Assembly: GCF_009649845.1 (NCBI RefSeq)
Contig: NZ_WJIE01000014.1
Location: forward strand, 62,001-126,000
Length of the DNA stretch: 64,000 bases
Direction: 5' to 3'
Source: Polyangium spumosum
GTDB taxonomy: Bacteria; Myxococcota_A; Polyangia; Polyangiales; Polyangiaceae
Of this stretch, positions 1 through 64,000 are shown piece by piece. The position numbers and the translations under genes are program-made. Under the pieces are notes generated by a model that worked only from the letters and a program-made list of their open reading frames with translations, was not told where the DNA came from and did not search any database. How positions within the stretch are numbered: the stretch's first letter is position 1; each line of letters starts with the position of its first letter.

Positions 1-2
1 TC

Positions 3-1349
3 GCGCCCGCGAGCGAAAAACCCCTCGAAGGCGCGCTCGCGTCGGTGGCGTTCGGCAAGCAGAAGAACGTGGTCCATTACCACATCGACGCGGCGCCCGC
101 GCTCTCCCGCGTGCCCCGCGGCGCGCACGTGGTCGTCCTGATCGACGCCTCCCGATCGCTCGAACAGGAGCAGGTCGAGGCGGAGGTCGCCATGACGCGG
201 GCCTACCTCTCCCATTTCCCGGACGCGCGCGCGGCCGTGCTCACGTTCGACCGCGTGGCGCGTGCGCCGAAGGGCGGGTTTGTCACGGTGCGCGAGGCGC
301 TCGCCGGGCTCGATGGCTCGCAGATCGTCCTGAAAAACGGTAGCCACATCGACGAGGCGCTCGCCCGCGCCGACGCGCTGCTCGCGGCCCTGCCGAAGGG
401 CACGCCGAAGCGGATCCTGGCGTTGACGGACACGCGCACGCGGCAGGAGCTCACGCCATCGCTGCTGCGGGGTCGGCTCTCGAAGAGCGGCGCGCTCCTG
501 CACGTGGGCGTGGTGGGCTCCTCTTCGAGGACGACGCTCCAGCGGGACGACGCGCACGCCTGGGCGACCTTGACGCGCCCTTCGGGTGGGCTCGTCTGGC
601 AGGCCTCGATCGATACGACGGACACGGGCGAGGCGCCCAAGACGACCTACGAGGAGCTCGCGCGCCCTCGGCAGATCGACCATTTCCAGGTGCACGCGCA
701 GGGCATCGCCCCGGAGGACATCGCGTTTCCCGAGGTGCTCGCGGAGGGCGAGTCGTTCGAGGATCTGCGTTTGTCCGAGAAGCAGGTGCCGTTCGTCGAG
801 GTGACGGGCGAGCTCTGGGCGACGCCCGTGCGCCGGGTGCTCGTCGCCGACGAGGCCGAAAATCGAAGGTGGGCGGGGCTCGTGTTCGGCTCGGATCTCC
901 TCTATTCGATCGAAGAGGCGGACATGATGCCGCTCGCGATGATGGGGCGCGCCGTCTCGCCGGTGACGAGTTACCTCGCGATCGAGCCGGGCGTGCGCCC
1001 TTCGACCGAGGGGCTCGAGGAGTTCGGTGCGAGCGGCCAGGGCTTCGGGTCCGCGTTTGGCGGGATGGGGGGCGGGCACGCCGCGAAGCCGCTCCTCCTC
1101 GCGACGTTCGATAAACACGGGTTCTTGAAGGGCGAGCTCACGCGTGGGCTCGCGGCGTGCGGCGGAGAAGGGAAAAAGGCGACCGTCTGGCTCGAATCGA
1201 CGCTCCAGGAGGTGGTCCTGGTGCGGGCGGAGATCGAGGAGGAGAAGGCGGGGTCGAAGCTCGTCACGTGCCTGGAGGAGGCGGCGTGGGAGATCGAGCT
1301 GCCGGGGGCGTTTTCGTCGAGCTGGCAGGGGTTTTCGATCAAGCTTTGA
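3..1349 (+). CDS. vWA-domain protein, 5' end outside window
   Basis: The reading frame is open to the left edge, so the N-terminus is probably missing; a GTG at 45 is the first start inside the window but has no convincing ribosome site. Early in the protein a von Willebrand factor A domain is visible: a hydrophobic strand ends in DASRS, which fits the MIDAS metal-binding DxSxS, and a later strand LALTDTRT supplies further domain residues. The C-terminal half is beta-rich, with a short Gly-rich insert (GSAFGGMGGG) and no recognised enzyme motif. vWA proteins of this kind usually mediate metal-dependent protein binding, and in myxobacteria they are often periplasmic or surface proteins. The partner is unknown. 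The stop lies one base from the stop of the convergent downstream gene. Confidence 0.75.
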   Translation, partial: APASEKPLEGALASVAFGKQKNVVHYHIDAAPALSRVPRGAHVVVLIDASRSLEQEQVEAEVAMTRAYLSHFPDARAAVLTFDRVARAPKGGFVTVREALAGLDGSQIVLKNGSHIDEALARADALLAALPKGTPKRILALTDTRTRQELTPSLLRGRLSKSGALLHVGVVGSSSRTTLQRDDAHAWATLTRPSGGLVWQASIDTTDTGEAPKTTYEELARPRQIDHFQVHAQGIAPEDIAFPEVLAEGESFEDLRLSEKQVPFVEVTGELWATPVRRVLVADEAENRRWAGLVFGSDLLYSIEEADMMPLAMMGRAVSPVTSYLAIEPGVRPSTEGLEEFGASGQGFGSAFGGMGGGHAAKPLLLATFDKHGFLKGELTRGLAACGGEGKKATVWLESTLQEVVLVRAEIEEEKAGSKLVTCLEEAAWEIELPGAFSSSWQGFSIKL

Positions 1350-1350
1350 G

Positions 1351-2703
1351 CTATTGCAAGGCGGCGTGCCACATCGCCTGCCAGAGCTCCGGATAGGCGC
1401 TCGCGACGCGGGAGGGCGCGTGATCGCAGAGGGCGCGCGCGGCGAGGTCGAAGGCCCGCTCGCCGCAGGTCCGCGGCGTGAAGGAGCGCGTCCGCTTGCG
1501 GCCCGGCCGCGCGCGCGGGCTCGGCGGGACCGGCAGGGACGCGCGCGCCGCGCCGCGGTTCAAGACCGAAGAGACGCTGCCGATCCCCTGCTCGGCCCGA
1601 CGCGCGACGTGCTCCGAATACGCCTCGCCGTGGCCGAATTTCTCGGCGAAAAGCTGCAGGATCGAGGTGTGGTCGAGCAGGCCGCCGTGGACCGTGCCCC
1701 GCTCGACGAGCGGCGAGACGACGATCGCGGGGACACGCACGCCCGTGGTTTCGAAGGCCCCGTCTCGAATGGCGGGCGGCGAGACGTGGTCGTAAAACCC
1801 GCCGTGCGAGGCGTACGTGACGATGAAGAGCGTGCGGGCGAAGCGCTCGGGGTTCGACGTGAGCGCCTCGTAGACCTGGAGCAAAAATCGCTCGCCCGGC
1901 GCCATGGGCAAGGGCGGGCGGTTGTCGTTCGGCGGGCGGCCGAGGTGGAAGGGCGCGTCGAAATAAGACGGCTCGATGTAAATCACCTGGGGGAACGTCT
2001 CGTCGGCCTCGGCGCGCACGTCCTCGCCGAGCCGCTCGGCCGAACGGAACCGATCACTCGCGACTTCGCCCAGCATCCAGGGGCAGAGGGTGAAAAAAGA
2101 CAAACCATCGTGATAAACACGGTAGCGGACCCCCCGCTGCTTCATCCAGTCGAAGACGGTGTCGTGCAAGGGCAGGAGCCGTGGCGTGGTGTCCAAAAGC
2201 AGCGAATAACCGCACGTCGCCATGAGCCGGTTCGGCGCCACACCCGTCGGCAGCGGCGAGAACCAGCGGTCACAGACGGCGTAACTCTTCGCCAGGAAAT
2301 TGGTGACCGGCGCGTCCGTCGCGCGCAGGAAGCCCATCGGCGAGGGCCGCGAGGAGCGGTGGGCGCCCTCCGCTTGTAAATATGCCCGCACGAATCCGTC
2401 CATCGCCCGCGCGCCCGAGGGCATCCGGCGGCCGAGCGAGGTCCGGACGGAATGGCGGTCGTCGGGCAGCTCGCCCGGCATTGCGCCGTCGCGCATCTCG
2501 AAGGGCTGGTGAACGCGCCCCTCGCAGGTGTTTTCGTATCGTGGATCCGAAAGCCGCCCGTCGATCGGCGTCCCCACGAGCCCCTCGAGCCGCCCTTCGT
2601 AGGGCCCACCGTCGAGGCTCAGGTGGCCGAGGACATGATCAAACGATCGGCTCTGCATCATCAGGACAACGATGGTGTCGATGTCCTCCAGTTTGTCGGC
2701 CAC
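1351..2703 (-). CDS. Phospholipase C/phosphoesterase-family protein, probably catalytically dead
   Basis: This 450-residue protein follows the bacterial phospholipase C / acid phosphatase AcpA fold: an N-terminal strand leading into xxRSFDHxLG, a middle PTGVAPNRL segment, YIEPSYFD, and HGGFYDHV. The family's metal ligands are Glu-Asn in ENxSFDH and Asp-Glu in DEHGG. Here they read QS (MQSRSFDH) and AS (YASHGG), so all four appear replaced. The Thr of the PTxxPNR segment, the nucleophile region, is kept. No signal peptide is evident. I chose the GTG at 2703 because GGAGG lies 7 nt upstream; an in-frame TTG at 2802 has no ribosome site. It is divergent from the sigma-54 regulator across a palindromic repeat. 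A non-enzymatic or altered activity is inferred. Confidence 0.8.
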   Translation of the reverse strand: MADKLEDIDTIVVLMMQSRSFDHVLGHLSLDGGPYEGRLEGLVGTPIDGRLSDPRYENTCEGRVHQPFEMRDGAMPGELPDDRHSVRTSLGRRMPSGARAMDGFVRAYLQAEGAHRSSRPSPMGFLRATDAPVTNFLAKSYAVCDRWFSPLPTGVAPNRLMATCGYSLLLDTTPRLLPLHDTVFDWMKQRGVRYRVYHDGLSFFTLCPWMLGEVASDRFRSAERLGEDVRAEADETFPQVIYIEPSYFDAPFHLGRPPNDNRPPLPMAPGERFLLQVYEALTSNPERFARTLFIVTYASHGGFYDHVSPPAIRDGAFETTGVRVPAIVVSPLVERGTVHGGLLDHTSILQLFAEKFGHGEAYSEHVARRAEQGIGSVSSVLNRGAARASLPVPPSPRARPGRKRTRSFTPRTCGERAFDLAARALCDHAPSRVASAYPELWQAMWHAALQ

Positions 2704-2844
2704 GGCCCCACCTCCAACTGGTAACGGGTACGTTTCGTCGAAATCGTGGACAGGGCTGCACGGGACATGCCAGAGCGAACGAACGGCGCGCGTGAGCTTC
2801 AATAGGGGCTCGACACACCGTCTGTTCTCCGCTAGGATCGTGGC

Positions 2845-2948
2845 CTACGACGGCCGTATCTCCGACATGTCGGCGGACATGTCGGTCGACACGTCTCTAC
2901 GACGGCCGTATCTCCGACATGTCGGCGGACATGTCGGTCGACACGTCC
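2845..2948. repeat. Two tandem 52-bp repeats of palindromic boxes (operator-like)
   Basis: Bases 2845-2896 are repeated almost perfectly at 2897-2948; only the last base differs. Each unit holds the 8-bp palindrome ACGGCCGT, the 12-bp palindrome CCGACATGTCGG, a second GACATGTC, and GACACGTC. The last three boxes are spaced exactly 12 bp apart, at 2864, 2876 and 2888, and again at 2916, 2928 and 2940. The unit length is not a multiple of three, so the copies would be in different reading frames and coding constraint cannot explain the repeat. It lies between the divergent phospholipase-like gene and the FHA/sigma-54 regulator, where a multi-site operator would be expected. Confidence 0.7.
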
Positions 2949-2999
2949 GACGCCGGGCAAGGCTTGTCGCGGACCCGGTTTTCGTGGTATCAGAGGTAT

Positions 3000-4610
3000 G
3001 TGTCCTCACAAGACGCGGAGCTCTCGACGATCGACGGACTGCAACCACCGTCGACGTACGCGCCGTACGGGGCGTTCGGGGCCGCCCGTGTCCCTGCGTT
3101 GACGATCGCCTGGCACCCGACACTCGAGCGGGTCGGTGATCGGGCGCTCTTGTCGATGAGCCCCGGCGGCAGCCCCATTCCTTTGTCACGGCTCGAACCG
3201 GATTTCTCGCCCCCCGGCTCGGCCACGGGGGAGCCGCTCGGCGACCCGCACGTGAGCCGCAAACCCATCCACCTGCTCAAGCTCGAAAACGATTACATCC
3301 GCATCGACACGCAGGGCAGCTCCACGCGGGTCGTCGCGAACGGAACCCCGCTCGAAGGCAGCCGCGACTTCAGTCCGCTGGACCTGGAGGCGGGCATCGT
3401 GCTGGAGCTCGCGAACCGCGTCGTGCTCCTCTTGCACCTCGACGAGCTGCGCCAGGAGACGGGCGAGGACCTCGGCCTCGTCGGCGCGAGCCACGGAATC
3501 GAGCGCGTTCGGCGCGAGATCCGGCGGCTCGCGAGCCTCGACGTGCCCGTGCTGATTCGCGGCGAGACCGGCACGGGAAAAGAGCTCGTCGCGCAGGCCC
3601 TGCATAACGCCGGGGTGCGGCGGAACCGGCCCTTCGTGGCCGTCAACATGGGCGCCATCCCCGCCGCGCTCGCCGCCGCCGAGCTCTTTGGCTCCGATCG
3701 AGGCGCCTTCACCGGCGCGGTCCGCAGCCACGCGGGTTATTTCGGCGCCGCGGAGGACGGGACGCTTTTCCTCGACGAGGTGGGCGAGATCCCGCTCGAC
3801 GTGCAAGCGTCCCTGCTCCGCGCCCTCGACGTCGGCGAGGTCCAGCCGCTCGGGGCCGCGCGCGTGCGCGAGACGAACGCTCGTATCGTCGCCGCGACCG
3901 ACGCCGACCTCGAGGTCAAGGTGCAATCGGGGATGTTCCGCGGCCCGCTCCTGCACCGCCTGGCGAGCTACGAGCTCGTGCTCCCGCCGCTACGGCAGCG
4001 GCGCGACGATATCGGGCGACTCTTTTTGCATTTCCTGCGGGTCGAGCTCGAGCGATTCGGAAAAACGGACCGGATCGGCGACCACGGCGGCAAGGTGCTG
4101 CCCACGTCGTTCATCGCCGCGCTCGTCCGGCACGATTGGCCCGGCAACGTGCGGCAGCTCCGGAACGTCGTCCGGCAGATCGTGCTCGGCAGCCACGACG
4201 CGGGCCCGCTCGACCCGGGGCCGGCGCTCGCGTCGCTGATGTCGTCGTCGCCGACGCCGCCCGGCGGGGGCGCGGGAGGTCAAGGCGAGTCGAGCGCTTC
4301 GGCGGCGAAGGAGCCGCCCATTTCGCTGCGCCGCAAGCCGAGCGAGGTGAGCGAGGAGGAGCTCCTGGAGGCGCTGCGCGTCTGCGATTTCGACGTCAAA
4401 GCGACGGCCGAGCGGCTCGGGATCTCGCGGACGTCGCTCTACGCGCTGGTCGAGGACAACCCGAAGGTGCGGCGCGCGAGCGACCTCGATCGGGAGGAGA
4501 TCCTGCGCGTCTTGCGAGAATGCGACGGGAACGTCGAGCTGACGGCGAGGCGCCTCGAGGTGTCGAAGGTGGCGCTGCAGCGGCGCATCAGCGAGCTCAA
4601 GATCGCCTGA
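3000..4610 (+). CDS. FHA-domain sigma-54-dependent enhancer-binding regulator with duplicated Fis helix-turn-helix
   Basis: Transcription activator for sigma-54 RNA polymerase. An FHA phosphothreonine-binding domain covers about residues 35-150 (HVSRKPIHL core). The AAA+ domain has Walker A GETGTGKE at 188-195, the sigma-54-contacting GAFTGA loop at 235-240, Walker B LFLDE near 258, and the R-rich sensor segment PLRQRRDDI. The C-terminus carries two consecutive Fis-type HTH units (around GISRTSLYALVE and EVSKVALQRRIS), whereas most relatives have one. FHA domains of this class read phosphorylation by Ser/Thr kinases. I favour GTG 3000, preceded by AGAGG at short spacing; ATG 2919 is also in frame but lies inside the palindromic repeat. 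Autoregulation through that repeat is inferred. Confidence 0.9.
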   Translation: MSSQDAELSTIDGLQPPSTYAPYGAFGAARVPALTIAWHPTLERVGDRALLSMSPGGSPIPLSRLEPDFSPPGSATGEPLGDPHVSRKPIHLLKLENDYIRIDTQGSSTRVVANGTPLEGSRDFSPLDLEAGIVLELANRVVLLLHLDELRQETGEDLGLVGASHGIERVRREIRRLASLDVPVLIRGETGTGKELVAQALHNAGVRRNRPFVAVNMGAIPAALAAAELFGSDRGAFTGAVRSHAGYFGAAEDGTLFLDEVGEIPLDVQASLLRALDVGEVQPLGAARVRETNARIVAATDADLEVKVQSGMFRGPLLHRLASYELVLPPLRQRRDDIGRLFLHFLRVELERFGKTDRIGDHGGKVLPTSFIAALVRHDWPGNVRQLRNVVRQIVLGSHDAGPLDPGPALASLMSSSPTPPGGGAGGQGESSASAAKEPPISLRRKPSEVSEEELLEALRVCDFDVKATAERLGISRTSLYALVEDNPKVRRASDLDREEILRVLRECDGNVELTARRLEVSKVALQRRISELKIA

Positions 4611-4648
4611 TCACCCGATCGACGGACGCGCGCGCCGCAGTTTTCGGC

Positions 4649-4654
4649 TAGGAT
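4649..4654 (+). promoter_or_regulatory. Candidate -10 element (TAGGAT) of patatin gene, leaderless arrangement
   Basis: TAGGAT ends 9 nt before the patatin ATG and there is no Shine-Dalgarno sequence. A transcript starting 6-8 nt after the hexamer would begin at or next to the start codon. No clear -35 box is visible. Confidence 0.4.
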
Positions 4655-4663
4655 ACGCCGCGC

Positions 4664-5455
4664 ATGTCGTCCGCCTCGGCCGCCCCCCACGCCTCGGTTC
4701 GTCCCACGCCCACGCTGCGCGAGTGGCTCCACGAGGGCCCTTTTTCGATGGGCCTCTCCTCGGGCTTCTTCGGGTTCTTCGCGCACGCCGGGGTGATGAC
4801 CGTGCTCGAGGACGAGGGGCTCTCGCCCGCGCGGGTCTCGGGCTCGAGCGCGGGCGCGCTCGTGGGCGGGATCTGGGCGGCGGGGGCGAGCGCCGTGACG
4901 ATCCGCGACGAACTCTTGCGCCTGAAACGCGAAGATTTCTGGGACATGCGGCCCGGGCCGGGGCTGCTCGCGGGCAAACTCTTCCGGGCGCGGCTCGAAG
5001 CGCTGCTGCCCGTGCGGACGTTCGATCGTTGCCGCGTGCCGCTTGCGGTGAGCGTATACGACGTGTTTTCGCGAAAGACGCGGGTCCTCGCCGAGGGGCC
5101 GCTCGCGCCCGCCATTCAGGCGTCGTGCACGGTGCCCGGCCTGTTTCATCCGGTCTGGCACGAGGGGCGCCCGCTGCTCGACGGCGGCATCCTCGACCGG
5201 CACGGGCTCGCCGGAATGCCCCCGGGCGAGCGGCTCTTGTATCACCACCTCGCGTCGCGCTCGCCGTGGCGAAAGGTGAACAGCCCTTCCCTGAAGGTGC
5301 CCGAGCGAGGCGGAATGGCCGCGCTCGTCATCGAATCCTTGCCGCGCGTGGGCCCCTTCCGCCTGCCCGAGGGCGCGCGGGCCTTCGACATCGCGGCGCG
5401 GGCGACGCGAGACGCGCTCGCGCGTCCCGTCGTGGTCCAGGATCGAACGAGCTGA
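4664..5455 (+). CDS. Patatin-like phospholipase
   Basis: Cytosolic serine lipid acyl hydrolase of the patatin family, 263 residues. The oxyanion region GLSSGFFGFF sits at 30-39, the nucleophile elbow GSSAG at 60-64 with Ser62, and the catalytic Asp in DGG at 173-175, so the Ser-Asp dyad is complete. No signal peptide or membrane segment is evident. Its physiological substrate cannot be read from the sequence; relatives hydrolyse glycerophospholipids or monoacyl lipids. The gene stands 53 nt after the sigma-54 regulator, with its own TAGGAT hexamer 9 nt before the ATG and no ribosome site, so an independent leaderless transcript is likely. It converges on the PepSY gene with a 6-nt gap. Confidence 0.88.
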   Translation: MSSASAAPHASVRPTPTLREWLHEGPFSMGLSSGFFGFFAHAGVMTVLEDEGLSPARVSGSSAGALVGGIWAAGASAVTIRDELLRLKREDFWDMRPGPGLLAGKLFRARLEALLPVRTFDRCRVPLAVSVYDVFSRKTRVLAEGPLAPAIQASCTVPGLFHPVWHEGRPLLDGGILDRHGLAGMPPGERLLYHHLASRSPWRKVNSPSLKVPERGGMAALVIESLPRVGPFRLPEGARAFDIAARATRDALARPVVVQDRTS

Positions 5456-5461
5456 AATGAT

Positions 5462-6049
5462 TCAGGGGCCGCCCGAGAGCACCACGTACGCAATCGGGAC
5501 CGCCGCGCCGACGAGCACGAAGATCCCGCCGCGGCCGATCAGGCCCTTCCGGCCGGGAAGCATGAACATGCCCGAAAACGCGAGCAAGAGGAGCAGGACC
5601 GCGTACCCGTCGGCCACGTAGGTCCACGCCTTCTTGCCGCGGTTCAGATGCAGCCAGTTCGCCAGGCGCAGGAAAAACCTCGGCTCTTGCCCCTCGTCGA
5701 GCACCTTGCCGGTCTGCGTGTCCACGTGCAGCGTGCGCCGGTCGAGCGTGATCTCGAGCTCCGTCGGCGTCGCGCGGTAGACGTCGCTCGGTTTGTCCCC
5801 GATGTTCAGCTTTTGAAGGACACGCTCGGCGACGGCCTGATCGTCGCCTTCGAGGGGCCCTCCGAGCTCGTGGGTGAACTCGTGATTCTTGAAATTCGGG
5901 TCCCAGTCCGCGATGTGATTCACCGCGAGGCCGGAGGCGGCGTAGACGAGGGTGAGCCCGACCGCGAGGTTGCCCGCGTCGCGGTGGACCGTGCGGAGCA
6001 GGCCGCGGGGCGAGAAGCGGCGCCGGGGCTCGGGCGCGCCCTCAGCCAT
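5462..6049 (-). CDS. PepSY-associated transmembrane protein
   Basis: A 195-residue membrane protein with a helix at about 27-47 ending near NHIADW, a soluble PepSY-like domain (about 60-130) and two further helices at about 147-166 and 175-193. PepSY-TM proteins often act as membrane electron-transfer or redox partners. Its ATG lies inside the end of the upstream molybdenum oxidoreductase gene (8-nt overlap, ATGGCTGA), so the two are translationally coupled. This suggests it anchors or supplies electrons to that Tat-exported enzyme, in the role MsrQ plays for MsrP; that role is inferred. The histidines near helices 1 and 2 (NHIAD, HRDAG, LHLN) could ligate haem, but this is not shown. Confidence 0.8.
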   Translation of the reverse strand: MAEGAPEPRRRFSPRGLLRTVHRDAGNLAVGLTLVYAASGLAVNHIADWDPNFKNHEFTHELGGPLEGDDQAVAERVLQKLNIGDKPSDVYRATPTELEITLDRRTLHVDTQTGKVLDEGQEPRFFLRLANWLHLNRGKKAWTYVADGYAVLLLLLAFSGMFMLPGRKGLIGRGGIFVLVGAAVPIAYVVLSGGP

Positions 6050-6752
6050 AACGCTCCTCGGTCCAGGGATCGGCGTGGTTGTGGTAGCCGCGCGTCTCCC
6101 AGTAGCCGGGCCTGTCGGTCCGGACGAACCGGATGCCCGTCACCCATTTCGCGCTCTTCCAGAAGTAGAGATCGGGCACGAGGGCGCGCGCCGGCGGGCC
6201 ATGCGGGCGCGTGAGCGGCTTTCCCTCGTGCTTGTGCGCGATGAGCACGCTCGGCGCCGTGGCCTCGGCCAAGCGCACGTTGGCCGTGTAGCCGTTCGCC
6301 GCCTCGAAAATGACGTGGCGCACCGTGTCACGCACCTTGGCCATCCTGGCGAGCTCGGCGACCTTGACGCCCGTAAAACGAGCGCCGAGCACGCTCCAGC
6401 CCGTGACGCAGTGGACGTCGCACGTCTGCTCGGTCTGCGGCAGGGCGAGCAGGGCCGCAAAATCGAGGTCGAGGGGGTTATCGACGTCGCCGTGGACGCG
6501 GAGGCGGAAGGCCGAAGGGCTCGGGTCGCCGGGCTCGCCGCCCATCGGCTTCAAGGCGTCGAGGATACGCTGGCCGGGCGGCAGGCGCGGCCGTCCGTCG
6601 GGCCGGAGCTGCTTGGCCCGCGGATCATCGGTGGCGGCGAGAACGTAGGTGCCGCCGCCGAGCGCGAGGAACGTGGTGCCGGCCGCGGCGGCGCGCAGGA
6701 AGGCGCGGCGGCGGATCGCATTTTCAAGCGCGGAGAAATCGTCCTTCGGCAT
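6042..6752 (-). CDS. Tat-exported molybdopterin-dependent oxidoreductase (sulfite oxidase/MsrP fold)
   Basis: A 236-residue protein of the sulfite-oxidase superfamily. It has a twin-arginine signal (RRRAFLRAA followed by a hydrophobic stretch) near residues 15-35, so it acts in the periplasm. The molybdenum-ligating Cys lies in HCVTGWSVLG, and the cofactor-binding fold continues through PHGPPARALVPDLYFWKSAKW, typical of the MsrP/YedY group. The reaction is reduction or oxidation of a small sulfoxide- or sulfite-like substrate; the exact one cannot be read. I chose ATG 6752 because GAGGAGG lies 6 nt upstream; the ATG at 6782 has no ribosome site. The PepSY-TM gene overlaps its stop and is probably its membrane partner. 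Confidence 0.88.
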   Translation of the reverse strand: MPKDDFSALENAIRRRAFLRAAAAGTTFLALGGGTYVLAATDDPRAKQLRPDGRPRLPPGQRILDALKPMGGEPGDPSPSAFRLRVHGDVDNPLDLDFAALLALPQTEQTCDVHCVTGWSVLGARFTGVKVAELARMAKVRDTVRHVIFEAANGYTANVRLAEATAPSVLIAHKHEGKPLTRPHGPPARALVPDLYFWKSAKWVTGIRFVRTDRPGYWETRGYHNHADPWTEERYG

Positions 6753-6909
6753 GGGGAGCCTCCTCGGATCGAGCCGACTCATCGTAGCGCTCTACGTGCG
6801 AGCGTCGAGGCGGTTTCATCGGCGCGGCGAGATCTCTCGGCGAGGGCTTTGCGGCGAGCGGAGCCCTCCCCGCACGGGCCCGTCGCGAGCCCCCTCCACG
6901 GCCCCCCCA

Positions 6910-6938
6910 TTGACACCCAGGTCTGCCGGAGAATGTTC
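6910..6938 (+). promoter_or_regulatory. Candidate sigma-70-type promoter of KGG stress gene
   Basis: A perfect TTGACA is at 6910-6915 and an AATGTT hexamer about 16 nt downstream, 25 nt ahead of the first KGG gene. A strong GGGAGGG ribosome site follows. The -10 match is only fair. Confidence 0.4.
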
Positions 6939-6962
6939 GGCGTGTAGCTGGGAGGGAACTGC

Positions 6963-7175
6963 ATGCCAGAGCGCAAAGACGAACCGGGCAAAGGTCAGAT
7001 GACCGTCGAGGAGGCAGGCCGGAAAGGCGGCCACATCGGCGGCGAACACACCCGGGACAAGTATGGCCCCGAGTTCTACTCCGAAATCGGCCACAAGGGC
7101 GGCCAGCGCGTCCGCGAGCTCATCGAGGAAGGCAAGCAGAGCGAAGGCGAGGGCGGCCAGGGCCAGAAACGGTAG
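6963..7175 (+). CDS. KGG-repeat stress-induced protein (short form)
   Basis: A 70-residue, highly hydrophilic Gly/Lys/Glu-rich protein built from KGG motifs: [19 protein letters not shown] then [12 protein letters not shown]. This is the bacterial general-stress family resembling GsiB and plant group-1 LEA proteins; members are thought to stay soluble and protect against desiccation or salt. No signal peptide or enzyme motif is present. GGGAGGG about 6 nt before ATG sets the start. A longer paralogue follows 60 nt downstream on the same strand, and the two share the N-terminal [10 protein letters not shown] and C-terminal [13 protein letters not shown] segments, indicating local duplication. 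Confidence 0.88.
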
Positions 7176-7234
7176 CCAAGCAGCGACGAGCGCGGGCTCG
7201 CCGCGCGATTGCCAGAAACGAAGAGGAGATGACC

Positions 7235-7564
7235 ATGGCGGAGAAAAAAGAGCAATCCGGTAAGGGTCAAATGACCGTCGAGGAGGCCGGACGGCTGGGC
7301 GGTGAGGCCCGCAAGGAAGAGCTCGGCTCCGAAGGTTATGCCGAGATCGGACGCAAGGGCGGCGAGACCGTGCGCGAGAAGTACGGCCCCGAGTTTTACT
7401 CCGAGATCGGGCACAAGGGCGGGCAGAAGGGCGGCGAGACCGTTCGCGACAAGTACGGGCCCGAGTTCTACTCCGAGATCGGACACAAGGGCGGTCAGCG
7501 CGTGAAGGAGCTGATCGAAGAAGGCAAGCAGTCCGAGGGCGAGGGCGGAGGCGAGAAGAAGTAG
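7235..7564 (+). CDS. KGG-repeat stress-induced protein (long form)
   Basis: A 109-residue paralogue of the preceding gene with one more full cycle of the repeat ([20 protein letters not shown] then [17 protein letters not shown] and GHKGGQR). Repeat number, not the flanks, accounts for the length difference, so it looks like internal unequal duplication. The start is taken at ATG 7235, preceded by GAGGAG at proper spacing; the upstream ATG 7229 overlaps that ribosome site. The protein should be intrinsically disordered and cytosolic, acting in osmotic or desiccation tolerance by family knowledge. It converges on the photolyase gene across a GC-rich hairpin. Confidence 0.88.
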
Positions 7565-7608
7565 ATCTTCGCGCGTCCGCGCAGCGGCGCGTCGAAACAA
7601 GAACAACC

Positions 7609-7647
7609 GAGGGCCGGGGCGGATAAAGGAACTTCCTCCCGGCCCTC
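7609..7647. terminator. Hairpin between convergent KGG and photolyase genes
   Basis: A perfect 10-bp inverted repeat, GAGGGCCGGG (7609-7618) with CCCGGCCCTC (7638-7647), encloses a 19-nt loop. It begins 44 nt after the KGG stop and ends just before the photolyase stop. There is no clear U-run, so termination efficiency is uncertain. Confidence 0.5.
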
Positions 7648-7650
7648 TCC

Positions 7651-9195
7651 TCATTTGCGCTTGCCATGACGTTTGTCGGGGCGCGCGCTCGCCTCGGGGC
7701 CGCCGAACTCGACGAGGTAGCGCTCGAGGTCGATTTTTTTCAAGGTATTGGCCGAGCTCATGTAGCGGACCGTGCCATAAATGGGCCGCTCCGGGGCCCA
7801 GGGGCGGTCGTAGCGGCCGAACGTCCAGAGGATGCCCGAATACGAGTTCGGGTCGCGGCCGTCGAGCGCGTACTTGTCGTTGAGCTCGATCAGGGCGGCG
7901 AGGGCCTCACGCGGGGAGCGGGTCCATTCGAGCACGCGTTTGCCCCAGAGCATACGCAGGTAGTTGTGGATGCGGCCGTCCCGCAAGAGCTCGCGTTGCG
8001 CCGCGTTCCAGAGGGGATCGGCCGTGCGCGCGCCCTCGAGCTCGGCGAGGGAATAGATCGCCGGGCGGGGGTCGGGTTCGTGATCGGCGAGGGTCTTCTG
8101 GGCCCAGTCGGGGAGGGACTCGAACCGCTTCGCGTCGTCCGGCCGCAGGGCGCAGAGGTTCAGGCCGATCTCGCGCCAGGTGACGAGCTCGTCGAGGAAG
8201 GACGCGGCAGGCGCGCTCATGCCCCAGAAGCCCTCGCGCTTGCCGCCGGCGGGTTTGGTCTTTTTTTCGGACCAGCCCTCGAGCCGCTCGAGCTCGGCGA
8301 AGACCTCGTGCACGGAGACGTGGCCCAAATGCAGATAAGGCGAGAGGCCGCTCGTCGCGCGGGCGTCGGGGTCGTTGCGCTCGGCGTCGTAACGGATGAG
8401 GTTCACCCGGAGGAAATGGGCGAGCGCGGCGCGGCCGGCCTCGGGGCCGCCCGGGATGCGGGTGACGACGGGGACCGCGTGATCGATCGGGAGCGCGGCG
8501 AGCGCGGCAGGCGAGGCCGAGAGGAGCTCGGGGGAGGCCATGGGCCAGCGCGTGAGGACATCCCGCGGGAGGAGCTCTTTCGAAGGCGCCGGGAGGGCCG
8601 CGGCGAGCGGATCGGCGAGCGGGCGATGGCGCAGGTGTGGGAGGAGGTTTTTCTGGAGATACGCGCGGAACGAGAATGCGGTGGTGAAGACACGATCGGG
8701 GGCGTGGATGGGCAAGAGGCCGTTCGAATCGACCTGCTCGAAGCGGACGGGGATCTGCTTCGCGGCGGCGGCGATCATGCGGGGCAGGAAAAACGTGGGA
8801 TAGTCGTCGGTGACGACGAGGCACGCGCGGCCGGCGAGCGCGGCGACGAGGCCTTTGCCCGCCCCGGGCCGAGGTTCGACGTAGGCGTGGTGGACGACGC
8901 CGGCCGCGGCGAGGCGGCGGGCATTGTCGGCCATGCCCCGGAGGACGAACGCGTGGAGACGATCACTCGCGTGGAGGTAACCGACGCGCAGGGCTTCGAG
9001 GACGACGAGGGGGCGGCCGAGGGCACGCGCCCACGCAGCGGCGCGCTCGAGGCCGAAGTTGAAATGGGTGCGCCGCGCCGCCGTCATCCAGTAGAGCACG
9101 AAATCGCCGTCGGGCCGGAGGTCACGGTCGTTCGCCAGGCGCACGCGATCCGAGGGGACGCAGCTTTCGCGGAGGAGGAGGTCGGGGTTCGTCAT
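7651..9195 (-). CDS. Class II CPD photolyase
   Basis: Deoxyribodipyrimidine photolyase that uses blue light and FAD to split cyclobutane pyrimidine dimers. The N-terminal alpha/beta antenna-type domain begins VLYWMTAARRTHFN and includes DDYPTFFLPRM. The C-terminal helical FAD domain includes FLDELVTWREIGLNLC and, close to the end, MLWGKRVLEWTRSP followed by DPNSYSGILWTFGRYDRPW, the pattern of class II enzymes. The length of about 514 residues is normal for the class. The start is uncertain: ATG 9195 fits the family N-terminus, while an in-frame start at 9279 would add 28 residues; neither has a clear ribosome site. It lies next to the stress-protein genes but on the opposite strand. Confidence 0.9.
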   Translation of the reverse strand: MTNPDLLLRESCVPSDRVRLANDRDLRPDGDFVLYWMTAARRTHFNFGLERAAAWARALGRPLVVLEALRVGYLHASDRLHAFVLRGMADNARRLAAAGVVHHAYVEPRPGAGKGLVAALAGRACLVVTDDYPTFFLPRMIAAAAKQIPVRFEQVDSNGLLPIHAPDRVFTTAFSFRAYLQKNLLPHLRHRPLADPLAAALPAPSKELLPRDVLTRWPMASPELLSASPAALAALPIDHAVPVVTRIPGGPEAGRAALAHFLRVNLIRYDAERNDPDARATSGLSPYLHLGHVSVHEVFAELERLEGWSEKKTKPAGGKREGFWGMSAPAASFLDELVTWREIGLNLCALRPDDAKRFESLPDWAQKTLADHEPDPRPAIYSLAELEGARTADPLWNAAQRELLRDGRIHNYLRMLWGKRVLEWTRSPREALAALIELNDKYALDGRDPNSYSGILWTFGRYDRPWAPERPIYGTVRYMSSANTLKKIDLERYLVEFGGPEASARPDKRHGKRK

Positions 9196-9418
9196 GGCCA
9201 GGTCCGGACGAGCTTCCCCTAAGCCAGGACCGCCGACTGGCAAGACCTCCGGCCGCAAGTTCTCGACAACGTTGCACAAATTACTTTGATCTCAAACGGA
9301 AATTTTCCCGAGCGATGTTCTGAACGGCCGGCCGATTTTTGGAGTATGAAAGCGCCGTTCACACGCACCCGGGGGGAGCGTCCACCACGGGGTACACACG
9401 CACGAAGGAGTTTTCCCG

Positions 9419-11575
9419 ATGGTACTCGCGAAGAAGATCGGCCTGTCGTTCGTCCTTTCGCTGCTCGTCGGCGTCGCCGCTTGCGCGGAGACGACGGAGT
9501 TTCCGCCGCCCGAGACGCCGCCGCCCCCGCCGCCGGGGGGCACGGCCGACGCGACGCCGCCCCCGGCCGCCGCGCCCGCGACGAAGGCGCCAGCCGCGCC
9601 GCGGGTGGATACGTCGCTCATCCCGCGCGACGTGCTCTTCGGCAACCCGGACCGCGCGAGCCCGCAGCTCAGCCACGACGGCAAGCAGATCTCGTTCCTC
9701 GCGCCCGTGGACGGGGTCCTGAACGTGTGGGTGGGCCCGGCCGACGATCCCTCGAAGGCCAAGCCCGTGACGGCCGACAAGGTGCGCGGGATCCGCCGGT
9801 ATTTCTGGGCCTACACGAACGACCACGTGCTCTACGTGCAGGACAAGGGCGGCGACGAGAACTGGCACGTCTACGCGGTCGACCTGAAGAAGGGCGAGAC
9901 GAAGGACCTCACGCCGATCGACGGGATCGCCGCGCGCATCGAGGGCGTGTCGTCGAAGATCCCGGGCGAGGTGCTCGTCGGGATGAACGACCGCGACAAG
10001 AAGGTGCACAACATCTACCGGATCAACATCAAGACCGGGGACAAGAAGCTCGTCTTCAAGAACGAGGGCAACTTCGCGGGTGTCCTCGCGGACGACGATT
10101 TCAAGGTGCGCCTGGCGATGCGAAAGGCGCCCGACGGCGGCGACGTGTTCATCGACCCGTCCGCGAAGCCGAAGGAGAAGGGCAAGGACCCGGAGCCGTA
10201 CCTGACCGTGCCCTTCGAGGACGCGGAGACGACGAACCCGGTGGGCTTCGACGCGACGGGCAAGACGCTCTACCTGGTCGACAGCCGCGGGCGGAACACG
10301 GCGGCGCTCTTCGAGGTCGATTTCGCGTCGAAGAAGCCGAAGCTGCTCGTCGAGCACCCGAAGGCGGACGTGCAGCGCTTCATGGGCCACCCGAAGACCG
10401 GGAAGGTCCAGGCGGCGGCGGCGGTCTACGAGAGGCCGACGTGGCAGGCGGTCGACAAGTCGATCCAGCCGGACCTGGAGCTGCTCGGCAAGCTCGGCGA
10501 GGGGGAGATCATGGTGCTCAGCCGGACGCTCGACGACAAGCGCTGGCTCGTGGCGCTCGTGCCCTCGGACGGGCCGGTGAAGTATTACCGGTACGACCGC
10601 GACAAGAAGAAGACGGAGTTCCTGTTCTCGAACCTGAAGGCGCTCGAAGGCAAGCCGCTCGCGAAGATGCACCCCGTGGTGATCAAGGCGCGCGACGGGC
10701 TCGAGCTCGTGAGTTATTTGACGCTGCCGAAGGCGTCGGATCCGGACGGGGACGCGCGCCCTGACAAACCGTTGTCGATGGTGCTCCTCGTGCACGGCGG
10801 GCCGTGGGCGCGGGACAACTGGGGCCTGAACCCGATGCACCAGTGGCTGGCGAACCGCGGGTATGCGGTGCTCAGCGTGAACTACCGGGGCTCGACCGGG
10901 TTCGGGAAGAAGTTCCTGAACGCGGCGAACAACGAGTGGGCCGGCAAGATGCACGACGACCTGATCGACGCGGTGAAATGGTCGGTGGACTCGAAGGTCG
11001 CCGATCCCGCGAAGGTGGCGATCATGGGCGGGAGCTACGGCGGGTACGCGACGCTCGTGGGGCTGACGTTCACGCCGGACCAGTTCGCCTGCGGCGTGGA
11101 CATCGTGGGGCCGTCGAACCTGAAGACGCTGCTCGCGACGATCCCGCCGTACTGGGCGCCGATGGTGGCGACGTTCCACAAGCGAATGGGCGATCCGAAC
11201 ACGCCCGAAGGCGCGAAGCAGCTCGAGGCGCGGAGCCCGCTCTCGCACGTGGACAAGATCAAGAAGCCGCTGCTCATCGGGCAGGGCGCGAACGATCCGC
11301 GCGTGAAGCAGGCGGAGAGTGATCAGATCGTGAAGGCGATGCAGGCGAAGAACATCCCTGTGACGTACGTGCTGTATCCGGACGAGGGGCACGGGTTCGC
11401 GCGGCCGGAGAACCGGATGAGCTTCAATGCCGTGGCGGAGACGTTCCTGGCGCAATGCCTGGGCGGGCCGATCGAGCCGGTGGGCGACGATTTCAAGGGA
11501 TCGAGCCTGCAGGTGCCGGCGGGCGCGGATCAGGTGTACGGGATTCAGGAAGCGCTGCAGAGCGTGAAGAAGTAG
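9419..11575 (+). CDS. S9 prolyl-oligopeptidase-family lipoprotein peptidase
   Basis: Secreted serine peptidase of family S9, 718 residues. A lipoprotein signal peptide ends in GVAAC, followed by a long Pro/Ala/Thr linker (about 25-60), then a beta-propeller (residues about 65-430) and a C-terminal alpha/beta-hydrolase domain. The triad is visible: Ser539 in GGSYGGY, Asp626 in GANDPRV and His658 in DEGHGF. By family it cleaves short peptides or acylated N-termini, and here it would be membrane-anchored outside the cytoplasm. AAGGAG lies 8 nt before the ATG. It converges on the GH5 gene through a strong bidirectional terminator. Confidence 0.92.
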   Translation: MVLAKKIGLSFVLSLLVGVAACAETTEFPPPETPPPPPPGGTADATPPPAAAPATKAPAAPRVDTSLIPRDVLFGNPDRASPQLSHDGKQISFLAPVDGVLNVWVGPADDPSKAKPVTADKVRGIRRYFWAYTNDHVLYVQDKGGDENWHVYAVDLKKGETKDLTPIDGIAARIEGVSSKIPGEVLVGMNDRDKKVHNIYRINIKTGDKKLVFKNEGNFAGVLADDDFKVRLAMRKAPDGGDVFIDPSAKPKEKGKDPEPYLTVPFEDAETTNPVGFDATGKTLYLVDSRGRNTAALFEVDFASKKPKLLVEHPKADVQRFMGHPKTGKVQAAAAVYERPTWQAVDKSIQPDLELLGKLGEGEIMVLSRTLDDKRWLVALVPSDGPVKYYRYDRDKKKTEFLFSNLKALEGKPLAKMHPVVIKARDGLELVSYLTLPKASDPDGDARPDKPLSMVLLVHGGPWARDNWGLNPMHQWLANRGYAVLSVNYRGSTGFGKKFLNAANNEWAGKMHDDLIDAVKWSVDSKVADPAKVAIMGGSYGGYATLVGLTFTPDQFACGVDIVGPSNLKTLLATIPPYWAPMVATFHKRMGDPNTPEGAKQLEARSPLSHVDKIKKPLLIGQGANDPRVKQAESDQIVKAMQAKNIPVTYVLYPDEGHGFARPENRMSFNAVAETFLAQCLGGPIEPVGDDFKGSSLQVPAGADQVYGIQEALQSVKK

Positions 11576-11590
11576 GACCTCACCCCCAAA

Positions 11591-11618
11591 CCCCCTCTCC
11601 CGCCCGCGGGAGAGGGGG
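11591..11618. terminator. Strong bidirectional terminator
   Basis: A perfect 12-bp stem, CCCCCTCTCCCG (11591-11602) with CGGGAGAGGGGG (11607-11618), and a 4-nt loop are followed by ATTTTGTTT. It lies between the convergent S9 peptidase and GH5 genes and is the best terminator seen in the window. The surrounding CCCCCAAACCCCCTCTCCCG text resembles dispersed intergenic repeats of large myxobacterial genomes. Confidence 0.75.
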
Positions 11619-11644
11619 ATTTTGTTTGCCTGCTGCGTCTTGTT

Positions 11645-13105
11645 TCAGCGCGGGACGACCGAGAGTTCGACGCGGGTCTGGCCCGCGGAAGGGCGGACGA
11701 GCAAGAGTCCGGGGCGCGTGGTGTCGACGCAGCCGTTCGAGAGCTCGACGCGGTAGCCCTCGGGGTAACTCCGCTCGGGGACGACGATCTCGGTGACGCC
11801 GTCCTCCACGGGCGCGTCGTAGGCGAGGACGAACCGGCGCGCAGCGGCGTCATGGCGGAACGACGGCGCCTCGCCGGCGACGGCGCGGGGATAGGGGCGC
11901 ACGAGGGCCGTGGTCATGGCCGTGACCTCCTGGCCTTCGTAATCGACGAGGGAGAGGTCCTCCTCGTTCCAGCCCTCCTTCGAATCGCTGTACTCCCAGT
12001 ACGTGAAATGGAGGGCGTTTTCGTCCATGGCGTCGTAGAGGCCCGTGACGAACTCGCCGAGGTTCTCGATTTCCCAGGACGCGCCCGACTCGCCGACGAG
12101 GACGGGCATGTTCCATTCGCGGCCCTTGTCGGCCCATCTCGCCATCGCGTCCGCCGCATTCGAAGGAGACGGGACGCCGCCGAAGAGCGCGACATAGTCG
12201 TACCAGTGCGGGGCGAAGACGAGGCCCTCGCCTTCCGGTTTGTCGAGGTACGTGAAGGCGCCGATGGCGTCGGTGCCGGTGGCGTCGAAGAAGACGAGCG
12301 CCGTCGGGTCCTTCGCCCGGATCAGGGCGGCCATTTCGGTGTAGAATGGCGTGAGGACGGTCTTCTCCCAGGTCTTCAGGTCGGCGGTGCCCTGGTGGGG
12401 CTCGTTGATGGGCTCGTAGCCGAGGACGCCCGGGCGGCCCGCGTGGCGGGCGGCGACGCGCTCCCAGAGCGCGCGATACGCCGTGCGGGCGCCATGTTCG
12501 TCGGACCAGAACGCGTCGAACGCGGCGCGCACGTCCTCGTCCTGGGAGTATTTGATGAACCAGTCGGGGCAATCGTGGCGCGGCTCGGGGTTCGGCCCGG
12601 GGACGGTCCAGCCAGGGAAGCCGCTGCCGCAGTAGATGTCAGAATAGATGTCCTGGTGGAAATCGATGATCGTCCAGATGCGGCGTTTCCAGGCGCCGTC
12701 GAGCAGGGCGTCGTACCGAGCGAGGAAGGTCTCGTCGTCCATGCCCGGCGTGGGCTCGACGGCGGCCCAGACAAACGGGACGCGGAGCGCGGAGACACCA
12801 AAGGAGGCAGCGCGATCGAGGTACCGATCGAGCGCCTCCTGGAAGCCAGCCTCGGTGGGCTCGAAATCGAAGGGGACGAAGGGCGCGAACTTGCTGCGGC
12901 CGCCCGCGTTGACGCCACGAAGGAAGACGACGCGGCCGAGGGCATCACGAAGGAGGGCGCCGTCGGTCACGAGGCGATGATCTTCGGGCGCAGGGAGCGC
13001 AATCTCGCAACGAGGCGCGTCGGGGAGCGCGGCCGGCGGGTCGGTCGAGCCACAAGCGAGGAGGAGCGAGGTCGAGAGGGCGAGGAGAAGGCGAAAGCGT
13101 TGCAC
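11645..13105 (-). CDS. GH5-family glycoside hydrolase lipoprotein (endoglycoceramidase-like)
   Basis: A 486-residue secreted glycosidase. The signal peptide ends in LLLAC (Cys18). The (beta/alpha)8 domain contains FLRGVNAGG, the active-site strand IDFHQD (about 148-152), the acid/base Glu235 in PINEP, and the nucleophile Glu339 in VLVGES; the NEP and GES pair is diagnostic of clan GH-A family 5. The FLRGVN plus DFHQD combination and a small C-terminal beta domain resemble endoglycoceramidases and fungal-type beta-glucosidases more than cellulases. The start codon is GTG, with a TACCAT hexamer 7 nt upstream and no ribosome site, so the mRNA may be leaderless. It is divergent from a small lipoprotein gene 86 nt away. 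Confidence 0.88.
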   Translation of the reverse strand: MQRFRLLLALSTSLLLACGSTDPPAALPDAPRCEIALPAPEDHRLVTDGALLRDALGRVVFLRGVNAGGRSKFAPFVPFDFEPTEAGFQEALDRYLDRAASFGVSALRVPFVWAAVEPTPGMDDETFLARYDALLDGAWKRRIWTIIDFHQDIYSDIYCGSGFPGWTVPGPNPEPRHDCPDWFIKYSQDEDVRAAFDAFWSDEHGARTAYRALWERVAARHAGRPGVLGYEPINEPHQGTADLKTWEKTVLTPFYTEMAALIRAKDPTALVFFDATGTDAIGAFTYLDKPEGEGLVFAPHWYDYVALFGGVPSPSNAADAMARWADKGREWNMPVLVGESGASWEIENLGEFVTGLYDAMDENALHFTYWEYSDSKEGWNEEDLSLVDYEGQEVTAMTTALVRPYPRAVAGEAPSFRHDAAARRFVLAYDAPVEDGVTEIVVPERSYPEGYRVELSNGCVDTTRPGLLLVRPSAGQTRVELSVVPR

Positions 13106-13112
13106 GGAGAGG

Positions 13113-13118
13113 ATGGTA
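13113..13118 (-). promoter_or_regulatory. Candidate -10 element (TACCAT) of GH5 gene
   Basis: On the minus strand TACCAT ends 7 nt before the GTG start of the GH5 gene with no Shine-Dalgarno in between, a leaderless layout seen repeatedly in this window. Confidence 0.35.
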
Positions 13119-13175
13119 GCGGCGCGGCGTGGGGGATGTCACGGCGCGTGATGGTCACGGGCCGGGCGGTTCTGC

Positions 13176-13181
13176 TAAGCT
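13176..13181 (+). promoter_or_regulatory. Candidate -10 element (TAAGCT) of small lipoprotein gene
   Basis: TAAGCT ends 10 nt before the ATG at 13192, again without a Shine-Dalgarno. The divergent GH5 element lies about 60 bp away, so this short region holds two back-to-back promoters. Confidence 0.35.
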
Positions 13182-13191
13182 CGTGGTCCCT

Positions 13192-13653
13192 ATGCGTCTC
13201 CTCGGTTCGATCGCGGCGATCCTGGTCCTCTCGGCCTGCAATGGCGGCGCGCAGCCGCCCGACGCCCCCACGGGGACGGGCAACACGTCGGAGGCGACGC
13301 CGAGCGGAACGCCGTCGGCCACCACGCCCGAGCAAGCGGCGAAGCCCCCGGCCCCGACGACCACGACGCCCCTCGCGAACCCGCCGACCACGGTGGGAGG
13401 GACCCCGGCCCCGACGGTGAACCCGACGAACGAAGCAGCCGCAGCCTCGCCGACGCAGCCGAGCGGGTCGTGCGGAGGCAGGACGTGCGGCGCCGGCGAG
13501 TCGTGCGCGTCGTATTACGGGATCGCAGGGCCACGCGGGCCGATGTTCCACGAGTGCGTCGTCCGCTGCCGGCGCGGCGAACCCAACGACGGATGCCCGT
13601 CCGGAAAGAAGTGTTTCACCGTGGCAGATGGTCCGGGCGACGTTTGTCGCTGA
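13192..13653 (+). CDS. Small Cys-rich lipoprotein with Pro/Thr linker
   Basis: A 153-residue predicted lipoprotein of unknown function. The signal peptide ends in LVLSAC. A low-complexity Pro/Thr/Ala/Gly linker follows (about 20-90), then a compact C-terminal module with seven cysteines starting CGGRTCGAGESC and including HECVVRCRRG and GKKCFTV. Such Cys-rich modules are common in secreted myxobacterial lipoproteins and are probably stabilised by disulfides. ATG 13192 is chosen because the signal peptide starts there. Confidence 0.75.
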   Translation: MRLLGSIAAILVLSACNGGAQPPDAPTGTGNTSEATPSGTPSATTPEQAAKPPAPTTTTPLANPPTTVGGTPAPTVNPTNEAAAASPTQPSGSCGGRTCGAGESCASYYGIAGPRGPMFHECVVRCRRGEPNDGCPSGKKCFTVADGPGDVCR

Positions 13654-13679
13654 ATACCATTCTCAGCCGGTGAGCGCGG

Positions 13680-15167
13680 TCAATCCTCGATCGCGCCGAG
13701 CAACGTGCGCAGGACCTCGGCCTGCGCGCCGAGCGCGGGGTCGCGGCTCGATCGGGAGAGGGCGGCGAGGGAGTCAGCCTGGAGGGTGACGACGGGGCGG
13801 AGGCCGCCGAGGTCGTCGAAGCGGCTGCCCTGGAAGATGCGGCCGAGCCTCCGGACCATGGCGAGCGCCGAGGCATACGCGATGACGTCGCCATGCCGCG
13901 CGCTGGCGATGCGCTCGACGTCGTCGTCGTAACGAGCATGGATGGTGCGCGTGGCCGTATGCCAGGTGCCCGTGGCCGCATCACGGTAACGCGCCGAGAC
14001 GGTGATCTCGCAGGGCTCGCCCGGGACCCACACGGGCATGGCGACGCGGGCGATCTCGGTGCGCGCTTCACCCGCGTAGAGGTCGCCGAGCAGGAGGCGA
14101 TCGCGATCGAGCGCGAGCGCCGCGAGCCCACCCGAGACCTCGAGGACACGGACGGGCGCAGGGACGGAGTGCACGGTGAGCTCGACGTCCTCGAGCACGA
14201 CGTCGCCAGGCGGAGGGACGAGCTCCGCGACGGCGTCCTCGCGATCGGCGAAGCTGCCGCCCGCGTAGACGTCGTCGCCGAGGGGCGCGAGGTGCGAGGC
14301 GTCGAGGCGATCGGGCGTGCCGACGGCCGAGATGCGCACGCCCGCGCGGCGAAGCGTGGCGACCTCGTTCGCGAGCCGAAGGCCCGCCTGCGCGACGCCG
14401 ATGCCATCACTCAAGACGAGGACCTGCCCCGCGGGAGGGAGGGCACCACCTTCGGCGACCTTCACGCCGACGAACCCTCGCGCGAGGGCGAGCGCGCCCG
14501 CGAGGTCGCGCGTGTTCGCGACGGCCGCGCCGCCACGAGGGCGCTCGAGGACACGCGTGATCGCGCCGTCGAGCAAGGTGCGATGCGAGCCAGGCAAGGC
14601 AGGGACGACGACACGCGGGCCGGAGGCGTCGATGATGGCGACGCGATCCCTGTTCCCGAGGTCGTCGAGGGCGACACGCGCGAGGGGCGCGGTGTTGGGG
14701 TTTCGGCCGTCGAGCACGATGGCGAGGCGGCGAGGCTCGCGCACGGAGGGTTTGGCGGCGGGGAACGCGTCGGCCGGGGCGATGGCGTCGATGCGGAGGA
14801 GGACCTCCCCGCCCCAGCTCGGGACGAGCGAGTCGCTCGATCGAACGACGACGGCGAGGCCGCGGCCCTGGAGGGCGACGGGGCTCGAGGTCTTGCGCCA
14901 GATGCCGTCCTTGGGGACGAGGAAGCCCGTGGGCGGGGTCCACGGGTCGTTCGGGCTGCGACGAACGACGGGCTTGGGTTGCTCGGTGGCGTCCATGAAC
15001 TCGACGCCGTTCGCGGTGATGACGGAGGCGCCGCGGCGGCCGCCGGAAGGCGCGAAGACGACCTGGCCGTCGCGGGTGAGCGCGGGACGCGCACAAGCAG
15101 ACAGGAAGGCCGCAAAAGCCCCCACGAAGGCACCCAGGAACCGGCCCGCTCGCCCGCCGATGCGCAT
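13680..15167 (-). CDS. Lipoprotein with a von Willebrand A-like domain
   Basis: A 495-residue predicted lipoprotein: a basic N-terminus, a hydrophobic stretch and the lipobox FLSAC. The middle contains LAIVLDGRNPN and later VLVLSDGIGVA, with RRAGVRISAVG, arranged like strands 1, 4 and 5 of a vWA/Rossmann-type domain. The MIDAS DxSxS is replaced by DGRNP, so metal binding is doubtful. The C-terminal half has Ig-like beta stretches and a helical tail. The function is unknown. ATG 15167 is chosen because the signal peptide starts there; TATCCT lies 12 nt upstream. It is divergent from the RNase HII-like gene. Confidence 0.7.
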   Translation of the reverse strand: MRIGGRAGRFLGAFVGAFAAFLSACARPALTRDGQVVFAPSGGRRGASVITANGVEFMDATEQPKPVVRRSPNDPWTPPTGFLVPKDGIWRKTSSPVALQGRGLAVVVRSSDSLVPSWGGEVLLRIDAIAPADAFPAAKPSVREPRRLAIVLDGRNPNTAPLARVALDDLGNRDRVAIIDASGPRVVVPALPGSHRTLLDGAITRVLERPRGGAAVANTRDLAGALALARGFVGVKVAEGGALPPAGQVLVLSDGIGVAQAGLRLANEVATLRRAGVRISAVGTPDRLDASHLAPLGDDVYAGGSFADREDAVAELVPPPGDVVLEDVELTVHSVPAPVRVLEVSGGLAALALDRDRLLLGDLYAGEARTEIARVAMPVWVPGEPCEITVSARYRDAATGTWHTATRTIHARYDDDVERIASARHGDVIAYASALAMVRRLGRIFQGSRFDDLGGLRPVVTLQADSLAALSRSSRDPALGAQAEVLRTLLGAIED

Positions 15168-15249
15168 CAGGGTCCATGTAGGATACGCCAAGCCAGGCGA
15201 AAAGGGGTGAACGAGCACGTCGTGACCGCGATGACACGGCGCTCCGTTC

Positions 15250-16230
15250 ATGGCAAAAGCCGGCGCGATGGAGAAGGCGACGGCGAGCTTCCGCATCGGC
15301 GCGGACGAAAACGGCCTCGGGCCTCGGCTCGGGCCGATGCTGGTCACGGCGGTGATGGCGCGGGTGACCGAGGAGGGCGCGGCGATCGTGGGGCGGAAGC
15401 CACGAGGAGGCCTGGCCGAGCGGCTGGGGGACTCGAAGGCGATGGTGGCCTACGGCGACGTGGGGCTCGCGGAGGCGTGGGCGCGCGCGCTGGTGGAGCG
15501 AGGCGGAGGGCGCGCGGCGGCGGCCACGAACCCGGACGAGCTCGCGCACGCGATCACGAGCGAGGACCGGGCAGAGCTACGCGCGATGTGTCCGCCGCAC
15601 GTGGAGGCGCAGTGCTGGGGAGCGACGGGCGAGGCGTTCACGGCGCCCGCGGAGCTCGTGGGGATGATCCACAAGGACCTCGATCGGCTGGAGAAGAAGG
15701 GCGTGACGATCGTGTCCGTGCGGAGCGAGGTGCTCTGCGCGAAGCGGCTGAACGACGGGCTCGCGGCGGGGAAGAACCGGTTCGTGATGGACCTGCACGC
15801 GATGGAGCGGCTCATCCTGTTGATGCGGAAGGACGCAGGCGAGGACGTGCGCGCGGTCTGCGGGAAGGTGGGCGGGTTCGGGAAGTACGGCGGCGCGTTC
15901 GGGCCGCTCGGGGGGCGGATGCACGTGGTGCTGGAGGAGTCGCGGGCGAGGAGCGCGTACCACTTCCCCGGGGTCGGAGAGATCGCGTTCGTGCGGGATG
16001 GCGACGCGACGGATCTGCTCGTCGCGCTCTCGTCGATGGTGGGCAAGTGGATGCGCGAGATCCTGATGGGGAGGATCGTGCGGCATTACCAGGCGATCGT
16101 GCCGGATCTGCGCGGGGCGAGCGGCTACCACGATCCGGTGACGGCGGCCTTCGTGGAGGCGACACGCGTCACGCGGAAGAAGCAGCGGGTGCCGGAGGAG
16201 TGCTTCGAGCGGAGAGGGGCGGAGGGCTGA
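15250..16230 (+). CDS. Divergent RNase HII-like protein
   Basis: A 326-residue protein with the RNase H2 signature spread along its length. GADENGLGPRLGP at 17-29 matches the family's G-x-D-E-x-G-x-G-x-x-x-G-P with Asp19-Glu20. VMDLHAM gives a third acid at Asp181. RDGDATDLLVALSSMVGKWM aligns with the KGDxxxxxIAAASIxAKVxRD block and gives Asp252. GYHDPVTAAF fits the C-terminal GYxTxxH segment. All four catalytic carboxylates therefore seem present. The family cuts RNA in RNA-DNA hybrids. The protein is longer than usual RNase HII (about 200-260 residues), with an insert at about 40-175 rich in Cys and Lys. ATG 15268 (Met7) is an alternative start. Confidence 0.65.
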   Translation: MAKAGAMEKATASFRIGADENGLGPRLGPMLVTAVMARVTEEGAAIVGRKPRGGLAERLGDSKAMVAYGDVGLAEAWARALVERGGGRAAAATNPDELAHAITSEDRAELRAMCPPHVEAQCWGATGEAFTAPAELVGMIHKDLDRLEKKGVTIVSVRSEVLCAKRLNDGLAAGKNRFVMDLHAMERLILLMRKDAGEDVRAVCGKVGGFGKYGGAFGPLGGRMHVVLEESRARSAYHFPGVGEIAFVRDGDATDLLVALSSMVGKWMREILMGRIVRHYQAIVPDLRGASGYHDPVTAAFVEATRVTRKKQRVPEECFERRGAEG

Positions 16231-16233
16231 AGC

Positions 16234-17643
16234 TCAGCGGTTGACGATGTGGACCGCGGCGCCCATCGCGTGCGCCGCCGCTTCCATGAACGCCTCGCCG
16301 AGCGTCGGGTGCGGGTGGATCGTGAGCGCGAGGTCCTCGGCGAACGCGGCCATCTCGAGCGCGAGCGCGCCCTCGCTGATCATCGTGCTCGCCTCGGGGC
16401 CGACGATGTGCACGCCGAGCACCTGCTTCGTCTTCTTGTCGGTCACGACCTTCACGAAGCCGTCGGTCTCCATCATCGCCATCGCCTTGCCGAGCGCGGC
16501 GAACGGGAACTTGCCGACCGTGACCTCGATGCCCTTCGCCTGCGCCTCCTCGGCCGTCAGGCCCGCGGTCGCGATCTCGGGGTCGGTGAAGATCGCGCCC
16601 GGGATGCAAGCCCAGTCCTTCGCCGCCTTGTGGCCCGCGATGACCTCCGCGATGATCTCACCCTCCTTCGAGGCCTTGTGCGCGAGCATGGGCGGGCCCG
16701 AGAGGTCGCCGATGGAGTAGATCGAAGGCACGTTCGTCCGGCCGAACTCGTCCGCCGGGACGAACCCACGCTTGTCGACGTTCACGCCCACGTTCTCGAG
16801 GCCGATGCCGCGCGAGTTCGGGCGCATGCCGACCGCGACGAGGACCATGTCCGTGACGATCGTCTCGGGCTTGCCCTCGATGTCGATCTTCACGGCGAGC
16901 GAGCCGTCGGCCTGCTTCTCGTAGCCCATGGCCTTGGCGTTCTTGTAGATCTTGCCGCCGCGCTTCTGGATGCGGCGCTCGACGACCTTCACGCAGTCCT
17001 GATCGACGCCCGTGAGCAGCGTCGGCAGCGCCTCGACGACGACGAGCTCGGCGCCGAAGGCCTGGTAGACCATGCCGAGCTCGAGCCCGATCACGCCGCC
17101 GCCGATGACGAGCATCCGCTTCGGGACCTCACGCAGGCTGACGGCCTCCTTCGCGCCGATGATCTGCTTGCCGTCGAACTTGAAGCTCGGGATCTCGATG
17201 GTCGACGAGCCCGTCGCGAGCACGATGCCCTTCGTCGCCTCGATCGTCTCGACCGAGCCGTCGGCCTTCGTCACCTCGACGCGGTTCGGCGAGACGATCT
17301 TCGCCGTGCCGGCCATGAGGTCGGCGCCGTTCGACTTGAGCAGGCCTCGCACGCCGCCCGTGAGGCGCTTGACGATGCCCTCTTTCCAGTCCTGCATCGC
17401 GTTCGGGTCGTGCTCGACCGAGCCGACCTTGATGCCCATCGTGCCCATCGAGTGCATCTTCTCGTAGGTGTGGGCCGCGGCGATGAGCGCCTTCGACGGG
17501 ATGCAGCCCCAGTTGAGGCAGACGCCGCCGACCTCTTCCTTCTCGATGCAGAGGGTCTTTTGCTTGAGCTGGCCGAGCCGAATCGCGCAGACGTAGCCGC
17601 CGGGGCCGCCGCCGATGACGATCGCGTCGTAGGTCTTCATCAT
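16234..17643 (-). CDS. lpdA: Dihydrolipoyl dehydrogenase (E3)
   Basis: FAD-dependent E3 subunit that reoxidises dihydrolipoyl groups of 2-oxoacid dehydrogenase complexes and passes electrons to NAD+. The 469-residue protein begins with the FAD-binding GGGPGGYVCA, followed by the redox-active disulfide GGVCLNWGCIPSK, an NAD-binding GGGVIGLE motif and the C-terminal active-site HPHPTLGEAF. GGAG at 6 nt before ATG 17643 (an ATG-ATG pair) sets the start. It lies 100 nt downstream of an E1-alpha gene on the same strand, supporting a joint role, but E1-beta and E2 are not nearby. Its stop is 3 nt from that of the convergent RNase HII-like gene. Confidence 0.96.
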   Translation of the reverse strand: MMKTYDAIVIGGGPGGYVCAIRLGQLKQKTLCIEKEEVGGVCLNWGCIPSKALIAAAHTYEKMHSMGTMGIKVGSVEHDPNAMQDWKEGIVKRLTGGVRGLLKSNGADLMAGTAKIVSPNRVEVTKADGSVETIEATKGIVLATGSSTIEIPSFKFDGKQIIGAKEAVSLREVPKRMLVIGGGVIGLELGMVYQAFGAELVVVEALPTLLTGVDQDCVKVVERRIQKRGGKIYKNAKAMGYEKQADGSLAVKIDIEGKPETIVTDMVLVAVGMRPNSRGIGLENVGVNVDKRGFVPADEFGRTNVPSIYSIGDLSGPPMLAHKASKEGEIIAEVIAGHKAAKDWACIPGAIFTDPEIATAGLTAEEAQAKGIEVTVGKFPFAALGKAMAMMETDGFVKVVTDKKTKQVLGVHIVGPEASTMISEGALALEMAAFAEDLALTIHPHPTLGEAFMEAAAHAMGAAVHIVNR

Positions 17644-17743
17644 CCGATTCTCCATTCTAGAACGCGGGCCGACAGCCCCCGACGGGCGCGGATTACCATG
17701 TCGCGAGAGAGGTGGGGTCGGAAAAAGAGGCCGACCAGGGGGG

Positions 17744-18958
17744 TCAGTGCCCGCGGCCGCTCGCGACGCCGGGGGGTTTGGGGGGGCTCTCGGGCCCCCC
17801 CGTCGCAAACGGCGGGCTGGAGAGGACCTCGGCCCTTTGTTCGGCCAGGTGCCACGGCAGCTCGGCGTAGACGTCGTCGAAGAGCGTCTCGCGCGCGGGC
17901 GGGCCGAGCGCCTCGACCTCCTGGATCGCCGCGCTGATCTCGGCCATGAGCCCCTCCTCCATCGCCGCCTCTTCAGCCTCGTCGAGCAGGCCGCGTTGCA
18001 CGAGGTGGCGGCGCAGGCGCGCGATCGGGTCGCGCTGCGCCCACATGTCGACCTCCTCCTGCGAGCGGTACCGCGTGGGATCGTCGCTCGAAGAGTGCGC
18101 GCCCATGCGGTAGGTCACGCTCTCGATGAACGTGGGCCCGCCGCCGCTCCGCGCGCGCGCGACGGCGTCGCCGACCACGCGATGGAGCGCGAGCACGTCG
18201 TTGCCGTCCACGCGCACCGAAGGGACGCCGTACGCGCGGCCCTTCACCGCGAACGTGGCCGACGCCGTCTGCCGGGCCGAAGGGACGCTGATCGCCCAGT
18301 GGTTGTTTTGACAAACCAGGACGCAGGGGACCTTGAAGACGCCCGCGAAGTTCAGCGCGTTGTGGAAATCGGGCTCGCTCGTGCCGCCGTCGCCGACGAA
18401 GCCGACGACGACGGCTTTGTCCTTGCGCATCTTGGCGGCCCAGGCGGCGCCGACGGCGTGCGGGAGCTGCGTCGCCATGCAGCTCGACCAGGCGACCTGG
18501 TTCACGGCGCGGCCGCTCATGTGCGAGGGCATCTGCCGGCCCTTGAGGACGTCGCCGGCGTTGCCGAAATACTGGGCGATGTAGGCGCGGAGCGGGAAGC
18601 CTCGCACGAGCATGATGGCGCTCTCGCGCAGGGCGGGGAACACCCAGTCGTCACGCTCGAGCACGAGGCCCGTGGCGATGGACGTTGCCTCCTGGCCGCG
18701 ACACTCGCCCGCGAAGTGGACGCGGCCCTGGCGCTGCAGGAGCATCATGCGCGTGTCGATGAGGCGCACGCGCTTCATCTCGCGGTAGGCGCGGAGCAGC
18801 ACGTGCGGGGCGAGGGCCGGATCGGTCTCGGGATCGGCGCTGCCGTCGTCACGCAGCACGCGGAAGAGCCCCAGATCCGGAGCCTCGTCGGCGCGGGGAG
18901 CCGGCGCCTCGGGCGCCTGCGAGGCCACCCGTCGGGCCTCGACGTCGTGTTCGTGCAT
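17744..18958 (-). CDS. 2-oxoacid dehydrogenase E1 component, alpha subunit (branched-chain type)
   Basis: Thiamine-diphosphate-dependent decarboxylase subunit, 404 residues. The ThDP/Mg motif GDGGTSEPDFHNALNFAG through QNNHWAIS is complete, as are the substrate-side YFGNAGDVLKGRQMPSHMS and the phosphorylation-loop-like YRMGAHSSSDDPTRYRS. The long N-terminus and the TSEPDFHNALNFAGV motif favour branched-chain 2-oxoacid dehydrogenase over pyruvate dehydrogenase. Branched-chain precursors matter for iso-fatty acids in myxobacteria. A working E1 needs a beta subunit, which is not adjacent. TAGGTT ends 7 nt before the ATG without a ribosome site. Confidence 0.9.
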   Translation of the reverse strand: MHEHDVEARRVASQAPEAPAPRADEAPDLGLFRVLRDDGSADPETDPALAPHVLLRAYREMKRVRLIDTRMMLLQRQGRVHFAGECRGQEATSIATGLVLERDDWVFPALRESAIMLVRGFPLRAYIAQYFGNAGDVLKGRQMPSHMSGRAVNQVAWSSCMATQLPHAVGAAWAAKMRKDKAVVVGFVGDGGTSEPDFHNALNFAGVFKVPCVLVCQNNHWAISVPSARQTASATFAVKGRAYGVPSVRVDGNDVLALHRVVGDAVARARSGGGPTFIESVTYRMGAHSSSDDPTRYRSQEEVDMWAQRDPIARLRRHLVQRGLLDEAEEAAMEEGLMAEISAAIQEVEALGPPARETLFDDVYAELPWHLAEQRAEVLSSPPFATGGPESPPKPPGVASGRGH

Positions 18959-18965
18959 GCGGGCA

Positions 18966-18971
18966 AACCTA
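18966..18971 (-). promoter_or_regulatory. Candidate -10 element (TAGGTT) of E1-alpha gene
   Basis: On the minus strand TAGGTT, inside GCTAGGTTT, ends 7 nt upstream of the ATG at 18958. No Shine-Dalgarno is present, so a leaderless mRNA is plausible. Confidence 0.4.
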
Positions 18972-19005
18972 GCGCGAAACGGCCCAGGTGTAGAGGGTCA
19001 ACACC

Positions 19006-19842
19006 TCAAGGGCTGCAGAACCCGTACGTCGTCGTCCCCGGGAGCGGGTTGCACGTCTGGCCCGTGGGGCAGCCGCCCGAGCCCGGCGCGAGGTTCTGCG
19101 CGCCGTCGACGAGGCAGGTGTAGCGGCAAATCTGGGCCTCGCAGCGCTGGTTCGCGCCGCAGTCGTTGAGGTCGTCGCAGGCCTCGCCCTCCGCGACGCC
19201 CGCGCCCGCGAGGGGCGCGCAGAGCGAGAGGTCCTGGTTGACGATGCTCAGGCGGCACTGGTGCCCGTCGGGGCACTCTTTCCCGTCGAAGAGCGTGCAG
19301 GACTTGGCGAAGTTGCAGAGCCAGAGCCGGCTCTGCCCGTACGAGCGGTAGACGTTGCACTGGGCGCTGCCGCAGAACTGCTCGGGCGCGCTCTGGCAGC
19401 AGATCGGCGAGCAGAAGCCGAAGACGCAATAGAGGCCGACGCCGCATTCGCCGAGGCCCGAAGGGGTCTGCGTGCAGGGCGCGCCGACGCCCTTGATGCC
19501 CGCGCCGCCCTCGCAGACCGTGGCCGTCCCGTCGAGGCTCGGCCGGCAGGACGCGTTCGGGTCTTCGCAGTCCTGCGCGAGCAGATTGCAGTCGACCTCG
19601 GGGACGTCGCTGTAATCGGTGCACGTGGGCGTGCCGCCGGCGCCCGTCGACGAGGTGGTCATGCCGCCCGCGCCGCCGATACCACCGACGCCACCCGCGC
19701 CACCCGCGCCGCCCGCGCCGCCGACGCCCCCCGTGCCCGCCGTGCCGCTCGGGTCGTTGTCGCCGTCCGTGCCCGGACAACCCAGGAAAAGCCCAGCCGA
19801 GAGCGAGACGAGGACGAGAGAAAGCAAGCGGATCGGCGACAT
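19006..19842 (-). CDS. Cys-rich lipoprotein with N-terminal Gly-Gly-Ala linker
   Basis: A 278-residue predicted lipoprotein: the signal peptide ends in LFLGC (Cys22), residues 33-60 are a flexible repeat of Gly-Gly-Ala/Val, and the rest is a Cys-rich module with more than 20 cysteines in CxxxxxC-type spacing (for example FGFCSPICCQSAPEQFCG, DCGANQRCEAQICRYTC). This resembles the many surface lipoproteins of Sorangium-group bacteria; disulfide-stabilised, function unknown. TATCGT ends 6 nt before the ATG and no ribosome site is visible. It belongs with the next two similar genes (19942-21186 and 24043-24738). Confidence 0.8.
   Translation of the reverse strand: MSPIRLLSLVLVSLSAGLFLGCPGTDGDNDPSGTAGTGGVGGAGGAGGAGGVGGIGGAGGMTTSSTGAGGTPTCTDYSDVPEVDCNLLAQDCEDPNASCRPSLDGTATVCEGGAGIKGVGAPCTQTPSGLGECGVGLYCVFGFCSPICCQSAPEQFCGSAQCNVYRSYGQSRLWLCNFAKSCTLFDGKECPDGHQCRLSIVNQDLSLCAPLAGAGVAEGEACDDLNDCGANQRCEAQICRYTCLVDGAQNLAPGSGGCPTGQTCNPLPGTTTYGFCSP
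19663..19746 (-). repeat. Gly-Gly-Ala coding repeat (N-terminal linker)
   Basis: An imperfect 9-nt repeat (GGNGGNGCN units) encodes residues 33-60 of the Cys-rich lipoprotein. It follows directly after the lipobox region and is a likely spacer between membrane anchor and folded domain. Confidence 0.75.
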
Positions 19843-19848
19843 GCCGCG

Positions 19849-19854
19849 ACGATA
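19849..19854 (-). promoter_or_regulatory. Candidate -10 element (TATCGT) of Cys-rich lipoprotein gene
   Basis: On the minus strand TATCGT, within GGTATCGT, ends 6 nt before the ATG at 19842 without a Shine-Dalgarno, consistent with a leaderless start. Confidence 0.35.
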
Positions 19855-19941
19855 CCACGAGCCACGTCGAGGCTTCGAAAAGGAAGAGGCCGCAGCAAAC
19901 CCGCCGCGGCCTCGTCCACGCGCGTCAGCGCAAGCGAGGGA

Positions 19942-21186
19942 TCAGGGCATGCCGCCCATGCCGCCCGCGCCGCCCATGCCGCCGGCACCACCAGCGCCGC
20001 CCATGCCACCAGCGCCGCCCATGCCACCGGCGCCGCCCATGCCGCCGCCGCCGCCCATGCCGCCGCCGCCGCCCATTCCGCCAGCGCCGCCAGCGCCGCC
20101 AGCGCCGCCGCCGCCGAGCGCGCCGAGCGGGTAGTCGGCGTCGATGCAGTACTTGCCGTGCACCGTGTCGGTGCAGGTCAGGCCGTTCTGCGCGTTGCCG
20201 CAATCCATCTGGCCACCCATGTCGCACTTGGGCATCGGCAGGCAGTAACCGACGTTGGCCGGGTTGCCCTGGATGATGCCCCAGCACCAGAAGTCGGGGG
20301 CGACGCAGTCCTCGTGCGAGGTGCAGCTATTCGTGCAGAACCCGAGGTCGCCGGGGCCCGTGCAGTTGGTGTCGGGGCCGGGGGTGCAGCCCTGGACGAC
20401 CGGCGAGAGGACACAAAGGCCGTTCTCGAGGCCGCCGCAATCACCGGCGTTCAGGGAGCCGCCGAGGGTGCAGAGGCCCGAGCAGAAGCCCTTCATCTCC
20501 GAGAGGCCGCCGATACACGAGCCATTGCCACACTCGTCCGGGGCCGCCGTCGGATTGCAGAGCGCGCCGAAATCCTTGCCGGGCGTGATGTCGGTGACGC
20601 AGACGCCCCGCGCGAGATCGCAGATGCGGCCCTCGCCGCAGGCCTCGTCGTTCAAACACGCGGGGGAGCAGACGTCGCCGGCCGAGAGCCGGACGCAGCC
20701 GAGCTCCTCGCGGCCCTGGCACTTGAAGGGATCGAGCGGGTCGGCGAGGGACTGGAGCGGAGGATTGCCGACCTCGCACGAGGCGAGGCAACGACCCTCG
20801 GCCGCGTTGCCGCCCGCGCCCTTGTAACAGATGGTGCCGACGCCCGGGCAATCGCCGCTCTTCTGGCAGGGCTTGCTGCAGTAACCGCCCTGCGGGCCGC
20901 CGCCGAAGACCGGGTCGTCCTTGTCCGCCAGGTAGCAGGTGCCAGGGGCGCACTCGGCGTCGGTCGTACAAGGCAAGGCGAGCCAATCGCCCGAATCGAC
21001 CGTGCCACCCGTGCCGCTGCTGCCCACGGCGCCGGTGCCGCCCGTGCCGCCGCCAGCGCCGCCCTCACCGGCCGTCCCGCCGCTGCCGCCGGTCCCGCTG
21101 CTGTCTCCGCAGCCCACGCTGTTGACCGTGAGCCCGAGGCTCAATCCAAGGGTCGCGAAGACCCACCATGCGCTCTTCATGTTCAT
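19942..21186 (-). CDS. Cys-rich lipoprotein with Gly-rich linker and collagen-like Gly-rich tail
   Basis: A 414-residue predicted lipoprotein. The signal peptide ends in NSVGC (Cys26), a Gly/Ser/Thr linker covers about 28-62, and the centre holds some 30 cysteines in repeated modules (for example CYLADKDDP, CGEGRICDLARGVC, CTSHEDCVAPDFWC). The last 57 residues are almost only Gly, Ala and Met, ending GGMP. A Gly-rich run at the very C-terminus, beyond the folded part, is unusual for a simple linker. GGAGG lies 6 nt before ATG 21186, which sets the start. The function is unknown; a surface role is inferred. Confidence 0.8.
   Translation of the reverse strand: MNMKSAWWVFATLGLSLGLTVNSVGCGDSSGTGGSGGTAGEGGAGGGTGGTGAVGSSGTGGTVDSGDWLALPCTTDAECAPGTCYLADKDDPVFGGGPQGGYCSKPCQKSGDCPGVGTICYKGAGGNAAEGRCLASCEVGNPPLQSLADPLDPFKCQGREELGCVRLSAGDVCSPACLNDEACGEGRICDLARGVCVTDITPGKDFGALCNPTAAPDECGNGSCIGGLSEMKGFCSGLCTLGGSLNAGDCGGLENGLCVLSPVVQGCTPGPDTNCTGPGDLGFCTNSCTSHEDCVAPDFWCWGIIQGNPANVGYCLPMPKCDMGGQMDCGNAQNGLTCTDTVHGKYCIDADYPLGALGGGGAGGAGGAGGMGGGGGMGGGGGMGGAGGMGGAGGMGGAGGAGGMGGAGGMGGMP
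19945..20115 (-). repeat. C-terminal Gly/Ala/Met coding repeat
   Basis: About 57 codons of GGA/GGM triplet-type repeats (9-nt DNA period, imperfect) form the C-terminus of the 19942-21186 lipoprotein. The DNA is prone to slippage, so copy number may vary between strains. Confidence 0.75.
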
Positions 21187-21323
21187 CGGCCGCCTCCACG
21201 CGAACGAAAAGAAAGACCAGGCCACCCGCGTGACGGGCAGCAAACCTCGCCTTCCAGAAGGCCGAATCATACCTGGAGAGCCACGGAAGGGCCAGCCGGT
21301 CCGCCCAGCCAGACCGCCTCGCT

Positions 21324-21938
21324 TCAGCCGTCGCGAGGGCCCGGCGGCAAGGGCGCGACCGCCTCTTCGTCATCTTCCTCGTCGTCCGGCCTGCGCGGCT
21401 GGATGGTGAAGATGGTGAGCGCGACGAGGCCGAGAGCCATCCCCGTGCCGATCTTGCCAAAGAGCTCCGCGCGCTGGTGCACGAGCTCGAGGACCTGTCC
21501 CTGCGGCGTACCATCGCGGCGCACGCCTTGGCGATGCAGGTCGTTGATACGCGGCGTGAGCGACAAACCGACGTAGGCCGCGGAGACGGCCATGAAGAGG
21601 GTGCAGGAGCGGCGGAGGCGCGAGAGGATCGTGCGGCCGCGGCGACGCGCGGCGACGGTCCTCGCGACCTCGGCGGCGAGCACGCAGAGGGCCGCGCCGA
21701 GGGCGATCTTGTCGAAACGCGCGAAGGCCGCGCCCATCGCGTTGCCCGAGAAAGGCGCGGGGGCGAGGGCGAAGACGGCGGGCGCCGCGCAAGCGCCGAG
21801 CGCGACCATGCCGCCGATGTACACGCCGCCCGCGAGGACGGCGACGAGGGCCGCGACGCGGTCGACGATCGAGGCGATATGCGCCCACTTTTCCTGCGGA
21901 TCGGGGGCCAGATCGGCCTCGGTGAAAACGTCGTTCAT
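21324..21938 (-). CDS. DUF4149-type membrane protein
   Basis: A 204-residue protein with four predicted membrane helices (near residues 22-45, 68-90, 105-122 and 162-180) and an acidic C-terminus (DDEEDDEE). The pattern of an N-terminal GGVYIGGMVALGACAAPAVF, a central ARFDKIALG and a later LTPRIND matches the DUF4149 family of small inner-membrane proteins, whose function is not established. The ATG overlaps the stop of the upstream lipocalin-like gene by 4 nt (ATGA), so translation is coupled. It is the last gene of a three-gene operon with the HEAT-repeat protein. Confidence 0.75.
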   Translation of the reverse strand: MNDVFTEADLAPDPQEKWAHIASIVDRVAALVAVLAGGVYIGGMVALGACAAPAVFALAPAPFSGNAMGAAFARFDKIALGAALCVLAAEVARTVAARRRGRTILSRLRRSCTLFMAVSAAYVGLSLTPRINDLHRQGVRRDGTPQGQVLELVHQRAELFGKIGTGMALGLVALTIFTIQPRRPDDEEDDEEAVAPLPPGPRDG

Positions 21939-22954
21939 ACGTGCATCCTCACGCCGTGGTCGGCGTCGCGCGTGCCGATCTCGAGCGCGGCCGCGTGGCT
22001 CTTCACGACGACGGGCGGCCTGCCCGCGGCCTCGAAGCGCAGATGGGCGCGCGCGAGCTTGCTGTTCAGGCAGTAGGTCATGGGGCCGTCGGGGTTCGGG
22101 TAGTAGAGGCCCACCATGTCGTCGGTCTCGGCCTCGAAGGTGCCCTCGATGCGCGCCGCGTGGCCCTCGGCGGAGAAGCTGTAGCGACGCAGGCCGACGT
22201 CGCCGTGCGCGCGCGCGATCTCGAGCGGGCCGTTCCAGGTGTAGGTCACGCCGCGGAAACGCGCGCAGACGAGGGTGACGAGCGGCGTGAGCACAGGGCC
22301 CACGCGGACGCGGCCGGAGAGAGCTTCGACGGTCAGGTCCGCTTCGCTCTCCCAGGTGTTGACGTGGCACCAGGCATAAAGATCGGCGTGCCCACGGCCC
22401 CAGTTGTGCCCCTGCATGCCGCGCCAACCAGAGAGGTCCCAGCGCTCGCCGTCGACGTCGACCTCGCCGGAGAAGACGAGGTCGGGGTACGGGGTGAGGG
22501 TCTTCGATTTCGGGAACTTGCCGCGGTACATCGCGGGGTGCGGGAAGGGGACGAACGGGCGCGCTTCGCCGTCGAATCGAAGGTCCCAGCGGATCGAGTG
22601 TTCGCGCCGCGTGATGCGCCCGTGCGTGTCGCCGGGCCGGATGCGCATGCGGTCGTCCGAGCCCGCGATGCTCCAGGCGATGTCGAGGCCCTCCGCGCCG
22701 AAGAGCGCGTCCGAGAAGGGGAGCACGTGCTTGACCGCGACGTGTTTGCTCGTCCCGCCGCGACGATCGAAGGCGATCGCCCAGCCCTCGGCGAGGGGTC
22801 GCCCGGGTTCGCGCGCGGAGGCGAAGATCGTGGCCTTGATCCAGAGCGCGCGTTCGCCCGAAGGGTCGTTCGCCTTGAGGAAGTAGCTCTCGACGTGATC
22901 GGCGCCGGACGCCGGGTCGAAGCGGACGGCGTTCGGATCTCTCGACTCGTTCAT
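21935..22954 (-). CDS. Lipocalin-like/tocopherol-cyclase-like protein of unknown function
   Basis: A 339-residue soluble protein made mostly of beta strands. WRGMQGHNWGRGHADLYAW in the middle and the paired N-terminal ESYFLKANDP resemble the AttH/CrtC/tocopherol-cyclase lipocalin superfamily, in which a GHxWG-type motif caps the barrel and a second barrel follows. Members bind or hydrate hydrophobic terpenoids, but sequence alone does not give a substrate here, so I do not assign an enzyme. No signal peptide is seen. It is coupled by 4-nt ATGA overlaps both to the upstream HEAT gene and the downstream DUF4149 gene. Confidence 0.6.
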   Translation of the reverse strand: MNESRDPNAVRFDPASGADHVESYFLKANDPSGERALWIKATIFASAREPGRPLAEGWAIAFDRRGGTSKHVAVKHVLPFSDALFGAEGLDIAWSIAGSDDRMRIRPGDTHGRITRREHSIRWDLRFDGEARPFVPFPHPAMYRGKFPKSKTLTPYPDLVFSGEVDVDGERWDLSGWRGMQGHNWGRGHADLYAWCHVNTWESEADLTVEALSGRVRVGPVLTPLVTLVCARFRGVTYTWNGPLEIARAHGDVGLRRYSFSAEGHAARIEGTFEAETDDMVGLYYPNPDGPMTYCLNSKLARAHLRFEAAGRPPVVVKSHAAALEIGTRDADHGVRMHV

Positions 22955-23982
22955 GCAGGTTCGTCCTCCGCGAGCGCGAGGAGGGCCTCGCTCACGGCGT
23001 GCGGATCGGCCCGCGAAGGATCCCCCTCCATGGCCGCGACGAGCGCGCGGGCCGAGCGGATGCGCGCCCGACCGACAGCGGCGACCGCGAGCGTGCGCTT
23101 GTTGCGATCCCACGAGCCGAGCTCGTCGGTGATCTCACGCGTGGCGCGGGCGTGGCCCATGCTCGCGAGCGCCACACGCGCGTGCCACGCGAAGCGGTCG
23201 CGGCCGAGGCCAAACGCGCCGCCGAACGCCCGACGCTCGAGCCCCACGCGCGCCTCTTCCAGTCCGAGCGAACCCGCGAGCTCGACGGCGGCCGCCTCGT
23301 CCTCGGCGTCCTCCGTCTTGATCGAGCCGTTCACCACGGACGCGAGCACCTTGGCCCCCGCCCGATCGCCGCTGTGCGCGAGCACCACGGCGGCGGCGAC
23401 GCGCACCGTCGGCGAGGCGTGTTCGAGCAGGGCGCGCGCCCTCGCCACGAGGATCGGATCCACCGCGGGGTCGCCCTCGCCGCCGCCGATCTCCTCGGCC
23501 ATGCGCAGCGCGATGTGGCAGACGAGCGGGTCGGCGTCTCGCGTGCGCGCGGCGAGCGCCTCGACGACGGACGCTCGATCCTTGCAGACGCGGGCGTAGG
23601 CGATGACCGCCTGGAACCGGACCTCGGCGCGGGCATCTTCGAGCGCGCGGGCGAGCCTCTGCGCGGCGCGGCAGTCGCCGATCTCGCCGAGCGCCGTCAG
23701 GGCCATCTGCCGGACGTGGACGTCGTCGTCCTCGATGGCGACGAGCAAGGCGGGCAGCGCCTCGTTCGCGCCCACGTCCGCGAGCCCGAGCGCGGCGGCC
23801 GAGCGGACGGTCGCGGCTTCATCGGAGAGCGCGCGCTCGAGGGCCCGCACGACCTGGCTACGCGCGTCCTCGGCGTGGCGGACGAGATCACGCACGGCGT
23901 CCGCGCGCACGGAGGGCTTGGACGAGCCCACGTCGCGCAGGGCGGCGTCGAGGGTGCGAGGTAACGCAGGCGCCCGGAACAT
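22951..23982 (-). CDS. HEAT-repeat protein
   Basis: A 343-residue all-helical protein made of about eight to ten HEAT/PBS-lyase-type repeats; clear units include SVRADAVRDLV, TVRSAAALGLADVG, HVRQMALTALGEIGD and EVRFQAVIAYA. Such solenoids are protein-interaction scaffolds. No catalytic motif is present. ATG 23982 is chosen; a TAGCCT hexamer ends 8 nt upstream with no Shine-Dalgarno, so this likely starts the operon HEAT - lipocalin-like - DUF4149, in which each junction is an ATGA overlap. Confidence 0.85.
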   Translation of the reverse strand: MFRAPALPRTLDAALRDVGSSKPSVRADAVRDLVRHAEDARSQVVRALERALSDEAATVRSAAALGLADVGANEALPALLVAIEDDDVHVRQMALTALGEIGDCRAAQRLARALEDARAEVRFQAVIAYARVCKDRASVVEALAARTRDADPLVCHIALRMAEEIGGGEGDPAVDPILVARARALLEHASPTVRVAAAVVLAHSGDRAGAKVLASVVNGSIKTEDAEDEAAAVELAGSLGLEEARVGLERRAFGGAFGLGRDRFAWHARVALASMGHARATREITDELGSWDRNKRTLAVAAVGRARIRSARALVAAMEGDPSRADPHAVSEALLALAEDEPA

Positions 23983-23990
23983 GCGCGGCG

Positions 23991-23996
23991 AGGCTA
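23991..23996 (-). promoter_or_regulatory. Candidate -10 element (TAGCCT) of HEAT operon
   Basis: On the minus strand TAGCCT, inside GTGCTAGCCTC, ends 8 nt before the HEAT-gene ATG. This is one of the recurrent leaderless-type layouts. Confidence 0.4.
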
Positions 23997-24042
23997 GCAC
24001 GGCGGGTGCCGGCGCACGCCCCGCGGATGGTCCGGAAAGACC

Positions 24043-24738
24043 TCAGGGACCGCCGCCCGCGCCTCCGGCTCCGCCCGCGCCTGCGCCTCCGCCTGCGCCT
24101 CCGGCTCCGCCTGCGCCGCCGGCACCTCCCGCTCCGCCTGCGCCTCCCGCTCCGCCTGCGCCGCCGGCACCTCCCGCTCCGCCTGCGCCTCCTGCGCCTC
24201 CCGCTCCGCCTGCACCGCCGGCTCCACCTCCGCCTCCTGCGCCCGTGGGCACGTAGGGGGGCGGGGGGGCGGGCGCGGTCGAGGGCAGGCAGATTTGCGG
24301 CACCTCGGTCGACACGGGCGGCGGGGGGATCTTCACCACGCAGATGCGCTGCGCGAGTGGCTCGAAGTCGATGATGCGCGCGGCGCGCTCGGACGGCTTT
24401 GCGCACTCGTAGCCGTCGCGGCAGTCGCCGTCGTCCTCGCAGCCGGCCATGCAGAAGGTCCGTTCGAAGCGACCCCAGCTCGCGTCGTCGGCGGGGCCAC
24501 AGGCCGGATCGAGCTCCGAGGAGAACGCGACGCAGACCCCGTCGCCCTCCGGGCACTTGTCGGGCTCGCACGCGAAGAGGGTGCAATAACCGCCCGGCTG
24601 GTTCGCGTCGCAGAGGCGGTCGCCGATCTGCGAGCAGTCGAGCGAGTTGGTGCAGTCGTCCCCGATCTTCGGCTTGCAGCCGGCGAGCGCAGCGACGAGG
24701 GCGGCGAGGCAGAGCGTGATCACGCGGAGTCGGGGCAT
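24043..24738 (-). CDS. Cys-rich lipoprotein with long Gly-Gly-Ala tail
   Basis: A 231-residue predicted lipoprotein: the signal peptide ends in AALAGC (Cys21). A Cys-rich domain with about 15 cysteines follows (CTNSLDCSQIGDRLCD, CTLFACEPDKCPEG, FCMAGCEDDGDCRDGYEC). Then come a Pro-rich stretch and a C-terminal repeat of about 67 residues that is almost pure Gly-Gly-Ala, ending GGP. Domain order matches the 19942-21186 protein, so this is a second member of one surface-protein type. Function unknown. TAGTAC lies 12 nt upstream of the ATG. Confidence 0.8.
   Translation of the reverse strand: MPRLRVITLCLAALVAALAGCKPKIGDDCTNSLDCSQIGDRLCDANQPGGYCTLFACEPDKCPEGDGVCVAFSSELDPACGPADDASWGRFERTFCMAGCEDDGDCRDGYECAKPSERAARIIDFEPLAQRICVVKIPPPPVSTEVPQICLPSTAPAPPPPYVPTGAGGGGGAGGAGGAGGAGGAGGAGGAGGAGGAGGAGGAGGAGGAGGAGGAGGGAGAGGAGGAGGGP
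24046..24249 (-). repeat. C-terminal Gly-Gly-Ala coding repeat
   Basis: About 65 codons of near-perfect 9-nt repeats encode the Gly-Gly-Ala tail of the 24043-24738 lipoprotein. Synonymous changes are few and blocks of identical text recur, indicating recent expansion by slippage or unequal exchange. Confidence 0.8.
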
Positions 24739-25053
24739 CGCAGGGCAAGCGTACTAACGGGCCTCGGGCCGGCGTGCAACCGGGCGCCGCGGACGGCGCG
24801 CTGGACGCAGAATTTGCCGGCCGATCGGAGGCGACCGGCGGCTCGTGACGTCACGCTGCGGGGTAGCTCTGGACGGATGGCCCGGGGGAATGCAGGATGG
24901 AGGCGCCGCTCCCTGCCCGCCCATTTTCTGGAGGGCGCGCGGCCCGGGAGCCCGGGCTTCGTCGAGCACGGAAGGCTCGAATTGACAGCCGGGGCGCCGC
25001 CCTTTAGATACCGGGAAATTCCGGACCGCACCCCCGGAGGACCAAGCAACCCC
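24739..25053. other. Intergenic region between divergent lipoprotein and ferredoxin genes
   Basis: This 315-base stretch has no convincing gene. Its right third holds the ferredoxin promoter described separately, and its left end the upstream region of the minus-strand lipoprotein. I see nothing else that stands out in the middle. Confidence 0.6.
24982..25010 (+). promoter_or_regulatory. Sigma-70-type promoter of ferredoxin gene
   Basis: TTGACA at 24982-24987 and TAGATA at 25005-25010 are separated by exactly 17 bp. This is the closest match to a housekeeping promoter consensus in the window, 43 nt before the ferredoxin ATG. Confidence 0.75.
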
Positions 25054-25359
25054 ATGGCCACTTACATCACCGAAGATTGCATCAACTGCGGCGCTTGCGA
25101 GCCGGAGTGCCCCAACGAGGCGATCAGCGAGGGCGACGAGATCTACGTGATCGACCCCGAGCTCTGCACCGAGTGCGTCGGCTTCTACGATCACGAGGCC
25201 TGCCAGGCTGTTTGTCCGGTGGAGTGCTGCTTGCCCGACCCGAAGCGCGTGGAGACCGAGGAGGCGCTCATCACCCGCGCCGCTCGCCTGCACCCGGACG
25301 ACGGCGAGCTCAAGTCGCGCGTCACCAAGAACGACTTCCCCTCCCGTTTCCGCAAGTAA
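25054..25359 (+). CDS. 2x[4Fe-4S] ferredoxin, YfhL/Alvin type
   Basis: A 101-residue low-potential electron carrier. The first cluster motif is CINCGACEPECP. The second is CTECVGFYDHEACQAVCPVE, in which eight residues separate the second and third ligands; this long insertion marks the Allochromatium/YfhL group. A C-terminal extension of about 35 residues (KRVETEEALITRAARLHPD onward) is also typical. No partner oxidoreductase is adjacent. The gene has its own strong promoter and a GGAGG sequence about 13 nt before the ATG, rather far for a ribosome site. A lipoprotein gene follows 23 nt downstream and may be co-transcribed. Confidence 0.93.
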   Translation: MATYITEDCINCGACEPECPNEAISEGDEIYVIDPELCTECVGFYDHEACQAVCPVECCLPDPKRVETEEALITRAARLHPDDGELKSRVTKNDFPSRFRK

Positions 25360-25382
25360 CCCCGAGGAGCGCCGCGCCCGAG

Positions 25383-26147
25383 GTGCACCCGCCCACGGCC
25401 CGCCCCGAGCTCTGGCCGCTCGCCCTCGCGATTTGCGCGCTGGGCCTGGGTGGTTGCGGCGGCGGCGCGCCCCTCCTTCATCCCGCGCACGTCCTTTCGC
25501 CCGGCAAGGTCACGGTAGGCGCGGGTTTGTCCGGCCGGCCCGTCCTCGCCGCGCTCCCAGGCGCGCCCGGGACGGCCGAGGCGCCCGTCGAGCAGGCCCT
25601 CCAGGACCTGGCGATCGCGCCCGCCGTCGCGCCCTGGTTGGGCGCCCGCGTCGGCATCGCGGGCTCGAACGAGGCGGGGCTCACGTACTCGGGGCGGGCG
25701 GTTCGTCTGGACGGACGGCACGCGTTCACGTTGACGAAGAGCGTTACGCTCTCGACGGGGCTCGGCGGCGAGCTGATCCTGGCGAGGTCGGGGACGGAGG
25801 GCGGGCTCGCAGGCGGGACGGGCGGGGGGCTCGACGTACCGCTGCTCCTCGGGTGGAGGAGCACGGGGGAGCTTTATTCTGGCTGGATCGGCCCGCGGGC
25901 GGGGATCTCCTGGGTGCGGGGGAGCATGGCCTCGAGCGACCCGGCAGCGACGAAGCCGCTCTCGCTCGCGGGACAACACGTCCGGGTCGGGATGGTGGCG
26001 GGGCTGCGGCTGGGCTTCCGCCACGTGCACGTGGCGCTGGAGGTCGGCGGGGACTGGCACACGGTCTCCGGCAGCCTGGGTGACACGGACGTCTCGTTTG
26101 ATCAGTTCTCGTTGACCCCGGCGGGCGCCCTGGTCGTGGGCTTCTGA
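25383..26147 (+). CDS. Predicted outer-membrane-type lipoprotein of unknown function
   Basis: A 254-residue protein with a lipoprotein signal (LALAICALGLGGC). The mature part alternates hydrophobic and polar residues in many short segments with Gly/Trp turns (GARVGIAGSNEAGLTYSG, DVPLLLGWRSTGELYSG, HVRVGMVAGLRLGFRHVH) and ends in VVGF with a terminal Phe, as in small outer-membrane beta-barrels. No family is recognised. The GTG start at 25383 is inferred from the signal peptide; GAGGAG lies about 13 nt upstream. It follows the ferredoxin gene closely. Confidence 0.6.
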   Translation: MHPPTARPELWPLALAICALGLGGCGGGAPLLHPAHVLSPGKVTVGAGLSGRPVLAALPGAPGTAEAPVEQALQDLAIAPAVAPWLGARVGIAGSNEAGLTYSGRAVRLDGRHAFTLTKSVTLSTGLGGELILARSGTEGGLAGGTGGGLDVPLLLGWRSTGELYSGWIGPRAGISWVRGSMASSDPAATKPLSLAGQHVRVGMVAGLRLGFRHVHVALEVGGDWHTVSGSLGDTDVSFDQFSLTPAGALVVGF

Positions 26148-26208
26148 GCCCGGGCGGGCCATTTTTGGCCGTAAATCGCGCGCAGGGGAGCGACCTCGGG
26201 TGATGTGC

Positions 26209-26237
26209 TTGCCCGCCCCGAGGACCCGCCATAGACT
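26209..26237 (+). promoter_or_regulatory. Candidate promoter of lipoprotein gene, leaderless
   Basis: TTGCCC (26209-26214) and TAGACT (26232-26237) are 17 bp apart. The -10 ends 7 nt before the ATG at 26245 and no Shine-Dalgarno is present. Confidence 0.5.
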
Positions 26238-26244
26238 GCCGATC

Positions 26245-27159
26245 ATGCGCTCTTCGAACGTCCCGCTGCCCGCGCTCCTCGCCTCTCTCGGCGTTGTCGT
26301 GGGCGGTTGCTCGGCCCCCGTGGCCGACGACGTCGCGAGCGCGACCGGGTCCACGACCGAGGCGATCGTCCTCGTCGAACGCAGCGTCGCCGAGGGCGAG
26401 TTCGTCCAGACGAACGTGTCGGCGAAGTTCATGCGCCTCGCGTCCGGCGCGGATCCCGAGGTGGCCGAGCGCGTGGTGGGTGGATCGTGGCTCGAGCTGC
26501 CGGCGGCGGGCGAGTGCGTGGCGCTCACGCCGTTCGCCGCGGCCGAGGACGCGGACGCGCTCGCCGGGCTCGGCACGATCGAGCTGCTCGACGTGGGCGA
26601 CCTGTCGATCCAGGCCGGCACGACCCGCATGCCCCTCGCGACGCGCGCGTTCCCGGACGTGGGCGCGTTCGTCTCGGGCGTGTTTTACACGTCGCGCGAC
26701 GCGCAGAGTGATCTGCCGGCGCCCGCGCGGTACGTGCTCGAGAGCACGGGCTCGGCGACGCTGAACCCGTTCGCGATCGAGGCCGACGCGCCGAGCGCGC
26801 CGGAGCAGGTTCGTCTCGGCGAAGCCGCGCTCGCGGACGGCTTGTTGCTCGAGGAGGAGGCGGCCGCGACGCTGCGCTGGACGGCGAGCGAAGCGCCCGC
26901 GGTGGGCGACCTCGTCTACGTGGACCTGACGGACCCGAGCGGCACGGGTGTTCGTTGCGCCTACAACGATTCGGGCGAGGGCGTGATCCCCGAGTCGGTG
27001 CTCGGCAAGAAGACGTGGGGCGCGCTGCCCGCGCAGGTCGCGCTCTCGGTGCACCGCATCCGCCAGGGCGGCTTCGCGGCCGCGGGCGTCGACGCGGGCG
27101 AGCTCCGGTTCGATCTGTCCGTCGTCGTCCGCGCGACGATCGTGGCGGCGTCGCCCTGA
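26245..27159 (+). CDS. Predicted lipoprotein of unknown function
   Basis: A 304-residue secreted protein: the signal peptide ends in VVVGGC followed by SAP. The mature part is acidic, with beta-rich segments ([39 protein letters not shown]) and only two further cysteines. I recognise no family. ATG 26245 is chosen from the signal peptide and the leaderless-type promoter directly ahead of it. The downstream kinase gene begins 37 nt after the stop on the same strand. Confidence 0.7.
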
Positions 27160-27196
27160 CGAACATCTGTCCGGCCAAACCAGCGGTGAAGCCGCG

Positions 27197-29182
27197 ATGA
27201 ACCCCGACGAGCGCGAGACGGCAGAAGAGGCCCGGGCGCACGCGGCGGCGTCGCGCAGGCTCGAGGAGGCATGTGATTTCGCGGGGGCGGCGCGGGAGGC
27301 GTTGCTCGCGGGGGACGCGCGGCGGGCAGCGCGGCTCGGCGCGCTCGGCGGGGACGAGGCGACGACGCGGGAGGCGATCACGCGGGTCGCGGAGCGGCTG
27401 CCACGCGAGGTGGCGCTGGCCGCGGCGTCGGATCTCGCGTCGCGCGGGTTCGGCAAGTACGCAGGGGCGCTCTACGCGTTGCTCGGCGAGCACGCGGAGG
27501 CGGCGAGCGCGTTCGTCGTGGCCGGCGAGGCGCTACGCGCGGCCGAGAGCTTCGAGCGCGCGGGGCAACCCGCGGAGGCGGCGCGCGCGCTGGAGAGCGT
27601 GATCCGACAGCGACCGGACGAGGCCGCGCCGCGGCTCGCGCTGGGCGCGCTGCTCGCGCGGCACGGGCGGACCGAGGGGGCGATCAAGGCGCTGCAGCAG
27701 ATCGACGTCGCAGCGCCGGAGCGAGCCGCGGCGCTGCCCTTGCTCGCGCGGTGCTTCGAGGAGGTCGGGCTCGCCGAAGCGGCGCGGGAGGCGCGCGCGG
27801 AGATGGCGCGGCTCGGGGTGCACGACGAGACGCCGGCGAAGGACGCGCCGAAGGCGTCGGGCCGGAAAAACGAGCGGCGCGCCGGAGGCGTGGTCCTCTT
27901 CGGGCGCTACGAGACGACGCGCGAGATCGCGCAGTCGGCGCACGCGAGGCTCGTCGAGGCGGTGGATCGGATCAGCGGCGAGCGCGTCGCGGTGAAGATC
28001 TTCAGCGGGCTCGTCGAGGGCGCGGGGCGCGACGCGCTGCAACGCTTCGAACGCGAGGCGCGCGCGCTCGAGCGGCTGCGACACCCGAACGTGGTGCCGC
28101 TGCATCAGTACGTGCCCGAAGGGCCGGCGATGGTGCTCGCGTTCATGCGCGGCGGGTCGCTCGCGGACAAGATGCGCGAGGGGCCGATGGCGCCGGCGCG
28201 CGCCGCGGAGATCACCTGCCTGCTCCTGTCGGCGCTCGGCGAGGCGCACCGGCTCGGGATCCTGCACCGCGACGTGAAGCCCGCGAACGTGCTCTTCGAC
28301 GACGCGGGGACGGCGATGCTCTCGGACTTCGGCGCGGCGCACCTCGGCGACCTGTCGAGCACGGCGACGGCCGGCGCGATCGGCACGTACGCGTACATGT
28401 CGCCCGAGCAGAGGCTCGGCCGTCCGGCAGGGATCACGAGTGATCTCTACGCGGTGGGCGCCGTGCTTTACGAGCTGCTCACGGGAGAAGCCGCGGAGCC
28501 CGTGCGCGGGCGCTTCCACGGTGCCGCGCCGAGCGAGAAGAACCCCGAGCTCGGTCCGGAGCACGACGCCGCCGTGGCCACGCTGCTCGCCGAAGAACCG
28601 GATCGGAGGCCCGAGGACGCCTTCGAAGCGCGGCGAGCGCTCTCGGCGCTCCGCTGGCCGGAGGCGCTGCCGAAGCGATGGACCACGACGAACGAGAGCG
28701 AACGTCCCGCCGCGCCGAAGCAAGGTGATCGCCTCGGGCCGCCGCTCGCGCTCGGCGACGGGCGCGACATGGCGAGCCTGCGGCACGACGCATGGCTCGA
28801 CCGCGAGGTGCTCGTGATCCCGATGGACGAGGCCTCGCTCGCGCAAGCGCGCGCCTTCGCGCGGGCCGGGTCGCCCGCGCTGCCGACGGTGCTGCGCGTG
28901 GACCGCGCGGCCGGCGAGATCTGGGTCGCTCCGCCGCTCGGCAAGGCGCTCGCCGATGCGCCGCGATCGCTCGACGCGGCGACGATCGAGCGGCTCGGGC
29001 AGGCGCTCGTGGCGCTCGCGGCCGTGGGCGGGGCGCACGGCCACGTCGACGCGCAGCACCTGTACTGGTTCGACGGCGAGCTCGAGCTCGCCTGGCCTCG
29101 AAAGCCGGCCCCGCCCGATGCCGCGGCGCGAGACCTCGCGGCGATCGAGGCGCTCGCCCGCGGGACGTCGCCCCCACGCTGA
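27197..29182 (+). CDS. Ser/Thr protein kinase with N-terminal helical-repeat domain
   Basis: A 661-residue cytosolic kinase. Residues 1-215 form TPR/SEL-like helical hairpins ([30 protein letters not shown]). The kinase domain covers about 235-490 with the ATP-anchoring Lys in VAVKIF, the catalytic loop [14 protein letters not shown] for metal binding and [10 protein letters not shown] in the activation loop. The glycine-rich loop is degenerate: [12 protein letters not shown] replaces the usual GxGxxGxV, although catalytic residues are kept. The C-terminal 130 residues (after [12 protein letters not shown]) are unassigned. No membrane segment. FHA-domain proteins such as the 3000-4610 regulator are natural partners of such kinases, but no direct link is visible. 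Confidence 0.9.
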
Positions 29183-29231
29183 GGCGCGCGCGTTTCGTGC
29201 ATCCCGCGTCCCGCGGCGGCGGCGGCGGACC

Positions 29232-31226
<1,995 letters not shown>

Positions 31227-31240
31227 CGAGCGCGACGCGC

Positions 31241-31927
31241 TCAGGCGGCCTTGCGTCGCCGACGCCGCTGCACGAGGCGCACGAGCGCGCGTACGCCGAG
31301 GCCCGCGCCGAAGAGCAGGCCGAGCGACGACGGGACGCCCGCCGCCCACACCACGATCGGGATCGGCGGCCGCGTCGGGCACGTCGAGCGCAACCTGAAG
31401 CGGCACGCGTTCCTCTGGTTGATCTCGTCCCGCGCGGCCGTCGTCTCGGGCGTCTCGGGTAACGCGCGCATCGCCGCCGACGCGATCACCCACGCCGAGA
31501 TCGCCTCCCGATCGGCCGAAGGATCCTGCGGCACGTGGTCCTTCATCGCCGTCGCGAGCGCCCGCGCCCGGGCCGCGGGCTCGAGCTCGGCGAACGCCGC
31601 CGCGAAGGCCGACGCCAGCGAGCTCGACATGCGCCCGAGGCACCCCACCGCCCGATCCTCGCTCGGCCGCAGGTACACGATGCTCCCCTCGAGCGTCATG
31701 TGCGGGATCGTGCCCGTGACCGGCTCCTCCTGCAGGAGCGAGCGCCGCGCGACGTGCGCGCACGCGTCGAGGCGCGGCGGCTGGCGCAGCCAGACCGCGG
31801 CGTACCGGAAGTACGACACGAGCGCGACCCCGAGGCCGAGCGCCGAGATCACGAGGAGCGCCGCGACCCGGAGGCGCGCGCCGCGCCCCCGCGCGGCCTC
31901 GGCGGAAGGGGGAACGGTCGCGCTCAT
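31241..31927 (-). CDS. Membrane protein with two helices and periplasmic domain, unknown function
   Basis: A 228-residue protein: a basic cytosolic N-terminus, helix at about 23-43 (VAALLVISALGLGVALVSYF), a soluble region of about 130 residues, and a second helix at about 198-216 followed by a basic tail (RRRRRKAA). The central part contains four cysteines and segments such as HMTLEGSIVYLRPSED, without a recognised family. The topology suggests a membrane-anchored periplasmic domain. It lies 32 nt downstream of the ATPase-like signalling gene on the same strand and may be co-transcribed. Confidence 0.6.
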   Translation of the reverse strand: MSATVPPSAEAARGRGARLRVAALLVISALGLGVALVSYFRYAAVWLRQPPRLDACAHVARRSLLQEEPVTGTIPHMTLEGSIVYLRPSEDRAVGCLGRMSSSLASAFAAAFAELEPAARARALATAMKDHVPQDPSADREAISAWVIASAAMRALPETPETTAARDEINQRNACRFRLRSTCPTRPPIPIVVWAAGVPSSLGLLFGAGLGVRALVRLVQRRRRRKAA

Positions 31928-31959
31928 GGGCAACGCTTTTGCTCGACGCCCCGGGGCTG

Positions 31960-34428
31960 TCAACCGCCGAGCGCCTCGCCGGAGGCCTGCGCGACCCGGG
32001 CCCAGACCGTCGACGCCTGGGGCTGGCCCATCACCCACGACAGGTACGAGAGGAACCGCGCGCACGCTTGCTCGGCCCGCGCGTCGGAGGCCTCGCGCGC
32101 CCGCGCCAGCGCCGTGAGCGTCTCGTGCAGCGCGCGATCGACCTCGCCCGCCGAGGCGAGCGCGATGCCGTACGACAGGAGCGCGCCCGCGCGCGCGCGC
32201 GGCGAGCTCACCGCCGCCGCCGCTTCCTTCAACTTGCGCAGCGCATCTCCATGCTCGCCGCGCGTGAGCAGGACGAGCGCGCTCATCCGCTCGACGAGCG
32301 CGTCACGCTCCCCGGTCACGCGTAGCCGCACGAGGATGTCCTCCAGCGTCTGGACGTCGCCTTCCACGAGCGCCTCGCGCAGCAGCTTCGACAGGCGCTC
32401 CGCCATCACCGAGGGATCCTCGGCCGCGACCGGATCCTCGCCGAGCGCGGCGACCGCCTCCGCCAGCGACGGCCTCGTCCGAGGCCCGAACGCCGCCACG
32501 CTGCTGCTCCGCGCGCCCAGGCTGTCGGGCGAGAGCGAGCCGATCGACGACGGCGACGGCGGATCGAGCGCGCGCATCGAGCCCCCCTCCCCCATCGACT
32601 CGATGATCGACGCGATCGACATCTCCTCGGCGTGCGGGCCCTCGAGGAGCGCGCCCTCGTCCGAGATCTCCGGCACTTGCACGTCCGGATCGAGGCTCTT
32701 CGCCTCCTCGATCAGCGCCGCCGCCGTCTTGCGCAGGCCCGCGCCTGCCGCGGCCAGCGCTGCCTCCGCCGCGAGCACCGCCGCCGAGGCCCGCTCTCCC
32801 GCGACCGCCGCGTGATACGCCGGCTCCGCGAGCCCGAGCGGCCCGACGTTTTGCTCGAGCACGCGCCCGGCCATCCGGTGCCAGAGCTCCCGCGTCCCCT
32901 CGTCGAGCAGCCCGATGAGCACACGCGCCTGGGTCCTCGACGTGATCGCGAGCCACCCTTCCTCCGGCCGCGACGCCCACGCCGCGCCGACGACCGTCTC
33001 CTCTGCGGCCGCCACGCGCGCGCCCGCGCCCCCCATCAGCGTCGACACGGCGTCCACGATCTGGTCCGGCGCATCCCCGCCGAGCAGCGCGACCCCCACG
33101 AGCGCCGCGATCTCCCCCGGCTCGAGCCACCTCGCGCGCCGCGTGATCCACTCTTGCGCTGGCGCCGGCGCGCCTCGACCGCTCACCCGATCTCGCGGCT
33201 CGGCCACCTCCCCGAGCCACCTGAGCTCGCCCGTCGCGAGCCCCTCGGCGAGCGCCTCGCGGATCCCGAGCGGCATCCCTTCGCCGAGCCGCGCCCATCG
33301 CGCCGCGGCCTTCTCCGTGATCGCGTGGCCGCAGAACGCCCGCGCGAGCTCTCTGGCCTGCTCCTTCGGCAGCGGACCCAGCGTCACCTCCGCGCCCACG
33401 GGGATCGACGACAGCACCTCGGGCAGCGCCTCCTCCACGTCGATCCGCACGACCGACCGGAAGAACCCCGGCGGCGGGATCGCCTGCGACACGACCTCCA
33501 GCGTGGCCATGTCGATCGACGTCGCGTCGTCCACCGTGAGCAGCCCCGATCGCCCGTCCACCGGCGCGAGCCACGCGTCCACGAGCTCCGCGGCGCGTTG
33601 CACGTCGATCCCCTCCCCCGACAGGAGCTTGTCGAGCGCCGCCGCGAGCGCCTCCGGCAGCTCCGGTGGTTCTTCCCGCGCGAGCGACCTCGCGAACGCG
33701 TTGCGCAGCGCCCCGAGTGGCTCGCGTGGCAAAAACGTCGGCGCGATCCGAAGCGATCGCGGGGGCGAGAGCCTGTGCGCGAGCTCCAAAAGCAGCCGCG
33801 TCCCGCCCGCGCCCGGCGCCGCGCGGACGAGGCCTGCGCATCCGAGCGGCACGGCGAGCTTGCCGAGCTCCTCCTCGCGACCCACGAACGCCGGCGCGGT
33901 CACGAGCTTGTACACGTTCTGCAGCGTGTCGCCGCGCAGGGGCGCGTAGATGTCGAGCCGCTGCCCCCGCACGATCGTCCCGTCCGCGCATCGACCGCGG
34001 CGCAGGCCGGCCGTCACGAGATCACCCGCCTCGACCGCCGCGATCTCCGGATCGAGCAGCACCTCGCCTGGCCGCGCGAGGAACGCGAGCCGCTCCGCCT
34101 TCTTCAGCGGCTCGCCCCACGCGAGCCCTTCCGGCGATCCGAGCGCTCGCATCTCGCCTTGCGCGACGCCGATCCGCAGCGGCTCGTGTCCTTGCGCTTC
34201 GGCCACTTGCTCGAGCGTGAACCCGAGCGCCTCGTCGAGCGCCTCGGCGGGGAAGTCGAAGGCGAACGCCTCGCTGCTCCACGCGCACAGCGCGCCTCCA
34301 TGGGCCTCTGCGCGCTTCTTGATCGAGAGCGACCGCTCGAGATAGCCCGATCCGGAGCTCCCCGCCGAGCCCGAAGGCTCGTGGAAGCTCACCACGATAC
34401 GTTCCGCCACGCGCGCATCGTCTCTCAT
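31960..34428 (-). CDS. Signalling protein: degenerate cyclase-homology domain plus degenerate AAA/STAND ATPase
   Basis: An 822-residue protein. The N-terminal ~160 residues resemble a class III nucleotide-cyclase fold of the type fused to ATPases (HGGALCAWSSEAFAFDF, RIGVAQGEM, KKAERLAFLARPGEVLLDPE), but the metal-binding Asp residues are not evident. FVGREEELGKL opens an AAA_16-like domain. The P-loop reads APGAGGTRLLLEL, where the expected GxxGK(S/T) Lys is Gly. The Walker B-like LLTVDDATSIDMATLE is kept. The C-terminal half is helical (TPR-like), with a Ser-rich linker near 600-645. Probably a sensor or scaffold that no longer hydrolyses ATP; that is inferred. No membrane segment. Confidence 0.7.
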   Translation of the reverse strand: MRDDARVAERIVVSFHEPSGSAGSSGSGYLERSLSIKKRAEAHGGALCAWSSEAFAFDFPAEALDEALGFTLEQVAEAQGHEPLRIGVAQGEMRALGSPEGLAWGEPLKKAERLAFLARPGEVLLDPEIAAVEAGDLVTAGLRRGRCADGTIVRGQRLDIYAPLRGDTLQNVYKLVTAPAFVGREEELGKLAVPLGCAGLVRAAPGAGGTRLLLELAHRLSPPRSLRIAPTFLPREPLGALRNAFARSLAREEPPELPEALAAALDKLLSGEGIDVQRAAELVDAWLAPVDGRSGLLTVDDATSIDMATLEVVSQAIPPPGFFRSVVRIDVEEALPEVLSSIPVGAEVTLGPLPKEQARELARAFCGHAITEKAAARWARLGEGMPLGIREALAEGLATGELRWLGEVAEPRDRVSGRGAPAPAQEWITRRARWLEPGEIAALVGVALLGGDAPDQIVDAVSTLMGGAGARVAAAEETVVGAAWASRPEEGWLAITSRTQARVLIGLLDEGTRELWHRMAGRVLEQNVGPLGLAEPAYHAAVAGERASAAVLAAEAALAAAGAGLRKTAAALIEEAKSLDPDVQVPEISDEGALLEGPHAEEMSIASIIESMGEGGSMRALDPPSPSSIGSLSPDSLGARSSSVAAFGPRTRPSLAEAVAALGEDPVAAEDPSVMAERLSKLLREALVEGDVQTLEDILVRLRVTGERDALVERMSALVLLTRGEHGDALRKLKEAAAAVSSPRARAGALLSYGIALASAGEVDRALHETLTALARAREASDARAEQACARFLSYLSWVMGQPQASTVWARVAQASGEALGG

Positions 34429-34454
34429 CGCGCCCGGTCGTCAAAGAGGGATCG

Positions 34455-35288
34455 TCAGCCGAAAATGATGAACCCCAGCTTCGTCAGCACGAAGTCCGCC
34501 ACGAGGATCGAGATCGACACGCCCACCACCGCCCGCGTCGTCGACTGCCCCACGCCCTCGGTCCCGCCGCGCGTGATCATGCCGAAGTGACAGCCCACGA
34601 GCGCGATGATCGCCCCGAAGAACGGGCACTTCATGAGCCCCATCCAGAAGTCGCGGAAGTGCATCGAGCCGAGCGCCGAGCGCAGGAAGAACCCCCACGG
34701 GATGCCGAACTGCCAGTCGCAGATCATCATCGCGCCCGAGAAGCCGATCACGAGCGCCAGCGCCCCGAGCACCGGCATCACGATCACGCACGAGATCAAC
34801 CGCGGCACCACGAGCTTCTTCATCGGGTCCGCCCCGAGCGCGCGGATCGCGTCGATCTGCTCCGTCACCGCCATCGACCCCACCTCGGCCGCGATGCCCG
34901 AGCCGATCCGACCTCCCACGATCACCGCCGTCAGCGTCGGCGCGAGCTCGCGCGAGAACGACAGCCCGATCACGCGGCCCGTGTACTCCATGCCGCCGAA
35001 CTTCTGCAGGCCGAAGGCGAACTGCACCGCCATCACCATGCCCGTGAAGAGCGCCGTCGCGCACGCGATCCCCAGCGAGCGTATGCCGAGCTGCTCCATC
35101 TGGTAGAGCGTCGACTGGAACTCGAACGGCCGCTTGAACATCGCGGCGAACGTCTCGCCCGTCATCCGCCCGAGCTGCCCGAGGTGCACGAGGAAGTTCG
35201 ATCCCCGCTGCGCCAGCTTCACCCAGAAAGGCGGCTCCGGCAGCGCCGGCAGCTTCTTCGAGGGTGTACTCACGGGCGCGTTACTCAT
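34455..35288 (-). CDS. MlaE-family ABC transporter permease
   Basis: A 277-residue inner-membrane permease of the MlaE/YrbE type, which with an MlaF ATPase and MlaD substrate-binding protein moves phospholipids between the membranes. The conserved block FSRELAPTLTAVIVGGRIGSGIAAEVG, followed by EQIDAIRALGADP and PRLISCVIVMPVL, is clear, with about five helices. No ATPase or MCE gene is nearby, so the partners must be encoded elsewhere. The ATG lies in the end of the upstream lipoprotein gene (8-nt overlap ATGAGTAA), indicating coupled translation and a possible functional link with that lipoprotein. Confidence 0.93.
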   Translation of the reverse strand: MSNAPVSTPSKKLPALPEPPFWVKLAQRGSNFLVHLGQLGRMTGETFAAMFKRPFEFQSTLYQMEQLGIRSLGIACATALFTGMVMAVQFAFGLQKFGGMEYTGRVIGLSFSRELAPTLTAVIVGGRIGSGIAAEVGSMAVTEQIDAIRALGADPMKKLVVPRLISCVIVMPVLGALALVIGFSGAMMICDWQFGIPWGFFLRSALGSMHFRDFWMGLMKCPFFGAIIALVGCHFGMITRGGTEGVGQSTTRAVVGVSISILVADFVLTKLGFIIFG

Positions 35289-35811
35289 CGACCGGCACCG
35301 TCGCGAACCCCTTCACGAACGCGCGGAACGGGCCCACCGCGGCCGGGAAACCCGCGGGATCGGCGATGCAGTAGAGGTCGTAGACGCAGCCGTCCTTCTT
35401 CAGCACCCACACGTCGAACTGCCGCGGCACGCCGTCGAGCTTCGCCGCCACCACCGTGTGCAGCGCCTCGCGCCCGTCGAACGGGACGACCTCCTCGACC
35501 AGCACCTCGCGCTCGGTGAACTGCAAGAACAGGTGCTGCACGAGCGAACGCAGCGGCACGTCCTCGCCGTCCACCTTGCACCGGCCCGAGGCCGCGATCA
35601 GCGCGTCGTTCGCCGTGTCCTCGAACGCGAGCGCCTCGCCTTCGAGCTCGATCTGCTTCCACGTCGAGGGCGGCGTGGGCACGCGGAAGGCGTAGCCGCG
35701 CCCTCGGTACACCGAGCCCGTAAAGCTCGGCCCCGCGCACGCGCCCACGCCCGAGAGCGCGAGGAGGAGGCCGAGCAGCAGCGCTCGGGGGCGACGAAAG
35801 GGCAATCCCAT
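35281..35811 (-). CDS. Predicted lipoprotein coupled to MlaE
   Basis: A 176-residue protein with a lipoprotein signal (LLLGLLLALSGVGAC). The mature region (YRGRGYAFRVPTPPSTWKQIELEGEALAFED, shown here only as landmark residues Tyr-Arg to Glu-Asp at about 38-68) has the strand pattern of small PsbP-like or stress-lipoprotein folds with a C-terminal helix. No family is firmly recognised. Overlap with mlaE suggests a role at the envelope, perhaps with lipid transport. TAGCTT ends 10 nt before ATG 35811 without a ribosome site. Confidence 0.65.
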   Translation of the reverse strand: MGLPFRRPRALLLGLLLALSGVGACAGPSFTGSVYRGRGYAFRVPTPPSTWKQIELEGEALAFEDTANDALIAASGRCKVDGEDVPLRSLVQHLFLQFTEREVLVEEVVPFDGREALHTVVAAKLDGVPRQFDVWVLKKDGCVYDLYCIADPAGFPAAVGPFRAFVKGFATVPVDE

Positions 35812-35821
35812 CGCGCGGCGG

Positions 35822-35827
35822 AAGCTA
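35822..35827 (-). promoter_or_regulatory. Candidate -10 element (TAGCTT) of lipoprotein-mlaE operon
   Basis: On the minus strand TAGCTT, within GTTAGCTTCC, ends 10 nt before the ATG at 35811; no Shine-Dalgarno. Confidence 0.35.
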
Positions 35828-35899
35828 ACACGCCGTGCGAGATGTCTCCGGCGGAAACCGACGACCTGACCATGCTGTGACAACTGCGTAATCCGCTTC

Positions 35900-36718
35900 T
35901 CACCAACCCCAAGGATCCCGTCCGTGGGGCCGTCGGGGCGAGGGCGGCGAGGGCGGGCGCGGGTCGTACGGGGAGCGGCGCCGCTGGGCGGGCGGGCGGA
36001 ACTGGGTCCAGCGGTCGTGCTCGCGGGGGGTCTTGTCCCGGATGAACAGGCGGATGAGGAGCGCGCCGGCGACGAAGCCGCCGAGGTGCGCGAAAAACGC
36101 CACGCCTCCGCCCGTGCCGCCGAGCGAGCCGAGCCCGCTGAAGAGGTTCACCACGAAATACTCGAGGATGATCAGCCAGGCTGGCAGCTCGAGGAAGATG
36201 CCGAAGAAGAGCCAGAGGGGCAGGATCGGGTTCAGCACCGTGATCGGCGAGCGCGGGTAGAGCGAGCCGTACGCCGCGAGCACACCCGAGATCGCGCCCG
36301 AGGCGCCGACCATCGGCACGACCGAGCCGGGGTTGACGAGCACCTGCGCCATCGCCGCGGCGATCCCGCAGAGCACGTAGAACAGCGCGTACCTGCGGCT
36401 GCCCATGGCGTCCTCGACGTTGTCGCCGAAGATCCAGAGGTAGAGCATGTTGCCGCCGAGGTGCGCCCAGCCCGACGGATCGTGCATGAACATGCTCGAG
36501 AAGAGCGTCGGCAGGGCCTCGACGGGCTCGTGCATGAGCCGCGCAGGCACGAGGCCGTGCTCCATGAGCATCTCGTGCGCCCGCGCCACCTGCCCGCGGG
36601 GCCCGGCCACCGAGATCAGCGCCTGCGTCCACACGAAGACGACGATGTTCGTGATGATCAGCAGCCAGTTGACGTAGGCCGGGCGCCGGACTGGCAGGCG
36701 GTCTCGAAGGGGCAGCAT
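35900..36718 (-). CDS. Rhomboid-family intramembrane serine protease
   Basis: A 272-residue intramembrane protease that cuts transmembrane segments of substrate proteins. Six helices are expected. The nucleophile is Ser140 in GASGAISG, and the catalytic His211 lies in FFAHLGGFVAG; the HLGGNMLYLWIFGDNVED loop after helix 1 is typical of the bacterial six-helix group. The C-terminal 45 residues are Pro/Arg-rich and cytosolic. TAATGA lies about 9 nt upstream of the ATG. It is divergent from cysS. Confidence 0.94.
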   Translation of the reverse strand: MLPLRDRLPVRRPAYVNWLLIITNIVVFVWTQALISVAGPRGQVARAHEMLMEHGLVPARLMHEPVEALPTLFSSMFMHDPSGWAHLGGNMLYLWIFGDNVEDAMGSRRYALFYVLCGIAAAMAQVLVNPGSVVPMVGASGAISGVLAAYGSLYPRSPITVLNPILPLWLFFGIFLELPAWLIILEYFVVNLFSGLGSLGGTGGGVAFFAHLGGFVAGALLIRLFIRDKTPREHDRWTQFRPPAQRRRSPYDPRPPSPPSPRRPHGRDPWGW

Positions 36719-36823
36719 GAAGGGTTTTCATTACCATGCGCATGCCGTGCCGGCCTTCGAGGACACGAGAGCCAGCGTTCCCCCTCGTGACAGGCGCGGA
36801 GCGTGCTGGTAGACGAGGACGCG

Positions 36824-38401
<1,578 letters not shown>

Positions 38402-38454
38402 TCGTCATCCCCCCGTGACGTAGCCAGAGGGGGGATTTACCCTTCCCCCGGCCC

Positions 38455-39420
38455 ATGGCTCGTGACCTTTACACTGTGCTCGGCGTCGCCCGGGACGCAG
38501 ACGAAGACACCATCAAGAAGGCTTTCCGCAAGCTCGCCGTCCAGTACCACCCGGACAAGGCGCCTGGAAAGGCGAACGAGGCGAAGTTCAAGGAGATCAA
38601 CCGAGCGTACGAGGTCCTGTCGGACAAGCAGAAGCGCGCGCTCTACGACGAGTTCGGGGAGGACAGCCTGCAGCAGGGCTTCGACCCGGAGCGCGCGCGT
38701 TTCGTGCGCCAGTACGGAGGCGGCCGCGGCCGAGCGGGCGGCGGCGGTGCCGGCGGGGTGCCGTTCAACGTCGAGGAGATCTTCGGCGGGGGCGGCGGCG
38801 GCGGCGGGGCCGATTTCGGGGACCTGTTCGGCGACATGTTCGGCCGGATCCGCGGGGGCGGGGCGCGCGGCGGGCCGCGCGGGGCGCGGAAGGGGCAGGA
38901 CGTCGAGAGCGAGGTGACGATCGACTTCGTCTCGGCGGTGAAGGGCACGACGGTCGAGCTCCAGCGCGCGGGCGAGGAGCCGATGACGGTGCGTATCCCT
39001 GCGGGCGCGAACGAGGGCAGCCGCATCCGCGTGCCTGGTCAGGGCGGGCCCGGGCTGGGCGGCGGACCTGCCGGGGATTTGCTGCTGACGATCCACGTGA
39101 CGCCGCACGCTTTGTTCAAGCGCGAGGGGGACGATTTACGTCTCGACGTGCCTGTGAGCATCGGCGAGGCGTATTTCGGCGGGAAGATCAAGGTGCCGAC
39201 GCCGGACGGGGAGGTGACGCTGAAGATGCCTGCGCGGACGCAGAGCGGGCAGGTGTTGCGCCTCAAAGGAAAAGGCGTGGCGCGAAAAGGGAAGGAGCCG
39301 GGGGATCTGTATGTGCGGTTCTTGATCCAGATTCGCACGGAGGAGGATCCGCGCATCGCGGAGGCGGTGAAGGAGCTGGATGTGGTGGGGGAGGAGCTGA
39401 GGAAGGATTTGAGGTTCTAG
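38455..39420 (+). CDS. DnaJ-family co-chaperone (CbpA type, no zinc finger)
   Basis: A 321-residue Hsp40. The J domain at 1-68 has the HPD motif (YHPDKAPGK) that stimulates Hsp70 ATPase. A Gly/Phe-rich linker with a long Gly run covers about 80-150, and two C-terminal substrate-binding beta domains follow (GTTVELQRAGEEP, ASIGEAYFGGKI-like VSIGEAYFGG, LRLKGKGVARKGKEPGDLYV). There is no CxxCxGxG zinc domain, so it is a class B/CbpA-type protein. No dnaK or grpE is adjacent. No clear ribosome site precedes the ATG. Confidence 0.95.
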   Translation: MARDLYTVLGVARDADEDTIKKAFRKLAVQYHPDKAPGKANEAKFKEINRAYEVLSDKQKRALYDEFGEDSLQQGFDPERARFVRQYGGGRGRAGGGGAGGVPFNVEEIFGGGGGGGGADFGDLFGDMFGRIRGGGARGGPRGARKGQDVESEVTIDFVSAVKGTTVELQRAGEEPMTVRIPAGANEGSRIRVPGQGGPGLGGGPAGDLLLTIHVTPHALFKREGDDLRLDVPVSIGEAYFGGKIKVPTPDGEVTLKMPARTQSGQVLRLKGKGVARKGKEPGDLYVRFLIQIRTEEDPRIAEAVKELDVVGEELRKDLRF

Positions 39421-39439
39421 GTGACATCCGAGCCGTTGG

Positions 39440-39862
39440 TCACGAGCTCGGGTACCGCCCCCGTAATGCTTCCTCGCGACGAATGGCGACGGCGAGCGGG
39501 CGGTTCATCCGGAGAACCTCGACGGTCACCCGCCCCGTCGCCGTCGTCCCTTGGATGACGAACTCGACATTGACGCTGAAATGGTCTTCCCAGCGTGACG
39601 ACCTGGGATCATAGAGCGCGACGGACGCGCTCGTGACCGGGTCCAGGGCGGATGTTCGCGCTCCTTTGCGGAGCGAGCACGATACGCAGGAGAGCGCCAG
39701 GTTGTCGAGCGTGGTCGGGCCTCCGTGCCGTCGAGGCAACACGTGATCGACGTGGAACGTCGCTTCCTGACTCTCCTGGGAGATCCTGCAATATTCGCAT
39801 CGGTTTTGCGCCCGCTCACGGACGCGGCGTTGCACCGAGGCGGGGATGTGCTCCCGGCTCAC
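39440..39862 (-). CDS. HNH endonuclease-family protein
   Basis: A 140-residue protein with a canonical HNH/McrA-type nuclease core: CEYC (zinc), then HVDHVLPRRHGG, TLDNLALSCVSC. The two CxxC pairs would bind structural zinc; His-Asn-His side chains of the core bind the catalytic metal. The GTG start overlaps the stop of the upstream small gene by 4 nt (GTGA), so translation is coupled. Pairs of a short protein plus a lone HNH nuclease recur in cyanobacteria and myxobacteria, and their role (defence, toxin or mobile) is not established. No intein or intron surrounds it. Confidence 0.88.
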   Translation of the reverse strand: MSREHIPASVQRRVRERAQNRCEYCRISQESQEATFHVDHVLPRRHGGPTTLDNLALSCVSCSLRKGARTSALDPVTSASVALYDPRSSRWEDHFSVNVEFVIQGTTATGRVTVEVLRMNRPLAVAIRREEALRGRYPSS

Positions 39863-40086
39863 CCCGCCGCCCGCGACGCCCTGAGCCGCAACAAGCTCAA
39901 CAGATCCGCGAGCTCGACCAGCCCTTCCGCCTCGACCTGCTCATCCTCGGTCAACGGCTCGCCTCGGTCCTGCTTGTCGAGGAGCGCTTGAAGCCGCCGG
40001 TCGACCCCCTCGGGCAAATGCAGCCGCGCCATCTCTCCCGATAGCTCGAGCTCCATGTCCAGCCGTACCTTGGCAGCTTCGCCCAT
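39859..40086 (-). CDS. Small acidic protein paired with HNH nuclease (antitoxin-like)
   Basis: A 75-residue protein of no known family. Landmarks are LHLPEGVDRRLQALLDKQ, GEPLTEDEQVEAEGLVELAD and a Leu/Arg-rich tail. The N-terminus reads as a beta segment (VRLDMELELSG) and the rest as two helices. Such short LP-x-x-V-x-x-RLQxLLDxQxxG proteins precede HNH nucleases in other genomes. The stop overlaps the nuclease start. ATG 40086 is chosen; upstream in-frame codons exist to 40182 but lack a ribosome site. An antitoxin or immunity role is a hypothesis only. Confidence 0.6.
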   Translation of the reverse strand: MGEAAKVRLDMELELSGEMARLHLPEGVDRRLQALLDKQDRGEPLTEDEQVEAEGLVELADLLSLLRLRASRAAG

Positions 40087-40200
40087 ATTTGACCCCCGTC
40101 TCGTCGCTGGAACGAACCTTAAGCCTCGCGACGGGCCCGCAGCAAGAGGAACCACCAGGAGGCTCCCCCGCACCGCCAGCACGTATTGCCGATCACCGTC

Positions 40201-40284
40201 GACGCGGTCATGCTGGCTGCCGACGCGGTCTTGCTGGCTGCCGACGTGCTCTTGCTGGCTGCCGACGCGCTCTTGCTGGCTGGC
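40201..40284. repeat. Four tandem 21-bp repeats
   Basis: The unit GACGCGGTCTTGCTGGCTGCC occurs four times in a row, at 40201, 40222, 40243 and 40264, with one to three changes per copy, and a decayed fifth copy starts at 40285. The region lies between the small HNH-partner gene and asnB. Because 21 is a multiple of three, one plus-strand frame reads a heptad of the form LLAADAV throughout, from an ATG at 40210 to a stop near 40363. I see no ribosome site, and it may be noncoding. Confidence 0.7.
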
Positions 40285-40373
40285 GACGCGATCGTGATGG
40301 GCCCCCTCGGAGGCTCACGACGCGTGGGGTGGGGGGGCTCGATGGTCCCGGACAGGCTCGCGTGAGCCTCTCC

Positions 40374-42149
40374 TCAAGCCGCGACGGCGCGGCGCTCGAC
40401 CCGGTGGAACGCGTGGTACCAGGCGTGCAGCACGTACAGCGAGAAGACCCGCTCCTGCGCGCTCCGGCTCCCCGCGCGCGCCCGCGCCCGCAGCGCCTGC
40501 ACCGCCGCCGCGTCGACCAGGCCCGCCTCCGCGACCGCGCTCGCGCCGAGCAACGACTCGTCCCGATCGGCGCCCGTGAACCACGTGTCCGGCGCGTGGA
40601 ACGGCGCCTTCTTCGCGGAGAGCACGACGTCGGGCAAGAAGTCGCGCATCGCGCGCCGAAGCACACGCTTCGTGAAATCGGGGCCCGTGCGCACCGCGTG
40701 CGGGATCTTCGCCGCAAACTCCATCACACGGTGATCCATGAACGGCGCGCGCGCCTCGATGCTCCGCGCCATGCTCGTCCGATCCAGACGCAGGTTGATG
40801 CGGTCGGGCAACCGAAGGCGCGTCTCGATCAGCAACATCTGCGAGAGCGGGTCGAGCTCCCGCGCCTCGCGATCGAGCTCGTCGAATCGACCGTCGTCGA
40901 GGTCCTCGCCGAGCAGCGCCGCCCGCTCGCGCCGCGAGAAGACGAACTCCTCGTGCCTAAGATATCGATCGAGCGGGCTCGCGCCCTCGAGCTCCGGATC
41001 CTGCGTGGCGACCGCGAATTTCCGGTATCCCGCGAAGAGCTCGTCGCTGCCCTCGCCCGAGAGCACCGTCGTCACGCCCGCCCGCGCGACCGCGTCGAAG
41101 ACCGCCGCCGTCGGCAACAATGCGTCCGTCGAGACCGGCTCCTCGACTTGATGGAGGATATCGTCGAGCGTCCTCGCCTGCTCGCGCTCCAGGTGGATCA
41201 CCCGGTGGTCCGCCTCGTAACGCCGCGCCACCTCGGCCGCGGCGGGAGATTCGTCGATGGCCGAGCCCTTGAAGCCAATCGTGAAGGCCCGCGCGCGATG
41301 CGTCTCGAGGCCCGGGGCGCCCAGCGCGAACACGGACGCGGAGTCGACGCCGCCGCTCAGGAGGAAGCCCATCGGCACCTCGCTCTCGAGGCGTATCCGT
41401 ACGGCCTCGTGCAGCGTCGACCGGAGCGCCTCGCTCCATTGCTCGACCTCGAGCGGCCGCGGCATCTGGCCATCGTCATGCGTGAAGCCGAGCCGCCAGT
41501 ACGGGACCAGGCGCGGCGCCGCGCCGGACTCCGCGACGAGCAACGTGCCGGCCGGGAGCTTGTGGATCCCCTCGAAGATGGTCCGCGGCGCCGGGACGTA
41601 TCCAAAACGAAGGTAATCGGCGACCGCGGCGCGGCTGACGGGGGCATGACCGTCCCGGAGGAGGGGCTTGATCTCCGAGGCGAACCGCAGCGTCCCCTGA
41701 TCCCACTTGTAATAAAGCGGCTTCTGCCCGGCGCGGTCGCGGCCGAGGACGAGGCGGCGCGCCTTGCGATCGTAGAGCGCGAAGGCAAACATGCCGCGCA
41801 GCTCCTTCACGAAATCGATCCCCCGCTCCTCGTAGAGGTGCACGAGGACCTCGCCGTCGACGCGCGAGCGGAAGCGGTGCCGCTCCTGCAATTGCTGGCG
41901 GAGCTCGTGGTGGTTGTAGATCTCGCCATTGACGACGACGACGATCTGCTCGTCCTCGGAGTAGATCGGCTGCGCGCCGCCCGCGAGGTCGATGATGGCG
42001 AGCCGGCGGAACCCGAGCATCGCGTGATCGTCGGCGTAGAAGCCCTGACCATCCGGTCCGCGGTGGCGGAGGAGCTCGAGGTGCTCCGTCGTCAAGGGCA
42101 TGTTCTCGAAACGTTTGTCAGGGGAGAAGCCTCCGGCGAACCCACACAT
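40374..42149 (-). CDS. asnB: Asparagine synthetase B-type glutamine amidotransferase
   Basis: A 591-residue two-domain enzyme. The N-terminal Ntn glutaminase has nucleophile Cys2 (MCGFAGG) and RHRGPDGQG. The C-terminal synthetase has the PP-loop pyrophosphatase motif SGGVDS at 265-270. It forms an amide from a carboxylate with ATP and glutamine nitrogen, by family aspartate to asparagine. It sits 40 nt downstream of a KamA-type aminomutase on the same strand, and AGGAGG lies 5 nt before the ATG, so another acceptor, perhaps a beta-amino acid, is possible. The residues that fix acceptor choice cannot be judged by eye. Confidence 0.9.
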   Translation of the reverse strand: MCGFAGGFSPDKRFENMPLTTEHLELLRHRGPDGQGFYADDHAMLGFRRLAIIDLAGGAQPIYSEDEQIVVVVNGEIYNHHELRQQLQERHRFRSRVDGEVLVHLYEERGIDFVKELRGMFAFALYDRKARRLVLGRDRAGQKPLYYKWDQGTLRFASEIKPLLRDGHAPVSRAAVADYLRFGYVPAPRTIFEGIHKLPAGTLLVAESGAAPRLVPYWRLGFTHDDGQMPRPLEVEQWSEALRSTLHEAVRIRLESEVPMGFLLSGGVDSASVFALGAPGLETHRARAFTIGFKGSAIDESPAAAEVARRYEADHRVIHLEREQARTLDDILHQVEEPVSTDALLPTAAVFDAVARAGVTTVLSGEGSDELFAGYRKFAVATQDPELEGASPLDRYLRHEEFVFSRRERAALLGEDLDDGRFDELDREARELDPLSQMLLIETRLRLPDRINLRLDRTSMARSIEARAPFMDHRVMEFAAKIPHAVRTGPDFTKRVLRRAMRDFLPDVVLSAKKAPFHAPDTWFTGADRDESLLGASAVAEAGLVDAAAVQALRARARAGSRSAQERVFSLYVLHAWYHAFHRVERRAVAA

Positions 42150-42189
42150 GGTATCCTCCTCGTGAACGAAAGAGAGTCGCCCCCGGCGC

Positions 42190-43575
42190 TCAGGCCACCG
42201 CCGCGTCGTCGAGGAGGGGCAGCCGGGGCTTCGACGCCCCGTTCACCCGCCGCGCGCGCTTCATGCGCTCGAGCCCGGGCTCGAAGAAGAACGAGGACTC
42301 CCCGAAGGCAGGGCGGAGCGCGTCGAACCACGTGGCCTGCGGGTCGTAATTCGCGAAGAACGGGCGCCCGACCCAGGCCGGATCACGGGCCTGGAGGAAC
42401 CGCAAGGCGAAGACACGCCGGCCCAGGATCTCGGGCACGCCGTCGACGACCACCTTGCCGGGCAGCGCGCTCATCGAGGGGCCACGCACGGTCCGCGCGA
42501 GCCCCGAGACCCGCGCGTAGGCGTCCCGGAAGATCGAATACGCCTGGACGAGCGGCACCTCGAAATAATGGCGCGCGCCCGTGTCACGCTCGACGAACAT
42601 GTAATAGGGGATCGCCCCGAGGCGGACCTGGCGGCGCCACATCGTCTCCCACACCTTCGCGTCGTCGTTGACGTGGCGGATCAGCGGCGCCTGGCAGCGC
42701 ACGGTGGCGCCGGTGGCGAGCACACGCGCGATCGCGCGCTCGGCCATGGGCGTGTCGAGCTCGCGCGGGTGGCTGTAATGCGCCATGAAGGCGAGGTTCT
42801 TGCCGGCGGCCACGACCTCCTCGAAGAGGCGCAGGAGGTCCTCGGCGTCGCTGTCCTCGACGAAGCGCGCCGGCCAGTAGGCCATCGATTTCGTCCCGAG
42901 CCGGATCGACGCGATCTGCGGCACCGCGAGCAGCGGCTCGATGTAACGCCGGAGCAGCGCGGTGCGCATGACGAGCGGGTCGCCGCCCGTCAAGAGGACG
43001 CTGGTCACGGAGGGGTGCGCCTCGACGTAACGGACGAGGTCCGAGGCCTCCTTGCTGGCGAATTTCATATCGTCGAGCCCGACGAACTGGGGCCAGCGGA
43101 AGCAATACGTGCAATACGCGTGGCAGGTCTGCCCCTGCGTGGGGAAAAAGAGCACCGTCTCGGGGTATTTGTGCTGGATCCCCGCGACCGGCCGCCCGTC
43201 GAGCAGGGGCACGTTGAGCTCGAGCTGGCCCGCCGGGTGGGGGTTCAATCGATGCTGGATGTCACGCGCGGCGGCGGCCACGACGTCGGACGGGGCGTTC
43301 TCCCGCAAGAGGCGCTCGACGCGCCGATAATCGTCCGCGCCGAGCATGTCGCGGTGCGGGAACGTGAGGCGATACATCGGGTCGTCGGGGACGCGGCTCC
43401 AGTCGATGAGCTCGTCGATCACGTAGCTGTTCACCCGGAAGGGGAGCACCGCGGCGACGACCTTCATCGCCTCGCGCTCGGAGGCGGGCAGCGCCGCGAG
43501 CTGCGGGATGTCGTCGATGTCCTTGCGCTGGAAGACACGAAGCTTGTTGGTACGGACGGCAATCTTGTCGGACAC
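42190..43575 (-). CDS. KamA-family radical SAM aminomutase
   Basis: A 461-residue enzyme that moves an amino group from carbon 2 to 3 using a [4Fe-4S] cluster, SAM and PLP. The cluster motif is CHAYCTYC (Cys151, 155, 158). The PLP-anchoring Lys fits Lys374 in LPGK. In lysine 2,3-aminomutase Asp293 (in PYYIYQCD) and Asp330 (in VVDAPGG) hold the lysine side chain. Here, by hand alignment from memory, they correspond to Arg330 (PYYMFVER) and Ser369/Ala370 (SMSALPGK). Lysine is therefore unlikely; an anionic side chain such as glutamate fits better, as in glutamate 2,3-aminomutase. The GTG start has AAGGAGG 8 nt upstream. An asnB gene follows. Confidence 0.88.
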   Translation of the reverse strand: MSDKIAVRTNKLRVFQRKDIDDIPQLAALPASEREAMKVVAAVLPFRVNSYVIDELIDWSRVPDDPMYRLTFPHRDMLGADDYRRVERLLRENAPSDVVAAAARDIQHRLNPHPAGQLELNVPLLDGRPVAGIQHKYPETVLFFPTQGQTCHAYCTYCFRWPQFVGLDDMKFASKEASDLVRYVEAHPSVTSVLLTGGDPLVMRTALLRRYIEPLLAVPQIASIRLGTKSMAYWPARFVEDSDAEDLLRLFEEVVAAGKNLAFMAHYSHPRELDTPMAERAIARVLATGATVRCQAPLIRHVNDDAKVWETMWRRQVRLGAIPYYMFVERDTGARHYFEVPLVQAYSIFRDAYARVSGLARTVRGPSMSALPGKVVVDGVPEILGRRVFALRFLQARDPAWVGRPFFANYDPQATWFDALRPAFGESSFFFEPGLERMKRARRVNGASKPRLPLLDDAAVA

Positions 43576-43659
43576 GGGGCTCCTCCTTTGAAATCATCAC
43601 CTCCGGCGGCGGGGCGCCGGGGGGCTTGGGCCATTCGGCCTTTGAAAACCGCTACGTCG

Positions 43660-44646
43660 TCATGAGGGCAGCGCCGCGTAGGGCGGCCGGGCGCGCACGG
43701 GCGTGACCAGGACCGAGCGCCGGGCGCGCTCGACGATCCGGCTCGCCACGCTGCTCACGTGGGTCGAGATGCCCGGCCGCCGCGCGCGCGTGCCGACGAC
43801 GACGATATCGACGTCCTTCTCGCGCGCCGCCGCGAGGATCGCGTCCACGGCGCTCGCGTCCCGCTTGACGACGGCGTCCGTGGAGTCGACGTCGACGGAG
43901 GTCGCGGCCTTGCGGAGGCGCGCGAGCCGCGAGAACAGGGCCGACCGGTCGTGCGCGAAGAACGATTTCCACGCGGGGACGACCGGCGTCGGCGGGACGT
44001 TGTGGACGAGGACGACCTCGGTCCCGAGGCGCCGCGCGAAGCTCGCCGCGCGGCGCAGGACGGGCAGCTCGTGGTCTTGCAGGTCGGTCGCCGCGAGGAT
44101 CGTCTCGACCCCCGTGCTCGGCCGGGCCACGAGGACGGGCACGTTGGCCCGGGTCGAGATGGCCGTCACGCGGCTGCCGCTATGCCCCTCGTCGGGGGGA
44201 AGGACGATGAGCGCCGCGCCGAGCGCGCGGGCCTCGCTCACGACCTCCTCGATGAAATCGCCCGAGCGCACCTGGATGTGGCCCGACGGCAATGGCTCGG
44301 GGAGCACGGCGTCGCACCACGCGCGGGTCTGCCGGAGCGTCGTGAGGGTGCGGTCCACGAGCACGACGGCGCCGAAGAGCTCGTTCGAGAATCGCCGCCG
44401 CGCCTCGGGCGAGGCGTGCGGCGTTACCCGGAGCAAGAACAGATCGGCGTCGAGCGCGGTCGCGAGCGCCACGGCGCGGCGGAGGGCCTGGGTCGGGGCG
44501 CCCGATGCGCATGCAGCAAAGAGGATCCGCCCGCGAGAGGCATTCGCCTGCGCGGCGAGGCGCGGCATACGCGGTGTCCGCGTCGAGCTCGTCGCGCGAA
44601 GGCCGGCCGTCTGGTTGCATCGCAGCATCGTCACCCTTTTCCTCAT
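43660..44646 (-). CDS. Tandem universal stress protein (UspA family)
   Basis: A 328-residue protein with two consecutive Usp domains, about 35-165 and 172-318. Signs are the strand-1 starts ILFAACASG and ETILAATDL, and the C-terminal nucleotide-loop region VDIVVVGTRARRPG followed by SVASRIVERARRSVLV. The Gly of the usual G-(9)-G-S/T loop is Ser (HVSSV), so ATP binding is uncertain. AAGGAG precedes ATG 44646 by 8 nt. It is the first gene of a probable usp - kamA - asnB operon and is divergent from the NhaR-like regulator, which suggests stress control of the aminomutase genes. Confidence 0.88.
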   Translation of the reverse strand: MRKRVTMLRCNQTAGLRATSSTRTPRMPRLAAQANASRGRILFAACASGAPTQALRRAVALATALDADLFLLRVTPHASPEARRRFSNELFGAVVLVDRTLTTLRQTRAWCDAVLPEPLPSGHIQVRSGDFIEEVVSEARALGAALIVLPPDEGHSGSRVTAISTRANVPVLVARPSTGVETILAATDLQDHELPVLRRAASFARRLGTEVVLVHNVPPTPVVPAWKSFFAHDRSALFSRLARLRKAATSVDVDSTDAVVKRDASAVDAILAAAREKDVDIVVVGTRARRPGISTHVSSVASRIVERARRSVLVTPVRARPPYAALPS

Positions 44647-44710
44647 TCACTCGTCTCCTTTTCGAGACGGCGCGCAGGGCCCGGCGCTCGTCGGCGCGCC
44701 CCCGCTACCG

Positions 44711-44786
44711 TGTTGTCATCAACGGATGTCGTACTTCGTTCTACCCCATGCGGCTCATGTTGGTAAGAACGAAAGATTGACAACAT
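44711..44786. promoter_or_regulatory. Inverted repeats in usp/lysR divergent region (regulator binding sites)
   Basis: Two pairs of inverted repeats span the region: TGTTGTC at 44711-44717 with GACAACA at 44780-44786, and TTCGTTCTACC at 44735-44745 with GGTAAGAACGAA at 44763-44774 (one bulged base). LysR proteins usually bind such interrupted dyads between themselves and the divergent target, here the usp - kamA - asnB genes. Confidence 0.5.
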
Positions 44787-44806
44787 CTGTCGGTTTTATC
44801 TACAAG
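44778..44806 (+). promoter_or_regulatory. Candidate promoter of NhaR-like regulator gene
   Basis: A perfect TTGACA at 44778-44783 is followed after 17 bp by CTACAA (44801-44806), 7 nt before the ATG. The -35 overlaps the right arm of the TGTTGTC/GACAACA dyad, as expected for autoregulation. The -10 is weak. Confidence 0.45.
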
Positions 44807-44813
44807 GGACCGT

Positions 44814-45737
44814 ATGGAGAAGCCTCGCGTGGAGTGGATGAACTACCACCACCTGTACTACTTCTGGATCATCGTCCGGGAGGGCGGCGTGGCGCGGGCG
44901 GCGCGATCTTTGGGGCTCACACATTCGACGCTGAGCGCGCAGCTCCGCACGATGGAGGAGTTCTTCGGGTTGCCGCTCTTCGAGCGGCGCGGCCGGCGCC
45001 TGGTCCTCACGCCTTTCGGCGAGGAAGCGGCGAGCTACGCGTCGGACATCTTTCGCCTCGGCCAGGAGCTCGTCGACGTCGCGAGGGGACGCGCGACCCG
45101 GGGGCGCGAGGTGTTACGCGTGGGGGTCGTGAGCACGTTGCCGAAGACATTGACGCACCGGCTGCTCGATCCCGCGCTCGAGGCGCTCGGGAGCGGCGAC
45201 GTGCAGGTCCGTCAGGACGCGCTCGCGCGGCTCGTCGATTCGCTCGTCTCGGGCCGGCTCGACATGATCCTCTCGGACGACGTCCCCGCCGGCTCGCCAT
45301 TGACGCGCGGACACGCACATTTCCTCGGCGAATCGGAGATCCTCTTGTATGCGTCGTCCTCCCTCGCGAAGAAGCTCCGGAGGCGGTTCCCCGACTCGCT
45401 CGACGGCATGCCGTTCGTGTTCCCGTCGGCCGTCTCGGGCCTGCGGCGCCGCCTCGATGGATGGTTCGCGAAGCGCGGGATCTCGGTGTCGATCCGCGCC
45501 GAGCTCGACGATGCAGGGCTGCTCCGTGTGTTCGGCGGCGCGGGGCGCGGGATCTTCCCGGTGCGGGCGGCCCTGCGCGCCGAGGTGGAGGACCTGCACG
45601 ACGTGGAGCTCGTCGGCGCGTGTGAAGGCCTGCGCGAGCCGTATTTCGCGCTCTCCACCGAGCGGCGCATCAAGCACCCGGCCGTCGCGGCGCTGGTCCG
45701 CAGCGCGCGCGAGCGCCTGCACGCCAGGACCTCGTAG
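44814..45737 (+). CDS. LysR-family regulator, NhaR-like
   Basis: A 307-residue transcription regulator. The winged HTH at about 9-68 starts MNYHHLYYFWIIVREGGVAR and continues HSTLSAQLRTMEEFFG, very close in pattern to NhaR, the sodium-responsive activator. The effector-binding domain follows from about 98. NhaR in enteric bacteria answers to Na+ or alkaline pH; that inducer is assumed by similarity only. AAGGGA about 4 nt before ATG supports this start, with ATG 44838 as alternative. It is divergent from usp - kamA - asnB, and the spacer contains two dyads. Confidence 0.9.
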   Translation: MEKPRVEWMNYHHLYYFWIIVREGGVARAARSLGLTHSTLSAQLRTMEEFFGLPLFERRGRRLVLTPFGEEAASYASDIFRLGQELVDVARGRATRGREVLRVGVVSTLPKTLTHRLLDPALEALGSGDVQVRQDALARLVDSLVSGRLDMILSDDVPAGSPLTRGHAHFLGESEILLYASSSLAKKLRRRFPDSLDGMPFVFPSAVSGLRRRLDGWFAKRGISVSIRAELDDAGLLRVFGGAGRGIFPVRAALRAEVEDLHDVELVGACEGLREPYFALSTERRIKHPAVAALVRSARERLHARTS

Positions 45738-45828
45738 GCCCGGACGCGCGCGCCCCCTTCCGCTTTCGCCCGCGGGCCGGCTACCATCCGCGCCCGCGGT
45801 GCCCACACGACACGAGAGGAGCCGACCG

Positions 45829-47469
45829 ATGCTTGCCGGACGCATGATGGACTTTCCCCTCACCCTCACGCATTTCCTCGAACGCGCGCGCACGTTCTTC
45901 GGTCGCAACGAGATCGTCTCGCGCCTGCCCGACAAGACCCTCGTCCGCTCCACCTACGCGGACTTCCACCGCCGCACGGGCAAGCTCGCGAACGCGCTGT
46001 CGCGCCTCGGGGTCGGGCAAGGCGACAGGGTCGCCACGCTCTCGTGGAACCACCAGCGCCACCTCGAGGTCTACCTCGGCGCGCCGGCCATGGGCGCCGT
46101 CGTCCACACCTTGAACCTGAGGCTCCACCCGAACGAGCTCGGCTACATCGCCAATCACGCCGAGGACAAGGTCGTCGTCGTCGACCGCTCCCTCCTGCCG
46201 CTCTTTCGCAAGTTCGCCGATCAGGTCCGCTCAGTCCGGCACGTCATCGTCATCCCCGACCTGCCGGGCGATACGAAGACGAGCGCCGAGATCGATTACG
46301 AGGAGCTCATCGCCCCCGAAAAAGACGAGTTCGCCTGGCCCACGCTCGACGAGCGCAGCGCCGCGATGATCTGTTATACGTCGGGCACCACGGGCAACCC
46401 GAAGGGCGTCGTGTACAGCCATCGCTCGACGGTCCTGCACAGCCTCGTCTCGTGCATGGCCGACACCATCGGCGTCCGCGAAGGCGACACCGTCCTGCCC
46501 GTCGTGCCCATGTTCCACGCCGCCGCCTGGGGCCTGCCGTATTCGGCCATCGCCGCAGGATCACGCATCGTCTTCCCCGGCCCGCACCTCGACCCGCAGA
46601 GCCTGCTCGACCTCATGGCCGCCGAGAAGGTCACGCTCGCCGCCGGCGTGCCGACGATATGGCTCGGCATCCTCCAGCTCCTCGATCAGCACCCGGGCAA
46701 GTGGGACCTCTCCACGGTGCGCTCCATGGTCATCGGCGGCTCGGCGGCGCCGCCGTCCCTCATCGACGGCTTCAAGGCGCGGCACGACCTCGACGTCACG
46801 CACGCCTGGGGGATGACCGAGACGAACCCGCTCGGCACCCTCGCGCGGGTCAAGAATGGTTTGTCCGGCAGCGACGACGCGACGAAGCTCGGGTGTAAAG
46901 CGTCGCAGGGGTATGCCGTGCCGTTCGTCGAGCAGCGGCACGTCGGCGAGGACGGCGCGGTCTTGCCCTGGGACGGCGAGACCATGGGCGAGCTCGAGGT
47001 GCGCGGGCCCTGGGTCGCCTCCTCGTATTTCGGCGCCGAGGGGGCCGATCGGTTCACCGAGGATGGCTGGTTCAAGACGGGCGACGTCGTCACGATCGAT
47101 CACGAGGGGTACCTGCGCATCACCGATCGGTCGAAGGACGTCATCAAATCGGGCGGCGAGTGGATCAGCTCGGTCGCGCTGGAGAACGCGCTGATGAGCC
47201 ACCCGGCCGTGCTCGAGGCGGCCGTCTTCGCGGCGCGGCACCCGAAATGGACCGAGCGGCCGCTCGCGGCGATCGTGCTCAAGGAGGGCAAGACGGCCAC
47301 GAAGGAGGAGCTCTCGGCCCACATCGAGGCGAAATTCGCGAAATTCTGGCTGCCGGACGATTACGTGTTCATGGCCCAGATCCCGCGCACCTCGACCGGC
47401 AAGTTCCTGAAGACGAAGCTGCGCGAGCTCCACGGCGATCACCTCGAAAAGCAGGGCGCTTCGGACTAA
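45829..47469 (+). CDS. Long-chain acyl-CoA synthetase (AMP-forming)
   Basis: A 546-residue adenylate-forming enzyme that activates fatty acids to acyl-CoA. The P-loop is CYTSGTTGNPKGV, the A4/A5 region is THAWGMTETNPLG, and the hinge and C-terminal lysine appear in TDRSKDVIKSGGEWIS and RTSTGKFLKTKLRE. Family features such as the N-terminal MMDFPLTLTHFLERA resemble medium/long-chain ligases of the FadD3-like DMSP or AlkK group. GAGGAG lies 7 nt before the ATG. No other fatty-acid gene is adjacent. Confidence 0.93.
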   Translation: MLAGRMMDFPLTLTHFLERARTFFGRNEIVSRLPDKTLVRSTYADFHRRTGKLANALSRLGVGQGDRVATLSWNHQRHLEVYLGAPAMGAVVHTLNLRLHPNELGYIANHAEDKVVVVDRSLLPLFRKFADQVRSVRHVIVIPDLPGDTKTSAEIDYEELIAPEKDEFAWPTLDERSAAMICYTSGTTGNPKGVVYSHRSTVLHSLVSCMADTIGVREGDTVLPVVPMFHAAAWGLPYSAIAAGSRIVFPGPHLDPQSLLDLMAAEKVTLAAGVPTIWLGILQLLDQHPGKWDLSTVRSMVIGGSAAPPSLIDGFKARHDLDVTHAWGMTETNPLGTLARVKNGLSGSDDATKLGCKASQGYAVPFVEQRHVGEDGAVLPWDGETMGELEVRGPWVASSYFGAEGADRFTEDGWFKTGDVVTIDHEGYLRITDRSKDVIKSGGEWISSVALENALMSHPAVLEAAVFAARHPKWTERPLAAIVLKEGKTATKEELSAHIEAKFAKFWLPDDYVFMAQIPRTSTGKFLKTKLRELHGDHLEKQGASD

Positions 47470-47580
47470 CGCTCGGCGCGCGCGCCCTCTCCGCGCGCGG
47501 GCGCTTCGCGCTGGACCTCGCCACCGCCGTCCACTAAGACCACGCGGCCAAGCCGCCCCGGCCCGCGAGGTCATCCCATC

Positions 47581-48318
47581 ATGGACCGCTCCGCCTACGA
47601 CGCCCTGTTCGCCCTCGAGAAGAACCATTTCTGGCGGGTCGCGCGCCGCACCATGTTGCTCGAGATCCTGGGAGAGACGCTGCCCGCGCGGCGCCCCGCG
47701 CGGCTGCTCGACGTGGGCGGCGCCTGCGCGCTGATCTCCCGCGAGATGCAGCGGTTCGGCGAGGTGATCATGGTGGAGCCGGACGCGGAGACGGCGGCGT
47801 TCGCGCGGCGGGAGCTCGGCTGTGACGCGCGCGTCGGCGCCCTGCCCGACGCGCTGCCGGTGGAGGGGACCTTCGATGGGATCACGCTCCTCGACGTCCT
47901 CGAGCACATCGACGACGAGGTCCCGGCCCTCCGCGCCCTGAAGCGCCTCCTCCGCCCCGATGGGCTCTTGCTCGTGACCGTCCCCGCCCTGCCCTTTCTC
48001 TGGAGCTCCCACGACGTGGCGGTGCATCACCGGCGGAGATACGTCCGCCGCACCTTGCTCGAAGCGCTGCGCGAAGGCGGGTTCGAGGTGGAGCGCGTCT
48101 CTTATTTCACGTCGCTGCTGCTGCCCGTCCTGGCAGCCCAGCGGATCGCCGATCGGCTGCGCAGAGGTGTGCCGGACGAGGCGCGTTATCAGGTGGCGCC
48201 GCCCCCGGCGCCGATCAACGCCGCCTTCGGCGCGGTGATGGACCTCGAGCGGGCCCTCCTGCGGCGATTCGATATGCCCATCGGCTCGTCGCTCGTGGCG
48301 ATCTGTCGCCACGCCTAA
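47581..48318 (+). CDS. Class I SAM-dependent methyltransferase
   Basis: A 245-residue methyltransferase with motif I LLDVGGACALIS (SAM-binding Gly-rich loop), motif II MVEPDAE, the acidic strand DGITLLDVLEHIDDE, and LLRPDGLLLVTVPALPFLW, as in the sugar- or lipid-modifying methyltransferases of Methyltransf_11/23 type. The N-terminal ENHFWRVARR-like segment (EKNHFWRVARRT) is common in polysaccharide-cluster enzymes. The substrate is unknown. Its stop overlaps that of the convergent GreA/GreB-like gene by 4 nt. Confidence 0.88.
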   Translation: MDRSAYDALFALEKNHFWRVARRTMLLEILGETLPARRPARLLDVGGACALISREMQRFGEVIMVEPDAETAAFARRELGCDARVGALPDALPVEGTFDGITLLDVLEHIDDEVPALRALKRLLRPDGLLLVTVPALPFLWSSHDVAVHHRRRYVRRTLLEALREGGFEVERVSYFTSLLLPVLAAQRIADRLRRGVPDEARYQVAPPPAPINAAFGAVMDLERALLRRFDMPIGSSLVAICRHA

Positions 48319-48800
48319 CGCACCTCGACCACCTCGTACACCTTCGTCCCCTGCGGCGTCGGCACCTCGGCTTCGTCCCCCTCCGACAAACCCATGAGCG
48401 CGGCGCCCAGCGGGCTCGTCGGGGTCACCACCTGCACCTCGGTGGCCCCGACCTTCACGCGTTGCCCGCCCGCGGCGGGAAGGACGAAACACACGAGCTT
48501 CGACCCGCGGTGGAGCAGCGTGACCAGCGCCGTCGCGGCGATCCCCTCGCCCGCCCCGAACGAGCGCACGGTGATCGAGCTCAAGAGCGCGACGGACCGC
48601 TCGAGCTCCCGCGCCCGCTCGGCCTGGCCCCGCGCGATGTAGGACGCCTCCGTCGAGCGCATGTCCTTGTCGTTCTCGGGCTTGTTCTCCTCGTGGGTCG
48701 CGGCCGCGGCCGCGTCCTGGGCGATCCGCGCCATCGTGCCGAGCTCCTCCGAGAGCCGCGCGCAGACCTCCTTCACGAGCGCCTGTTTGTCGAGCTGCAC
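48315..48800 (-). CDS. GreA/GreB-family transcript cleavage factor homologue
   Basis: A 161-residue protein with an N-terminal coiled coil of about 75 residues whose tip carries acidic residues (ENDKDMRSTEAS), and a C-terminal FKBP-like domain ending SPLGAALMGLSEGDEAEVPTP. In GreA/GreB the coiled-coil tip enters the RNA polymerase secondary channel and promotes cleavage of backtracked RNA. The tip sequence differs from the canonical D-x-x-E (SENAEY), so it may be a regulatory paralogue. A GGAGG lies only 2 nt before the ATG and TAGCGG overlaps it. The 3' end overlaps the convergent methyltransferase gene by 4 nt. Confidence 0.9.
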   Translation of the reverse strand: MQLDKQALVKEVCARLSEELGTMARIAQDAAAAATHEENKPENDKDMRSTEASYIARGQAERARELERSVALLSSITVRSFGAGEGIAATALVTLLHRGSKLVCFVLPAAGGQRVKVGATEVQVVTPTSPLGAALMGLSEGDEAEVPTPQGTKVYEVVEVR

Positions 48801-48821
48801 ATCGCCTCCGCTACCGCCCCA

Positions 48822-49514
48822 TCAAGCCACGGACGCCCCACCCCTCGCAAGCGAGACGCGGTACACGAGCCCGCATTTCTCGGCCGTCCCCTCCACATCG
48901 TCGATCACCGGCACCCGATACCGCGTGATCTCCTCGATCCCCTCGGCCGGCAGATACGCGCGCCCCGGATCCCCGAGCAAGACAGCCCGCCCCTCGCCCG
49001 CCCGCGCGCCGAGCCACGGCATCACCACCCGCGTCATCGCCGCGTCGTAACAAACGTCCCCCGCGAGCACCACGTCCGCCTCCGCCGCCCAGGCCGGCAA
49101 ACGCGCCTCGCCGAGCACGTCCTCGACGTGCGCCTCGACCACGACGCCCGCGCCCTCCGCGTTCATCGTGATCGCCACCGCGGCGAGCGGATCCGTGTCC
49201 ACCGCGACCACGCGCGACGCCCCCGCGCGCGCCGCCGCGATCGCGCAGAGCCCCGATCCCGAGGCGAGATCGAGCACGACCTTGCCCCGCACGAGCTCCG
49301 GCCGATCGAGGACGAGCCGCGCGATCGCTTGCCCGCCGGACCACGCGAACGCCCAGAAGGGCGGCTCGATCCCGTGCGTCCGGAGAAACGCCTCCGTGGC
49401 CTGCCAGAGCGGCGTCACCTCGGTCGCGAGCCGGAGCCGGATCTCGGGCAGGAGCGGCGGCGCGCACGGCGCCGTGTTTTCCTCGATGAATCGCCTCGCC
49501 TCGGCCTCGCGCAT
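48822..49514 (-). CDS. Protein lysine methyltransferase, METTL20/PrmA-like
   Basis: A 230-residue SAM methyltransferase. The N-terminal PFWAFAWSGGQAIARLVLDRPELV segment (pattern only) directly before motif I LDLASGSGLCAIAAA is characteristic of the electron-transfer-flavoprotein-beta lysine methyltransferase group, close to ribosomal protein L11 methyltransferase. Post-motif residues VAVDTDPLAAVAITMNA and the catalytic-side LAGDVCYD follow. By family it trimethylates lysines near the recognition loop of ETF-beta; no etf genes are nearby. TACGCT lies 11 nt before the ATG. Confidence 0.8.
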   Translation of the reverse strand: MREAEARRFIEENTAPCAPPLLPEIRLRLATEVTPLWQATEAFLRTHGIEPPFWAFAWSGGQAIARLVLDRPELVRGKVVLDLASGSGLCAIAAARAGASRVVAVDTDPLAAVAITMNAEGAGVVVEAHVEDVLGEARLPAWAAEADVVLAGDVCYDAAMTRVVMPWLGARAGEGRAVLLGDPGRAYLPAEGIEEITRYRVPVIDDVEGTAEKCGLVYRVSLARGGASVA

Positions 49515-49576
49515 GGCAAGGCCACGAGCGTACTCGATGCTTGACGACCGCGCGGGAAAAAGGGCAGAAGGGACCG

Positions 49577-50287
49577 ATGTGGGCGAACGCTCGTCTTGCT
49601 TTTTATGGTGTGGCCTGCCTGCTCGCCGCGTGTCAGCCGGCGAGGCCTGCCGAGGGCCCGACGGGCGCGCCCCCCACCGTCGCGGTCGAGGGGCCCGAGC
49701 CGAGCGGAGAGCCCATCGGCCCCGACGTCTCGAGCCCCGGGGATCAGTTCGAGCTCGTGATCGGCGGCAAGGTCTACTCGGTGGCCGACGGCAAACCCTT
49801 CGAGGTGACGCTCGGCGGCGAGCGCTTCGAGGCCACGGTCCGTTCGAAGCAGGTCCTGCACTACATGGGCGGCGGGATCTCCTTCCGATATCCGAAAGAA
49901 ATGACCCTCGAGGAGGACAAATCCGAGGGCGTCTCGAGCATCACGGTCGAGGCGTCGGATTCGACCTTCGTGATGATCCAGGTCTATTCGGTGGACGTCG
50001 ACCCCGCCACGGTGAGCTCGTTGCTCGTGAGTGGCATCGAGAAGGAGATGCGCTCGCGCGGCGGGCAATTCTTTCCGGGCAGCGGCGGCGCCGTCAGGAA
50101 GCGCATCCGCGGCGAGGACGTCGAGGGCACGCGGCTCGAGTTCACGCTCGCGAAGGAGTCGATGTGGACCGAGATTTACGTCCTCCCGAAGGGAAAGCTC
50201 ACGATTGCGCTCCTCTTGCAGCGCTCGGACGACGACGCGATCCTGGCCGAGCGTCGCTTCAAGGTGATCACGGACTCCTTGCGTTGA
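49577..50287 (+). CDS. Predicted lipoprotein of unknown function
   Basis: A 236-residue protein with a lipoprotein signal (YGVACLLAAC). After a Pro/Gly linker come beta-rich segments (FELVIGGKVYSVADGKPF, YMGGGISFRYPKEM, SSITVEASDSTFVMIQVYS) resembling the small PsbP/DUF1795-type fold, and a C-terminal TLAKESMWTEIYVL part. No clear family. AAGGGACCG before ATG 49577 sets the start. The membrane protein gene follows 40 nt downstream. Confidence 0.7.
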   Translation: MWANARLAFYGVACLLAACQPARPAEGPTGAPPTVAVEGPEPSGEPIGPDVSSPGDQFELVIGGKVYSVADGKPFEVTLGGERFEATVRSKQVLHYMGGGISFRYPKEMTLEEDKSEGVSSITVEASDSTFVMIQVYSVDVDPATVSSLLVSGIEKEMRSRGGQFFPGSGGAVRKRIRGEDVEGTRLEFTLAKESMWTEIYVLPKGKLTIALLLQRSDDDAILAERRFKVITDSLR

Positions 50288-50327
50288 CCTTGACAGCGCG
50301 CATCTCGTGCGAGACACCGAGGCGCTT

Positions 50328-51332
50328 GTGAGCGACTCCGTCGACGCTCCGAAAAAAGCCGCGCCGCGCTCGCTCGTGCGGCTCGCCGTTCGCCTCGTGG
50401 GCCCGGTCCTGCTCGTGGTCGTGCTCCTGCGCATGCGCGACACGCAAGCGGCGTGGGACGCGCTCCTCTCGGCCTCGCTCCTGCCGCTCGGGCTCGCGTT
50501 CCTGCTGAACGCCGGCGTCTGCTGGCTGAAAATGTTGCGCACCGACGCGCTCCTCCAGGCCCGAGGCTACCAATATCCACGGAAACGCGCCTGGCTCGGG
50601 TTCCTCGCGACGATCTTCCTCGGCCTCTTCACCCCGGGCCGCGTGGGCGACGTCCTCCGCGCGCAGTACTTTCGCCACGACCTCGGGATGCCGTACTCCG
50701 AGGGCGTCGCTGTCGTCGTGGTCGACAGGCTCTGCGATCTTTACGTGCTCGTCGCGTTCGTGGCGATCGGCGTGGCGCGATGGAGCTCGGTCGTCGTCGG
50801 CGATCTCGCCCTCTTCACCTGGGGCGGCGTCCTCCTCACGGCGCTCGGCCCGCTCGTCCTGTTCGTGCCCTCGTTCGCGCAGACGGCGATGCGCGCCATT
50901 TACAAGAAAATGCCCGGCGACCCCACGGGCGAGGGGTTTGATCGATTCCTGCGGGCCCTGCGCGCCCAGCGCCCGAGGCACCTCGCCTCCGCGGTGGTCC
51001 TCACCATCCTCGCGTTCGGGGTGAATTACCTCCAGGGGTATCTCATCGCGCAGTCGCTCCACCTCGACCTCACGCTCTACGACGTCCTTTGCCTGCTCGC
51101 GGTCGCCAGCTTGCTCGGCCTCTTGCCGATCTCGGTCTCGGGCCTCGGCGTGCGCGAGCTCTTTTTTTCGGTCGTCTTCCCGGCGCTCGGGCACCCCGGA
51201 GAGGCGGGCTTGATCTACGGGCTCGTCGTGTTCCTGGTGATCTACGTGGGCGTCGCGGCGATGGGGTTTGTCGGGTGGCACCTGGCCCCGCCTCCGCTCG
51301 GGGGCGAACCGGGGAAAGGCAGGGCGGCGTGA
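50328..51332 (+). CDS. Lysylphosphatidylglycerol-synthase-TM/UPF0104-family membrane protein
   Basis: A 334-residue integral membrane protein with about eight helices and the family landmarks LGLFTPGRVGDVLRAQYFR (near 100-120), VVVVDRLCDLYVLV and LLPISVSGLGVRELFF. These belong to the flippase-like LPG synthase TM region (UPF0104/AglD-associated). Such proteins are thought to move or help attach lipid-linked groups. GTG 50328 is chosen because GAGG lies 5 nt upstream. The last codons overlap the GTG start of the next gene by 4 nt (GTGA), so it works with the sulfatase-fold enzyme. Confidence 0.82.
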   Translation: MSDSVDAPKKAAPRSLVRLAVRLVGPVLLVVVLLRMRDTQAAWDALLSASLLPLGLAFLLNAGVCWLKMLRTDALLQARGYQYPRKRAWLGFLATIFLGLFTPGRVGDVLRAQYFRHDLGMPYSEGVAVVVVDRLCDLYVLVAFVAIGVARWSSVVVGDLALFTWGGVLLTALGPLVLFVPSFAQTAMRAIYKKMPGDPTGEGFDRFLRALRAQRPRHLASAVVLTILAFGVNYLQGYLIAQSLHLDLTLYDVLCLLAVASLLGLLPISVSGLGVRELFFSVVFPALGHPGEAGLIYGLVVFLVIYVGVAAMGFVGWHLAPPPLGGEPGKGRAA

Positions 51333-53314
51333 ACGAAAGCCCGCGCCCCCACCTCTCCGTCTCCGGCCCTGACGCGGCCCTGCTCGCCTGGATGAGCGCG
51401 GCCGTCACGAATGCGGTCGCCATCACGCGCTCCTTCGACTTGCCGCCGCGCCTCGTCACGCGCGTGCTGCACCACGCCTTCGACGCCGGCCATTTCCTCG
51501 CCCTCGGCCTCGCCTCGGCCGGGCTCGTCGGCCTCTACCTCCGCTTCGGCCGCGCCCGCCCGCGCGCCTCCGCGGCCGTGTTCGTCGCGCTCTCCCTCGC
51601 CCTCGGCGCCCTCGTGTTGCCCCCGGACCTCCGGAATGCGAGCCGGCGCCTCTCCACCGGCCACGCCGCCTGGGCCGAGCCGGCCCTCCTCGCCCTCTTC
51701 GTCGCCCTCTTCTCCCTCGCCGTCCCCCTCGCCGCCCTGCTCGGCCGCCTCGCCGCGCGCCCCTACCTCCGCTGGGTCGCCATCGGCCTCGCCGCCGGCC
51801 TCGTCTCGGCGAACCCTCTCCTCCTCCCGGGCGATTATGCCGGCCCGCGCCTCTTCGTCGCCTCCGCCGCCGCGGCCCTCCTCGCCGCCGCCCTCGCCGG
51901 CGCCGTCTTGCCCGCGCGCCTCGCCCGCCTCGCTGCTCGGGCGCGCCCCCTGCGCGCCCCGCTCCTCGCCGCCGCCTCGCTCGGCGCCGCGGCCTCGCTC
52001 GTCGTCCCCCCGCGGTCCTCCGTGGCCATCGGCCTGATGAGCCCGAGCGGCTCGCTCCTGCCGCCCTTCCTCGGCGCCCTCCACGGGGGCACGATCCCGG
52101 CCGACGCCCCCGTGCCGCCCGAAATGGCTCCGTGGTTCGTCGACCGGAGCGCCGCCCCGCCCGTACCGCCCAGCGGGCCGCCGATCTTGCCGCGAAGCCC
52201 CGCGATCGTCCTCGTCACCATCGATGGCCTCCGGAATGACATCGTCGCGTCCGGCCGGTACGACGACAGGCTCCCTCACATCACCTCCCTCCGCGAGCGG
52301 GGCGTGTATTTCCGCAATGCCCGCGCGCCGGGCGCGCAGACCGTCTACAGCCTCTCCTCCCTCTTCGCGGGCACCTATTTCTCGCAGCAGTACTGGACGC
52401 TGTACGCCGGGCGCCACCGCGGGCTCTGGCCCTGGAGGGACGAGAGCACGCGATTCCCGGAGCTCCTGCGCGCGCGCGGCGTCTCCACGATCACCTTCGC
52501 GAGCACGGAGTGGCTCGTCAATCAATATGGCGTCGTGCGGGGCTTCTCCGAGGACATTTACGTCCGCCCCCCCGGGAACGGGACCTGGGTCATGGGCGAG
52601 CCCCTCGTCGACGCGGCGCTCGCGCGGCTCGCGAAGGTCGGGGACGAGCCGTTTTTCCTGTACCTTCATTTGCTCGACGCGCACGCCCCGTACAACCTCG
52701 CGGGCGCGGCGGGCACGCCGTTCGAGCGTCATCTCCGCGAGCTCATGCTCGTCGATCGCCACGTCGGCCGCCTGCTCGCCGCGCTCGAGCGCTCCTCGTT
52801 CGCCGATCGCGTGGCCTTCATCCTCACGAGTGATCACGGCGAGGCGTTCGGCGAGCATGGGCTCTTTACCCACGCGACCTCGCTCTACGACGAGCTCTTG
52901 CGCGTGCCGCTCATCGTGCAGGCCAGAAACATCGCCCCCCGCGTCGTCGGCGACGACGTCACCCTCGTCGACCTCGGCCCGACGATCCTCGACCTCTTCG
53001 GCGCCGAGACCCCCGGCACGTTCCTGGGCCAGAGCCTCGTGCCCTACCTGCGCGGCGAGAGCCCCACGCTCACCCGCCCCATCCTCGCCGACTCCCGCCT
53101 GAAGCGCGCCCTCGTCCTGCGTGACGGCACCAAGGTCATCGTCAACGATCGGGCCCACACCGTCGAGCTCTACGATCTCGCCGCGGATCCCGGCGAGACC
53201 ACGAACCTGGCGGACGACACGGCGCGCCTCTCGCCTCCGCTCTCGCTCCTGCGCCGTTTCCTCACCACGCACGGGATTCGCCGCGAGGGGTACGAGATCC
53301 CGTATCGACCGTGA
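51329..53314 (+). CDS. Membrane-bound sulfatase/phosphotransferase-superfamily protein
   Basis: A 661-residue protein. The first ~290 residues hold six to seven helices; the rest is an alkaline-phosphatase-superfamily domain. Metal-binding motifs are VTIDGLRND, FLYLHLLDAH and SDHGEAFGEHG. The nucleophile position, Cys in true sulfatases (CxPSR), is Thr in AQTVYSLSSLFAGTY, so formylglycine is not used; Thr nucleophiles occur in phosphoethanolamine and phosphoglycerol transferases such as EptA and LtaS. I therefore expect transfer or hydrolysis of a phospho-group at the outer face of the inner membrane. It is coupled by a 4-nt overlap to the UPF0104-type gene. Confidence 0.8.
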   Translation: MNESPRPHLSVSGPDAALLAWMSAAVTNAVAITRSFDLPPRLVTRVLHHAFDAGHFLALGLASAGLVGLYLRFGRARPRASAAVFVALSLALGALVLPPDLRNASRRLSTGHAAWAEPALLALFVALFSLAVPLAALLGRLAARPYLRWVAIGLAAGLVSANPLLLPGDYAGPRLFVASAAAALLAAALAGAVLPARLARLAARARPLRAPLLAAASLGAAASLVVPPRSSVAIGLMSPSGSLLPPFLGALHGGTIPADAPVPPEMAPWFVDRSAAPPVPPSGPPILPRSPAIVLVTIDGLRNDIVASGRYDDRLPHITSLRERGVYFRNARAPGAQTVYSLSSLFAGTYFSQQYWTLYAGRHRGLWPWRDESTRFPELLRARGVSTITFASTEWLVNQYGVVRGFSEDIYVRPPGNGTWVMGEPLVDAALARLAKVGDEPFFLYLHLLDAHAPYNLAGAAGTPFERHLRELMLVDRHVGRLLAALERSSFADRVAFILTSDHGEAFGEHGLFTHATSLYDELLRVPLIVQARNIAPRVVGDDVTLVDLGPTILDLFGAETPGTFLGQSLVPYLRGESPTLTRPILADSRLKRALVLRDGTKVIVNDRAHTVELYDLAADPGETTNLADDTARLSPPLSLLRRFLTTHGIRREGYEIPYRP

Positions 53315-53478
53315 GCCCCGCTTTTATTACGCGCCGAATTTCGAGCAAACCCGCGGGGCGCGCGGCACGGCCGCGGCGCGTGGAAGAGGCTGGAGATCCG
53401 GGCGCGCGCGCGAGAGGGCGGCGACGGAGCCGGGATCCAGCTTGACGCAGGCGAGGGCGGCGAGTACCTCCGTCGGCA

Positions 53479-55941
53479 ATGGAATCGGTCGAATCGGTGG
53501 AGCCCGCCGGGCCTCCCGCGCAGAGCGGGGCTCCCGCGCGCCTGCGTCAAGCCCTGGTGACGCTGGCGCTCGTGGCGGGCATCGGCGTCTTCGGTTGGGT
53601 GGTCCACACCCACTACGCGATCCCGAAGTGGCTCTTCTGGCGGTATGCGGGCTACTGGCTCGGCACCCTCGCGGTGGGATTGGCGAGTTATGGCCTCGGC
53701 CACGCCGTGCTCCACCGGGTCCTCCGGACGCGGATGCCGCTCCTCGAGCATGCAATGGTCTCCCTGGCGCTCGGGGTCTACGGCTTCGAGATCCTGATGT
53801 ACCTCCTCGGCCTGCTCGGGCTCTACCGCACGGCCACGTTTTTCGTCCTGCCCGTCGCGCTCCTCGCCGCCGTCGCGCTCCCGCTCTACCGGCACGCGCT
53901 GCACATTCGCCGCGTCATCGCCCGCTCCGCCTCGACCCGCCCGAGGCTCGGCCTCTCCGCGCTCGCCCTCGCGTTTGGCCTGCTCGGCCTGGGGATGATT
54001 TATTTTTACGTCATCACCCCGACGAACATCCAGTTCGACTCGCGCTGGAAACACATGGCCCTCGCCGAGCAGTACGCGGTGCAAGGCGCCGTGCGGCCTG
54101 CGGTCGAGGGCTGGGTCTTCACGGCCCGCCCGCATTTCACGTCGTACCTTTATACGTGGGCCTTCCTCGTCCCCGGGCGCCTCTTCGACAAGATGGAGCT
54201 CGCGGCGCACCTCGAGTTCGGCCTCTTCGTGATGACGACCGTCGTCGGCATCCCGGCCCTCGTGCGGCGCCTCGTGCCGCGCGCCGATCCGCGCTGGATC
54301 TGGGCCGTGCGCTTCGTCTTCCCCGGCGTCCTGCTCTACGACAGCTCCGTCGCCGGCGGCGCCGACCACGTCGGCGCGATGTTCGGGGCGGCGATCGCGC
54401 TCGTCCTCTTCCACGTGCTGCGCGACCTCGACCTCCGGTACATCTCGATCCTCGGCGTCCTCTGCGCCGCCGCGGCGCTCACGAAGGAGACGGTGGCCAT
54501 CATGGTCGTGCCGGCGCCGCTCCTGCTCGTGGTGATTCGCGGGGCCACCCTCGGGGTGCAATCGTTCCGGGGTCGCGCCGCGCCCGACCTCGGGCGCCGC
54601 TGGCTCGTCGCGCCGCTCCTGCTCGGCGGCGTCGGGCTCGCGGCGAGCTCGCCGCTCTGGCTCAAGAACTTCCTCTTCTACGGTGACCCCGTCTATCCGC
54701 TGCTCGGCGCCAAGCTGAACGCGCACCCCTTCACCGACCAGGCCGCGTATCGATTCAAATTCGGTTATGCCGAGGGCCTGCTCTGGCGCCCGACCCGGGA
54801 TCTCCGGGGCCTCCTCCAGACCCTCGTCGCGCTCGTCGATTTCTCGTTCGTCCCGAACGACTGGCCCAAGTTCCACCGGAACGTGCCCGTTTTCGGCTCG
54901 ATGTTCACGCTCCTGCTCGGCTGCCTCCCCTTCCTGAAAAAGACGAAGCGGATCTGGCTCGTCGTGCTCCTCGTGCACGTCGGCATCTTCGTCTGGTACA
55001 GCGTCCATCACCAGGACCGCTACCTCCAGGCGCTCATGCCGCTCATGACGGCGGTCACGGCGGCGATCGCGCTGCGCGTCTGGCGCTCGTTCGGCACAGG
55101 CGCGCGTGTCGCCCTCGCGACCCTGCTCGGGCTGCAGATCGTGTGGGGCGGCGACGTGTATTTCTTCCAGACGCACGCCCACGCGCGCTCCCCGCTCAAG
55201 AACAGCATCGACCTCCTGAGCGCCGGCTTCGAGAAAAAATACGACGCGCGCTTCGACATCCAGGGACACTGGCAGGAGGTCGGCCGGGCGACGCCCCCGG
55301 ACGCGAAGCTGCTCCTGCACATCTGGCCCGACCACCATGCCCACGTCGGGACGTGGCGCAGGACGGTGCTCGACGCGTACCTCTGGCAATTCGGCGTCGA
55401 GTACGGCGCGGCCGGCTCGACCGAGGGGGTCCGCACGACGCTGCGCGACCTCGGCGTCACGCACGTCTTCGCCGAGCCCAACAAGGAGAGCGACGCCGCG
55501 AACTCGATCGCGGCCGACCTCCTCTTCTGGGACTTCGTCACCCACCTCGGCGGACGCAAGACCATTGGCCAGGGGGTCCTCGGCGTGGTCCCGGACAAGC
55601 CCCTCCCGGCGCCCTCGAATGACCTCGTCGCGGTCCTGACCTGCACGACGGCGCCGCCCAAGGGCCTCTTCCACGTGCGGGACCTGCGCGTCCTGCCGTT
55701 TGGCCCGGAGAAGTTCCCTGCGCCCGTCAAGCCCGCGAAGACCAAGGAGGAGGCCGAGGCCCTGCTCGTCCATGCCCAGTTCGCGGTCTTGGAGCGTGAC
55801 TGTTACGCCAAAAAAGCCAAGCCCGCCGGCCTCGGGGGTGTGTTCGAGCTGATCGCGAACCGCAGGAAGTACGGGCCCTTCAAGCCGATGGAGCTCTACC
55901 GCCGCCGGCCCTCCGTCCCGCCGCGGCCCCTCGCGCCCTGA
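53479..55941 (+). CDS. GT-C-type membrane glycosyltransferase or related membrane protein
   Basis: An 820-residue protein with about 12 membrane helices (residues 25-540) and a soluble C-terminal domain of about 280 residues. A first extracytoplasmic loop starting TPTNIQFDSRW carries an Asp where GT-C enzymes keep catalytic acids, and long loops such as KHMALAEQYAVQGAVRP follow. The C-terminal part has FDIQGHWQEVGRATPPDAK and LWQFGVEYG patterns resembling dolichyl-phosphate-mannose-type transferases. I assign GT-C only by topology. No exact donor or acceptor can be read. Its stop abuts the stop of the convergent glycosyltransferase gene with no gap. Confidence 0.6.
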   Translation: MESVESVEPAGPPAQSGAPARLRQALVTLALVAGIGVFGWVVHTHYAIPKWLFWRYAGYWLGTLAVGLASYGLGHAVLHRVLRTRMPLLEHAMVSLALGVYGFEILMYLLGLLGLYRTATFFVLPVALLAAVALPLYRHALHIRRVIARSASTRPRLGLSALALAFGLLGLGMIYFYVITPTNIQFDSRWKHMALAEQYAVQGAVRPAVEGWVFTARPHFTSYLYTWAFLVPGRLFDKMELAAHLEFGLFVMTTVVGIPALVRRLVPRADPRWIWAVRFVFPGVLLYDSSVAGGADHVGAMFGAAIALVLFHVLRDLDLRYISILGVLCAAAALTKETVAIMVVPAPLLLVVIRGATLGVQSFRGRAAPDLGRRWLVAPLLLGGVGLAASSPLWLKNFLFYGDPVYPLLGAKLNAHPFTDQAAYRFKFGYAEGLLWRPTRDLRGLLQTLVALVDFSFVPNDWPKFHRNVPVFGSMFTLLLGCLPFLKKTKRIWLVVLLVHVGIFVWYSVHHQDRYLQALMPLMTAVTAAIALRVWRSFGTGARVALATLLGLQIVWGGDVYFFQTHAHARSPLKNSIDLLSAGFEKKYDARFDIQGHWQEVGRATPPDAKLLLHIWPDHHAHVGTWRRTVLDAYLWQFGVEYGAAGSTEGVRTTLRDLGVTHVFAEPNKESDAANSIAADLLFWDFVTHLGGRKTIGQGVLGVVPDKPLPAPSNDLVAVLTCTTAPPKGLFHVRDLRVLPFGPEKFPAPVKPAKTKEEAEALLVHAQFAVLERDCYAKKAKPAGLGGVFELIANRRKYGPFKPMELYRRRPSVPPRPLAP

Positions 55942-58737
55942 TCAGTTCACCCGCGCCGCCTGCGGGGCCGCCGCGACGAGCACGTCGTCCGCGCACACGT
56001 GCCCCCAGTGCCCCGTGGACTCGTCCACGATCACCACGCGCCCCATCTTGCCGACGTAGGCGCTCGTCGAGAGCTCGGCGGGCCTCAGGATCTCGTCGTT
56101 CCTGCCGCAGGCCCGCGCGACGACGCGGCCTTCGACCTCCAGGCCCACGAACGTCTTCTGGCAATCCCTCCCGCCGCCCACGAGGACGTGAATGGTCTGC
56201 CCGTCGAGCGTCATCGGCGGCAGCGCGACCTTGCCTTTCGACGCGTCTCCCCCGTGATACCCGTTCACGAAGCCGCGCCCGAGCCACCCTGTGACGTCCG
56301 ACTGATTGCCGATCGGGCCCGCCGCCGGCGCCTTGCCGAACGCCGTGCCCGTGACCTCCGTCCCCTTGGGGAACGCCTCGTCGAAGCGCCATTGCACGGA
56401 GAAACGCGCCGCGAAGGTGCGCACGTCGGGATCCGACTCGGGCAGCTCCATACGCGCCGCGCGGAAGAGCTCGACCCCGTTGCCGGGCAGGTTCGCTCGG
56501 AGCCGGGCGCGGACGTCGTCTCCCCTGCCGCCCGACCAGTGGATCCCGTCGATGTAGAGGCCCATCCCGCGGCCTTTGTCCTCGTCGACGATCCGGAGCG
56601 TGGCGCTCTTTCCCTGCAGATCCTCGATTTGCCAGGCCTCGGGCGTGAGCTTCTTGTCGGTGCGGGGCCGCGCCGTGCGCGCGACCTGCCCGTCCACCAC
56701 GAGCTCCACCCGCAATCCCGGGCTCGATCGGCCGCCGAGCGCGAAACGTAGCTCGGGCCGCGCCAAGGCCCCGAGGTGGATCTCCAGGGTCCCCGTGCCG
56801 TCACCTTCGTCCGGCAGCGAGGCGAGCAGGCTCTTTCCCGTCGCGCCCGGGCGTTTGCCCTGCTCGATCCGCAGCCCCGACCCCTGCACCGTCGCGCCCT
56901 TCGGCAGGTCATCCTCGAAATCGGCGATCTCGGCGAGCCGCGCCCGCAGCTCGCCGAGCAGCTTGTCCCGATCCGGGTGGCGCTCCAGGAAGACCTCGTA
57001 GAAATGCATGGAATCGAGCAGCTCGTTCCGCGGGCCGGTGCGCACGAGCGCCCGGATGTCGCGGGCCGGATCCGGGATCGAGGCGCTCTTCGCGGTCGCG
57101 CGGAGCACCTTCGCGACCTCCGGGTCCCAGCGGATGAAATGGAACGTGTGCCCGTCGACGTTCGCGCGGGTGTTTTCCTTGAACTTCTCGCCCCAGGGAT
57201 TGCCGAGGTCGACGACCGCGCCCTCCGCGAGCCGATCCTCCAGGTTGCCGCGCTTCTCGTGCCCCGGCCGCCCGCGCTTCTCGATCGGCTTGTGCGCGAT
57301 GCGCCGGTTGGCGAGGCCATAGAGGTCGACGATGGGCAGGTCGGCGTACCAGCCCACGAGCCCGATACAATCGATGGAGAGGCGGGGCTTCAATCCGCGG
57401 GCGACGAAGAGCTTGTCGAGCTTCTGGCCCATGCCCGCGTAGGTCGAGCCGGATTCCAGGGGGAAGACGCTCTTCAGGGGGTAAAACGTGTTCTCCTCGG
57501 CGAGGTTCCAGCGCTTCTCGTAGGGCTTGAGCACGCGGACGGGCAGGACGGCGAGCGCGACGGCGAGCGCCGCGGCCGAGCCGAAGAACACGCGGGCGGG
57601 CGCGGAGACCTCACGCAGGCGATATCGAAGGGCGACCTCGGTCGTGGCCGCGAGGATGGGCAGGAGCGAGATGAAGAAGCGATGCTCCATGAAATCGCCG
57701 CCGACCTTCATGACGTACTGGCCGTAGACGAGGGCCGAGAGGATCGCGAAGAAGCGGAGGCGGGTCTCGGCGCGGTTCCGGGGCCGGCCGAGGATCGCGG
57801 CGAGGAAGAGGGGCAACCAGAGGACGGCGCCGCTCGTGAACAGGAAATGGGCGCCGTAGACGGCGCCCTGGGCCCAGTACGTGAGGTTGCCGGATTTGGC
57901 GTAATAGGTATTCGGGAAGAAATCGCCGTACGCGTGCCAGCGCCAGAAGAAATAGGGGACGTAGATCAGGACGAGGGGGGCGCCGTAGGCGAAATAGCGG
58001 CGGAGGTCGAGCCTGTTCCAGAGGGGCCGCTCCTCGTTGTGGACGAGGTCCTCGGCGACGAGGGCGAGGCCCATGCATCCATAAAGGAGCAGGTGATCGG
58101 GCCGGGTGAGCGTGGCGGCGGTGAGGGCGAGCCCGGCCCAGAGCGCGCCATTCTTGCGGAGCGAGGCCCACATGCCGACGGCGACGAGCATCGCGGCCGG
58201 CATGGTCTCGAGGCCGGAGGAGGCGAAGGTGTGGAACGGTCGGCTCGCGGCGAGGGCGATCGCGGCGAAGGGGAAAATCGCGGGCTTCGGGCTCGCCTTG
58301 CGCACGACGAGGGCGACGAAGACGATCGCGAGCACGTACGAGGCGAGATTGCCGAAGAGCCCGGCGTGCGGGATGGAGACGCGGACCTTGGCGAGCAGGC
58401 CGAGGACCAGCGTCCACAGAAAATTCGTGTACCCCTCGACCCACTCGCCCGGGTTGAAGACGAGGCCGTCGCCGCGGGCGAAGTTGCGCGCATACCGGAA
58501 CGAGATGAACGCGTCGTCACAGAGCCATCGAATCTTCCAGGCGAAGAAGAGCCCCGCGCCGACGCCGGCGAGCAGGGTGATCGCGTAGAGGACACGCTTG
58601 ACGGCGCGGGAGACGCGGCCCGCGAGGAAACGCTCGAGGAGGAGCAGGAGGGCGGCGCCGAGGATCAAGCCGGCGAGGAGGGGGAGGCTCTGCTGGATGG
58701 CGGTGGCCGCGGCGCGGGCGATTTCGAGGAGGGTCAC
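55942..58737 (-). CDS. GT-C/AftB-like membrane glycosyltransferase with C-terminal carbohydrate-binding modules
   Basis: A 931-residue protein. Around ten helices cover residues 1-400. The first loop, CDDAFISFRYARNFARGDGL, followed by WVEGYTNFLWT, matches the arabinofuranosyltransferase AftB-like GT-C group; the Asp-Asp pair is the presumed catalytic site. After a linker, the C-terminus carries two copies of a beta-sandwich seen with levanases: the second shows GRGFVNGYHGGD, VGGGRDCQKTFVGLEVEGRVV and ESTGHWGHVCADDV. Such modules bind glycans or lipids. The enzyme likely adds sugars to surface polymers using a lipid-linked donor. ATG 58737 begins the first helix. Confidence 0.75.
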   Translation of the reverse strand: MTLLEIARAAATAIQQSLPLLAGLILGAALLLLLERFLAGRVSRAVKRVLYAITLLAGVGAGLFFAWKIRWLCDDAFISFRYARNFARGDGLVFNPGEWVEGYTNFLWTLVLGLLAKVRVSIPHAGLFGNLASYVLAIVFVALVVRKASPKPAIFPFAAIALAASRPFHTFASSGLETMPAAMLVAVGMWASLRKNGALWAGLALTAATLTRPDHLLLYGCMGLALVAEDLVHNEERPLWNRLDLRRYFAYGAPLVLIYVPYFFWRWHAYGDFFPNTYYAKSGNLTYWAQGAVYGAHFLFTSGAVLWLPLFLAAILGRPRNRAETRLRFFAILSALVYGQYVMKVGGDFMEHRFFISLLPILAATTEVALRYRLREVSAPARVFFGSAAALAVALAVLPVRVLKPYEKRWNLAEENTFYPLKSVFPLESGSTYAGMGQKLDKLFVARGLKPRLSIDCIGLVGWYADLPIVDLYGLANRRIAHKPIEKRGRPGHEKRGNLEDRLAEGAVVDLGNPWGEKFKENTRANVDGHTFHFIRWDPEVAKVLRATAKSASIPDPARDIRALVRTGPRNELLDSMHFYEVFLERHPDRDKLLGELRARLAEIADFEDDLPKGATVQGSGLRIEQGKRPGATGKSLLASLPDEGDGTGTLEIHLGALARPELRFALGGRSSPGLRVELVVDGQVARTARPRTDKKLTPEAWQIEDLQGKSATLRIVDEDKGRGMGLYIDGIHWSGGRGDDVRARLRANLPGNGVELFRAARMELPESDPDVRTFAARFSVQWRFDEAFPKGTEVTGTAFGKAPAAGPIGNQSDVTGWLGRGFVNGYHGGDASKGKVALPPMTLDGQTIHVLVGGGRDCQKTFVGLEVEGRVVARACGRNDEILRPAELSTSAYVGKMGRVVIVDESTGHWGHVCADDVLVAAAPQAARVN

Positions 58738-58873
58738 GGGGACGGGCGGGAGACTAGTACATCCAGGGGGAAGTTCTAGGGGGGTCGTGCGGGGCGGGAG
58801 GCGTGTGAGGGCGAAGGCTTCCGCGCGGATGGCACGTGAGCATCGGAGCCGGATGTATCTTCAGCCGTCGGGA

Positions 58874-59515
58874 CTAGAACACCGCGGAGCAAGCCACCAC
58901 GAGGTTGAGGAAGTTCGCATTGCACTGCGCCTGCAGCGCGGCATTCCCCCCTGCGGCGTTGAGGCAGAACGTGTACCCCGTGAGGTTGGTGTCGAGGCAC
59001 AACTCGTAAGCGGCGAGAGACGCGGTGAGCGCGAGCGCGCCCTCTCCGGTATCGTCGGGCGGATCCGCGGCTTCCGGGAGGTTCATGGAGAGCCTCCTGC
59101 CACGCGCGACCTGGCGGACGACACTCTCCAGGTTCCTCCCCGCTGCATTGACGCGGTTCGCCGAGTAGCGGAGCCTCGTGGCGCTGGCGAATCGATTGCG
59201 CTTGAAGCCCGCGAGCTCGATGTAGAGCTGACGGGCTGCGTTCTTGACGGCGGGGACCGGGATCTGCTCGATCTGCGCCGGCGAGGGGAGAGAGATGTTC
59301 TGCGCGACCCGCATGAGCTCGCGCCTCCCCACCACCGCGGGCTGAACGACGAGGTCATCGACGGCCGGCGCCGCCTCGTCCTCGGGTGCCTCGACGGTCG
59401 CGACGCAGCCCTGCCCGGCGAGCAGGGTGCTTCCCGCGAGGAGCCCGAAGGCGAGCGCGGCGCGCCTCATCTTCAACTTCTGAACCCAATGGATCGAGAA
59501 AAAGCGGTTCGACAT
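58874..59515 (-). CDS. Predicted secreted protein/lipoprotein of unknown function
   Basis: A 213-residue protein. The N-terminus is basic (MRRAALAF at 16) with a hydrophobic stretch ending in LLAGQGC, a possible lipobox, and the rest is helical with four cysteines at the C-terminus (CLDTNL, FCLNAAGG, CNANF, VACSAVF). No family recognised. AGGAGG lies 5 nt before ATG 59515, so translation starts 15 residues before the signal peptide's Met, giving a longer cytosolic tail than usual. Confidence 0.6.
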   Translation of the reverse strand: MSNRFFSIHWVQKLKMRRAALAFGLLAGSTLLAGQGCVATVEAPEDEAAPAVDDLVVQPAVVGRRELMRVAQNISLPSPAQIEQIPVPAVKNAARQLYIELAGFKRNRFASATRLRYSANRVNAAGRNLESVVRQVARGRRLSMNLPEAADPPDDTGEGALALTASLAAYELCLDTNLTGYTFCLNAAGGNAALQAQCNANFLNLVVACSAVF

Positions 59516-59631
59516 CGCGACCTCCTGGCGCCGGTTTCGACGCCTGATGAGATCGTTGAGCCCCGCGGGCCTCCGTCAATCAGGCGTGCGCGGCGCGGCG
59601 AGACGCGGCCGTCGTCCTCCCCGCGCGCCGC

Positions 59632-61335
59632 TCACCGGCCCTCGTTCTGCAGCCGCTCCGCGACCGAGGTGTGCACCGCGATGTACGCCGGCAGATCCTC
59701 GTGGTCGTCGTGGATCACGCGATAACCATGCTTCCCGAGCCACGCGGGCGGCCTCCCTGCGTCGAAGATGATCACCGGGGGGGTGAGGTTGCACCTCTGC
59801 TCGAGCTCCTTTCCGTGCTCGATGACGTACTTGAGCTCGATATACACCCCGTGCACGAGGCGCCGCTGCGCGCGCGGGGGCACGCAGCCGGCGAGCTCCT
59901 TCGACGACAGGTTGTACAGGTCGAGGAAATGCATCGCGCCGTGATACCTCTGCATCACGTGATACGGCACCATCCCCGCCTGGCCCGAGACGAAAGAGAG
60001 GGGCCGCTCGCGCGTCGGGCCGAGCTTCTCGAGCGTCTCCAGGAGCACGGGCAGGAGCTTCGCGTCGCGGCGGTGCGGGCGGTTCGCGAGCTCCGGGAAG
60101 GAGAGGTCCGCCATGCCGGGTTTGTCGCGCGCCGCGCGCGCGTGTTTCGTGGCCTCGGTCCACCGGTGGCTCATGTTCGAAGGCGACCGGCCGTAATCGA
60201 TCACGGCGCTCAGGTTGAGCCAGAGGAGCGTCGCCCCGAACAAAAAGCCCGCCGCCGCCCGATCTCGCGCGGCGCGGTCGATCACGAAGAGCACGAGCAC
60301 GACGTACGCCGGCATGGCGGGCACGAGGAATCGGGCCCCCGTCATCCAGTCGCCCCCGCTCATCAGGACGAATGCCGTCGAAGCAAATGCGAGCGCCGCC
60401 GTGAGCACGACGGACATCGGCAGACGGCGCTTCACCACGCCCCAGGCGACCATGACGAGCGCCACGCAGAGGAGGGGCACGTACGCCGAATTCGTCCCCT
60501 CGAAGCCCGCTCGCGCGTAACGAAACCCGTGCTCGAGGTCGAACCCCCCCGATTTCATGGCCGCGGGGTTCGGCACGGCGCTGCCGAAGACCACCTTGCG
60601 ATAGATGACGAGCGCTGCCACGGACACGACCGACGCGCCGAAGATGTGCAGGCTCCTGAAAAAACGCCGCCGCGCCTCCCCCGTCTTCTCGAGCGCGCGA
60701 AGCAAAAACGAATACGTCGCCGCCGTCGCCGCGAGCCCCAGCAAGATCACGGGTGACTCCGGCCGCGCGCCGGCGAGACCCGCGGATACGAGGACGACGG
60801 GCGCGAGGGCGCGAAGGGCCTGGCCACGCGTCCGCGCCGCGGGCGGGTCCGCCTCCACGTACCGCGTGATCACGAGCACGGCGAGCACGCCGAGCAGCGC
60901 CGTCATGGAGGTCTCCATGCCGCTCGTGCTCCAGTACAAGAAACACATGCTCGTCGCGAGCAGCGGCGCCGCGAGCGGCGAGAGCCGCGGGGACACGCCA
61001 CGCGCGAGGGCCGTCACGACCCCGAGGGCGAGCGCCGCGCAGCCTATGCTGGTGATCCAGCCGAGGAGCGGCGCGCCCGCGCCCGTGAGCTTCTCGGCGA
61101 GCGCGAGCCACACGACGAGCGAGAGGCTCGAGCTCTGCTCGATACGCTGGCCATTGTAATTGACGATCGACCCGAATCGCGCGAGCGCGTGGGAGGCCCA
61201 GTACGTGATGTGGCTGTCGTCATGCCCGGCCGAGGGGAAGTAGGTGGCGCCGAGCACGACGCCGAGGAGCAGACCCAGGGCGAGCCCGACCCAAGGGGCA
61301 TGCTCGCGTAGCCGTTGCAGGAGACGCGTCATCAT
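59632..61335 (-). CDS. GT-C-type membrane glycosyltransferase (Dpm/ArnT-like)
   Basis: A 567-residue membrane protein with about ten helices. The first loop, PSAGHDDSHITYWASHAL, carries the Asp pair typical of GT-C enzymes, and TSGMETSMTALLGVLAVLV and GARPESPVILLGLAAT follow as in the AftB-like/PMT group. The soluble C-terminal domain is about 160 residues. It shares the DD-loop and GMET-type helix with the larger 931-residue gene upstream, so the two are likely paralogues acting on related sugars. ATG 61335 is preceded by AAGG. About 330 bases of repeat-rich DNA lie upstream. Confidence 0.72.
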   Translation of the reverse strand: MMTRLLQRLREHAPWVGLALGLLLGVVLGATYFPSAGHDDSHITYWASHALARFGSIVNYNGQRIEQSSSLSLVVWLALAEKLTGAGAPLLGWITSIGCAALALGVVTALARGVSPRLSPLAAPLLATSMCFLYWSTSGMETSMTALLGVLAVLVITRYVEADPPAARTRGQALRALAPVVLVSAGLAGARPESPVILLGLAATAATYSFLLRALEKTGEARRRFFRSLHIFGASVVSVAALVIYRKVVFGSAVPNPAAMKSGGFDLEHGFRYARAGFEGTNSAYVPLLCVALVMVAWGVVKRRLPMSVVLTAALAFASTAFVLMSGGDWMTGARFLVPAMPAYVVLVLFVIDRAARDRAAAGFLFGATLLWLNLSAVIDYGRSPSNMSHRWTEATKHARAARDKPGMADLSFPELANRPHRRDAKLLPVLLETLEKLGPTRERPLSFVSGQAGMVPYHVMQRYHGAMHFLDLYNLSSKELAGCVPPRAQRRLVHGVYIELKYVIEHGKELEQRCNLTPPVIIFDAGRPPAWLGKHGYRVIHDDHEDLPAYIAVHTSVAERLQNEGR

Positions 61336-61661
61336 CGTGACCTTCGCGCCTCTCCTACCACGAGTTCCCCCACCCCGAGCACACGCACGCCCCTCCCTCC
61401 CCGCCTGGATCGTCCCCCGTGCCTCACGCACGGCCCTCGCTCGCCGTCTCCATCCCCCTCCGCGCGCCACGCAAGATGCTCCCTCGGCGCTCCGAGTCAC
61501 CCCCGCGCCTCACGCAAGATGCTCCCTTGGCGCTCCGAGTGACCCTCGTGCGTCACGCAAGATGCTCCCTCGGCGCTCCGAGTGACCCCCGTGCGCCACG
61601 CACGACGTCCACACCCGACACCAAGCGCGCCCCGTGCGCCCCCCACGGCGCCCCTCCTCAC
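61336..61661. other. Repeat-rich intergenic region
   Basis: This 326-base stretch between two minus-strand genes holds three 43-bp tandem repeats (described separately) and a C-rich flank. I see no convincing gene; the plus-strand open frames here are repeat-derived and Pro/Arg-rich. Confidence 0.6.
61468..61604. repeat. Three tandem 43-bp repeats with internal hairpin
   Basis: Units begin at 61468, 61511 and 61554, with a truncated fourth at 61597. All start CACGCAAGATGCTCCCT. Each contains CTCGG-CGCT-CCGAG, a 5-bp hairpin with a 4-nt loop; in copy 2 one stem position is T instead of C, which still allows a G-U pair in a plus-strand RNA. There are no variable spacers, so this is not a CRISPR. 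The array sits upstream of the minus-strand GT-C gene. Confidence 0.75.
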
Positions 61662-62621
61662 CTACGACCCGACGATCCGCCCCCGATTCGCCTCGTACCA
61701 GGCGATCGTCTTCCCCAGCCCCTCCTCCAGCGTCGTCCGCGCCTCGAACCCGAACCACTCCCGCGCTCGCGTCACGTCCAGCATCCGGCGCGGTTGACCG
61801 TTCGGGCGCGACGTGTCCCACACGATCGCCCCCTCGTACCCACACCCCTGCGCGATCCGCCCCGCCAGATCCCGCATCGACACCTCACGCCCCGCGCCCA
61901 GGTTCACCGGCTCCTCGCCGTCGTACCGCTCCGCCGCCAGCACCAGCCCCTCCGCCGCGTCCTCCACGTACAAAAACTCCCGCGTCGGTGAGCCGTCGCC
62001 CCAGAGCGTCACCGTCTGCTCGCCCGAGCGGCGCGCCTCCACGAACTTGCGGATCATCGCCGGGATCACGTGCGAGTCCTCGAGGTCGAAGTTGTCCCGC
62101 GGCCCGTAGAGGTTCACCGGGAAGACGACGACAAACTTCGACCCGAACTCTTTCCGGTACGCCTGCGCCATCACGAGCAGCGCCTTCTTGGCGATGCCGT
62201 ACGGCGCGTTCGTCTCCTCCGGATACCCGTTCCACAGGTCCTCCTCCCGGAACGGCACCGGCGCGTATTTCGGATAAGCACAGATGGTCCCTGCCACCAG
62301 CACCTTCGGCGTCCCCGCCCGCCGCGCCTCTTCGAGCACGTGCAGCCCCATCTGCATGTTGTCCCGGAAGAACGTGCCCGGGTGCCGCCGGTTCGCGCCG
62401 ATCCCGCCCACGCGCGCCGCCAGATGCAAGACCAGGTCGGGCCGGACCGTTTCGAAGAGAGACCGCGCCGCCCGCGCGTCCGTCAGATCGAACGCCGACG
62501 AGCGCGGGACCACGACCTCCCGCGCCCCACGCGCCTTCAGCACTTCCACGACGTGCGAGCCAAGGAACCCGGCGCCGCCGGTGACGAGGATCTTGGAGGA
62601 AGTCAGAGGAAACATCGGCAT
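61662..62621 (-). CDS. fcl: GDP-L-fucose synthase
   Basis: Short-chain dehydrogenase that makes GDP-L-fucose from GDP-4-keto-6-deoxymannose (NADPH epimerase-reductase). The 319-residue protein has the Rossmann motif VTGGAGFLGSH and the catalytic Ser/Tyr/Lys region AGTICAYPKYAPVPF and YGIAKKAL (YxxxK). The VGGIGANRRHPGTFFRDN segment near 70-90 is specific for GDP-fucose synthases. Fucose is used in surface polysaccharide. No gmd gene is in the window. The start is uncertain among GTG 62630, ATG 62621 and ATG 62615; none has a ribosome site. It is divergent from an XRE regulator. Confidence 0.93.
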   Translation of the reverse strand: MPMFPLTSSKILVTGGAGFLGSHVVEVLKARGAREVVVPRSSAFDLTDARAARSLFETVRPDLVLHLAARVGGIGANRRHPGTFFRDNMQMGLHVLEEARRAGTPKVLVAGTICAYPKYAPVPFREEDLWNGYPEETNAPYGIAKKALLVMAQAYRKEFGSKFVVVFPVNLYGPRDNFDLEDSHVIPAMIRKFVEARRSGEQTVTLWGDGSPTREFLYVEDAAEGLVLAAERYDGEEPVNLGAGREVSMRDLAGRIAQGCGYEGAIVWDTSRPNGQPRRMLDVTRAREWFGFEARTTLEEGLGKTIAWYEANRGRIVGS

Positions 62622-62701
62622 GGGAAGCACGACCCGGACGTAGGCGATACCAAACCCCCCGAGCGAATGCAGCCAGTCGATCGAGAAATAGCGAGAAGCA
62701 C

Positions 62702-63106
62702 ATGCCGCGCAGAGTCCGCCCCAAGAAGCTCTTCCTCTCCATCGGCGAGCGCCTGAAGGCGTTTCGCCTCGCGGCAGGGCTCACCCAGGAGGAGGTCGCC
62801 GAAGGCCACGACCCGGACGAGTCGTTCGCCAACAAGGGCCACATCTCCAGCATCGAGCACGGCCTGGCGAACCCGACCGTCGAGACGTTGCAGCGTATCG
62901 CCGAGGCCCTCGGCGTGGAGCTCGTCGACCTGGTCGTCTCGCCCGACGAGAGCCCCCGTCACGCGCTCATCGCCCTCTCGCGCACGCTCTCCGACGAGGC
63001 GCTCGCCGAGATCCTGAAGAAACACGGGCCCGTGCCGGAGCTCGTGCCCCGCAAACGGAAACGGATGCATCACCGGGCGAGCGGGGCGCGGTCGAAGGCG
63101 CGGTGA
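62702..63106 (+). CDS. XRE-family transcription regulator
   Basis: A 134-residue protein with a Cro/C1-type helix-turn-helix at about 13-75 (RLKAFRLAAGLTQEEVAE, HISSIEHGLANPTVETLQRIA). The C-terminal ~55 residues are helical and very basic (RKRKRMHHRASGARSKAR). The insertion HDPDESFANKG between helix 2 and 3 is longer than usual. The gene is divergent from GDP-fucose synthase and convergent with the nucleotide-sugar epimerase, so it may control surface-sugar genes. Stops of this gene and the epimerase gene abut. Confidence 0.88.
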   Translation: MPRRVRPKKLFLSIGERLKAFRLAAGLTQEEVAEGHDPDESFANKGHISSIEHGLANPTVETLQRIAEALGVELVDLVVSPDESPRHALIALSRTLSDEALAEILKKHGPVPELVPRKRKRMHHRASGARSKAR

Positions 63107-64000
63107 CTACCGGGACATGCCCCGGTACCACGCCACGAACCGCTCGATCCCCTCCCGAATCCCCGTCGTCGGCGTATACCCGAGCGAAGCGCGCGCGCGC
63201 GTGATGTCCGCGATCGTGTGCTCGACGTCGCCGACGACGCTCGGCCCGCGGTGGACGATCGCAGGCTTGCCGAGGGCCTCGGAGAGCAACACGACGACCT
63301 CGTTCAACGTCGTCGGCGCGCCGCCGGCGCCGAGGTTGTACACGCGGTAGCCCTCGCCCACCCGGTCGATCGCGCGGAGCGTGCCGTCGATCACGTCGTC
63401 GACGTAGGTGTAGTCGCGGCTCGCCTCGCCCGTGCCGTAGAGCTCGATCGGCTCGCCTCGATCGATCGCGCGGCAGAAGGCGTGGATGGCCATCTCGGGG
63501 CGCTGGCGCGGGCCGTAGACCGTGAAGTAACGCAAGCTCGTCACGCCGAGGCCGTGCGTGTGCACGAGCGCGCGCAAGACGAGCTCGGCCGCGCGCTTGC
63601 TCGCGGCGTACGGGCTCAACGGCTCGTCGGCGTGGTCGTCCTCCGCGAAGGGAAAGCGCTTGCTCGCGCCGTACACCGAGGAGCTCGACGCGAAGACGAA
63701 GCGGCGCACGCCCCGCGCACGAGCGTGCTCGGCCAGGCGCGTCGTGCCCTCGACGTTCACGCGCTGGTAACGCGAAGGCGAAGAGAGGCTCGGGCGCACG
63801 CCCGCGAGGCCCGCGAGGTGCACGACGACGTCGAAGTCCGTCGCCGAAAAGACCTCGGTCACGGCCGCCTCGTCGAGCAGGCAGGCCTCGACGACGTGGG
63901 CGCGGCCGCGGATCTTCGCGAGGTTCCGCTCCTTGAGCGAGCGCGGGTAGAACGGGTCGAAGCTGTCGAGGCCAACGACGGTGTCGCCCCGATCGAGCAG
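63107..64000 (-). CDS. Nucleotide-sugar 4-epimerase (UDP-glucuronate epimerase-like), 5' end outside window
   Basis: NAD-dependent sugar epimerase of the extended SDR family; the frame is open to the right edge (first visible residues LLDRGDTVVGLDSFDPFYP), so the N-terminal NAD motif is missing. The visible part shows GLDSFDPFYPRSLKERNL, HLAGLAGVRPS, SSSVYG and YAASKRAAE (the catalytic Tyr-x-x-x-Lys), GRYFTVYGPRQRPEMA and the C-terminal SLGYTPTTGIREGIERFV. The substrate-side DPFYPRSLKERNL and PRQRPEMA fit UDP-glucuronate 4-epimerases. It provides UDP-galacturonate for surface glycan. The 3' stop abuts that of the XRE gene. Confidence 0.88.
   Translation of the reverse strand: MLDRGDTVVGLDSFDPFYPRSLKERNLAKIRGRAHVVEACLLDEAAVTEVFSATDFDVVVHLAGLAGVRPSLSSPSRYQRVNVEGTTRLAEHARARGVRRFVFASSSSVYGASKRFPFAEDDHADEPLSPYAASKRAAELVLRALVHTHGLGVTSLRYFTVYGPRQRPEMAIHAFCRAIDRGEPIELYGTGEASRDYTYVDDVIDGTLRAIDRVGEGYRVYNLGAGGAPTTLNEVVVLLSEALGKPAIVHRGPSVVGDVEHTIADITRARASLGYTPTTGIREGIERFVAWYRGMSR

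Follow-up and report, generated by a model that had tools for sequence, protein, structure and literature searches.

A conserved array of palindromic boxes in Polyangium as a probable enhancer of a divergent sigma-54-type promoter

Background

Between two divergent genes of Polyangium spumosum, a 52-bp unit carrying evenly spaced palindromic boxes occurs twice in tandem, which raises the question of what this array does, which protein binds it and which of the two genes it serves. We analyzed the whole stretch of DNA around it (64,000 nucleotides, referred to below as the window, from which all coordinates are taken) together with related genomes. The reading that we favour, with a probability of roughly 0.75, is that the array is the enhancer (UAS) of a sigma-54 promoter, would be bound by the activator encoded next to it, and would thereby drive the phosphoesterase-family (PLC-like) gene on the other side.

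A duplicated box array with a strict 12-bp period

The two copies of the unit, neither of which has a strand, occupy 2845-2896 (copy 1, nearest the PLC promoter) and 2897-2948 (copy 2), and their sole mismatch is the last base (T at 2896, C at 2948). TRF reported a 52-bp period over 2845-2947 (2.0 copies, 100% matches) and a 12-bp period within each unit. Three boxes follow this shorter period in the form GACATGTC-GGCG-GACATGTC-GGTC-GACACGTC, at 2864-2895 in copy 1 (2864-2871, 2876-2883, and 2888-2895) and at 2916-2947 in copy 2 (2916-2923, 2928-2935, and 2940-2947). The box sequences are identical between the copies; over both units, GACATGTC is present four times and GACACGTC twice. A previous sequence-only reading of this DNA had described two near-identical blocks with six GAC-NN-GTC boxes spaced 12 bp apart, and both TRF and the box coordinates agree with that description; the palindromes and the period stand, and the one minor point to amend is the third box of each unit, which reads GACACGTC.

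With two mismatches at most tolerated, matches to the three boxes were still confined to these two places in the 64 kb, and 100 dinucleotide shuffles yielded none. The sequence-only reading had also proposed a genome-wide search for such arrays, and this returned the exact three-box pattern nowhere else in 10.76 Mb; the reversed control pattern had no match in the same genome. These counts bear on the idea that the boxes are sites for an unrelated regulator that binds as a dimer (e.g., of the TetR/MarR type), is encoded elsewhere and acts on either or both of the divergent genes. Operators often take the shape of a GAC-NN-GTC palindrome, and the array would suit another DNA-binding protein just as well, the activator being linked to it by adjacency. 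However, an exact array that occurs nowhere else in the genome is expected for a local regulator, the activator gene adjoins the array in 6/6 Polyangium genomes, and the position of the array fits an activator enhancer (see below), all of which make an unrelated binder quite unlikely.

Conservation of the array across Polyangium

The sequence-only reading had named absence of the array in close relatives as a refutation, yet the array is present there: in each of the six Polyangium genomes compared, it immediately precedes the orthologous FHA/sigma-54 activator gene. Among 39 genomes (this one and its relatives), the exact three-box pattern occurred in eight. The stray matches in G003, G020, and G032 fall inside long reading frames (less clearly so in G003) and look like background, given that the reversed control pattern was equally frequent (three matches over the same 39 genomes). 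In the six-genome alignment, none of the 18 half-site columns varied, whereas seven of the 14 columns in centres and spacers did (hypergeometric P = 0.001, with columns treated as independent). The box centres were invariably purine-pyrimidine (AT, GT, or AC), which gives the consensus GAC-RY-GTC. Invariant half-sites combined with variable centres and spacers form the pattern that would be expected of protein-binding palindromes. The gene order PLC - array - activator - patatin was also the same in 6/6 genomes.

The doubling of the unit was seen in this genome alone, the array being single in the other five according to pattern counts and alignment. The second copy is exact and is known from a single draft assembly (61 contigs), as might be the case if sequence noise or an assembly artefact had produced it. 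Yet the three-box array stands at the same place in six separate assemblies, so only the doubling could be artefactual, and the probability that the array itself arose in this way is next to negligible.

The array does not behave as coding sequence

The activator frame in this genome is open back to an ATG at 2919, inside copy 2, and a step of 12 bp corresponds to four codons; the repeat might thus encode an N-terminal peptide of the activator (MSADMSVDTS) or, alternatively, fold as an RNA element. The frame is also open over the array-to-GTG stretch in three of the five orthologs. Against this, in-frame stops occur in the orthologous loci of G003 (one TGA) and G005 (one TGA and two TAG), where they follow the array and precede the conserved GTG 3000: they appear with a match from query residue 15 (about window position 2961), and none is found with a query from GTG 3000. 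These stops indicate that the activator probably starts at GTG 3000. Furthermore, the 52-bp duplication shifts the reading frame, and five of the seven variable array columns hit first or second codon positions, versus two at third positions. The stops in these two orthologous loci rule out a coding repeat and add to the frame argument by which the array had earlier been called non-coding. Judged by the orthologous sequences, the conserved-peptide version is already refuted, and a coding or RNA feature of any kind seems highly improbable.

A sigma-54-like site upstream of the divergent PLC-like gene

The divergent gene (1351-2703, minus strand) was assigned to the phosphoesterase family on the basis of Pfam, NCBIfam, and its orthologs, and probably starts at a GTG at 2703 behind GGAGG. 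PF04185 matched it with an E-value of 6e-46 (on the longer ORF from TTG 2802), and the five orthologs match from the first residue of the GTG 2703 start with 81-84% identity. The NCBIfam PC-PLC score was 101.5 bits, below the model cut-off of 580, and 'PLC-like' is therefore a family name rather than a tested substrate. As a side observation, the protein translated from GTG 2703 opens with the motif VADKLEDIDTIVVLMMQSRSFDH, with no room for a signal peptide. It has QS at the position where relatives usually have EN.

Upstream of this gene, on the minus strand, we found a predicted sigma-54 promoter (2757-2772; TGGCATG-TCCC-GTGCA as -24/-12; predicted start at 2746), which the sequence-only reading had missed and which points into the PLC-like gene. 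It carries 10 of the 12 letters of the consensus TGGCACG-N4-TTGC(T/A) (PMC7910581), with the GG and GC of GG-N10-GC in place and a -12 element of GTGC instead of TTGC. The site TGGCAYG-N4-GTGCA was present at the same position in 6/6 genomes (11/12 consensus letters in G005 and 10/12 in the other five), and 13 of its 16 columns were invariant, compared with 118/222 for the intergenic region overall. Sites with at least 10/12 letters occurred four times on both strands of the 64 kb, none of them with 11. The GTGC of the -12 element and the score of just 10/12 in five of the six genomes nevertheless count against the enhancer reading. This 12-letter count is the basis on which we rely (one count omitted the final T, which the others included), an earlier scan with weights of our own having returned many weak hits. 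One rpoN gene was found per genome in all six Polyangium genomes.

Sites of EBPs typically lie 80-150 bp upstream of -24/-12 promoters (PMC7910581). Counted from position 2746 as the predicted start, copy 1 has its box centres at -121.5, -133.5, and -145.5, while those of copy 2, at -173.5, -185.5, and -197.5, are outside that range. Across the six genomes the centres are at -120.5/-132.5/-144.5 or 1 bp further, which places repeated palindromes at UAS distance (-120 to -146) in all of them. Given a conserved sigma-54-type site with the array at this distance, the role that best fits the array is that of an activator enhancer. The regulatory interpretation offered from the sequence thus holds for a non-coding array that lies between divergent genes and recurs in relatives, and is refined in one respect, namely that the target promoter, previously unnamed, is probably the sigma-54-type site of the PLC-like gene.

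The neighbouring activator and its surroundings

The gene on the other side of the array (3000-4610, plus strand, probable start GTG 3000) encodes a sigma-54 activator (bEBP) of 536 residues with the order FHA - AAA+ (GAFTGA) - tandem Fis-type HTH, and its orthologs in the other Polyangium genomes are 73-77% identical. The AAA+ sigma-54 domain matched PF00158 (2.3e-56), contains GETGTGKE (Walker A) and GAFTGA in the family alignment, and matches the fold of FleQ and NtrC1. At the C-terminus, Pfam HTH_8 was detected in two stretches, and the AlphaFold model has two three-helix HTH units (residues 452-486 and 498-532). HTH_8 was found twice in four of five scanned family proteins, either full-length or C-terminal (including L004, L043, and L048) and once in L074; by eye, both HTH regions are traceable through 19 aligned family members. 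Residues 1-167 gave no Pfam hit at a maximum E of 10. The AlphaFold model of residues 24-155 had a pLDDT of 91, and all five of its Foldseek matches at E ≤ 0.001 were FHA domains; the model aligned with 5a8i (VIA Z 13.4, rmsd 3.1, 110 aligned) and 6hc0_B (VIA Z 12.8, rmsd 1.9, 100 aligned). On this predicted model, the N-terminus belongs to the FHA fold. Two Ser-Arg pairs (S63-R64 and S86-R87) were invariant in 19 sequences. The domain content thus agrees with the description of this neighbour from sequence alone as an FHA/sigma-54 protein with a doubled HTH.

A patatin-like phospholipase gene (4664-5455, plus strand) follows 53 bp downstream of the activator gene and has a counterpart in the same place, with 90-92% identity, in each of the five further Polyangium genomes. 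Downstream of it, on the minus strand (5462-6782), PepSY-TM-like and molybdopterin oxidoreductase genes lie in tandem. A scan of six proteins of the window around the activator detected no kinase. Elsewhere in the family, activators L043, L054, L055, L056, and L057 adjoin, by eye, Ser/Thr-kinase-like frames (e.g., DGKYRIARVLGVGGMAAV), and such neighbours fit an FHA-type input.

Other elements between the divergent genes

A second conserved element without strand (2792-2819; GTGAGCTT-N4-AGGGGCTCGACAyACC) occupies part of the interval from the promoter to the array. When three mismatches at most were tolerated, it was found at exactly one place in each of the six Polyangium genomes, a search that shows uniqueness only, the pattern having been derived from the same loci. 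Its invariant columns number 23/28 (2791-2818), compared with 25/32 for the array (2864-2895). This element is left unexplained by the enhancer model and may be another protein site or part of the activator promoter.

Overlapping it, a sigma-70-like site (2810-2838, plus strand; TCGACA-N17-TAGGAT) is a possible promoter of the activator gene and occurred once versus 0.1 times expected in shuffles. The start predicted from it falls near 2845, right before the boxes, and about 50 bp separate the end of the array from GTG 3000. The array could then be mainly an operator for autoregulation, where the protein, bound over its own sigma-70-type promoter or shortly downstream of it, blocks its transcription and the PLC-like gene is not the main target; many such regulators are autoregulated. 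However, the alignment showed that only the -35 part of the sigma-70-like site is conserved in the other five genomes and the -10 part is not, in contrast to the divergent sigma-54-like site, and the distance from the boxes to the sigma-54 start differs by no more than 1 bp among the six genomes. We therefore consider an operator as the main role unlikely, although the two roles are not exclusive and autoregulation is compatible with the array being an enhancer. Since the array is only about 50 bp from its start codon, the bound activator probably also controls its own gene.

A partly conserved stretch just before GTG 3000 (2959-2999, plus strand; AGGCTTGT...TTTTCrTGrTATCA, with a -10-like TATCAn recognized by eye) is a candidate alternative promoter of the activator gene; 24 of its 41 columns are invariant, barely above the intergenic background of 118/222.

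Search for further targets and for arrays in paralogs

We further searched the six Polyangium genomes with the two-box pattern GACRYGTC-N4-GACRYGTC, which matched at five places outside the ortholog locus (two in G000, two in G004, and one in G005), while its reversed control matched twice, both times in G003. Four of the five places were examined (L063, L069, L070, and L071; one in G004 was left out). Of these, three fall within long frames, most clearly L063 and L070 (third-position GC of 0.94 and 0.91), L071 being ambiguous, and none of the four had a sigma-54 site of 10/12 letters within 400 bp. These two- and three-box patterns thus revealed no second target in the six genomes.

We also examined activators that share the tandem-HTH region, which at E ≤ 1e-8 gave 17 matches in 12 of the 144 genomes of the class. 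From the 15 non-G000 matches 14 were used (one from G125 was omitted), and L185 was dropped as too short. The non-orthologous set comprised 30 loci, including 15 paralogs, L074, and L076, and was reduced to 23 by removing seven in which no reading frame was recognised. Upstream of the 15 paralogs, GACNNGTC was observed 10 times versus 3.6 expected, in 6/15 loci; a count of 10 was reached in 0/200 shuffles, and five other half-sites were commoner in raw counts. A family-wide operator code was considered on this basis and set aside, the enrichment being modest, patchy, and too weak to support such a claim. Palindrome arrays with a constant period were present in 2 of the 23 readable non-orthologous loci (L050 and L190), and this low frequency, together with the patchy GACNNGTC, indicates that periodic arrays are no general mark of the family and weighs against the enhancer reading. 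In one paralog group, repeats of TGAC, for the most part as GCTGAC, were noticed by eye at intervals of about 20 bp in four of five members.

The array of L190 is GC-rich and of the CGG type. In L050, a paralog in G001, four exact 13-bp copies with GTCGAC palindromes lie about 130-180 bp before the FHA domain, between the activator gene and a divergent sigma-54-like site (TGGCACG-CCGG-CTGCT). The distance from this array to the predicted start would be about 160-205 bp, longer than normal for an upstream site, and the divergent protein had no Pfam hit. L050 is a possible independent analogue of the Polyangium array. A further sigma-54-like site, AGGCACGGAA(G/C)CTGCT, was found in L048, L049, L052, and L053, where no divergent gene was visible beside it, and it may be due to chance; a search with a pattern taken from these loci was rejected as circular. 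In another family of the same class, L184 and L186 have sigma-54-like sites (TGGCACCGCCCTTGCT and TGGCACCCGCTTTGCT) upstream of the activator gene itself, preceded, by eye, by GAC/GTC-rich inverted repeats, which suggests self-activation of these tandem-HTH FHA activators.

Proposed mechanism and implications

If the array is the enhancer of the PLC-like gene, dimers or higher oligomers of the activator would bind the GAC-RY-GTC boxes side by side, perhaps cooperatively, and the FHA domain would receive a phosphothreonine signal from a Ser/Thr kinase. The AAA+ part would then assemble and the DNA would loop, whereupon ATP hydrolysis would open the sigma-54 polymerase at 2772-2757 and the divergent PLC-like gene would be transcribed as a result. 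In a tentative and rather doubtful extension of this model, FHA sigma-54 activators with two Fis-type HTHs in each chain would form a family of their own, in which each chain would grip two neighbouring boxes one 12-13-bp step apart, oligomers would polymerise along the DNA, and the length of the array would tune the output. Were this ruler-like arrangement true, the doubled 52-bp unit would represent a recent gain of enhancer strength in this species.

These results suggest a testable set of regulator, enhancer, promoter, and target in Polyangium, in which an input of the FHA (Ser/Thr-kinase) type would be linked to two predicted lipid hydrolase genes. The single and doubled arrays form a natural pair in which the effect of the number of enhancer copies on sigma-54 output could be studied. 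Moreover, if the doubled HTH truly matches the 12-bp step, it would provide a simple new DNA-reading mode for such activators.

Comparison with known systems

Among the matches listed in literature searches, no myxobacterial title was returned for GACATGTC as a text string, and no title on FHA, tandem-HTH, or Polyangium EBPs or on sigma-54 phospholipases described the array. According to its title, the work of Jelsbak, Givskov and Kaiser (2005) reportedly deals with M. xanthus enhancer-binding proteins that have an FHA domain. The Polyangium activator resembles bEBPs of the NtrC/NifA/FleQ type in its AAA+ fold, its GAFTGA loop, and palindromes about 100-150 bp upstream of a -24/-12 site. NtrC-type sites usually consist of one or two long palindromes, whereas in the Polyangium array short boxes of 8 bp, three or six in number, follow one another every 12 bp.

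Nla28 of Myxococcus xanthus is a two-component response regulator, and in this it differs from the Polyangium activator with its FHA sensor and two HTHs. Its sites are described as tandem imperfect 8-bp repeats, CT(C/G)CG(C/G)AG, that are near-palindromes and mostly occur three to five to a cluster, seven promoters having two such clusters (PMC9765219). The clusters lie upstream of sigma-54 (-24/-12) promoters, and their spacers vary, with a mean of 25 bp in the 12 Nla28 promoter regions (PMC9765219, PMC7910581). The likeness is that of a myxobacterial sigma-54 activator with clustered 8-bp near-palindromes upstream of -24/-12, whereas the box sequence differs (GAC-RY-GTC in Polyangium) and the strict 12-bp period of the Polyangium array contrasts with the variable spacers of Nla28. 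Overall, the array is genuine, conserved, and suitably positioned, and is most readily understood as the enhancer of a sigma-54 promoter, an arrangement of a known kind for which the Nla28 clusters are a close precedent; its exact 12-bp period, its possible match to the doubled HTH, and its doubling in one genome are the points in which it is less ordinary.
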